From Chloroflexota bacterium (GTDB lineage: Bacteria > Chloroflexota > Dormibacteria > CF-121): DNA of 37,613 nucleotides. The first letter of the stretch is position 1. Each line of letters opens with the position of its first letter. The notes under the pieces were generated by a model that made no database searches, was not told the DNA's origin, and saw only the letters and a list, made by a program, of their open reading frames with translations. The stretch covers positions 1 through 37,613 of the forward strand of contig VBEE01000048.1 of NCBI GenBank assembly GCA_005881715.1, given 5' to 3'. This document shows, in pieces, positions 1 to 37,613 of the stretch. The translations under genes and the position numbers were made by a program.

Positions 1-1119
1 AGCTCCGACGGGCGCGGCGGGGACAGCGCCGGGATCGACACAGTCAACGGCGGCGCCGACGGGCGCGGCAGGCACGGCACCCGGTTCCACGCAATCCACG
101 GCAGCGCCAACTGGCGCAGCGGGAACGGGACCGGGCTCGACGCAATCGACCGCGACGGCAACCGGAGCGGCTGGGACGGGAGTCGGTTCGCAGGGGTCAA
201 CCGCGGCGCCGACCGGCGCGGCCGGCACGGGCGCGGGTTCGGTAGGCTCGACAGCGGCTCCGACCGGTGCGGCCGGAACGGCTCCGGGCTCAACCCAATC
301 GACGGCAGCGCCAACCGGTGCAGCGGGCACCGCTCCTGGTTCGACGCAATCGACAGCTGTGGCCACCGGCGCGGCCGGGACCGCTCCCGGTTCGCAGGCA
401 TCGACGGCGGCCCCGACCGGCGCGGCCGGCACCGGCCCGGGTTCAATTGGCTCGACGGCAGCACCGACCGGTGCGGCGGGGACGGCTCCTGGTTCGACGC
501 AATCGACGGCGGCCCCAACCGGCGCGGCGGGCACGGCCCCCGGTTCGACGCAATCGACCGCCGTAGCCACCGGTGCGGCCGGCACGGCACCCGGTTCACA
601 GGCGTCCACCGCAGCTCCGACGGGCGCGGCGGGGACAGCGCCGGGATCGACACAGTCAACGGCGGCGCCGACGGGCGCGGCAGGCACGGCACCCGGTTCC
701 ACGCAATCCACGGCAGCGCCAACTGGCGCAGCGGGAACGGGACCGGGCTCGACGCAATCGACCGCGACGGCAACCGGAGCGGCTGGGACGGGAGTCGGTT
801 CGCAGGGGTCAACCGCGGCGCCGACCGGCGCGGCCGGCACGGGCGCGGGTTCGGTAGGCTCGACAGCGGCTCCGACCGGTGCGGCCGGAACGGCTCCGGG
901 CTCAACCCAATCGACGGCAGCGCCAACCGGTGCAGCGGGCACCGCTCCTGGTTCGACGCAATCGACAGCTGTGGCCACCGGCGCGGCCGGGACCGCTCCC
1001 GGTTCGCAGGCATCGACGGCGGCCCCGACCGGCGCGGCCGGCACCGGCCCGGGTTCAATTGGCTCGACGGCAGCACCGACCGGTGCGGCGGGGACGGCTC
1101 CTGGTTCGACGCAATCGAC
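1..1119 (+). repeat. 612-bp higher-order tandem duplication
   Basis: Bases 1-507 are identical to bases 613-1119, read line by line with no mismatch. The period of 612 bp equals twelve 51-bp (17-codon) units. Downstream of 508/1120 the two copies diverge at synonymous and a few other positions. Perfect identity across at least 507 bp, against visible divergence among single 51-bp units, indicates a recent duplication of a 12-unit block. The left end is unknown because the window begins inside it. Confidence 0.9.
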
Positions 1120-2026
1120 AGCGGCGCCAACCGGCGCGGCCGGCACAGCACCAGGCTCGACGCAATCGACAGCGGTGGCGACCGGGGCGGCCGGAACGGC
1201 ACCCGGCTCAACCCAATCGACGGCGGCGCCGACCGGAGCGGCCGGCACCGGCCCTGGATCGGTAGGCTCGACCGCGGCGCCGACAGGCGCGGCGGGAACG
1301 GCACCCGGTTCAACCCAGTCGACGGCGGCCCCGACTGGAGCCGCAGGCACTGCCCCCGGCTCGACCCAATCGACGGCCGTCGCCACGGGCGCAGCCGGAA
1401 CCGCACCCGGATCGACGCAGTCGACAGCCCCAGCCAGCGGCGGTGCTGGAACCGGACCTGGATCGGTAGGCTCGACCGCGGCGCCAACCGGGGCAGCGGG
1501 GACTGCGCCCGGCTCGACCCAGTCGACCGCCGCGCCAACCGGTGCTGCGGGGACTGGTTTCGGATCAACGCAATCCACCGCCGCCCCATCCGGGGCAGCC
1601 GGAACGGCCTTCGGGTCCACGCAGTCAACCGCAGCGCCGACCGGCGCAGCCGGAACGGGCGCGGGTTCCGTCGGGTCAACGGCGGCACCGACGGGTGCCG
1701 CAGGAACCGGCTTCGGGTCGGCTCAGTCAACTGCGGCTCCCACAGGGGCGGCCGGGACGGCTCCCGGATCTACGCAGTCGACGGCGGCACCGAGCGGCGG
1801 GGCGGGCACGGCGATCGGCTCGACCGAGTCGTCGGTTGCCACCGGCGCGGCGGGCACGGGCGTCCAGTCGACGCAATCGACGGTAGCCACCGGCGCGGCG
1901 GGTACGGGCGTCGAGTCGACCCAATCGACGGTAGCCACCGGTGCGGCGGGAACCGGCGTCGGATCCGCCGAGTCGACAGTTGCCACCGGCGCGGCAGGGA
2001 CCGGACAGGGCTCAACCCAATCCACC
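2..2026 (+). repeat. Array of 51-bp then 48-bp coding repeats in gene 1
   Basis: Tandem units encode 17 residues (core TGAAGT-x-PGSTQST) up to about 1834. They are followed by four 48-bp units at 1835-1882, 1883-1930, 1931-1978 and 1979-2026 that each lack one residue. Third-codon-position variation is common between units, so the array is mostly old and kept in frame by selection on the protein, except for the recent 612-bp block duplication. Confidence 0.88.
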
Positions 2027-2248
2027 GTGGTGGGCAGCACCGGCAGCGCCGAGACGGTGACCCAGGGCGGCGCAGCTGGCACCGTGACGGAGACGACGAC
2101 GTCGGTGGTCGCCGGCGGACAAGCCGGGCAGCTGGCGAGCACCGGTGGGGCTCCCCTTGCGGCCGAGACCTTGCTGGGAGCGCTTCTCGCCTTGATCGGA
2201 GCGGCCTTGCTGAAACCGAGGGAGGTACTCCGCAGGCTGATTCGCTAA
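2..2248 (+). CDS. LAXTG-anchored repetitive surface protein 1 (5' end outside window)
   Basis: The frame is open from the left edge, so the true start lies outside the window. The visible part is built almost wholly of 17-residue units of the type AAPTGAAGTAPGSTQST, then four 16-residue units (VATGAAGTGVQSTQST type, 1835-2026), then a degenerate Thr/Val/Gly linker. The C-terminus has the order of a sortase substrate: LASTG (2132-2146), a hydrophobic segment rich in Leu/Ala, and a basic tail (KPREVLRRLIR). LAXTG is the motif known for class E sortases of high-GC Gram-positive bacteria, so covalent cell-wall anchoring with the repeats as a stalk is inferred. The next gene is a paralogue with the same ending. 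No sortase gene is in the window. Repeats of Gly, Ala, Thr, Ser and Pro with no aromatic residues suggest a flexible or mucin-like stalk. Reading frame and tail are certain; function is inferred. Confidence 0.85.
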   Translation, partial: APTGAAGTAPGSTQSTAAPTGAAGTAPGSTQSTAAPTGAAGTGPGSTQSTATATGAAGTGVGSQGSTAAPTGAAGTGAGSVGSTAAPTGAAGTAPGSTQSTAAPTGAAGTAPGSTQSTAVATGAAGTAPGSQASTAAPTGAAGTGPGSIGSTAAPTGAAGTAPGSTQSTAAPTGAAGTAPGSTQSTAVATGAAGTAPGSQASTAAPTGAAGTAPGSTQSTAAPTGAAGTAPGSTQSTAAPTGAAGTGPGSTQSTATATGAAGTGVGSQGSTAAPTGAAGTGAGSVGSTAAPTGAAGTAPGSTQSTAAPTGAAGTAPGSTQSTAVATGAAGTAPGSQASTAAPTGAAGTGPGSIGSTAAPTGAAGTAPGSTQSTAAPTGAAGTAPGSTQSTAVATGAAGTAPGSTQSTAAPTGAAGTGPGSVGSTAAPTGAAGTAPGSTQSTAAPTGAAGTAPGSTQSTAVATGAAGTAPGSTQSTAPASGGAGTGPGSVGSTAAPTGAAGTAPGSTQSTAAPTGAAGTGFGSTQSTAAPSGAAGTAFGSTQSTAAPTGAAGTGAGSVGSTAAPTGAAGTGFGSAQSTAAPTGAAGTAPGSTQSTAAPSGGAGTAIGSTESSVATGAAGTGVQSTQSTVATGAAGTGVESTQSTVATGAAGTGVGSAESTVATGAAGTGQGSTQSTVVGSTGSAETVTQGGAAGTVTETTTSVVAGGQAGQLASTGGAPLAAETLLGALLALIGAALLKPREVLRRLIR

Positions 2249-2270
2249 CGCGAACCTATCGAGGTATCAG

Positions 2271-2300
2271 AGCCGCCGGGTTCAAGCGAGCCCGGCGGCT
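2271..2300 (+). terminator. Hairpin terminator of surface protein gene 1
   Basis: A perfect 10-bp stem (AGCCGCCGGG at 2271-2280 with CCCGGCGGCT at 2291-2300) and a 10-base loop begin 23 bases after the stop codon. Only a short pyrimidine stretch follows. A nearly identical stem follows the second surface protein gene at 4211-4240. Confidence 0.75.
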
Positions 2301-2369
2301 TTCGCTGTGTCGGCCGGCTTCCGGCCCAAAAATGGGCCATCTCCGGTATCAGATTTCATATCGTAGCCA

Positions 2370-2399
2370 TTGACAGCAGAGGCAGAGGTAGCTTATCGT
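2370..2399 (+). promoter_or_regulatory. Candidate sigma-70-type promoter for surface protein 2
   Basis: A consensus -35 box TTGACA lies at 2370-2375, with a TATCGT -10-like hexamer (4 of 6 matches) at 2394-2399 after an 18-bp spacer. It lies in the AT-richer gap between the terminator of gene 1 and the start of gene 2, about 95 bases upstream of the chosen start codon. The -35 match is strong and the -10 weak. Confidence 0.45.
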
Positions 2400-2495
2400 C
2401 TAAACCAATAGGATTGTTGACCGCACCGTGATTTACCGTCACACTGCGTGCTGGGAGACCGGGCGACGATAACAACGGGTTTGGAGGGAAATGGA

Positions 2496-4199
2496 GTGAA
2501 CGTCACGTCCTCATATCTGGTAAACCGTGCCGTTTATGACACAGTCGACTCGGAAGTCCTGATTTCGAAATCGACATGGCCTCTAAAGCTATCGGGCTTC
2601 GTGTTTGCGGGCCTCCTGATCGTCGGGCGCTCTGCCAGCTACGGCGACGTCACGTGGACGCCGACGTATCATGCGGCGTCGAGCCCACTGCAAGTCTTAA
2701 TGGTCGGCAAGTCCAGCCCTTCACCGAACACGCCGGTACCGAAGTCGAACGGAAACATCGATCCGTCTAGCGCGGTCAAGCGCAGCGCGGCTGAGGAGGT
2801 GCTCGCCTTCAACGCCGGCGACAGCGGGGAGGGTGGGGACGGCGGTGGACATGATGGCAACCACTCGCACGACGGCAAGAGCGGTGGGGGAGACCAGTCG
2901 AAGAGCCAGCACTCCAATGAGAACGATTCGCATGGCTCAGCTCACACCGGAGCTGCCGGAACGGGGTCAGGCTCCGGGCAGTCGAGCGTAGCGAAGACGG
3001 GTGCCGCTGGTACGGCCGCCGGTTCCGGGCAGTCGAGCGGGGCGAAGACGGGTGCCGCTGGTACGGCCGCCGGTTCCGGGCAGTCGAGCGGGGCGAAGAC
3101 GGGTGCCGCTGGTACGGCCGCCGGGTCCGGGCAGTCAAGCGGGGCGAAGAGCGGTGCGGCGGGAACGGCCGCCGGGTCGGGGCAGTCGAGCGTCGCGAAG
3201 AGCGGTGCGGCGGGAACGGCCGCCGGGTCCGGGCAGTCGAGCGTCGCGAAAAGCGGGGCTGCGGGTACCGCCGCCGGGTCCGGGCAGTCGAGCGTCGCGA
3301 AAAGCGGGGCTGCGGGTACCGCCGCCGGGTCCGGGCAGTCGAGCGTCGCCAAAACCGGTGCTGCGGGTACGGCTGCCGGCTCCGGGCAGTCGAGCGGACA
3401 GCAGACGGGTGGCGCAGGTACGGGCGCCGGTTCCGGCCAGTCGAGTGGGCAGCCGACCGGTGGCGCTGGCACTGGCGCCGGTTCCGGGCAGTCGAGTGGG
3501 CAGCCGACCGGTGGCGCTGGCACTGGCGCCGGCTCCGGGCAGTCGAGTGGGCAGCAAACCGGAGGCGCTGGCACGGGCCAGGGTTCGACCCAATCAACGA
3601 ACGCGACCGGCGCGGCCGGCACGGGCGTCAACTCGACCCAGTCAACGAACGCGACCGGCGCGGCCGGCACGGGCGTCAACTCGACCCAGTCAACGAACGC
3701 GACCGGCGCGGCCGGCACGGGCGTCAACTCGACCCAGTCAACGAACGCGACCGGCGCGGCCGGCACAGGCGTCAATTCGACCCAGTCCACGAACGCGACC
3801 GGCGCGGCCGGCACGGGCGTCAACTCGACCCAGTCGACGAACGCGACCGGCGCGGCCGGCACGGGCGTCAATTCGACCCAGTCGACGAACGCGACCGGCG
3901 CGGCCGGCACGGGCGTCAATTCGACCCAGTCAACGATGGCGGGTGGAACCGTCATCGAGACGACGGGCTCCGTTGGCGCCGGCGGCGCGGGCGGCGGCGG
4001 GACCGTGACGGAAACGACGGGCGAAGTTGGTGCTGGCGCGGCGGGTGCACAGGTCGGGACCCTGGCAACGACCGGGCAAGGCCTGCTGAATCGGGCGGAG
4101 TCGTCGCCGGCGGCGACCGGAGGCATCGCCGGCCTGATCGCTCTGCTGGCAGCCGCATACATCAAGCGGCGCGAGATTCTGTCGAGGTTCCTTCGGTAG
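2496..4199 (+). CDS. LAXTG-anchored repetitive surface protein 2
   Basis: The product has 567 residues. The GTG start at 2496 is chosen because GGAGGG lies at 2483-2488; an upstream in-frame GTG at 2448 has no such site. Residues 1-28 form an unusually long N-region before a hydrophobic signal segment (about 29-45) ending in SAS-like small residues. Residues 110-150 are rich in Gly, His, Asp, Ser and Lys. Twelve 17-residue units (residues 151-354, TGAAGTAAGSGQSSVAK type) follow, then seven identical 16-residue units (NATGAAGTGVNSTQST). A TVxETTG-type linker and LATTG (523-527) lead to a hydrophobic segment near 540-556 and a basic end (KRREILSRFLR). This is a class E sortase (LAXTG) substrate layout. 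It is paralogous to the preceding gene but has its own promoter and terminator. Role is inferred: a wall-anchored stalk or matrix protein. Confidence 0.85.
   Translation: MNVTSSYLVNRAVYDTVDSEVLISKSTWPLKLSGFVFAGLLIVGRSASYGDVTWTPTYHAASSPLQVLMVGKSSPSPNTPVPKSNGNIDPSSAVKRSAAEEVLAFNAGDSGEGGDGGGHDGNHSHDGKSGGGDQSKSQHSNENDSHGSAHTGAAGTGSGSGQSSVAKTGAAGTAAGSGQSSGAKTGAAGTAAGSGQSSGAKTGAAGTAAGSGQSSGAKSGAAGTAAGSGQSSVAKSGAAGTAAGSGQSSVAKSGAAGTAAGSGQSSVAKSGAAGTAAGSGQSSVAKTGAAGTAAGSGQSSGQQTGGAGTGAGSGQSSGQPTGGAGTGAGSGQSSGQPTGGAGTGAGSGQSSGQQTGGAGTGQGSTQSTNATGAAGTGVNSTQSTNATGAAGTGVNSTQSTNATGAAGTGVNSTQSTNATGAAGTGVNSTQSTNATGAAGTGVNSTQSTNATGAAGTGVNSTQSTNATGAAGTGVNSTQSTMAGGTVIETTGSVGAGGAGGGGTVTETTGEVGAGAAGAQVGTLATTGQGLLNRAESSPAATGGIAGLIALLAAAYIKRREILSRFLR
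2946..3557 (+). repeat. Twelve 51-bp coding repeats
   Basis: Twelve tandem 17-codon units spell the order T/S-G-A/G-A-G-T-x-x-G-S-G-Q-S-S-x-x-x. Neighbouring units fall into sub-blocks that share their last three residues (GAK, VAK, GQP/GQQ), which shows local copying. The total of 612 bp equals the higher-order period seen in gene 1; this may be coincidence. Confidence 0.88.
3600..3935 (+). repeat. Seven 48-bp coding repeats, near identical
   Basis: There are seven consecutive 48-bp units beginning AACGCGACCGGCGCGG, at 3600, 3648, 3696, 3744, 3792, 3840 and 3888. They differ only at a few synonymous bases (CAAC/CAAT, TCAACG/TCGACG/TCCACG). The unit encodes 16 residues, NATGAAGTGVNSTQST. This is the most homogeneous array in the window and a likely site of length variation. 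Confidence 0.92.
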
Positions 4200-4210
4200 G
4201 GCGGATGAGA

Positions 4211-4248
4211 AGCCGTCGGGTTGCGAGCAGCCCGGCGGCTTTTTCTTT
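4211..4248 (+). terminator. Rho-independent terminator of surface protein gene 2
   Basis: The stem AGCCGTCGGG (4211-4220) pairs with CCCGGCGGCT (4231-4240) with one G-T pair and a 10-base loop. It is followed by a T-rich tract (TTTTTCTTT). It mirrors the terminator after gene 1 in sequence and position. Confidence 0.85.
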
Positions 4249-4288
4249 GGTCCGGCGTGAAAGTGCGTAAGCTGTTGAAGGGAGGGAC

Positions 4289-5635
4289 ATGAGCGCGACC
4301 TACTCGTCGATCAAGGCGATGTCCGAGCCGGACGTCATGGCGACGTTCCTGGCCGATGAGGTCATCAACCCGGTACTGCCCGCGGTCGCCGTTAAGAAGG
4401 TCAGGGCCACGTCGGGCCGGAGGTTTGAGGCCCCTCGAGTCCTCTGGAATGTTTACGAAGCGGAGCTGGAACTGCCGGGGGGAACGGAGATTCGTCCGCT
4501 GGTCTGGACCAAAGCGTTCTTCAATGATTCGGACTGCGAAGAGTATCGCCACCGTATTCGTTGGATGCTCAAGCATCGAAACGGCAACCCTCTCGATCCG
4601 CAGGGCTTCGTCAAGTTCTTCCCGGAGCACCGGCTCTTTCTTTACTTCTTCCCCACGGATCCGACGTTCCCGGCCCTTCCTACCGTGTTTGATCCGGAGG
4701 CGATGCGTCCGGTTCTGGAGCCTCACTTCAGATACGTCCGGCCGGACGCCAGCATCCGGTCGCTCAGGGCGGTGCGCGTCAAATACTTGCCGGAAATCTC
4801 CTGCATCGTTCGGTATGAGGCCGATATTGGGGAGGAGCGGCCGCTTTCGATCTATGGAAAGGTGCAGCATAGCCGCCGCGGCGCGTTTACCTACGACGTG
4901 ATGAAGGCGCTCTGGGATCTACCGGCTCGTGCCAGTGGCGAAATGCTTTTGTCGGAGCCGCTCGGTTACTATCCCGACCTCGACCTGATGCTGCAGACCG
5001 AGTTGCCAGGTGAAGATGTCAAAGGCGACCGGCACTCAGACCTGTTCATGGCTGAATCGGAAATGGCCGGCAGAACGATCGGGCATATCCACGCTTCCGG
5101 GATCACCGTCGGGACGCCACATACGATCGACGTGGAGATTCAGCGGTTGTACGACCGGCTGGAGCAGTTCAAGATGTCATCGCCCAAGGTCTACCTGGCG
5201 CTGCGCGACCTGCTCAAGCAGATCACTGCCCGCGTCGAACGCGTCCCACCTGAAGCCCCCGTGCCATCGCACGGTGACTACAAATACAACCAATTTCTTT
5301 ATGACGGCAACCAGTTCGGCCTCATCGATGTCGAGTATTTCGTGCAGGCCGAGCCGAGCTTTGATCTGGGCAAGTACTGCGGACACCTCGCGCCCTCAGC
5401 ACCAAAGCACTGGTCCGACACAGAGCGATCCAACGAGGCGCGCCGGGTCTTTCTCGATGCGTACTGTCAGGTTCGGCCGGAGTACCGCGGTGCCCGGTAT
5501 CCGCTTTACGAGTCGCTGTCCCTCGCGACTCGAGCCCTGGTGGTGACCTGGACGCAGGGGCGCAACTGGGACTACACCGCCCAGACGTTGATCTCGCTGT
5601 CGTACGAGCGGTTGAAGACTCGGTGGGGCGAGTAG
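4289..5635 (+). CDS. APH/choline-kinase-fold phosphotransferase family protein
   Basis: The product has 448 residues and the ATG lies after a good GGAGGG site. The C-terminal half has the signature of the aminoglycoside phosphotransferase/homoserine-kinase fold. It contains a catalytic-loop HGDYKYNQ (H328, D330, N334), then LIDVEYF, with D347 in the position of the metal-binding Asp of the DFG-like motif. EPSFDLGKY follows, as in family members that end this motif with a conserved D-L. The N-terminal about 170 residues contain FxKxF-type and VKYLPE segments but no obvious Gly-rich loop. The substrate is unknown. The family includes kinases of small alcohols and sugars as well as antibiotic kinases, and nothing here points to resistance. 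It is a single gene between the surface-protein terminator and tRNA-Glu. Confidence 0.7.
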   Translation: MSATYSSIKAMSEPDVMATFLADEVINPVLPAVAVKKVRATSGRRFEAPRVLWNVYEAELELPGGTEIRPLVWTKAFFNDSDCEEYRHRIRWMLKHRNGNPLDPQGFVKFFPEHRLFLYFFPTDPTFPALPTVFDPEAMRPVLEPHFRYVRPDASIRSLRAVRVKYLPEISCIVRYEADIGEERPLSIYGKVQHSRRGAFTYDVMKALWDLPARASGEMLLSEPLGYYPDLDLMLQTELPGEDVKGDRHSDLFMAESEMAGRTIGHIHASGITVGTPHTIDVEIQRLYDRLEQFKMSSPKVYLALRDLLKQITARVERVPPEAPVPSHGDYKYNQFLYDGNQFGLIDVEYFVQAEPSFDLGKYCGHLAPSAPKHWSDTERSNEARRVFLDAYCQVRPEYRGARYPLYESLSLATRALVVTWTQGRNWDYTAQTLISLSYERLKTRWGE

Positions 5636-5685
5636 CAAACTTCGATCGGCAGTCGCCGCTCTCTTGCTAGCATGAATTCGCCCGT

Positions 5686-5757
5686 GCCCCCATCGTCTAG
5701 CGGCTAGGACACGGCCCTTTCAAGGCCGGAACGGCGGTTCGATTCCGCCTGGGGGTA
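5686..5757 (+). tRNA. tRNA-Glu (anticodon TTC)
   Basis: This is a 72-base cloverleaf. The acceptor strand GCCCCCA pairs with TGGGGGT (first pair G-T, as in many bacterial tRNA-Glu), with discriminator A at 5757. The D arm is TCTAGCGGCTAGGA. The anticodon stem CGGCC/GGCCG closes the 7-base loop CTTTCAA, giving anticodon TTC. The T loop is GGTTCGATTCC. The 3' CCA is not encoded. Confidence 0.95.
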
Positions 5758-5774
5758 TGAACCGCTGCCCATCG

Positions 5775-6227
5775 CTAGCCTCCCAGTAGGTAGACGCGCC
5801 AGCCGCCACTCAGACGCGCCGCCTTCGTCACGAATGTAATGAAGGCCGGCCACCACACGAGGTCATTGGTGATCAGAATCACTCCGAAGACCATCGGCAG
5901 CTGGCCGGTCCATGCCGACCAGGCAAAGCCGATTGGACCCAGAATCTTGCCGAGCAGGCCGATCAGCACGAGATGGCTGTGCGCGACCGGATCGCGAGAC
6001 GCCCACCAGTATCCCGCTGAGTAAACAAGCACGAACATCCCTACGACCTGCCAGAGGGGAAGGTAGTTGGGTGGCGGGATGTGGACGATGCGGAAATACA
6101 GCGTCGGTGCAAACACAACCGCCGCTCCCGCGACGAGGTTGTAGATAGCAGCCGCCATCAGCCAGGGTCGGTAGGGATCGAGTGCGGAGGAGTCACGGTG
6201 TCGAGCAGCCGCTGGCTCAACTCTCAT
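5775..6227 (-). CDS. Small four-helix membrane protein
   Basis: The product has 150 residues. The start ATG at 6227 overlaps the end of the upstream DUF4166 gene by 11 bases, so the two are probably translated together; longer readings in this frame lie antisense within the DUF4166 gene and have non-coding character. Four hydrophobic segments are visible: LMAAAIYNLVAGAAVVFAP, LWQVVGMFVLVYSAGYWWA, LVLIGLLGKILGPIGFAWSA and MVFGVILITNDLVWWPAFI. The PNYLPLWQ and GLLGKILGPIGF stretches resemble a family of small unassigned membrane proteins that I recall from Planctomycetes and related bacteria. No catalytic residues are recognised. Function unknown. Confidence 0.75.
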   Translation of the reverse strand: MRVEPAAARHRDSSALDPYRPWLMAAAIYNLVAGAAVVFAPTLYFRIVHIPPPNYLPLWQVVGMFVLVYSAGYWWASRDPVAHSHLVLIGLLGKILGPIGFAWSAWTGQLPMVFGVILITNDLVWWPAFITFVTKAARLSGGWRVYLLGG

Positions 6228-6849
6228 ATCGCCGGACCCAAAAAGTCCCGTCGTAACCGAAGACATCACCGAGGAGTGGATGGGAAATGACGAGTTCAAT
6301 CTCCACACGCTTGATATCGAGGTTGTCAGCGCGCTGGACGAAACGTACCGTGCCGAGGACCCAGGGCCAAAACCAGGGCGGGAGCCATCGAACACGCCCA
6401 AGGAGGTCGATGCCGCACGCGTCGGTGTCGAGCGTGAAGGTGTTAGGCGGGCTGAACTTCGCACGCCAGACCATGTTGATGGCGTTTCCTGGTCCGACGA
6501 GATCAATAAGCCGGTCACGCCGTGCATCGTGGACGATCGTGGTTGGGAAGTGTCGCACCTTCGGAAAATGCATCGTGCGCCACCAGACATGGATCGCCCG
6601 TCCGTCGGGCAGCCGCTTGGCGACGACCTCGAGTGTGGTCGGGATCTCGGTCCCAGTGTCCGGAACCAGAATATGTAGCCGGCCGAGAACCTGAAACAGA
6701 GGCCTCAACCAGCGAGGCCGGTGCCAGACATGGTGCAGCGTACCCTCGAGCACGATCCTGGAGGGATCGTCGACAGAATGGAGGAACTGCGCCTTGAACG
6801 CCGCGGGCGCTTGAGCCCGGCCGAAGATTGGTTCGAGCGGGGACGACAT
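6217..6849 (-). CDS. DUF4166 domain protein
   Basis: The product has 210 residues. The ATG at 6849 is preferred over the ATG at 6864 because GGAGG lies 8 bases before it, within the longer reading. The protein lacks signal peptide and membrane helices. Features resembling the DUF4166 family are a beta-rich body, a WWRTMHFPKVRHF segment, and a C-terminal segment ending GYDGTFWVRRYES that matches the usual conserved Gly-Tyr-x-Gly ending. The gene is first in a leftward pair with the membrane protein at 5775-6227. The family has no defined activity and is often found beside membrane or DoxX-like proteins (general knowledge). Confidence 0.65.
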   Translation of the reverse strand: MSSPLEPIFGRAQAPAAFKAQFLHSVDDPSRIVLEGTLHHVWHRPRWLRPLFQVLGRLHILVPDTGTEIPTTLEVVAKRLPDGRAIHVWWRTMHFPKVRHFPTTIVHDARRDRLIDLVGPGNAINMVWRAKFSPPNTFTLDTDACGIDLLGRVRWLPPWFWPWVLGTVRFVQRADNLDIKRVEIELVISHPLLGDVFGYDGTFWVRRYES

Positions 6850-7068
6850 CGCCCGCGCCTCCATGACGCCATCATGGCAGGACGTATAGCTCCCATACCC
6901 GGTTAAGCTGCTGCAGCGCGTTTAGGCCGTCGCTAAAGCTGGTACACTGGTGAACGACCTCAAGAGATAACAGGTCGCCCGCTCTCGGTTCTCCTCCCCG
7001 TCTTAGAACGGTGTCCTGAAGATCGCGGCCATTAAAAGAAAGGTAGAGGGGACCGAGGAGTACCCTTC

Positions 7069-8355
7069 TTGACCGCAACGTTTGCTGACCTGGGCCTGAG
7101 TGCCCGCTTACTCAACGCGCTCGCCCGCAATTCGATCGAAACCCCCGTGACCGTCCAGGTCGAGGCCATTCCGCCGCTACGGCTCGGCCGCGATGTGGTG
7201 ATCCAGGCGCCCACCGGGTCCGGGAAGACGCTGGCCTTCATCCTTCCGCTGGTGGAACGGCTGCTGGCGGTGAACGGGCCGGGGCCGCGTGCGCTCGTTG
7301 TTACCCCGACTCGGGAGCTGGCGATCCAGGTGGAGCGGGTCTTCCAATCACTCAGCACGGAGTTGAAATCCGCACTGGTTTACGGCGGCGTCGGATACGC
7401 CACGCAGGAGCAGGCGCTACGGAATGGGGTGGACCTCGTGATCGGCACCCCCGGCCGAATCCTCGATATGGTATCTCGTCGCCGGCTCTCCCTGAGTCGC
7501 GTCCAGCTGCTCGTCCTCGATGAAGGCGATGAGATGCTGGATGCCGGCTTTGCGCCCGATGTCGAGCGCATCATCGAGCTAACCTACCAACCCCAAATTG
7601 TGCTGGCCTCGGCTACCATGCCCGACTGGGTCACCCGCATGATCCAACGACACCTCGATGACCCGGTCCGGATTTCGATTGCCGGTCCTGCCGAGGAGGC
7701 GCTCGAGCACGGGCTGCTTCGCGTGACCCGGCCGGAAAAGCTTCGGACACTGAGCCGGCTGCTTCGCAACCATCGGGGTTCGGCCATCGTCTTCGGCCGG
7801 ACCAAATACGGTGTGCGAAAGTTGAGCCGCGACCTCCGCAACCTGGGCCACGACAGCGCGGACCTGCAGGGCAATCTCTCCCAGAACGTTCGTGATCGAA
7901 CGATGGACGCCTTTCGTGGGCTGCGCACGAATGTGCTGGTGGCCACGAATGTGGCCGCGCGCGGCCTCGACATCAGCCATGTGGACCTGGTGATCAACTA
8001 CGACCTCCCGGACTCGCCCCAGTGGCTGACCCACCGCGTCGGACGCACCGCGCGCATGGGTGTCAAGGGTCGGGCACTGACCTTTCTCACCCCTGAGGAT
8101 GAACCGGCCTGGCGAATGTTGCGCCGCCAGGGTGCGCCGGCCCTACCCGAGCTCGACGTCAAGCATCTGCTGAGCGAAGGCGACTGGCGCTACGTCGCCG
8201 CATCCCTTACCGAAGCTCGGCCAAACGGCCACGGCCGGGGGGACATCGCGCGGAGTGACACCCGGCGGAGCGAGCCGTGGAACCGCCGTCGCCGCCGTCC
8301 GCGGGGACGGCGACCGAATCCTTCCGATCAGCATCGGGCATCGGCCGGAGGCTAA
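7069..8355 (+). CDS. DEAD-box-type ATP-dependent RNA helicase with DEGD motif
   Basis: The product has 428 residues from a TTG start with GAGGAG about 10 bases upstream. Motifs in order: Q-motif region (FADLGLSARLLNAL), Walker A APTGSGKT (47-54), PTREL (80-84), TPGR (127-130), motif II DEGD (151-154), SAT (181-183), a helicase C domain with VAARGLD (295-301), and motif VI HRVGRTARMG (322-331). A short basic Arg-rich tail (WNRRRRRPRGRRPNP) ends the protein, as in many RNA-binding DEAD helicases. Two departures are visible: Gly for Ala in motif II, and Ala for Gly in motif VI (GRTAR rather than GRTGR). Likely role: RNA remodelling in ribosome assembly or cold response. About 220 bases upstream lack a gene and hold no promoter I would defend. 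Confidence 0.92.
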   Translation: MTATFADLGLSARLLNALARNSIETPVTVQVEAIPPLRLGRDVVIQAPTGSGKTLAFILPLVERLLAVNGPGPRALVVTPTRELAIQVERVFQSLSTELKSALVYGGVGYATQEQALRNGVDLVIGTPGRILDMVSRRRLSLSRVQLLVLDEGDEMLDAGFAPDVERIIELTYQPQIVLASATMPDWVTRMIQRHLDDPVRISIAGPAEEALEHGLLRVTRPEKLRTLSRLLRNHRGSAIVFGRTKYGVRKLSRDLRNLGHDSADLQGNLSQNVRDRTMDAFRGLRTNVLVATNVAARGLDISHVDLVINYDLPDSPQWLTHRVGRTARMGVKGRALTFLTPEDEPAWRMLRRQGAPALPELDVKHLLSEGDWRYVAASLTEARPNGHGRGDIARSDTRRSEPWNRRRRRPRGRRPNPSDQHRASAGG

Positions 8356-8393
8356 TCTAGGCAAGGGACATCCATCTGAAACGGGGTGAGCCG

Positions 8394-10268
8394 ATGGCAA
8401 AGAGTTCCGTAACCGAGGTCCGAACGACCCAGGGCTTCGACTTCATCCGGGAGCTCGGGCAACAGCTGCGGGTCGACAGCATTCGATCGAGCACGACGGC
8501 CGGCTCCGGCCATCCCACCTCATCGATGTCCGCCGCCGACCTGATGGCGGTGCTCATCACGCGGTACTTCCTGTATGACTGGAACGACCCGCGACAGCCG
8601 AACAACGACCACCTCATCTTCTCCAAAGGCCACGCGTCGCCGCTGCTTTACGCGATCTTCAAGGCGGTGGGCGTCATCACCGACGATGAGATGCTGACCT
8701 TTCGCAAGTTCGGGTCGCGCCTGCAAGGCCATCCCACGCCGGCGCTGCCCTGGGTCGATGTCGCCACGGGCTCCCTGGGACAAGGGCTGCCGATCGCGGT
8801 GGGCGTGGCCCTCGCCGGCCGCAAACTGGATCAGCTGCCATACCATGTGTGGACGCTCACGGGCGACAGCGAGCTGACGGAGGGCTCCATCTGGGAGGGA
8901 CTCGACAAGGCGGGCTACTACGGCCTGGCGAATTTCACGGCGATCTTCGATATCAACCGGCTGGGTCAGCGGGGCCCAACCGAATATGAGTGGGAGACCG
9001 ACCACTATCGCGATCGGGTCCAGGCGTTCGGTTGCCGCGCCATCGTGATTGACGGCCACGACCTGGAGCAGGTCGATCAAGCGCTGGCGCAGGCGCGTGA
9101 GGCCACCGGTAAGCCGACGGTCGTGATCGCGCGCACGGTGAAGGGCAAGGGCTTTCGCGAAATCGAGAACAAAGACGGCTGGCATGGCAAGGCGTTGCCC
9201 TCCGATATGGCGGAGCGCGCCATTGCCGAGCTGGGCGGCGTCCGCCACCTCCGGATCGACGGGCTGAAGCCAGAGCCCGGCGAGCCGGCCATCAAGGACG
9301 GCAACGTGACCGTCACGCTTCCTACCTATAAGAAAGGGGACAAGGTGGCGACCCGCAAAGCCTATGGCGATGCACTCAAAGCCCTGGGGGCGCGACCGAC
9401 GGTGGTGGCGATGGATGGAGAGGTGAGCAACTCCACCTTCGCCGAGGAATTCGCCAAGGCCTATCCGGAGCGTTACTTCGAGATGTTCATCGCCGAGCAG
9501 CAGCTGGTCGCGACCGCCGTCGGGATGAGCGTGCGGCATTACATCCCCTTCGCATCGACCTTTGCCGCCTTTCTTTCGCGGGCGTATGACTTCATTCGGA
9601 TGGCGGCGATCTCCGAAGCCAACATCCGCCTTTGCGGTTCACACGCCGGCGTGGAGATCGGTGAAGACGGACCATCGCAGATGGCGCTCGAGGACCTGGC
9701 GGCGATGCGGGCGGTGCATGGCTCGACCGTGCTCTATCCGTCGGATGCCACATCGACCGCCCTGCTGGTGAAAGCCATGGCTGATCAACAGGGCATCAGC
9801 TACATCCGTACAACCAGGGGCGCTTATCCGGTGCTCTACGAGGACGGCGCCGAATTCCACATTGGCGGCTCAAAGCTCGTTCGCAGCGATCCCAACGACC
9901 GGGTGACCCTGATCGGCGCCGGCGTGACGCTGCACAACTGTCTGGCGGCCGCCGACGACCTGGAACGCGAAGGCATCAAGAGCCGCGTGATCGACCTCTA
10001 CAGCGTCAAGCCAGTCGACCGCAAGACCCTGCAGGAGGCGGCGGCACTCACGCGCGGCCGGATGATCGTCGTTGAAGATCACTATCCCGAGGGAGGACTG
10101 GGCGCCGCCGTGATGGAGGCTCTGGCGGCGGATATGGATCCTCCGCGCATCGTGCATCTTGCGGTCCGGCATCTTCCCGGATCGGGCAAGCCGGCGGAGT
10201 TGATGGACAAGGCGGAGATTTCAGCCCGGCATATCGTGGCGGCGGCCAAGCGACTCTATGGGTTATAG
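8394..10268 (+). CDS. tkt: Transketolase (single-chain)
   Basis: The product has 624 residues. It transfers two-carbon ketol units between sugar phosphates using thiamine diphosphate. Visible features: GSGHP (H40) and KGHASP (H80) of the cofactor/substrate site, the TPP-binding motif here GDSE (157-160) followed by N188 in DINRLGQRGP, the second domain with FAEEFAKAYPERYFEMFIAEQQ (the catalytic Glu region), and a C-terminal domain with GRMIVVEDHYPEGGLG. The length and INRLGQ stretch resemble the animal-like/long single-chain transketolases. The usual GDG is GDS, a substitution I recall in some members of this subclass. The ATG follows GGGGTGA. Dodecin begins 10 bases downstream and probably shares the transcript. 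Confidence 0.93.
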   Translation: MAKSSVTEVRTTQGFDFIRELGQQLRVDSIRSSTTAGSGHPTSSMSAADLMAVLITRYFLYDWNDPRQPNNDHLIFSKGHASPLLYAIFKAVGVITDDEMLTFRKFGSRLQGHPTPALPWVDVATGSLGQGLPIAVGVALAGRKLDQLPYHVWTLTGDSELTEGSIWEGLDKAGYYGLANFTAIFDINRLGQRGPTEYEWETDHYRDRVQAFGCRAIVIDGHDLEQVDQALAQAREATGKPTVVIARTVKGKGFREIENKDGWHGKALPSDMAERAIAELGGVRHLRIDGLKPEPGEPAIKDGNVTVTLPTYKKGDKVATRKAYGDALKALGARPTVVAMDGEVSNSTFAEEFAKAYPERYFEMFIAEQQLVATAVGMSVRHYIPFASTFAAFLSRAYDFIRMAAISEANIRLCGSHAGVEIGEDGPSQMALEDLAAMRAVHGSTVLYPSDATSTALLVKAMADQQGISYIRTTRGAYPVLYEDGAEFHIGGSKLVRSDPNDRVTLIGAGVTLHNCLAAADDLEREGIKSRVIDLYSVKPVDRKTLQEAAALTRGRMIVVEDHYPEGGLGAAVMEALAADMDPPRIVHLAVRHLPGSGKPAELMDKAEISARHIVAAAKRLYGL

Positions 10269-10277
10269 GAGGCAGGT

Positions 10278-10511
10278 ATGGCAGTTCTGAAAATCCTCGA
10301 GCTGGTGGGGACCTCGAAGCAGAGTTGGAGTGATGCGGCACGCGAGGCCGTCAACGAGGCCGCGAAAACGGTTCGCGGGATCGAGACAGTCGAGGTCGCG
10401 CAGTCAAAGGCTGTCGTCCAGAACAACAAGCTCACGGAGTACCAGGTGCTGGTCCGCATCGGATTCCGAATCGAGGGAGCCGCCAGCACCTCGTCCAGAA
10501 AGAAGGTGTAA
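10278..10511 (+). CDS. Dodecin family flavin-binding/storage protein
   Basis: The product has 77 residues behind AGGAGG. It shows the dodecin order: KILELVGTSKQSWSDAA (strand and helix), EAAKTVRGIETVEV, EYQVLVRIGFRIEG. Dodecins form hollow dodecamers that bind flavins or CoA. The position of the flavin-stacking Trp known from Halobacterium and Thermus dodecins (in the NVVWAEV/HLDWFEV region) is Thr here (GIETVEV), while the Gln in EYQV is kept. Ligand affinity may therefore differ. Many bacterial dodecins with the SWEDA-type helix lack this Trp. It is coupled to the transketolase gene by a 9-base gap. Confidence 0.9.
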   Translation: MAVLKILELVGTSKQSWSDAAREAVNEAAKTVRGIETVEVAQSKAVVQNNKLTEYQVLVRIGFRIEGAASTSSRKKV

Positions 10512-10527
10512 CCGGGCGGCGGACCGC

Positions 10528-11352
10528 ATGTTCCGACGACTGTTTGGCTCCGGTGCCCGGGCGCGCGTCTTTCTCCGGCCGGGCGCCACCCTTTCGACGG
10601 AGGTGTTGCGGGCCCACCGTGCGCGCCACACCCCGGCGCTTCGCGAGCGCCGGGCGGGCCAGACCACGAACTTCATCGTCTTCAGTGACGGCACGGCGAA
10701 CGGCGATGCCGCGGCGCAGGCGATGCTGGCCAGCGCCGAAGGCGACTTTCAGGCCACTCAGCAATGGTTCGGCGGACTGACGCCACCGAACCTTCCCTTC
10801 TACGTATACGCCGATCCGAACGCCGGCGGCGCCTACCACCTGAGCTGCGCCGGCACCGATGTGCACGTGCTTTCCGACTCCGCGCTTGCCCCTGGGTTCT
10901 TGACAGCTGAGATCGTCGAAGTGTTTGAAGCCGCGCTCAACAATGGCTGGGACTGCGGCGTCACCAACGGCGAATCTCTCTCCCGGGTGCTGGCTTTCGA
11001 CCGTCATCCGGAGATCGCCGGCGACTTCAATCAGACCGAGCAGGATTGGTGGGCGTCCGGGCACCCCGACCACGTCAACGACAACTCGGCTGGTGACACC
11101 GACCAGCTCGCATCGGGTTGTGGCGACCTCTTCCTCTATTACCTGCACTCGCAGTTGACCTTCGACTGGCCGTCGATCTGTTCGGCCGGCGGCCCCGCGT
11201 TGGGCGCCTGCTACCGGTCGCTAACCGGCTACGATCCCGCGCAAGGCTTCCGCGACTTCATCGCCGCGCTGAGCACCATCGACCAGGGCGGAACCCTGGC
11301 CCTCCCGCCGTCGGGAAATCCCTTCCCGGTCAAGACCTCACGAACTCAGTAG
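10528..11352 (+). CDS. Unknown protein, conserved-looking C-terminal domain
   Basis: The product has 274 residues from ATG 10528; the longer upstream reading crosses dodecin in another frame and is rejected. No signal peptide or membrane helix is visible; the first 45 residues are Arg-rich. From about residue 50 there is a domain beginning NFIVFSDGTANGDAAAQAM. It includes FYVYADPNAGGAYH, the stretch EIVEVFEAALNNGWDCGVTN then GESLSRVLA, and SGCGDLFLYYLHSQLTF. I recall similar sequences from Ktedonobacteria and Actinobacteria as unannotated proteins. Some read like inactive or cryptic metallopeptidases (E-V-x-E-x-F), but no HExxH is present. It ends 7 bases inside the convergent zincin gene. 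Confidence 0.72.
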   Translation: MFRRLFGSGARARVFLRPGATLSTEVLRAHRARHTPALRERRAGQTTNFIVFSDGTANGDAAAQAMLASAEGDFQATQQWFGGLTPPNLPFYVYADPNAGGAYHLSCAGTDVHVLSDSALAPGFLTAEIVEVFEAALNNGWDCGVTNGESLSRVLAFDRHPEIAGDFNQTEQDWWASGHPDHVNDNSAGDTDQLASGCGDLFLYYLHSQLTFDWPSICSAGGPALGACYRSLTGYDPAQGFRDFIAALSTIDQGGTLALPPSGNPFPVKTSRTQ

Positions 11353-12059
11353 GGGAGCTCGTCCTCCTCCATCCCGAAGTGGTGGCCGATCTCGTGCCGC
11401 ATCGTTTCCTGCACCTCGCGTTCCAGCTCGCGCTCATCGGCGGCGACGTTCTCGTGGTTGCGCTGATAGAGCACGATTCGCTCCGGGAGCCCGTGCTCGA
11501 GCACGGTGGCGCCCTCGTAAAGCCCGAGGAGGTCGGGGTCCTCGCCCTCGCGGACCGCGTCGAGATCGGGCAGGTCGTCGACCACGATCATCGTGTTGGA
11601 CATCTTCGCCTGGAACTCGTCCGGCACCCCGGCCAGCGCCATCTCGGCGAGCCGGGCGAACCGGTCGCGCGTGACCCGATGGGGGACGACGAAGCGACCG
11701 CGATCGAGGGAGGCCGCCCGTCGAAACGCGGGCATCGCATCGTTACGTTTCAGCCAGATCCGGAGCCGCCCCAACAGGTTCCACGTCGCTGCATCCTCGT
11801 CGCGGTCGAGCGCCCGCTGGGCAGAATCCGCCGCCGCGGGCATATCACCGGCGCGGTAGGCGAGCCGGGCGGCCAGCCGGAGCCATCCGCTGTCTTGCGG
11901 TGGCTGCCGGGCCTGCAGCTCGCTCAGCGCGTCGTGAAACCTTTCCGCGATCGTTTCGATCGCGCCATCCACGTCACCGTCGCGAGCCTGTTGTAATCCC
12001 TTCACCACCCGGTCCTTGAGCCGCGGACGGCCACCGGAAAACCATCGGCTAAGCGGCAT
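11346..12059 (-). CDS. TPR-like plus zincin-like metallopeptidase (type 1 family)
   Basis: The product has 237 residues. Residues about 20-110 are helical with TPR-like units (AARLAYRAGDMPAAADSAQRAL, NLLGRLRIWLKRNDAMPAF). The C-terminal half matches the small zincin-like metallopeptidase family (Pfam Zincin_1): PDLLGLYEG, RIVLYQRN, and the terminal zinc motif HEIGHHFGMEEDEL with H222, E223 and H226. The first His-Glu and second His bind zinc and activate water; the glutamates further along are also conserved in this family. ATG 12059 is chosen (GGTGGG 7 bases upstream); a GTG at 12071 is an alternative. Cytoplasmic, no signal peptide. Substrate unknown. Confidence 0.82.
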   Translation of the reverse strand: MPLSRWFSGGRPRLKDRVVKGLQQARDGDVDGAIETIAERFHDALSELQARQPPQDSGWLRLAARLAYRAGDMPAAADSAQRALDRDEDAATWNLLGRLRIWLKRNDAMPAFRRAASLDRGRFVVPHRVTRDRFARLAEMALAGVPDEFQAKMSNTMIVVDDLPDLDAVREGEDPDLLGLYEGATVLEHGLPERIVLYQRNHENVAADERELEREVQETMRHEIGHHFGMEEDELPY

Positions 12060-12114
12060 GGTGTCGCCCACCGGGAGCCTGCAAGCCTGTCTTCCGCACC
12101 CCGTTACATCGGCA

Positions 12115-12918
12115 ATGGGCCAGCAGACGGCGATGAACGCCCACGACTTCGAAAACCACGTGCTGAAGCGCTTGACCGCGCTGCGCCCGGGATGGACCGT
12201 GAGGAAAGGCCCGGAGCCGTTTCAGCTGACCATCCGCCGAGTGCGGGAAACGGACCTGCGCTTCAATCTCGACAGTTTCTACCAGCAGTATCGCGAGCAA
12301 CCGTCCGCCCTCGACCGGCTGTTCGCGGCCCGGCTCCGCCGGCTCGACCAGGAGTGCGACAGCGAGGCGCTCTTCGGGGCACCGCTGATTCTTCCGGTCC
12401 TGCGGCCGGCGAGTTTTCTGGATTCGGCGGGCGGCCCGGTGGTGTATCGCCGGATGCTGACCGACATGGTCGTCACCTACGCGGCCCACTATGCGCAGGG
12501 AATGCGCTATCTGCTGCCGCAGGACCTGGCGGCCTGGAACGTCGGACGGGACCACGTCGAGGTGATCGCCCTCACCAACCTGGCCCTGATGTTCCGCAAC
12601 GGGATGAAGTTCACCGGCCTGGAAACCGACAAAAACGGGCGGCCCCGGATGCTGATGCTGAGCTACGTCGATCCGCGGCCCTACGGCGCGGCCCTCATGC
12701 TGCTGCCCGAGGTCTGGGCCTGGCTGGAGGAGATGCTGGAGGACGTACCAGTGGTCGGAGTCCCCGAACGCGGGTCGCTGATCGCCGCCGGCCAGCAGGC
12801 GCAGTTGCTGGGCCGGTTGCGGCACGACGTCCAGGAGCGTCATCGGGAGGCGGCCATCCCGGTGTCCGACCATCTCTTCTGCGTGGAGAACGGTCGCATT
12901 CGGCAGTACGCGCGCTAG
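12115..12918 (+). CDS. DUF1444 (YtpQ-like) family protein
   Basis: The product has 267 residues from ATG 12115; ATG 12133 (MNAHDFENHV) is equally possible, as neither has a strong ribosome site. The order FENHVLKRL, then a central LILPVLRPASFLD stretch, an AHYAQGMRYLLPQDL stretch, VIALTNLALMF, and a C-terminal SDHLFCVENGRIRQY follows the layout of Bacillus YtpQ/DUF1444: conserved P-V-I-R and L-G-x-x-Y-R-L-I blocks and a closing hydrophobic-Y-x-x-G segment. No membrane helix. Biochemical function unknown. It diverges from the zincin gene across about 55 bases. Confidence 0.7.
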   Translation: MGQQTAMNAHDFENHVLKRLTALRPGWTVRKGPEPFQLTIRRVRETDLRFNLDSFYQQYREQPSALDRLFAARLRRLDQECDSEALFGAPLILPVLRPASFLDSAGGPVVYRRMLTDMVVTYAAHYAQGMRYLLPQDLAAWNVGRDHVEVIALTNLALMFRNGMKFTGLETDKNGRPRMLMLSYVDPRPYGAALMLLPEVWAWLEEMLEDVPVVGVPERGSLIAAGQQAQLLGRLRHDVQERHREAAIPVSDHLFCVENGRIRQYAR

Positions 12919-12943
12919 TCGAACCGGCGGCGTACCGGCGCCA

Positions 12944-13609
12944 CTAGGGATATCCGCCGTAGCCCGGGTGTGGGTCGGGGTGGAGCCGCGGCCGGAGCAG
13001 GATGGCCATGATGAGGCCGGTGACGAAGCCGCCGACATGGGCGAAGAACGCGACCCCGCCCCCGATGACGCCCAGGTTCAGGAAGGCATTGAGGGCCTGC
13101 AGGGCGATCCAATAGCCGATGAATACGTAGGCCGACAGCGTGACGAAGAAGATGGGGACGATAAATGTCAATACACGCGCCCTGGGGAAGTAGAGGACGT
13201 AGGCGGCCAGGAGGCCCGAGATGGCGCCGCTCGCTCCCAGCATGGGGACGGTGGACGTCGGCGTGATGAATACCTGGAGCAGGCTGCCGCCGATTCCCGC
13301 CGCGAAATAGATGATCAGGAACTTGATCTCTCCGACTCGGTCCTCGACGTTGTTCCCGAAGATCCACAAAAAGAGCATGTTGCCGGCGACGTGCAACAAA
13401 TTGGCGTGCAGGAACAACGAGGTGATCAGGGTGCCAAGATGACGCCCGCCTGAGATATCGGCCGGGATGACGGCATATTGCGCGATGGCATTCTCATCCA
13501 TCACCGGGTTCTGCGCCAGGTAAAAGTAAACCGCGAAATTGATCAGGATCAGCCCCCAGGTCAGCAGCGAGGGGCGACGGGTCGGGTTGTAATCGCGAAT
13601 CGGGATCAC
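12944..13609 (-). CDS. Rhomboid family intramembrane serine protease
   Basis: The product has 221 residues. The GTG start at 13609 overlaps the stop of the upstream aldolase gene as GTGA, which indicates translational coupling. Six hydrophobic segments are present. Rhomboid landmarks: HANLLHVAGNM (68-78, the His and Asn of the oxyanion region), the catalytic Ser motif GASG (S127), and the catalytic His in AHVGG (H191). Rhomboids cut transmembrane helices of other proteins within the bilayer. The C-terminal tail is Pro/His/Gly-rich (PRLHPDPHPGYGGYP). All catalytic residues are kept, so it should be active. The partner aldolase suggests a shared transcript rather than a shared pathway. Confidence 0.92.
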   Translation of the reverse strand: MIPIRDYNPTRRPSLLTWGLILINFAVYFYLAQNPVMDENAIAQYAVIPADISGGRHLGTLITSLFLHANLLHVAGNMLFLWIFGNNVEDRVGEIKFLIIYFAAGIGGSLLQVFITPTSTVPMLGASGAISGLLAAYVLYFPRARVLTFIVPIFFVTLSAYVFIGYWIALQALNAFLNLGVIGGGVAFFAHVGGFVTGLIMAILLRPRLHPDPHPGYGGYP

Positions 13610-14514
13610 GAGGCAAGCGCGCGGGGCATCAACTGCGCCTCCTCGAGCAGGCGGTGAAGCTTGGGCCGGTCCCTGGCCGGCAGCGGTGGCAGGGGCGGCC
13701 TGGGGTCGCCGTGGTCGAAGCCGAGCATTTGAAGCGCGGCCTTTAATCCGGGCACGCCGTATCCTCGAGTCAAGGCCTCGCCCAGCGGTGCGATCGTCCG
13801 TTGCAGTTGGCGGGCCTCCTCGGCGCGGCCGCCAAACCAAGCCTTGCGGATGCCGGCGGTGGCGCTGGGCGCCAGGTTGGCCAGCGCGGCGATCGCGCCG
13901 TCCGCTCCGGCCGCCAGCGCGTCGACCATCTTTTCTCCGGCGCCGGCCAGCAATACGAAATCAGGCCCCAGCCGAGCGCGCAGCCCGGGCAGCCGGGCCA
14001 TGTCCCCCGAGGAGTCCTTGAGCCCGGCGATGTTGGGGTGGTCCGTCAGCCGCGTGATCCACTCGGCGCCCAGGTCGTAGCCCATGTGCACCGGCACGTT
14101 GTAGATGAGGATCGGAATTGGGCTGGCGTCGGCGACCGCATGGTAGTGGGCGCGCAGCGCGTCCGCGGTGAGCTGGGCCCGAAAGTACGAGGGCGCGATT
14201 ACCAGGGCGGCTTGCGCGCCCTCCGCCGCGGCTGCCCGCGTGCGCGCGATCGTCGCGCTGGTTGACTCGGCGCCGGTGCCGGCGATCAGGCGGAGCGGGG
14301 TGGGCAAGGTGGTCCGCACCGATCGAATCCACTCCAGCCGTTCCCCATCGCTGAGCTGGGCCGCTTCCCCGTTGGATCCCAGCGCCACCACGCCGTCGAG
14401 GCCCCCGTCCCGTAGGTGCTCGAGGAAGCGTGCGGGTGGCGGTCGCAGGGGGCCGTCCGGGGCAAACGCCGTCGCGATTGGCGGAAAGACGCCACGGAGC
14501 CAGGCCACGCCCAT
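13606..14514 (-). CDS. Dihydrodipicolinate synthase/4-hydroxy-2-oxoglutarate aldolase family
   Basis: The product has 302 residues, a class I aldolase TIM barrel of the DapA family. Visible: substrate-carboxylate loop GSNGE (46-50), catalytic Tyr in IYNVPVHMG (Y138), and the Schiff-base Lys in GLKDSSGD (K166). The loop GSNGE is more like 4-hydroxy-2-oxoglutarate/other 2-oxo-acid aldolases than the GTTGE of true DapA, and no other lysine-biosynthesis gene is nearby. A catabolic aldolase is therefore preferred, with moderate certainty. The start ATG 14514 faces the divergent binding-protein gene across 159 bases with no clear promoter boxes. Confidence 0.85.
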   Translation of the reverse strand: MGVAWLRGVFPPIATAFAPDGPLRPPPARFLEHLRDGGLDGVVALGSNGEAAQLSDGERLEWIRSVRTTLPTPLRLIAGTGAESTSATIARTRAAAAEGAQAALVIAPSYFRAQLTADALRAHYHAVADASPIPILIYNVPVHMGYDLGAEWITRLTDHPNIAGLKDSSGDMARLPGLRARLGPDFVLLAGAGEKMVDALAAGADGAIAALANLAPSATAGIRKAWFGGRAEEARQLQRTIAPLGEALTRGYGVPGLKAALQMLGFDHGDPRPPLPPLPARDRPKLHRLLEEAQLMPRALAS

Positions 14515-14673
14515 CTCGCGATTCTATGGACTGCGGGCGTCGGCACGTCGACGCGGCGCGTGACAGGTGAGGCCGCCGGTCAATGCTTGTTACCCCACCG
14601 TGACGGTATTGTCGCCGCCCACCGACTCGTCCCGATGAGCCTGTTAACAAACCGCTGATAGCCTCACAGCGAC

Positions 14674-16020
14674 GTGCGCGACACGCCTTTCACTTTGCCA
14701 CGCCGGTACACCCGCCGCTCTGTCCTCGACCGCGGTCTTCGCATCGCGATGGGTATCTCCGGCGGTGTCGCGCTGGCCTCGGTCCTCGATGCGTGCGGCA
14801 ACGGGCCCGGCGCGATTGCACCGACCCCGCCGCCTGGCGCGACGGTGATCCGCGCACGGCTCTTCGACCAGGTCGGATACGACCCGAGCGTGCTGCAGAC
14901 GCTGGCCAACAAGTTCCGCGCCCTACACGATGACAAGGTCTTCGTCTCGATCGAAACCGCGCACTACCGCGAGCTGTACGAGAGCATCCTTGCCGCCGGG
15001 CTCTCGAAGCCCGCTCCCTTCGACGTCGTGGCGCTTGACCAGGTTTGGGTGCCGGAGTTCGCCACCCGCAGGCAATTGCTCAGCCTGAAGGACCAGATCC
15101 CCGATGATGCCCGCTCCGATCTGATGCCGAGCCTGCTCGACGCCTTCGCCTACAAAGGCACGAGCTGGGCCATGCCACACGTGTTGAACGTCCAGAGCCT
15201 TTACTACAACAAGAGCCAGCTGCGCACGGCCGGCTTCGGCGAACCGCCGAAGACGCTCGAGGACTGGTATCAGCAGATGACGGCGCTTCGCCGCCGGGTC
15301 ACCCCGTACGCCGACTCTTGGGCCCAGGATGAAGGCCTGGTTTCCGACTTCGTTCGGATCACCGGACAATTTGGCGGCGATCTCTTCGACGCGGCCGGCA
15401 AGCCGCAACTCCTGCAGCAACCGGCGCAGCGAGCTGCGGCCTTCATGCGGCAGCTGATCGATGAACGCCTGGTGCGCGCCGAGATCGCGGCCAGCACCGA
15501 ACCGGACGCGATGCGTGCCTATCTCGCCGGGGGCGTTGCCTTCACCACCAATTGGAATTTCGTCTGGGGAGCCATGGACGATCCTGTCTACTCGCAGATC
15601 GTCGGGCAGGGAGCGGTTGCCCCCATCCCGGCCGCAGCCTCGACCGGCGCGGCGGCGGCCTCGGTCAGCGGTTTCCTTGGCCTCGGTGTGCTCGCCAACA
15701 GCGCCCATCCCGACCTGGCGGTGGCCTGGCTACGCTACCTGACGAGCCCCGAAGTCCAGGCTCAGCAGACCGCCGAGCTGCCCATCTGGACCTCGCTGCA
15801 GAATTCGACGGAGGTTCGGAAGGCCAACCCCCAGATCGGCGTCTTCCTCACCAACCTGGCGAACGCGCGGCCCCGCCCGAAGCTCGTGCACTACGTGGAA
15901 GCGTCGGCGGTGCTGCAGCGACACCTCCACGACCTGGTACTCGGCGCCGCCAGCCCTGGCCGCGCGATGGCCGACGCCCAGGCTGAACTGCTGGCCCTGC
16001 AGGCCCGCTTCTCGAGCTAA
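14674..16020 (+). CDS. Extracellular solute-binding lipoprotein, family 1 (sugar type)
   Basis: The product has 448 residues from GTG. The N-terminus carries a twin-arginine-type signal (TRRSVLDRGLRIAMG) followed by a hydrophobic core and lipobox LDAC-G (Cys about residue 41), so Tat export with lipidation is likely. The body shows family 1 ABC binding-protein features: FDVVALDQVWVPEFA, MPHVLNVQSLYYNKSQL, FTTNWNFVWGAM, and a C-terminal ANSAHPDLAVAWLRYLTSPE. The ligand is probably a sugar or oligosaccharide. No permease or ATPase gene is adjacent, so the partner is encoded elsewhere. A small membrane protein follows 23 bases downstream. Confidence 0.88.
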   Translation: MRDTPFTLPRRYTRRSVLDRGLRIAMGISGGVALASVLDACGNGPGAIAPTPPPGATVIRARLFDQVGYDPSVLQTLANKFRALHDDKVFVSIETAHYRELYESILAAGLSKPAPFDVVALDQVWVPEFATRRQLLSLKDQIPDDARSDLMPSLLDAFAYKGTSWAMPHVLNVQSLYYNKSQLRTAGFGEPPKTLEDWYQQMTALRRRVTPYADSWAQDEGLVSDFVRITGQFGGDLFDAAGKPQLLQQPAQRAAAFMRQLIDERLVRAEIAASTEPDAMRAYLAGGVAFTTNWNFVWGAMDDPVYSQIVGQGAVAPIPAAASTGAAAASVSGFLGLGVLANSAHPDLAVAWLRYLTSPEVQAQQTAELPIWTSLQNSTEVRKANPQIGVFLTNLANARPRPKLVHYVEASAVLQRHLHDLVLGAASPGRAMADAQAELLALQARFSS

Positions 16021-16043
16021 GGGCTTGCGCCTACGATGACGGC

Positions 16044-16463
16044 ATGGACCAGCTGGCCGGGTTCTACCGGACCGGCCTGATCGAGGCGATCGTCCTGCTG
16101 CTGCTTCTCCTCCTCGCCTTTGGCGCCATCACCGTGATGGCGCGTGAACGGTGGCACGGGCTGGGGGCCACCGAATCGCTGCTCGCCCGGCTGGCGGCCG
16201 CCCTCCTGCTTGCGTCCCTCGCCGTGGGCGGTCTGAGTGGAGTGATCCTCAACCTGGTGCAGGGTTCCGCCTTCGCCGACAGCAGCCTATCGCCGGTCGC
16301 GTCGCGAAACCAGGCGGTCCTGGGGATCGGGCTGGCGCTTGCCGTGACGATCGTCGGCATCATCCGGATCGAGATGTACCACCGGCGGCTCGTCAGCCCG
16401 CCCGCGCAGGAAGAGGACGCCGACTGGAAGGTCGAACCTCCCGAGATCGCCGGCCGACGCTAG
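16044..16463 (+). CDS. Small membrane protein, three predicted helices
   Basis: The product has 139 residues with hydrophobic stretches near 12-32 (GLIEAIVLLLLLLLAFGAI), 46-70 (ARLAAALLLASLAVGGLSGVI) and 90-108 (AVLGIGLALAVTIVGIIRI). A hydrophilic acidic tail follows (EEDADWKVEPPEI). It lies 23 bases after the Tat-lipoprotein gene on the same strand and ends 1 base from the convergent amino-acid-binding protein gene. No family is recognised. It could be an accessory to the lipoprotein, but this rests only on position. Confidence 0.7.
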   Translation: MDQLAGFYRTGLIEAIVLLLLLLLAFGAITVMARERWHGLGATESLLARLAAALLLASLAVGGLSGVILNLVQGSAFADSSLSPVASRNQAVLGIGLALAVTIVGIIRIEMYHRRLVSPPAQEEDADWKVEPPEIAGRR

Positions 16464-16464
16464 C

Positions 16465-17379
16465 TCAGGATGTCGTCGGGCTGGGGCTTACGACGATCTG
16501 CGACACCGGAATCTCGCCGTCCAGGAGATTCCATTTCGTGAGGATTTGCCGGTAGCTGCCGTCCTGGTAGATCGCCAGCATCGCCTGCTGCACGGCCTTG
16601 AGCACGTCGCCGTTTTTGGGATCAATCGCAATCCCCTCGGGATTGGTCTTGAATGGGCCGCCCGCCAGTTCGAGCTGATCGGGCGTCTGCTTGACGAAGT
16701 ACGCCGCGACCGGCGAATCATCGAGGGCGGCATCGACCCCACGCTGTTTGAGGATCAGGACGGCCTGGAGGTCCGTTGGATAGACGTGCTTCTTGATCGC
16801 GTTGCCTTTGCAGACGCCACCGTTCGCCTCGTCGACCGTATTTTCCTCGGGACTCTGCACCTGGACCGAGACATTCTTGCCGCAGAGGTCGGTCAGGCCA
16901 CCGATGCCGGACGGGTTGCCCTTGCGCACCAGGATCGCCTGGCCAGCTCGGAAATACGCAACGAGCGCCACCTGGCGCTCGAGGTCCGGCGTGATCTGCA
17001 ACGCGGAAATGATCGCGTCACCTTTCTTCGCCAGCAGCGCACCAACGATCTGGGGCGAATCGGTCTTCTGGATGGTGGCGGCAAGGCCCATCTTCGCCGC
17101 AATCGCCTGGGCAATGTCGATATCGAAGCCAACCGCCTGCTGGGTCCCGGGATCAATCGATTCCTGCGGCGGGTAGGTGGTGTCGGAGAGGAAGGTAATG
17201 GTGCCCGGGCGCACCAGGTTCGTCGGCGGGGTTATGGTGGGCGGCGTCGGGCTGACGATGGCGAATGGCGACGTCGAGGGCGTCGCCTTGACGACCCCCG
17301 AACCGGAAACGGCGCACGCCCCCAGCGATGAGGCGAGGAGGGCGCTCAGCGCAAGGCGTCCAACGGACGCGGTTCTCAT
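16465..17379 (-). CDS. Extracellular solute-binding lipoprotein, family 3 (amino-acid type)
   Basis: The product has 304 residues. Signal peptide ends in lipobox LGAC (Cys about 22). A Thr/Pro/Ser-rich linker (PSTSPFAIVSPTPPTITPPT) precedes the binding-protein-like domain. The domain has the SBP_bac_3 order: TYPPQESIDPGTQQAVGFDI (the family's P-F-x-GFD-D motif), IAQAIAAKMGL, a DAIISALQITPDLERQV stretch, GKNVSVQVQSPEEN, and GIAIDPKNGDVLKAVQQAML. Two extra Cys (LCGKNV, GVCKGN) may form a disulfide. The ligand is likely a polar amino acid. No transporter genes are adjacent. It diverges from hutH, so histidine or a related amino acid as ligand is a reasonable but unproven guess. Confidence 0.87.
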   Translation of the reverse strand: MRTASVGRLALSALLASSLGACAVSGSGVVKATPSTSPFAIVSPTPPTITPPTNLVRPGTITFLSDTTYPPQESIDPGTQQAVGFDIDIAQAIAAKMGLAATIQKTDSPQIVGALLAKKGDAIISALQITPDLERQVALVAYFRAGQAILVRKGNPSGIGGLTDLCGKNVSVQVQSPEENTVDEANGGVCKGNAIKKHVYPTDLQAVLILKQRGVDAALDDSPVAAYFVKQTPDQLELAGGPFKTNPEGIAIDPKNGDVLKAVQQAMLAIYQDGSYRQILTKWNLLDGEIPVSQIVVSPSPTTS

Positions 17380-17532
17380 CTCCCCGCCGCTCGCCCTGGC
17401 GAGGTACTGAACATGGCCAAATGTTGCGACCCAATTCTACGTCCGGTGGCGCTCCCCCGCACATTCGAGCCCGTGGCCTGATTCAACACCGACGCCTGGT
17501 ATCCCGCTGCCCTCGGTAACATGGGCTGAAGC

Positions 17533-19053
17533 TTGAGCCTCACGCTCGACGGCCAGTCGCTCCGCCCTGCCGATGTCGTGGCGGTGGCGCGCCACGGCGA
17601 GCGGGTCAGCATTAGTCCGGAAGCGGCACGCCGGCTTCGAACGGCCCGCGACCTCGTCGACCGGCTGGTGCGCGAGGATCGGGTCGTCTACGGGCTGACC
17701 ACCGGCGTCGGTGCGTTGAAGAACGTACGGATCCCCCCGGCCGATGGCCGGCAGTTGCAGCGGAATCTGCTGATGAGCCACGCGGTCGGCGTCGGGCCAG
17801 CGCTGCCCGAGGAGCTGGTGCGCGCCGGGATGCTGGTCCGGATCAACCAGTTCTGTCAGGGCACCTCGGGGGTGAGTCCGAAGATCGCGGAGCGGCTGGT
17901 GGAGCTGCTGAATCGTGACGTGTGTGCCTGGGTGCCCGAGAAGGGATCACTCGGAGCCAGCGGCGACCTGGCGCCCTCAGCCCACCTCGGCCTGTTGCTG
18001 ATCGGCGAGGGAGAGGTGCTCCTCAAGGGTGAGCGCAAGCGTGGCGCTGACGTGCTGAATGCCCTGGGGATTGAACCCCTGGAACTGCAGGCGAAGGATG
18101 CGCTCAGCATCCTCAACGGCACGCACTTCATGACCGGCGCGGCCAGCCTCCTGCTGGCCGACGCGCAGCAGCTCCTGCTGACCGCAGACGTGGTTGCGGC
18201 GCTCAGCGTCGAGGCGTTGCGCGGTTCGCGTACCGCCTTCGATCCGCGTATCCACGGGGTGCGTCCCCATCCCGGCCAGGTGGCATCGGCGGCCCGGATC
18301 TTCGCGCTGACCGAGGGGAGTGGAATCGCGGAGTCGCACGTGCTCTGCGACCGTGTTCAGGACGCATACTCGTTACGCTGCGCCGCCCAGGTCCACGGGG
18401 CCTGCGGGGACGCGATCGACTACCTGCGTCGCGTGCTGGACATCGAGCTCAACGCCGGCACCGACAACCCATTGGTGTTCGCGAGCGAGGAGGCCGTTCT
18501 TTCCGGCGGAAACTTTCATGGCGAACCGCTGGCGCTCGCCCTCGACACGGCCGCTATCGGGCTCAGCGAGCTCGGCAGTATTTCAGAGCGGCGCCTCTTC
18601 CGGATGCTCACCGGGTTCCTCTCCGAGCTGCCTCCTTTTCTCACCCGGCACTCTGGCCTCGATTCGGGCTACATGCTCTTGCAGTACACCGCCGCCGCGC
18701 TCGTCACCGATAACCAGTTGCTGGCGATGCCGGCCAGCGTGCACTCGCTGCCGACCTCGGCGGACCAGGAAGATCACAACAGCATGGGCTGGCACAGCGC
18801 TCAGCGTGCCCGCCAGGTGGCGAGCAACGTGGAGGCCATCCTCGCCCTCGAGGCGCTGGGCGCGGCACAGGGCATCGACCTGCTCTCGCCCCTGCGGCCA
18901 GGGAAATTGACCGCGCAAGCCCATGCCGCGATCCGCGAGCAGGTGCCGCCGCTCGACCACGACCGCGTGCTGCAACCGGAGATCGAGGCCGCCATCGATC
19001 TGGTGCGACGCGGGACGCTGGCGACGGTTGGGTCGAAAGCGCGGCCCGCATGA
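17533..19053 (+). CDS. hutH: Histidine ammonia-lyase
   Basis: The product has 506 residues, normal for the family. It removes ammonia from L-histidine to give urocanate, the first step of histidine breakdown. The triad Ala142-Ser143-Gly144 in [12 protein letters not shown] forms the MIO cofactor; Y53 in VYGLTTGVG and the later [12 protein letters not shown] and QEDHNSMG stretches are also typical. The TTG start at 17533 fits the family's N-terminus (LTLDGQSL); an upstream ATG in the same region is closed at once by a stop. First gene of the hut operon and joined to hutU by a 4-base ATGA overlap. The 150-base upstream region shared with the divergent binding-protein gene shows no operator I can defend. 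Confidence 0.96.
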
Positions 19054-20699
19054 GCATCTCAACCCCAATCCGCGCCGCGCGGGGGAGGCAGCTGAGTACC
19101 CGCGGCTGGCAGCAGGAGGCGGCATTGCGCATGCTCTGCAACAATCTGGATCCTGAGGTCGCCGAGCGGCCAGAGGATCTGGTCGTCTATGGCGGTACCG
19201 GAAAGGCGGCGCGCGACTGGCCGGCCTTCCATGCCATCGTGGCCGCCTTGCGGCGGTTGAAAGACGACGAGACGCTCCTGGTCCAGTCCGGAAAACCGGT
19301 GGGCATCTTCCGGACGCACGAGTACGCGCCGCGGGTGCTGATCGCGAACAGCCTGCTGGTGCCGCGCTGGGCGACCTGGGAAACGTTCTGGGAGCTGGAG
19401 CGGCTCGGCCTGATCATGTACGGGCAGATGACGGCCGGCAGCTGGATCTATATCGGCAGCCAGGGGATCCTGCAGGGCACCTACGAGACATTTGGGGCGC
19501 TGGCGACCCAGCGTTTCGACGGCACCCTCCGCGGCCGGATCGTGCTGACCAGCGGGCTTGGCGGGATGGGTGGCGCGCAGCCACTGGCGGTCACCATGAA
19601 CGAAGGTGTCGCGCTGTGCGTCGAGGTCGACGAGGCGCGCATCGAGCGCCGGCTCAGGACGCACTACCTCGACCGAGCCACGGCCAAGCTCGATGAGGCG
19701 GTGGCGTGGGCCGAGGAAGCCCGTGCCCGGAACGCACCGGCGTCGATTGGCCTGGTTGGGAATGCGGCGGAGGTGTACCCGGAACTCCTACGCCGCGGCT
19801 TCGAACCCGACGTCGTCACCGACCAGACATCGGCTCACGATCCGCTGCGCGGCTACATTCCGGCGCCCCTGACCGTCAAGGAGGCGGCCGAGCTGCGGGA
19901 ACGCGACCCGCTCGAGTACCTGGAGATGGTCAAGCAGTCGGTGCGGGATCACGTCGGCGCGATGCTCGGCTTCCGGCGCAAAGGTATCGAGACGTTCGAC
20001 TACGGCAACAACCTGCGCGGCCAGGCACTCGAGGCCGGCGTCACGGACGCCTTTGATATCCCCGGGTTCGTCCCCGCGTACATCCGGCCGCTGTTCTGCG
20101 AGGGCAAAGGGCCGTTCCGCTGGGTGGCGCTCAGCGGCGAACCGGAGGATATCTACCGCACCGACCGCGCGGTGATGGAGACCCTGCCCGAGAACGAGCC
20201 CCTGCATCGCTGGTTGCGGCTGGCGCGCCAGCGCGTCCAGTTCCAGGGGCTGCCGGCCCGGATCTGCTGGCTCGGCTACGGCGAGCGCGAAAAGGTCGGC
20301 CTACGCTTCAACGAGATGGTGAAGTCCGGCGAGCTGGCAGCCCCGATCGTCATCGGGCGGGACCATCTCGATGCCGGTTCGGTCGCCTCCCCGTATCGCG
20401 AGACCGAGCGGATGCGTGACGGCAGCGACGCGATTGCCGACTGGCCCATCCTGAACGCGCTGGTGAACACCGCCGCCGGGGCCAGCTGGGTCTCCGTCCA
20501 TCACGGCGGCGGCGTGGGCATCGGCAACTCCATCCATGCCGGCATGGTGGTGGTTGCTGACGGCACCGAGGCGATGGCGGACCGACTGCAGCGGGTGCTC
20601 ACTACGGACCCGGGGATGGGGGTGATCCGGCATGCCGATGCCGGCTATGAGACGGCCATCGACTTCGCCCGGGAGCACGGCATCGATCGCGCGATTTGA
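19050..20699 (+). CDS. hutU: Urocanate hydratase
   Basis: The product has 549 residues, the usual family length. It adds water to urocanate using tightly bound NAD+, giving 4-imidazolone-5-propionate. Typical stretches: [12 protein letters not shown] near the start, [10 protein letters not shown]-type (here [15 protein letters not shown]), [28 protein letters not shown] (NAD-binding Gly-rich), [30 protein letters not shown] and [18 protein letters not shown]. The ATG overlaps the stop of hutH (ATGA), consistent with coupling. Confidence 0.97.
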
Positions 20700-20711
20700 G
20701 GTGAACGCGGC

Positions 20712-21932
20712 GTGATCCACGCCGACTTCGCCCTTCGGCACGCGGGTCAACTGGCGACCATGCTGCCGAATGCCGACGATCCCCTCGGCCGCATCAGGGA
20801 CGGCGCCCTGGCGGCGCGCGAGGGACGAGTGGTCTGGATCGGTGAGGATCGCCGGCTGGAGGGCGAGGTCGACCTCGACGGCGACCTGCTCGATGCGGCG
20901 GGTGCATGCGTCATCCCCGGCCTGGTTGATGCTCACACCCACCCGGTCTTCGCGGGTTCCCGAGAGGATGAGTTCGCGGAGCGGGTGAGCGGTGCCGCGT
21001 ACCCGGCGCAGCAATCGGGCGAGCGTGGCATCGCCCGCACCGTGCGGGCCACTCGGGACGCCGATGCCGCCACCCTGCTGCGGCTCACCGAGGCCCGGGC
21101 GAACCGGTTCCTCGTCAACGGCACCACCACCATCGAGGCGAAGACCGGTTATGGGCTGGACCTGACGCATGAGGCGAAGTCCTTCGACGTGCTGCGGCAG
21201 CTCGCCGCCCGGCTACCGCTTCGGATCGTCCCGACCTTTCTCGGCGCCCACGTCGTTCCACCCGCCACCGACCGCGCGGCGTATCTGCGAGCCCTGACGG
21301 AGGAGATGCTGCCCACGTTCAAAGCCCAGGCCATATTCTGCGACGCCTGGTGTGACGAGCCGGCGTTCACGCCGGCGGAAACGCGCGCCATCCTCGGGCG
21401 GGCGAAGGCGCTTGGTTACCAACTGCGTATCCACGCGGCGCAGCTGGCGCCCGGCGAAGGGCCGGAGATTGCGGCCGAGCTGGGCGCCCGTAGCGCCGAC
21501 CACCTGGAGTTTGCCACGCCGGTGCAGGTCAAGGCGCTGGCCGCGGCGGGCACCGTCGCGGTGCTCTGCCCCGGGGCCAACTTCACGACACATGGTCCCC
21601 GCCCACCGATCGAGGCGATGCGCGACGCGAGGCTGCCGATGGCGATTGCGTCCGATCTCAACCCGGGCACCAGCAATTCGGAGAGCCTGCCGTACGCCAT
21701 GAGCCTCGCCTGCGTGGCATGGGGGATCAGCCCCTTGGAGGCGCTGCGGGGTGCAACGCTGCACCCGGCGCGGTCGCTCGGGCTCGAAGGGCTCGCCGGA
21801 TGTCTTCGGCCGGGCAGCTTTGCCGATTGCATCGTTCTCGATGTCGAAACGCCGGAGGCCATTCCCTACTATGTCGGCGTGAACCGGGTACTTCAGACGG
21901 TTGCCGGAGGCGTGGTCTGGCGGCCCTCGTAG
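20712..21932 (+). CDS. hutI: Imidazolonepropionase
   Basis: The product has 406 residues of the amidohydrolase superfamily. It hydrolyses imidazolonepropionate to N-formimino-L-glutamate. Metal site DAHTHPVFAGSR (H-x-H), EAKTGYGLD, the His in RIHAAQL, HLEF, and the Asp in SDLNPGTSN are all present. GTG start at 20712 follows GAGGTGA with 7-base spacing. The 3' end overlaps the start of ftcD by 16 bases and itself contains that gene's Shine-Dalgarno sequence. Confidence 0.96.
   Translation: MIHADFALRHAGQLATMLPNADDPLGRIRDGALAAREGRVVWIGEDRRLEGEVDLDGDLLDAAGACVIPGLVDAHTHPVFAGSREDEFAERVSGAAYPAQQSGERGIARTVRATRDADAATLLRLTEARANRFLVNGTTTIEAKTGYGLDLTHEAKSFDVLRQLAARLPLRIVPTFLGAHVVPPATDRAAYLRALTEEMLPTFKAQAIFCDAWCDEPAFTPAETRAILGRAKALGYQLRIHAAQLAPGEGPEIAAELGARSADHLEFATPVQVKALAAAGTVAVLCPGANFTTHGPRPPIEAMRDARLPMAIASDLNPGTSNSESLPYAMSLACVAWGISPLEALRGATLHPARSLGLEGLAGCLRPGSFADCIVLDVETPEAIPYYVGVNRVLQTVAGGVVWRPS
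21906..21919 (+). promoter_or_regulatory. GGAGG ribosome site setting a CTG start for ftcD
   Basis: GGAGG at 21906-21910 is followed after 6 bases by CTG (21917-21919), which opens the frame LAALVECVPNFSEG. Formiminotransferases begin within a few residues of LVECVPNFSEG. There is no ATG, GTG or TTG in frame between 21803 and this point, and the in-frame ATG at 21800 would add 39 residues of out-of-frame hutI coding sequence. CTG initiation is therefore the simplest reading. Confidence 0.65.
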
Positions 21933-22816
21933 AGTGCGTCCCGAATTTTTCTGAGGGTCGCCGTTCGGACGTGATCACGGCGATCGGTGACGCGATCCGC
22001 GCCGCCGGGGCCCGGGTGATCGATGTCCAGGCCGATGCCGCGCACAACCGGATGGTGGTGACATTTGTGGCAGAACCGGACCTGGCGGTGGAAGCGGCCA
22101 TTGCCGGTGCCGCGGTGGCCACGGAGCGCATCGACCTGCGCCGGCATCTCGGTGAGCATCCGCGAATGGGCGCCACCGACGTCGTCCCCTTCGTGCCGTT
22201 CGCCGACCTGCCGATGAGCGTCTGTGTCGACCTGGCCCGCCGGTTTGGCTCGCGGCTCTGGACTGAGCTTCGCGTGCCGGTCTACTACTACGGGGAGGCG
22301 GCCACCCGGCCCGACCGGCGGGAACTGGAGCGGGTTCGCCGGGGTGGTTTCGAAGACCTGCTGGCCCACTTGGGCGATCCTGATCGCGCGCCGGACGAGG
22401 GGCCACCCACGGTGCATCCGAGCGCGGGGGCGACGGCGGTCGGCGCCCGCATCCCCTTGATCGCCTACAACGTGAACCTGAAGACAACCGACCTGCAGGT
22501 GGCCAAGGACATCGCGAAGGCCATTCGCGCTTCCTCCGGCGGCCTACCAAACGTCAAGGCGCTCGGGTTCGAGCTGGCCGACCGCGGGCTGGTGCAGGTC
22601 TCCATGAATCTCACCGACTACCGGGTCACGAACATCTGGAAGGTCTTTTCAGTCATCCGCGACGAGGCCCGTAGCCGAGGTGTGGACGTCGACGCCTCCG
22701 AGATCGTCGGCACGATTCCCCTGGCGGCGGCCGTCGGCGTCATCAAAGACGCAGTCATCGAGCCGGCCTTCCGCATGGACCAGATCCTGGAGAAACGCGT
22801 CTGGGCGGGCGAATGA
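21917..22816 (+). CDS. ftcD: Glutamate formiminotransferase (likely CTG start)
   Basis: From CTG 21917 the product has 299 residues, the size of the stand-alone formiminotransferase domain. It moves the formimino group of N-formimino-L-glutamate to tetrahydrofolate, releasing glutamate. Family stretches: LVECVPNFSEGRRSDVI at the start, DVQADAAHNRMVVTF, RHLGEHPRMGATDVVPF, YYYGEAA, GARIPLIAYNVNL, GLVQVSMNLTDY and EIVGTIPLAA. It overlaps hutI by 16 bases and fchA by 4 bases (ATGA). The next gene supplies the second half of the bifunctional mammalian enzyme as a separate protein. Confidence 0.93.
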   Translation: MAALVECVPNFSEGRRSDVITAIGDAIRAAGARVIDVQADAAHNRMVVTFVAEPDLAVEAAIAGAAVATERIDLRRHLGEHPRMGATDVVPFVPFADLPMSVCVDLARRFGSRLWTELRVPVYYYGEAATRPDRRELERVRRGGFEDLLAHLGDPDRAPDEGPPTVHPSAGATAVGARIPLIAYNVNLKTTDLQVAKDIAKAIRASSGGLPNVKALGFELADRGLVQVSMNLTDYRVTNIWKVFSVIRDEARSRGVDVDASEIVGTIPLAAAVGVIKDAVIEPAFRMDQILEKRVWAGE

Positions 22817-23370
22817 CACGCGTCAAGGATCAGACGATCGGCGACTACCTGCAGGCGCTCGGCTCAACCGCGGCGGTACCCGGCGGCGGCAGTGCGGCCG
22901 CGCTCGCCGCGGCGATGGGCGCCGCCCTGGTGAGCATGGTGGCGAAGCTGAGCGCGAAGAAGGCCAGGACTGACAAGATTCGGGCGGCCCTGACTGGACT
23001 CGTGCCCGAGCTGGATCAGCTCGCCGACCGCCTGCTCGAGCTTAGTCAGGACGACATCGATGCCTACCGGGCGGTGATCGACGCGCGAAAGTCTGGCGCC
23101 CCGGCTGCCTCGCTCGAGCGGGCCTATGAACGGGCGGCCGAGGTGCCACTGGCGGCCGCCTCGGCGGCCACGCGTGGGCTCGCACTGGCCGCGGAGACGA
23201 GCAGGAACGCCTGGGACATGACGGCGTCTGACCTCTCCGCCGGCAGCGAGCTGTTGCAGACGGGCCGCGATGGCGCGCTGGCCAATGTGGCCATCAACCT
23301 GCCCGAGCTCCGCGGCGAGCCGGCGGTACGGATCGAGCGCGCCTACCGCGAGCTGATGGCGAAGGCGTAG
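22813..23370 (+). CDS. fchA: Formimidoyltetrahydrofolate cyclodeaminase
   Basis: The product has 185 residues, all-helical cyclodeaminase family. It converts 5-formimino-tetrahydrofolate to 5,10-methenyl-tetrahydrofolate and ammonia. Family stretches: TIGDYLQALGSTAAVPGGGSAAAL (Gly-rich folate loop), DIDAYRAVIDARK, EVPLAAASAATRGL, and DLSAGSELLQTGRDGALANVAINLP. It ends the hut operon. With ftcD it channels the histidine-derived carbon into the folate pool as separate subunits rather than one fused enzyme. Confidence 0.94.
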   Translation: MTRVKDQTIGDYLQALGSTAAVPGGGSAAALAAAMGAALVSMVAKLSAKKARTDKIRAALTGLVPELDQLADRLLELSQDDIDAYRAVIDARKSGAPAASLERAYERAAEVPLAAASAATRGLALAAETSRNAWDMTASDLSAGSELLQTGRDGALANVAINLPELRGEPAVRIERAYRELMAKA

Positions 23371-23420
23371 CGGATCGAGCGGCCGTACCATGAGTCCAAC
23401 TCTCGCGCAGGGGTGATGCA

Positions 23421-23834
23421 ATGGGGAATCGAGCGCTCGTGCAAACCGTTAGCCTGGTCTTCGGTGTCATCTATTTCGCGGTTGGGGTGCTTGGGTTCAT
23501 CGGCCCGCTGATTGGAACGAGCAGCTTCATCACGATCACGCAGGACCGGCACACGCTGCTGGGGATCGCCGACATCAATCTCCTCCACAACCTGGTGCAC
23601 CTGGTGATCGGGATCGCGGGGCTGGCCGCCGCCAGCAGCGTCGCCAACTCGCGGAGCTTCTGCCAGGTTGTCGGTGTCATCCTGCTCATCCTTGGACTCC
23701 TGGGAGTTTTTGCCGGCAACCTCCTCGGCGTTCTTCCCCTGGCCGGCTTCGACATCCCGCTGCACCTGGTTACCGGTGCCGTCCTCGCCTACTTCGGGTT
23801 TGCGGCGACGGTCTCGGTCCGCAGCCAGGCCTAA
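23421..23834 (+). CDS. DUF4383 membrane protein
   Basis: The product has 137 residues with four hydrophobic segments: LVFGVIYFAVGVLGFIGPLI, LLHNLVHLVIGIAGLAAASS, FCQVVGVILLILGLLGVFAG and LHLVTGAVLAYFGFAA. The order GVIYFAVGVLGF, HNLVHLVIGIAG and D-IPLHLVTG, with paired conserved His in the second and fourth segments, fits DUF4383, common in Actinobacteria and Chloroflexota. The ATG has an AGGGGTGA site. Function unknown. It lies 50 bases after fchA and may be read through from the hut operon. Confidence 0.82.
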   Translation: MGNRALVQTVSLVFGVIYFAVGVLGFIGPLIGTSSFITITQDRHTLLGIADINLLHNLVHLVIGIAGLAAASSVANSRSFCQVVGVILLILGLLGVFAGNLLGVLPLAGFDIPLHLVTGAVLAYFGFAATVSVRSQA

Positions 23835-23852
23835 CGCCGATAGACTCAGGTT

Positions 23853-24764
23853 ATGGCGGCGCCCTTCCCTTCGTTCGATAGCCGCACGGTAGCGATCGAT
23901 GGGGTCAATATCCACTACGTCTGCGGCGGAAGCGGCTCGCCGCTGGTCCTGGTGCACGGCCTGGGCAGCTCGGCCGCCGTCGAGTTCTACTTCAACCTGG
24001 AGCCGCTGGCGGCGAACCACCGCGTGCTCGCCATCGACCTTCCCGGCTTCGGCCACTCCGATAAGCCGGTGCTCGAGTACACAATCGAGCTCTTCGTAAA
24101 GGCCGTCCGCGATGTGATGGCGTCCGAGGAGCTGACGCGGGCCGCCGTGATGGGGGTTTCAATGGGCGGGCGCGTGGCGCTCGGCCTGGCGCTCGAATGG
24201 CCGGAGCTCGTCGAGCGATTGGTGCTGGTGGATGCGCTCGGCGTCGGCCCGCCGCGGCGCGTGCTCGCCTATCGCATCCTGCTGACCAAAGGTCTGGGTG
24301 AGCTCACCCTGAGCGGGACAGCCCGGGCGCTGCGCCGCATGAATCCGGCGACCATTCGGCGGTTCTGGGGCTGGTACCTTCGCCGCCCAGGGCGGGTGGA
24401 CACGATCCTGAGCGATGAGCGGATCGCCAATCACGGCACGCTGCTCTCGACGCCCGAGTACCGGGCGGCCTACCTCTCAGCGCTCCGTTCGATCGCCAGG
24501 ATGGGCCAGCTCCGGGACGGGATCACCGTTGAGGGTCGTCTCGCTGAACTGCCGATGCCGACGTTGCTGATCTGGGGCCGCCACGACCACATCTTCCCGG
24601 CGAGTCACGCCGAGACGGCGAAACTCAAAATGCGCAATGGCCGGGTCGAGATCTTCGAGAATAGTGGCCATACGCCTCAGATGGAAGAGCCTAACCGGTT
24701 CAACAAACTCGTCCTTGATTTCCTCAGCGAGCCGATGAGCCGGCGCGGCGAAGGGGTCGCCTGA
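23853..24764 (+). CDS. Alpha/beta-fold hydrolase
   Basis: The product has 303 residues. Typical alpha/beta hydrolase features: oxyanion LVHGLGSS, IDLPGFGHSDKP, nucleophile elbow GVSMGG (S103), acid D245 in WGRHDHIFP and base H273 in NSGHTPQME. A helical cap (about 125-205) containing MNPATIRRFWGWYLRRPG covers the site. Substrate unknown; the shape is like many MhpC/epoxide-hydrolase relatives. No signal peptide. It follows the DUF4383 gene by 18 bases and precedes typA by 17. Confidence 0.88.
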   Translation: MAAPFPSFDSRTVAIDGVNIHYVCGGSGSPLVLVHGLGSSAAVEFYFNLEPLAANHRVLAIDLPGFGHSDKPVLEYTIELFVKAVRDVMASEELTRAAVMGVSMGGRVALGLALEWPELVERLVLVDALGVGPPRRVLAYRILLTKGLGELTLSGTARALRRMNPATIRRFWGWYLRRPGRVDTILSDERIANHGTLLSTPEYRAAYLSALRSIARMGQLRDGITVEGRLAELPMPTLLIWGRHDHIFPASHAETAKLKMRNGRVEIFENSGHTPQMEEPNRFNKLVLDFLSEPMSRRGEGVA

Positions 24765-24781
24765 CGGTCGCCGGCGAACCG

Positions 24782-26614
24782 ATGCATCGCGACGATCTCC
24801 GAAACGTGGCGATCATCGCGCACGTTGACCACGGGAAGACCACGCTCGTGGATGCGCTGCTGAAGCAATCGCATGTGTTCGCCGCGCACGAGCAGGTGGG
24901 CGAGTTGATCATGGACTCCAACGTGCTGGAGCGAGAGAAGGGCATCACCATCCTGGCCAAGACCACCTCGATCCGCTACCGGGGGATCAAGATCAACATC
25001 ATCGATACCCCCGGCCATGCCGATTTCGGCGGCGAAGTCGAGCGTGTGCTGGGGATGGCGGACGGCTGCCTGCTGCTGGTGGACGCGCTCGAAGGGCCGA
25101 TGCCGCAAACGCGGGTGGTGCTTCGGCTCGCGCTCGAGCTGGGCCTGGCGCCGATCATCGTCGTGAACAAGATCGACCGGGTCAACGCGCGACCGGCCGA
25201 GACCGTGGAAATGACCCACGACCTGCTGCTCGAGCTGGCCAAGCATTCCGATCAGCTCAGTGCTCCGGTGATCTACACCAACGCGCGGGCGGGTACCGCG
25301 ACCGCCGACCTGCGCCACCCCGGCAGGACGCTCGAACCGCTCCTCGACGCGCTGCTCGCCTACGTCCCGCCGCCAAAAGGGGACCCGCTGGGCCCGTTAC
25401 AGCTGCTGGTCAGCAACCTGGATCACGACAATCACATCGGACGGCTGGCGATCGGCCGGATCGCACGTGGCACCATCCGGCAAGGGCAGGACGTGGTCAG
25501 ATGCAGCGAGGCCGGCATCGGCCCGCCGCAGCGCATCACCACCCTGCTGACGGTTGAAGCCTTGCAGCGGAGTCCGGCCGACGTCGCGGCGGCGGGGGAG
25601 ATCGTGTATCTCGCCGGCCTTCCCGACATCGCGGTGGGAGACACCGTGGCGGATGCCGAGTATCCCGAGCCCCTGCCACGGCTCGAGGTCAGCCAGCCGA
25701 CGTTGCGGATGCAATTCTCGGTGAACCAGTCGCCGTTCGCCGGTCGTGAGGCGACCACCAGCAGCACCTCGCGCCAGCTCCGCGCCCGGCTCGCACGCGA
25801 ATTGCAGACCAATATTGCGCTCAAAGTTGCCGACGGGGCGACCGCCGACATCTTCGAGGTCAGCGGCCGGGGCGAACTGCATCTGGCGATCCTGATCGAG
25901 ACCATGCGACGGGAGGGGTATGAGTTCGAGGTTTCACGTCCGGCCGTCATCACGCGCGACATCGACGGCCAACGGCACGAACCGGTCGAGGAGTGCATCA
26001 TCGACTGCAGCCTCGATGCCGTAGGGGCCATCACCGAGGCGCTCGGCTCACGGGGGGCGCAGTTGCAGACCATGCGGACCGATGCCGGCAGCGGAGCCCG
26101 GCTCACCTACCTCGCCCCAACCCGGGCGCTGATCGGATTGCGGAGCCTGATCCTGACGCTCACTCGTGGAACCGGCGTGATGTCAACCAGGCTGGTCGGC
26201 TGGGAGCGGTGGCGGACGCTGCCATCTCGAACGCGCAACGGGGTGCTCACCGCGAGCCAGACCGGCATGGCCGTCGCCTATGGGTTGCAGGGCGTCCAGG
26301 AGCGCGGTCAGCCCTTTATTGGGCCGGGAACGCAGGTCTACGAGGGCATGATCATCGGGCTCAACCGGCGCGGCGGCGATATCGACGTCAACGCCACCAA
26401 GCAGAAGCAGAAAACGAATATGCGCGCCTCCACTGAAGACGCTACTGTCAAACTGGTCCCGCCGCGCCAGATGTCACTGGAGGAATGCCTCGACTTCATC
26501 GAAGACGACGAACTGGTGGAGGTGACGCCGAAGGGAATCCGGATGCGAAAGCGCGTCTTGATCGCGAGCGAGCGGATCAAGCTCCGCAAGCGCGAATTGC
26601 CGGCGGCCGGCTAG
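24782..26614 (+). CDS. typA: Translational GTPase TypA/BipA
   Basis: The product has 610 residues, typical. The G domain has AHVDHGKTT (G1), switch REKGITI (G2), DTPGHADF (G3), NKID (G4), and a following segment in place of the usual SA motif. The domain III region reads [20 protein letters not shown], followed by [10 protein letters not shown]. The BipA-specific C-terminal domain includes [19 protein letters not shown] and [22 protein letters not shown]. It binds ribosomes and helps 50S assembly or stress translation. The ATG at 24782 gives the standard N-terminus ([14 protein letters not shown]). Confidence 0.97.
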
Positions 26615-26645
26615 GCGCCGGGTTGCGGAATCCTAAGCTTGAGCT

Positions 26646-27036
26646 GTGACGGCACCAGGGGACGACCCTGTCACCAATGAGCGCGATCAAACGGCCGATG
26701 TGCGGGAACGACTGGCCGATGAACGCGAGGGGCTGGCCGACGAGCGCGAACGCCTCGCGGACGATCGGGAGGCGGCTCTTGATGCCCGAGAACGGCAGAT
26801 CGAAGCAGCGGGTCCGGGAACGGTCGGCGCGTCTCGGTCTGGACGCCCTGAGCTCTCAGGAATCGGCCCACGAGGCAATCCGCTCGGCTCGGCAGCGGAT
26901 CGAGCACTCCCGCAACTCACTGGATCGCTCGGAGGCTGACATCAACCGGCGGGACGCCAAGCTCGAGCGCGGCGATGCCGATGCCGCGCGCGACCAGCGC
27001 GAGATCGAACGACAGACGCATGAGCCCTCCGGTTAG
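26646..27036 (+). pseudogene. Charged coiled-coil protein gene with a +1 frameshift
   Basis: One frame starting GTG 26646 reads a heptad-like series (ADVRERLADEREGLADERE then RLADDREAALDARERQIEAA) and then loses coding character. A second frame, offset by +1, continues the same style from about 26815: VRERSARLGLDALSSQESAH, RSARQRIEHSRNSLDRSEAD, RRDAKLERGDADAARDQREI, ending at 27036. The switch falls at a GGG run (about 26812-26814). Joined, the two halves give one protein of about 129 residues rich in Arg, Asp, Glu and Ala. A one-base insertion, a sequencing error, or programmed +1 frameshifting could explain this. Function is unknown; similar Arg/Asp/Glu-rich coiled coils accompany GAF or sensor proteins in Actinobacteria. 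Confidence 0.7.
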
Positions 27037-27040
27037 CTGA

Positions 27041-27298
27041 TCAGCCGATGGGGTGGCCGAGCCGAGCGGCGTAGAAGCCGAGCAGCCATTGGAAGAGCAA
27101 AACCAGGCCCCATATAAGTAGGATGGCGCCGGCCAGGCCAAGGGGGGCCGGCCAGAGCCGCTTCAGCCGGTAGCGGGCGAACTGGGGAAAGGTCTGCCAG
27201 AAGGCGCTGGAGAACAGGGCGACCCGCCGGGCTTGCCGGAGGGCGATTCGAAGCAGGAGAATTCCGGCAAGGCCGAGTCCGAGGCCCCAGATCAGCAT
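27041..27298 (-). CDS. Small membrane protein, two helices
   Basis: The product has 85 residues. An N-terminal hydrophobic segment (MLIWGLGLGLAGILLLRIAL), a basic middle (ARYRLKRLW) and a second hydrophobic segment (LGLAGAILLIWGLVLLFQWLLGF) are visible. It is convergent with the frameshifted coiled-coil gene, 4 bases away. No family is recognised. It diverges from the ribonucleotide reductase gene, whose promoter lies between them. Confidence 0.62.
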   Translation of the reverse strand: MLIWGLGLGLAGILLLRIALRQARRVALFSSAFWQTFPQFARYRLKRLWPAPLGLAGAILLIWGLVLLFQWLLGFYAARLGHPIG

Positions 27299-27364
27299 CA
27301 GGCTGGTATTAGCATATGTTGTGGCCTAAGGCACTGGGAAACCCTACAGGCTGTGGTAAACTGC

Positions 27365-27393
27365 TTGACAGGCTTCATCCTACGGCATACGAT
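27365..27393 (+). promoter_or_regulatory. Sigma-70-type promoter of the ribonucleotide reductase gene
   Basis: TTGACA (27365-27370) and TACGAT (27388-27393) are separated by exactly 17 bp, about 38 bases before the ATG at 27432. This is the best promoter match in the window. The resulting leader of about 30 bases is too short for a cobalamin riboswitch. Confidence 0.72.
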
Positions 27394-27431
27394 GTGGGCC
27401 GCTCTCCACCCCACCCTACGGAGGTTCATCG

Positions 27432-30227
<2,796 letters not shown>

Positions 30228-30236
30228 CAAAGTTAC

Positions 30237-30263
30237 GGGAAGGAACCGTCGCGGTTCCTTCCC
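30237..30263 (+). terminator. Hairpin after nrdJ
   Basis: A perfect 11-bp inverted repeat GGGAAGGAACC (30237-30247) / GGTTCCTTCCC (30253-30263) with loop GTCGC begins 10 bases after the nrdJ stop. No T tract follows. It also lies inside the possible small zinc-ribbon reading frame at 30191-30430, so the two readings compete. Confidence 0.72.
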
Positions 30264-30430
30264 AGTCCTCATTCCGGCACGATGAGAGCGCTCATCGCCA
30301 TCCTCAGTGGTCGCATGACGGGCCAGAATGCCCATGCGGAGGTCCGACGACGTGGGACGGACGCAAATTTCGTTGTCGTGGGTGTGGCCTCTATTACGAA
30401 ACCTGCTGCGATGGCGGTCGTTGCTCATGA

Positions 30431-30849
30431 CGCCGCGAAAATTCTGAAAAATTCTGCCGTTGCCCTGCGCTGAGGCTCATCACCGCGGCGGCTCGAGAAA
30501 AATTTGGGTCGAGGCTGTGCAAAACGGCTCGATTCATGCTATGGTCGCACTTAATGAGCGCGCAGCCGCGCTCTGATCATCGCGTGGATCAGGGCGAGGA
30601 TCTGAAGAAGGGCAACATTCAAACAACTCCGCGGTCCACATCGATACGCATCGGCACATGGCATCGCGGAACCCGAGGGTCGACTGCGGCGCGCCATCGC
30701 TCCCCTCATTTCTCTCTCTCCTCTTTGCTTCCGGTACCCGGCCTCGCCGGCGCCCGCGCGTCCACGGTACCCGTGGCGCTCACGCGCGTTCGGCGGCGGC
30801 GTACAAGCGGCCGACCGGGGGAATCTTGCTAAGAAGGAGGTGAGCCCGG
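30431..30849 (+). other. Gene-poor stretch with clustered hairpins upstream of the basic peptide
   Basis: No convincing gene lies between the possible zinc-ribbon frame and the small peptide at 30850. Three stems stand out: GAGCGCG/CGCGCTC (30556-30573, loop CAGC), CTGATC/GATCAG (30573-30592), and a larger one at 30756-30787 where GCGCGT pairs with ACGCGC around an inner CCACGG/CCGTGG stem with loop TAC. A pyrimidine-rich tract (about 30703-30732) lies between. Two overlapping frames (30536-30832 and 30658-30843) are Arg/Pro/Ser-rich and look non-coding. It could be a long structured leader or a small RNA. Confidence 0.45.
30834..30843 (+). promoter_or_regulatory. Extended Shine-Dalgarno sequence of the 21-residue peptide
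   Basis: AAGGAGGTGA at 30834-30843 is fully complementary to the 3' end of bacterial 16S rRNA and lies 6 bases before ATG 30850. It is the strongest ribosome-binding site in the window and the main reason for calling the tiny gene. Confidence 0.8.
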
Positions 30850-30915
30850 ATGGCCGCAAAGAAGAAAGCAGGCGGAAAGAAGAAAGCCGCGAAGAAGTCG
30901 TCGAAGAAGAAGTAG
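30850..30915 (+). CDS. Tiny lysine-rich basic peptide (21 residues)
   Basis: The 66-bp frame begins MAAKKKAGGKKKAAKK and ends SSKKK-stop. It contains 12 Lys, 5 Ala, 2 Gly and 2 Ser-like small residues and no acidic or aromatic residue, like the Lys/Ala tails of histone H1-like or HU-type DNA-binding proteins. The start is set by a perfect Shine-Dalgarno sequence (30834-30843), and two hairpins follow the stop. It is too short for standard gene finders. Binding to DNA, RNA or ribosomes is inferred from charge alone. It could also be a leader peptide whose translation through a Lys run has a regulatory role on the downstream PPOX gene. Confidence 0.7.
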   Translation: MAAKKKAGGKKKAAKKSSKKK

Positions 30916-30967
30916 GTTAGCTTTTCAAGCTGACTTCAATGCAGCCGGTGCCTTCGGGTGCCGGCTG
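30916..30967 (+). terminator. Two hairpins after the basic peptide
   Basis: The first stem GTTAGCTT/AAGCTGAC (30916-30934, one G-T pair, loop TTC) starts immediately after the stop codon. The second, CAGCCGGTGCC/GGTGCCGGCTG (30942-30967), has two G-T pairs and a stabilising C(UUCG)G tetraloop. No T run follows. They probably form a terminator or an attenuator between the peptide and the PPOX gene at 30982. Confidence 0.55.
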
Positions 30968-30981
30968 TAGCATTGGTGGGC

Positions 30982-31389
30982 ATGATCGATCTCGATCGCG
31001 CCCGTCCCTTCCTCAAAGTCCGGCACGACGGTATCCTCGCCACCATCAAGCGTGACGGGCGGCCGCAACTCTCGAACATCCTCTACTTCCTCGATGAAGA
31101 CGGCCGCATCAAGATCTCCGTCACCCAGACGAGGGCCAAAACGCTCAACCTCCGCCGAGACCCGCGGGCCAGTCTTCACGTCCAGGGGCGCGACCGCTAT
31201 GAATACCTGGTCGCCGAGGGAGCCGCGCGGCTCATCGAGGGGGATGGCCTGGCCGAAGCCCTGCGGCACTATTACCGCAAAGTCCGCGGCGACCATCCCG
31301 ACTGGGCCGAATACGACGCCGCCATGGTCAAGGAGCAGCGCCTGCTGCTCTCCATCTCGGTCGAGCGCGCCTACGGCCAGCTGCGCTAG
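30982..31389 (+). CDS. PPOX-class (F420/flavin) pyridoxamine-oxidase-fold protein
   Basis: The product has 135 residues from ATG 30982 (GGTGGG just upstream); ATG 30958 lies inside the preceding hairpin and is rejected. The split-barrel fold is visible: DGILATIKRDGRPQLSNILY, DGRIKISVTQTRAKTLNLRR, DPRASLHV, and an EGAARLIEGD/ARY-type segment. The first blocks match the Rv1155-like F420-dependent enzymes of high-GC bacteria (TIGR03618 group). It probably binds F420 or FMN and reduces an unknown small molecule. Its stop codon overlaps that of the convergent RAM gene (CTAG). Confidence 0.85.
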   Translation: MIDLDRARPFLKVRHDGILATIKRDGRPQLSNILYFLDEDGRIKISVTQTRAKTLNLRRDPRASLHVQGRDRYEYLVAEGAARLIEGDGLAEALRHYYRKVRGDHPDWAEYDAAMVKEQRLLLSISVERAYGQLR

Positions 31390-31613
31390 CGAACCGCCAG
31401 GCAGGTGACCGTCTTGAAGACACCATCGATCTTCTGGATCTTCTCGACGATGATCGAGCCAATGCCGGCCACGTCGGGGGCCTCGACGGCGGCGATCACG
31501 TCATATTCGCCGGTGATGGCATCGGCCAGCTCGATGCCCTTAACGCCCTGAAGCGACCTGGCCACCTCGATCGCCTTTCCGGCCGACGCGTTGATCAGCA
31601 CATACGCCCGCAT
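31386..31613 (-). CDS. Stand-alone Lrp/AsnC ligand-binding (RAM) domain protein
   Basis: The product has 75 residues, a complete RAM (ACT-like) domain without a DNA-binding HTH. MRAYVLINASAGKAIEVARS, GVKGIELADAITGEYDVIAA and a closing stretch ending FKTVTCLAVR give the alpha/beta-sandwich pattern with the conserved G-x-YD. Such stand-alone RAM proteins bind amino acids and form oligomers. Here the gene diverges from tdh, a threonine catabolic gene. The GGAGGG site of this gene is partly inside a perfect inverted repeat in the shared upstream region (31621-31646). Confidence 0.88.
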   Translation of the reverse strand: MRAYVLINASAGKAIEVARSLQGVKGIELADAITGEYDVIAAVEAPDVAGIGSIIVEKIQKIDGVFKTVTCLAVR

Positions 31614-31620
31614 TGCACCC

Positions 31621-31646
31621 TCCTGAACGAATTTCGATGTTCAGGA
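31621..31646. promoter_or_regulatory. Inverted repeat between RAM-domain gene and tdh
   Basis: TCCTGAAC (31621-31628) and GTTCAGGA (31639-31646) are perfect 8-bp arms with a 10-bp spacer, in the 63-bp gap between the divergent genes. This size and symmetry suit a dimeric regulator. On the RAM mRNA strand the 3' arm includes the AGGA of its AGGAGGG ribosome site, so an RNA hairpin could also mask that site. Confidence 0.55.
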
Positions 31647-31676
31647 TACGGGTTTGGCCGACGCTAAGATGAACCC

Positions 31677-32720
31677 ATGACGTCCATGACGGCAGTGGTG
31701 AAGGCCGCTGCCGGCCCGGGCGCCGAGATCGATCAGATTGCCATCCCCGAGCCAACCGGCAAGGATGTTTTGATCGAGGTGGCCGCGTCGTCCATCTGTG
31801 GTACCGACGTCCACATCTTCGATTGGAATGACTGGGCCCGTCGCCATATCCGCCCGCCCCGGGTCTTCGGGCACGAGATGTCCGGCCGGGTGGTCGCCGT
31901 TGGTTCTGACGTTCGAGAAGTTGAACCGGGGACCTACGTTGCGGCGGAAACTCATGTCGTCGACCACACCTGCCGGCAGTGCCAGCGCGGCCTCTACCAT
32001 CTGTGCGAGAACGTGCGGGTCCTCGGCGTCGATCGCGACGGATCGTTCGCGCGCTACGTGCTCCTGCCGGCCGAAAATTGCTGGCGTAACGCGCCCGGGC
32101 TCAGCCCCGAAGTCGCCGCCCTGCAGGAGCCATTCGGGAATGCCGTCCACGCGGCTCTGGCGGGACCGCTGAAAGACAACGCCGTGGCGATCTTTGGGCT
32201 GGGGCCGATCGGCCTCTGTGCCGTCGGCATCGCCCGGGCCGAGGGTGCGGCGGCGGTCTATGGGGTGGAGCCCAATCCGTATAGGCGGGCGCTGGCCGAG
32301 CGGATGGGGGCGACTGCCGTTTTCCCCCCCGGCGATGCGACCGTGCAGGACATCCGGAGGGTCAACGGCGGCGTTGGTGTGGATATCGTCCTCGAGATGT
32401 CTGGACATCCGACGGCGGTCGAGCAGGGGCTACAGGTCCTCCATAACGGGGGGTGGATCAGTTTGCTCGGCATCGGCGACCGGCCGGTCACGCTCGATCT
32501 CAACGACCTCGTGGTCACCAAAAGCATCACGATTTACGGCATCTTCGGGCGGCGCATCTGGGATACCTGGGAGCGCACCTCGAGCTACCTGAGCACCGGC
32601 AGGGTCGACGTCTCGCCGCTCATCACCCACCGGTTCCCGCTTGACGACTTCCAGGAGGCGATGGCCCAGATGAAGAGCGGCCGGGCGGGGAAAGTCGTAC
32701 TGCTGCCGAGCGGCGGTTAG
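31677..32720 (+). CDS. tdh: L-threonine 3-dehydrogenase (zinc, NAD-dependent)
   Basis: The product has 347 residues, a medium-chain dehydrogenase. It oxidises L-threonine to 2-amino-3-oxobutyrate. Catalytic zinc: C41 in [12 protein letters not shown] and H65-E66 in GHEMSG. Rossmann fold: [20 protein letters not shown]. The lobe around 93-110 shows the structural zinc spacing, but the first Cys is Asp (D96, C99, C102, C110). The closing region [21 protein letters not shown] is the segment that identifies Tdh within the family. kbl, the next enzyme, starts 10 bases downstream. Start ATG 31677; ATG 31686 is an alternative. Confidence 0.93.
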
Positions 32721-32730
32721 GAGGGATCAT

Positions 32731-33918
<1,188 letters not shown>

Positions 33919-33958
33919 CCTTCATCACCAAAGCCACATATATGAATAGGTCAACGGC

Positions 33959-34519
33959 GTGACCGAGCGTTCGGCAGCGGAGCTGCAAGACGAGGCGCGC
34001 CTGATCGAAGCCGCCAAGCGGGACCGCAAAGCGTTTGCGGCGCTGTACGACCGATACTTCGATCAGATCTACTCGTACTGCTACTACCACTCCGGCCGGC
34101 GCGAGGAGGCGGAGGACCTGGCCAGCGAGACCTTCCAGCGGGCGCTGGAGGGGCTGGACGATTTTGAGTGGCGAGGCATCCCATACTCAGCATGGTTGTA
34201 CAAAGTCGCGTCGAATCTGATGTCCAAGCGGCGACGCCGGCCGCCCTGGATCGAGCTGCCCGATCCAATCGCCGGCAGCGGCGAGAACGATCCAGAACGG
34301 CTGTGGCTTCGGCGGGAGCAGGGCGATGAGCTGCACAAGGCCGTCCGTACGTTGCCGCTCGACCAGCGCGAGGCGGTCCTGCTCAAATTCGAGGGGCGTC
34401 TCAAGAACAGGGAGATTGGCGTGATCATGGGTCGCAGCGAGGGCGCGGTGAAGCTATTGCTGTTCCGGGCGGTTCACGGCCTGCGCCGGCGACTTCACGA
34501 ACAGGAGAAGCCGCGATGA
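33959..34519 (+). CDS. RNA polymerase sigma factor, sigma-70 family ECF-like
   Basis: The product has 186 residues. Region 2: DRKAFAALYDRYFDQIYSYC, followed by EEAEDLASETFQRALEGL and SAWLYKVASNLMSKRRRR. Region 4: VRTLPLDQREAVLLKFEGRL, then REIGVIMGRSEGAVKLLLFR. No region 1 or 3 is present, typical of the ECF class. GTG start at 33959. The next gene starts within its stop (ATGA) and encodes a one-helix membrane protein, the usual place for an anti-sigma factor. About 40 bases separate it from kbl. Confidence 0.9.
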   Translation: MTERSAAELQDEARLIEAAKRDRKAFAALYDRYFDQIYSYCYYHSGRREEAEDLASETFQRALEGLDDFEWRGIPYSAWLYKVASNLMSKRRRRPPWIELPDPIAGSGENDPERLWLRREQGDELHKAVRTLPLDQREAVLLKFEGRLKNREIGVIMGRSEGAVKLLLFRAVHGLRRRLHEQEKPR

Positions 34520-34908
34520 ATCCACGGCCAGAAGATATCGACGCCCTGGCGAAGGCGATCGACCGTGTCGTCTTCGCCGAGTCCGGCGACGCGACGGGTC
34601 CCGTAGTCCCACCTGCGTCGTTGGCGCTCGTCTCGTACCTCAACGACAGCTTTCCCCGGATGACGGTCGCGAGCAGCCGGCAGGACCGATTGCGGCGGCG
34701 GGTGATGCGGGCGCTGCGGATTCCGGCCAACCCCGCGCCGGCCGGCTGGGTGCGGCTCGAGTCGGAGATGAACCGCCGCTTGGGCAACCTCGACCCAAAG
34801 TGGACGCCCGTGGTGGGCGGTGCCGCCCTGGTGTTGCTGGGTGTGGTTGGCTTTGCCGTCTGGCGGCAGCGCGGCGCCGTGAAGCCGGCGATCGCTGCCG
34901 TTCGCTGA
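34516..34908 (+). CDS. Single-helix membrane protein coupled to the sigma factor
   Basis: The product has 130 residues. An N-terminal cytoplasmic part (about 1-95), containing EDIDALAKAIDRVVFAE and an Arg-rich stretch RQDRLRRRVMRALRIP, precedes one membrane segment (VVGGAALVLLGVVGFAVW, about 98-117) and a short basic end. The 4-base ATGA overlap with the sigma gene and the membrane topology match the position of an anti-sigma factor. No H-x3-C-x2-C zinc motif is present, so this is inferred from context only. Confidence 0.72.
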   Translation: MNPRPEDIDALAKAIDRVVFAESGDATGPVVPPASLALVSYLNDSFPRMTVASSRQDRLRRRVMRALRIPANPAPAGWVRLESEMNRRLGNLDPKWTPVVGGAALVLLGVVGFAVWRQRGAVKPAIAAVR

Positions 34909-34926
34909 AACGTAAAGCGTGGGAGC

Positions 34927-35079
34927 ATGACCACCGACGACGAACTGTCGGCCCGGGAGGCGGCCCGCATCCGGGCCCGGGATCGCAAGGCAAGGCCCCC
35001 GAAGATGGTCATCGACAACGCCGGCGTCAAGCGGATCCAGCTGTCCCTCCGCGACCGCGCGAAGAAGAAGAAAAAGTAA
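34927..35079 (+). CDS. Small Lys-tailed protein (50 residues)
   Basis: The frame MTTDDELSAREAARIRARDR, with middle PPKMVIDNAGVKRIQLSLRD and end RAKKKKK, has an amphipathic N-terminal half and an all-basic tail. The gene sits in the 180 bases between the sigma-linked membrane protein and galU, and ends 9 bases before galU, so it is probably co-transcribed. GGGAG lies very near the ATG, and the start is only moderately supported. No family recognised. The second small protein in the window with a poly-lysine end. Confidence 0.55.
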   Translation: MTTDDELSAREAARIRARDRKARPPKMVIDNAGVKRIQLSLRDRAKKKKK

Positions 35080-35088
35080 AGTAGATCC

Positions 35089-35964
35089 GTGACCGCGATC
35101 CGCAAAGCGGTGTTCCCGGCCGCCGGACTGGGCACGCGCTTCCTGCCCGCAACCAAGGCGCAGCCGAAAGAGATGCTGCCGGTGGTGGACAAGCCGATCA
35201 TCCAATACGGGGTCGAAGAGGCGGTTGCCGCCGGAATCGATCAGATCATCGTGGTCACCGGCCGTGACAAGCGCGCGATCGTGGACCACTTCGACATCTC
35301 CTTCGAACTCGAGCACTATTTGAAGGATCGGGGCAAGACCCGAGAGCTTCAGGTCGTGCGCAAGATCTCAGACATGGTCGACATCACCTACATCCATCAG
35401 AAGGAGCCGCTCGGCCTGGGCCATGCCGTGTTGATGGCCAAAGATGTGGTCGGCAACGAGCCGTTCGCCGTCTTTCTGGCTGACGACATCATCCGCTCGC
35501 AGACTCCCGTGATCAAACAGATGATGGAGGTGTACGCCCAGCAGCAGGTCTCAGTGCTCGCGCTGCAGCGGGTGGAACCCGAGCAGGTTTCCCGCTACGG
35601 CGTGGTCAAGGTGGCACAGAGCGACGGTCGGATCCATGAGGTGGTCGACATGGTGGAGAAGCCGGACCCGACCAAGGCGCCCTCCAACCTTGCCATCCTG
35701 GGCCGCTATCTGCTCAAGCCGTCGATCTTCGGCATCCTGGAGACGACCCACGAGGGCGTGGGCGGCGAGATCCAGCTGACCGACGCGTTGCGCACCATGG
35801 CCCAACAGGAGAAGATGCTTGGCCTCGAATTCGACGGCACCTACTTCGATGTGGGGACGGTCAGCGGCTTTCTCAAGACCTCCATCGCGTTCGCCCTCGA
35901 GCGGCCCGGGCTCCGCGAGGAGCTGCTGAGCTACTTAAAGAGCCTGGACGGCCTCAGCGCCTAG
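35089..35964 (+). CDS. galU: UTP-glucose-1-phosphate uridylyltransferase
   Basis: The product has 291 residues, usual for GalU. It makes UDP-glucose from UTP and glucose-1-phosphate, for cell-envelope polymers and nucleotide sugars. The nucleotide-binding start FPAAGLGTRFLPATKAQPKEMLPVVDKP (positions about 8-35), VTGRDKRAIVDHFD, QKEPLGLGHAV, FAVFLADDII and LGRYLL with VGGEIQLTDAL complete the family signature. GTG start. It is followed by an inverted repeat (35970-35999). Confidence 0.95.
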   Translation: MTAIRKAVFPAAGLGTRFLPATKAQPKEMLPVVDKPIIQYGVEEAVAAGIDQIIVVTGRDKRAIVDHFDISFELEHYLKDRGKTRELQVVRKISDMVDITYIHQKEPLGLGHAVLMAKDVVGNEPFAVFLADDIIRSQTPVIKQMMEVYAQQQVSVLALQRVEPEQVSRYGVVKVAQSDGRIHEVVDMVEKPDPTKAPSNLAILGRYLLKPSIFGILETTHEGVGGEIQLTDALRTMAQQEKMLGLEFDGTYFDVGTVSGFLKTSIAFALERPGLREELLSYLKSLDGLSA

Positions 35965-35969
35965 GGAAT

Positions 35970-35999
35970 CCGCCGCCCCAGCCACTCGTCGGGCGGCGG
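35970..35999 (+). terminator. Inverted repeat after galU
   Basis: CCGCCGCCC (35970-35978) pairs perfectly with GGGCGGCGG (35991-35999) across a 12-base loop, 6 bases after the galU stop. No T tract follows. A TATAAT box starts 10 bases further on. Confidence 0.6.
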
Positions 36000-36008
36000 T
36001 TCCGAGCC

Positions 36009-36014
36009 TATAAT
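36009..36014 (+). promoter_or_regulatory. Consensus -10 box (TATAAT)
   Basis: TATAAT at 36009-36014 is a perfect -10 match just downstream of the galU hairpin. The -35 position has no good match. It would serve the small gene at 36062. Confidence 0.5.
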
Positions 36015-36061
36015 GAGGGGTCCGTTGAATGGCTTTAGCGATACCGCAATCAGGTCCAGAC

Positions 36062-36316
36062 ATGGCAGTTTCAGGGAGACGCAGATCCGACGAGGACCGG
36101 GTCGTTCGGTATTTGAACACCGAGGGCGACTTCGAGGTCGAGGTGTCGCACACACTGAACAAGTGGTGCGTCACGGTTTTTCAGCTGCCATCAAAGCAGG
36201 TGGTCGCGCAGGACTTCTTTCCAGAGCGGTGGAAAGCTCTGGCGCGGGCGCAGGACTTCGTCCGCATTCTCAATACCCGTAACAAGCCCCAGCCCGAATC
36301 GGACGACGAACCCTGA
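36062..36316 (+). CDS. Small protein of unknown function
   Basis: The product has 84 residues from ATG 36062. ATG 36029 would add 11 residues but would leave almost no leader from the TATAAT promoter. Sequence: basic start (VSGRRRSDEDRVV), then a beta-rich middle (DFEVEVSHTLNKWCVTVFQL), and an acidic end (PESDDEP). No membrane segment. Not recognised. Its stop codon TGA overlaps the possible CTG start of the next gene. Confidence 0.6.
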   Translation: MAVSGRRRSDEDRVVRYLNTEGDFEVEVSHTLNKWCVTVFQLPSKQVVAQDFFPERWKALARAQDFVRILNTRNKPQPESDDEP

Positions 36317-36693
36317 TCCGTAACTCGTCGCGGGCCTTCTGGCTCCACGAATGGGGCGCGCTGGCTTTCGTGGTCACGGTCATTCTCGGCCTCCTGGTCG
36401 TGCCGGCCGCCCTGATCCTGGAAGGCAACGCCAGAACGACGGCCCCGTCGAACCAAACCCTGCTGCAACCCACGCCGGCCCCGAGCTGCCTGTCGGCTTC
36501 CTCCACGCCGTCCGGGTCGGCGGCCGCGAGTCCCAGTTCGACGCCCACCCCAACCCCGAAGCCCTCGGCCTCCGGGTCTCTCAGCCCATCGGCGACGGTG
36601 GTCACGAGCGCGTCGCCGACCCCATGCCCCTCGCCAAGCCCGACAGCGTCCGCCTCGCCGAGCGGCAGCCCCAAGGCATCCGCCTCGCCATAG
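36313..36693 (+). CDS. Membrane-anchored Pro/Ser/Thr-rich protein, uncertain start
   Basis: From CTG 36313 (overlapping the previous stop as CTGA) the product has 126 residues: IRNSSRAFWLHEWGALAF then a hydrophobic segment VVTVILGLLVVPAALILEG and a low-complexity tail of Pro, Ser, Thr and Ala with two Cys. The first conventional start, GTG 36370, removes the aromatic flank before the helix, which reads like genuine coding sequence. No ATG is available. The tail resembles disordered wall-spanning linkers. Function unknown. Confidence 0.55.
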   Translation: MIRNSSRAFWLHEWGALAFVVTVILGLLVVPAALILEGNARTTAPSNQTLLQPTPAPSCLSASSTPSGSAAASPSSTPTPTPKPSASGSLSPSATVVTSASPTPCPSPSPTASASPSGSPKASASP

Positions 36694-36704
36694 CCTGAGC
36701 GAGG

Positions 36705-37223
36705 CTAGCCGGCGATCGCCTCTCCCAGCACGATCGAGCCGTTCCGCGGCACGATCTGGGCCCGCTGGAGCTCGATCTCGGCCATCACGCGCGTATCGTC
36801 GAGCACCGCGAGCAGGATGTGATCGCGCAGGGCCAGCTCGCCGATCCGGACGCAGTCTTTGAGGAAGGGGAACACCAGCGGGCGGACGAGGTTGACGATG
36901 TATCGGTGCTCCGACGCGCGATCGGCGGCCGAGTCGGCCAGGCTCTCGTCCCGGAAGGCCAGGATGAACAGCTCGTCACTCAGTGGAATCAGGTCCGTCC
37001 AGCTGTAGGCTTCCTCGGGCGCGTCAGGGATCGGGCTGCGCTTCTGGCGGAAAAGCTCCAGCCGCGATTGAAGCTGGCGCATCGGTCCGGACGGTCCCTC
37101 GATGATGAAGGGGACATCCTTTAAAGGAGCCTGGGCAGCTTGCGCCGGATAGCGGGTGGAGAACCCGACGTCAGGCCGACCCTGAAAGGGAGCCGGCACT
37201 TTGATGACGAGCTCCTGAAGCAT
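36705..37223 (-). CDS. Unknown cytoplasmic protein
   Basis: The product has 172 residues from ATG 37223 (AAGGAGAG 9 bases upstream); a longer frame to 37337 crosses the -10 box and is rejected. The sequence is balanced and soluble: MLQELVIKVPAPFQGRPDVG, DLIPLSDELFILAFRDESLA, RYIVNLVRPLVFPFLKDCVR, and a C-terminal AQIVPRNGSIVLGEAIAG. No known motif. It follows the PolX-like gene by 46 bases on the same strand. Confidence 0.7.
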   Translation of the reverse strand: MLQELVIKVPAPFQGRPDVGFSTRYPAQAAQAPLKDVPFIIEGPSGPMRQLQSRLELFRQKRSPIPDAPEEAYSWTDLIPLSDELFILAFRDESLADSAADRASEHRYIVNLVRPLVFPFLKDCVRIGELALRDHILLAVLDDTRVMAEIELQRAQIVPRNGSIVLGEAIAG

Positions 37224-37248
37224 TCGCCAGACTCTCCTTCTGCCTTTG

Positions 37249-37254
37249 ATTATA
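37249..37254 (-). promoter_or_regulatory. Consensus -10 box for the 36705-37223 gene
   Basis: On the minus strand TATAAT is a perfect -10 match 25 bases upstream of the ATG at 37223. TTCCGT at an 18-base spacing is a poor -35. The gap to the PolX-like gene is 46 bases, so the gene may be read both from here and from upstream. Confidence 0.45.
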
Positions 37255-37269
37255 CCGGCGTTAACACAT

Positions 37270-37613
37270 TCAACGGAAATTCGCGACAGCTCTTGCTGTT
37301 TTTGCCCGGCAGTGGTCCAACACGGTGTCGGCGTCACCCGTATTCAGGACCCGGTCCGGGGTGAGGCCGGCGCGGCGGCCAATCGCGCATCCGTAGCGGA
37401 CCGAGTCGAACTCGGCGGGGTAGTGCGCGTCGGTGTCGATGGCGAGGATGGCGCCGGCGTCCCGCGCCTTGCGCGCCCAGCTGTCGTTGAGATCGAGGCG
37501 CCACGGACTGCTGTTGATCTCCAGAGCGGTGCCGGTCTTGACCGCCTCGGCGATCACCGCGTCGATATCGAGGCTGGTCTCTCCGCGGCGATCCAGCCGG
37601 CGCGAGGTCGGAT
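37270..37613 (-). CDS. polX: DNA polymerase X family PHP domain, C-terminal part (cut by window edge)
   Basis: The open frame continues off the right edge on the minus strand, so its start is outside. The 114 visible residues match the end of the PHP domain of bacterial PolX proteins: DIDAVIAEAVKTGTALEIN, SSPWRLDLND, AGAILAIDTDAHYPAEFDSV (with the metal-binding D-x-D-x-H), and RYGCAIGRRAGLTPDRVLNT. In full PolX proteins the PHP domain supplies 3'-5' exonuclease or AP-endonuclease activity. A stand-alone PHP phosphoesterase is possible, as the polymerase part cannot be seen. Confidence 0.82.
   Translation of the reverse strand, partial: PTSRRLDRRGETSLDIDAVIAEAVKTGTALEINSSPWRLDLNDSWARKARDAGAILAIDTDAHYPAEFDSVRYGCAIGRRAGLTPDRVLNTGDADTVLDHCRAKTARAVANFR

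Follow-up and report, generated by a model that had tools for sequence, protein, structure and literature searches.

What do two adjacent repeat genes at the edge of a Chloroflexota contig encode, and do they belong to a known family? Both genes lie at the start of the window, the 37,613-nucleotide stretch of DNA analysed here, and encode TGAAGT…STQST repeats of 16 or 17 residues. Tandem Repeats Finder places arrays with periods of 51 and 48 nt at positions 5-1995, 2973-3547, and 3585-3936, with scores of up to 1647. Motif parsing divides the first open reading frame into 35 units of 17 residues and four of 16, and the second into 12 units of 17 residues and seven of 16. We propose, with about even confidence, that the two genes, referred to below as large and small, constitute a cassette encoding two surface stalks anchored to the cell wall, a long and a short one, which together form a brush. 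The features of the locus are listed in Table 1.

Table 1 Features of the repeat-protein cassette and its surroundings.
Feature	Position	Strand	Basis or remark
Large gene, 3' part only	2..2248	+	748 codons and stop; repeats, TVTETT linker, LASTG tail
Large gene, 5' part	G000:C56:23775-28470		End of contig C56, same genome
LASTG sorting motif, large	2132..2146	+	Sequence; C-terminal alignment of 9 relatives
Hydrophobic segment and basic end, large	2147-2245	+	After LASTG
Terminator-like hairpin, large	2269..2302	+	-31.1 kcal/mol, z -5.2; weak T-run
TATCAG box	2347..2352	+	23 bp ahead of TTGACA of small-gene promoter
Small-gene promoter, TTGACA-18-TATCGT	2370..2399	+	
Ribosome-binding site GGAGGGAAA, small	2483..2491	+	
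Small gene, complete	2496..4199	+	567 codons and stop; start by ribosome-binding site and conservation
Putative extended signal peptide, small N-terminus	2496..2645	+	SDxLISKSTWxLKLSG...GRSASYG; alignment of 22 members
Conserved mature N-terminal stretch, small	2646..2825	+	DVTWTPTYH...PL.V...EVxxFxxG; 22-member alignment; predicted disordered
Repeat region, small	2946..3935	+	17-residue units first, then 16-residue
LATTG sorting motif, small	4062..4076	+	Sequence; C-terminal alignment
Spacer, hydrophobic segment, basic end, small	4077-4196	+	After LATTG
Terminator-like hairpin, small	4207..4244	+	-29.0 kcal/mol, z -6.2; good T-run
APH/choline-kinase-like gene	4289..5635	+	Pfam APH; synteny

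The first open reading frame is not a whole gene. The frame is open at the contig edge, which cuts the large gene, and the 5' part is located on another contig, C56. The two parts are collinear with the intact large gene of a sister species (G014:C4, blastn), which is a frame of 2384 codons, and the large protein of the source genome is at least 2313 amino acids long. The start of the small gene is probably not at 2448 but the GTG at 2496, which follows the ribosome-binding site GGAGGGAAA and is favoured by conservation. Sites of the GGAGGG type lie ahead of almost every family member, and the kinase gene downstream has one too.

The large and small genes have separate promoters with a common TATCAG-N17-TTGACA arrangement, and on C56 the large gene is preceded by an identical box at identical spacing. 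The promoter of the small gene is the only promoter-like match in the region 2200-4320, where shuffled sequences average 0.1 matches. TTGACA was found in 22 of 22 family upstream regions, and TATCA or a close variant is positioned at -23/-22 in 18 of the 22 family promoters; the pattern was also recorded in a genus-wide scan. No riboswitch was detected in the leaders of six loci, as the Rfam search matched tRNAs only. The terminators had been described as near-identical; a similar strong hairpin does follow both genes, but only that of the small gene has a good T-run, and a terminator consensus scan with a loop limit of 8 called neither.

The order of the locus is fixed as LCP–gltX–β-propeller–large–small–kinase, and the synteny holds across four genera. 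Among the neighbours scanned, Pfam identifies LCP, a PD40 protein, gltX, an APH kinase, and DUF4166. The kinase gene adjoins the cassette downstream in every genome that has both on one contig. The locus also contains the gene for LCP, a wall-polymer ligase, which suggests a cell wall. Profiles of the N-terminus and of the tail each identified 14 genomes, all in one Chloroflexota family. Neither the gene-pair family nor the neighbouring kinase was matched in two genomes, G003 (95% complete) and G010; the cassette may thus be dispensable. The hallmarks of the family, which is confined to one Chloroflexota family, are the fixed locus, the N-terminal motif, the LAxTG tail, and usually the TATCAG box. 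The TGAAGT/STQST unit, emphasised previously, does not define it, since orthologous pairs of sister species carry other repeats, for example ETGISDVQGSxGSxGTVGN and GSNGSAAKGTAAGNETAGTAGSAGSHASAK, between the same conserved ends.

The earlier statement that the proteins belong to no named family holds. Neither protein matched NCBIfam, Pfam yielded for both proteins only a sub-threshold PGF-CTERM match to the small one (15.0 bits against a cut-off of 18.8), and a sequence search of the PDB with the small protein found no match. The gene-pair family appears to be undescribed, although its general design is familiar.

The N-termini of 22 aligned members share the extended, signal-peptide-like motif SDxLISKSTWxLKLSG…GRSASYGNxTW, with a conserved hydrophobic core and a small-x-Gly site, and form a putative export signal. 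In the small protein, cleavage after Gly50 is possible. No signal motif in Pfam matched any of the 22 N-termini, the YSIRK-G/S motif is absent by inspection, and the conserved mature stretch that follows has no Pfam family. An AlphaFold2 prediction of the N-terminus of the large paralogue, of low confidence (mean pLDDT 58), contains one hydrophobic helix followed by disorder; the part equivalent to the mature stretch of the small protein has a pLDDT of about 50. A single helix followed by predicted disorder provides no evident adhesin head.

The LAxTG motif is invariant in nine of nine aligned C-terminal tails. The paired tails noted previously are present in both proteins: TVTETT precedes LASTG in the large and LATTG in the small protein, and each motif is followed by a hydrophobic segment and a basic tail (...LLGALLALIGAALLKPREVLRRLIR and ...IAGLIALLAAAYIKRREILSRFLR), terminating in KPREVLRRLIR and KRREILSRFLR, respectively. 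The window contains no sortase gene, in agreement with the first-pass annotation, which had named the lack of any sortase in the genome as evidence against its reading. That objection fails, as the genome has two PF04203 sortase genes above the cut-off, on contigs C118 and C60, with catalytic residues present. Among the genomes examined, a sortase is encoded in 15 of 15 from the genus and in 104 of 110 from the class. A search of the genome for further LAxTG tails of this type gave, beyond the two genes, a single weak match (E 0.07), which falls within a long frame resembling a membrane protein.

The previously suggested fit to a class E sortase is not established. Among seven sortase-related models, the C118 sortase scored best with class E (NF033747), at 61 bits against a curated cut-off of 160 and close to the 53.9 bits of the class C NCBIfam model; because the class E cut-off is missed, the LAxTG specificity is assumed. 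Orthologues of the C118 sortase are 64-92% identical, and His124, Cys185, and Arg194 are invariant in nine of them. The class E sortase SrtE1 has Tyr229 in its β3/β4 loop (PMC5148588). In the comparison with its orthologues, the C118 sortase has T-H-Y/F and an invariant Tyr103 before the catalytic His. The AlphaFold2 model of the C118 sortase is poor (pLDDT 48).

Differences among the units inside one gene amount to 0.64 at third codon positions, compared with 0.11 at first and 0.13 at second positions, which indicates that the units are translated and under selection. The unit sequence is kept inside one species cluster. Between the genomes G000 and G012, the amino-acid difference is 0.09 in the repeats and 0.41 in the N-terminus. 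Across species, repeat periods range from 16 to 44 and the sequences are unrelated. The composition is alike, with 20-37% Ser and Thr, 30-58% Gly and Ala, zero to four aromatic residues, and zero to two cysteines; the share of Ser is about 12-19%. The repeats of the two proteins from the source genome contain no Cys and zero to three aromatic residues. Judged from these sequences, the family keeps bulk chemistry and the pairing of a long with a short protein rather than a binding site, and we therefore infer a polymer brush.

We hypothesize that each protein is exported via its extended signal peptide and that its C-terminal LAxTG tail is read by the housekeeping sortase of the genome, encoded on C118. 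The Gly/Ala/Ser/Thr-rich, low-charge, unfolded chain would then stand off the wall, and the large and small proteins together would make a hydrophilic brush of two heights, possibly O-glycosylated. PMT-type glycosyltransferases are present, but PMT-family matches also occur in eight of 14 control genomes and thus lend weak support to glycosylation. Such a brush could space the cell from soil surfaces and retain water or matrix. Of the roles proposed in the first-pass annotation, that of a stalk is reasonable. A bolder reading, which we hold a little more tentatively, is that of an undescribed, vertically inherited, disordered, wall-anchored pair, in which export signal, anchor, bulk composition, and a dedicated promoter box are selected while the repeat sequence is replaced wholesale between species. 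The brush would be conserved in chemistry rather than sequence, and the signal-peptide class would be specific to one Chloroflexota family.

Several known designs come close to that of the pair. The actinobacterial LAxTG proteins, namely the long chaplins and CwpA, CwpB, and SspA of Actinoplanes, share the LAxTG-type tail, hydrophobic segment, and basic end. The known cases are anchored by a class E sortase, whereas the C118 sortase scores below the class E cut-off. The chaplin domain is hydrophobic and usually has a Cys pair. Neither protein of the pair matches the Pfam chaplin domain; they have almost no Cys, an N-terminal motif of their own, long low-complexity repeats, and a Chloroflexota host. 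It is improbable that the repeats assemble by themselves, in a chaplin-like manner, into a sheath or a coat like that of spores and so change the hydrophobicity of the surface, an effect of SrtE substrates in Streptomyces and Actinoplanes: the repeats are rich in Gly, Ser, Thr, and Gln and nearly devoid of Cys, aromatic, and bulky hydrophobic residues, and to our knowledge no differentiation is known for these uncultured bacteria. Such a coat would agree with the LAxTG tails and the class E-like sortase score. For CwpA and CwpB, two SrtE substrates, a role in rendering the cell surface hydrophobic has been proposed (PMC13251363). The serine-rich repeat glycoproteins GspB, PsrP, and Fap1 resemble the pair in their sortase tail and in their very long repeats, which are of low complexity and contain Ser and Thr. 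However, the repeats of the pair are dominated by Gly and Ala, no folded binding region is seen, and accessory Sec and glycosyltransferase genes are absent among the cassette neighbours identified by Pfam.

In periscope proteins and fibrillar adhesins (SasG, Rib, Sgo_0707), tandem repeats are flanked by an export signal on one side and a wall anchor on the other, an arrangement that the pair appears to share. Their repeat number differs between relatives, which the differences in length among species seen here may parallel. By analogy, the repeats could be a stalk and the mature N-terminal stretch (NVTWTPTYHxASSPLxV...EVxxFSxG) a binding tip, which we regard as unlikely yet worth weighing. Across the 22 members, no other exposed part is as conserved as this stretch, and length varies by species (2384, 1701, and 1595 codons). 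Nevertheless, the stretch spans only about 60 residues of predicted disorder, known adhesive or stalk domains are absent from both proteins in Pfam, and periscope stalks consist of folded domains (PMC8201768), whereas the units here are low-complexity peptides of 16-44 residues. The N-terminal motif resembles the YSIRK/GxxS extended signal peptides in that it begins directly ahead of the hydrophobic core, reaches into it, and is paired with a sorting tail, but differs from them in sequence. If the N-terminal helix were uncleaved, the protein would tether the membrane at one end to the wall at the other, with the repeat as an elastic spacer. The AlphaFold2 helix of 28 residues through the hydrophobic segment and the invariant Arg right after it, unusual for a cleavable signal, are in line with this arrangement; the core, which at some 15 residues is shorter than expected of a membrane anchor, and the signal-peptidase-compatible site that follows in aligned members make it rather doubtful. 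Non-functional satellite DNA, open in frame by chance, is scarcely credible. Much of the array sequence is open on both strands, the antisense strand for 540 codons over the large-gene repeats, and the arrays break assemblies. The codon-position differences among units rule this origin out, and the conserved tails, promoters, synteny, and N-termini, as well as repeats that differ less than the N-terminus between G000 and G012, also contradict it.

We return to the wall-anchored brush as the preferred reading. The repeat cassette explains the assembly breaks at this locus in the family. It is a natural case of a probably disordered surface protein that keeps its composition and architecture, but not its sequence. 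Sortases are nearly universal in the class, whose members are uncultured soil Chloroflexota, and our literature searches found no study of their substrates there. The cassette offers a specific, conserved pair of candidate substrates together with a predicted target motif, and thereby makes sortase function in these bacteria testable.

The first 4.2 kb of the window contain two plus-strand ORFs encoding proteins made of 16/17-residue units of the type TGAAGTxxxSTQSTxxx, and the tandem-repeat scores put the arrays beyond doubt. Each protein closes with a linker that contains TVTETT, then the motif LASTG or LATTG, then a hydrophobic segment and a basic tail. The first-pass annotation had described two paired repeat proteins with these features; the description holds, except that the first is a fragment, its gene being split by the assembly. 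The source draft genome (G000; 2.4 Mb) comprises 125 contigs, with the window as C57. The end of another contig, C56, found by searching the genome with the repeat, carries an additional array: a GTG start, an N-terminal region that shares homology with the second protein's (42% identity), and 84 units running off the contig. In the sister genome G014, the two halves lie on a single contig as one frame of 2384 codons, with the second gene (600 codons) after it, and C56 and C57 align collinearly with the two sides of that frame. Therefore, we distinguish two genes, LARGE (at least 1565 + 748 residues in G000) and SMALL (567 residues). A recent 612-bp-offset duplication near the window start could be genuine or could have been introduced by assembly. 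Antisense to the LARGE repeats, the other strand carries an open frame of 540 codons that encodes GAAVDCVEPGAVPAAPV repeats and probably results from the GC-rich codons of the sense frame.

Coordinates of the repeat-protein genes and associated features
Feature	Location	Strand	Remark
LARGE, 3' part	window, open at contig edge to 2248	+	ORF
SMALL	window 2496-4199	+	GTG 2496 most likely start, preceded by GGAGGGAAA
His/Asp/Ser-rich linker of SMALL	window 2805-2945		GGGHDGNHSHDGKSGGGDQSKSQHSNENDSHGSAH, ahead of repeats
APH/choline-kinase-like gene	window 4289-5635
Frame antisense to LARGE repeats	window 1-1620	-
Propeller-like ORF upstream of LARGE	L013 14630-15586	-
Third repeat gene	L014 (contig C53) 1-1218	+	5' end off contig; ends ...STESTAAARPPA

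Differences between units within LARGE are about five times more frequent at codon position 3 (0.64) than at positions 1 and 2 (0.11 and 0.13), so the units are translated and kept under selection. The TGAAGT/STQST unit is common to G000, G014 and G012. LARGE of G001 and G011 has 19-residue units (ETGISDVQGSxGSxGTVGN), SMALL of G008 and G009 has 30-residue units, and others have periods of 20, 21/22, 29, 33 or 44. SMALL of G000 and G012 differs at 9% of residues in the repeat versus 41% in the N-terminus. The unit is thus kept within a species cluster and replaced between clusters. The repeat regions are always Gly/Ala/Ser/Thr-rich (S+T 20–37%, G+A 30–58%), with 0–4 aromatics, 0–2 cysteines, and low charge, the acidic 19-mers excepted. 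The SMALL linker, similar in G014 and G012, could bind metal. A third TGAAGT/STQST-type gene, adjoining a luciferase-like monooxygenase and an infB-like fragment, lacks any LAxTG tail.

The first-pass focus on the repeat needs correcting, as the family is defined by its conserved ends and locus. Within the class sample, profiles of the N-terminus and the tail each match 14 genomes, which all belong to one taxonomic family (11 genomes of the host's genus, the rest from 3 other genera); they match none of the 92 other genomes of the class. An N-terminal profile of 22 members found one further, weak match in a 400-genome phylum sample. The named relatives are 'Chloroflexi bacterium' MAGs with sampling depths in their contig names; the Angelo grassland study, which reported new Chloroflexi classes, covers the same depth range (PMC6784897) and is probably the source of the MAGs.

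Wherever contigs allow, the locus order is LCP, PD40 protein, gltX, propeller-like ORF (the last two on the minus strand), LARGE, SMALL, APH-type kinase, helicase and transketolase, with a tRNA gene past the kinase in those genomes that were scanned for one. G016 has one gene only between the same neighbors. The propeller-like ORF looks frameshifted in G000: its first half is garbled, and G014 matches it in two pieces. The kinase directly follows the cassette in every family genome with both on one contig, and a functional link is possible. It has no match in G003, G007 and G010, and the family profiles have none in G003 and G010; missing contigs are possible, though G003 is 95% complete.

TTGACA lies 111–149 nt upstream of the start codon in all 22 family upstream regions, preceded in 18 by a TATCA-type box (mostly TATCAG, once TGTCAG) exactly 23 or 22 bp ahead. 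TATCAG-N(12-24)-TTGACA occurs three times in G000, two being the LARGE and SMALL promoters. Hairpins lie between the genes and after SMALL. Since the same arrangement precedes each gene, the promoters are separate but matching, and we read the pair as co-regulated by one putative factor.

The first-pass annotation saw no sortase nearby, which is borne out, and noted that LAxTG fits class E sortase. Two PF04203 genes exist, neither close to the cassette. The better-scoring one, on contig C118, retains the His, Cys and Arg, with orthologs 64–92% identical across genus and family. Class E is its best-scoring model, yet far under that model's cut-off, and among the solved structures nearest to it in sequence are members of classes A, C and E. 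The first-pass class E assignment calls for correction. Class E sortases reportedly prefer LAxTG via a loop tyrosine (PMC5148588); the C118 enzyme has candidate tyrosines. We infer that it processes the LARGE and SMALL tails, because these are the only clear LAxTG tails of their type found in G000 and all examined genomes of the genus contain a sortase. The second, divergent sortase (L002) adjoins a PrmC-like methyltransferase ORF on C60, a 3.3 kb contig.

In the simplest reading, the proteins would be exported via an extended signal peptide (SDxLISKSTWxLKLSGxxFAGLLVIGRSASYG), attached to the wall by a sortase recognizing the tail, and displayed as unfolded chains. Surface anchoring is a good inference. 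Ser/Thr make up about a third of residues and the genome has PMT-family genes; glycosylation is possible, but these indications are non-specific. The LCP gene at the locus points to a wall polymer. The N-terminal model, one helix followed by disorder, offers no visible adhesin head. Composition and the pairing of a long with a short protein persist through the replacement of sequence, which is why we prefer a bulk-polymer role to specific binding. The family is real and conserved, and apparently undescribed, though of a familiar general kind, and its members may form a two-height brush hydrating or spacing the cell surface.
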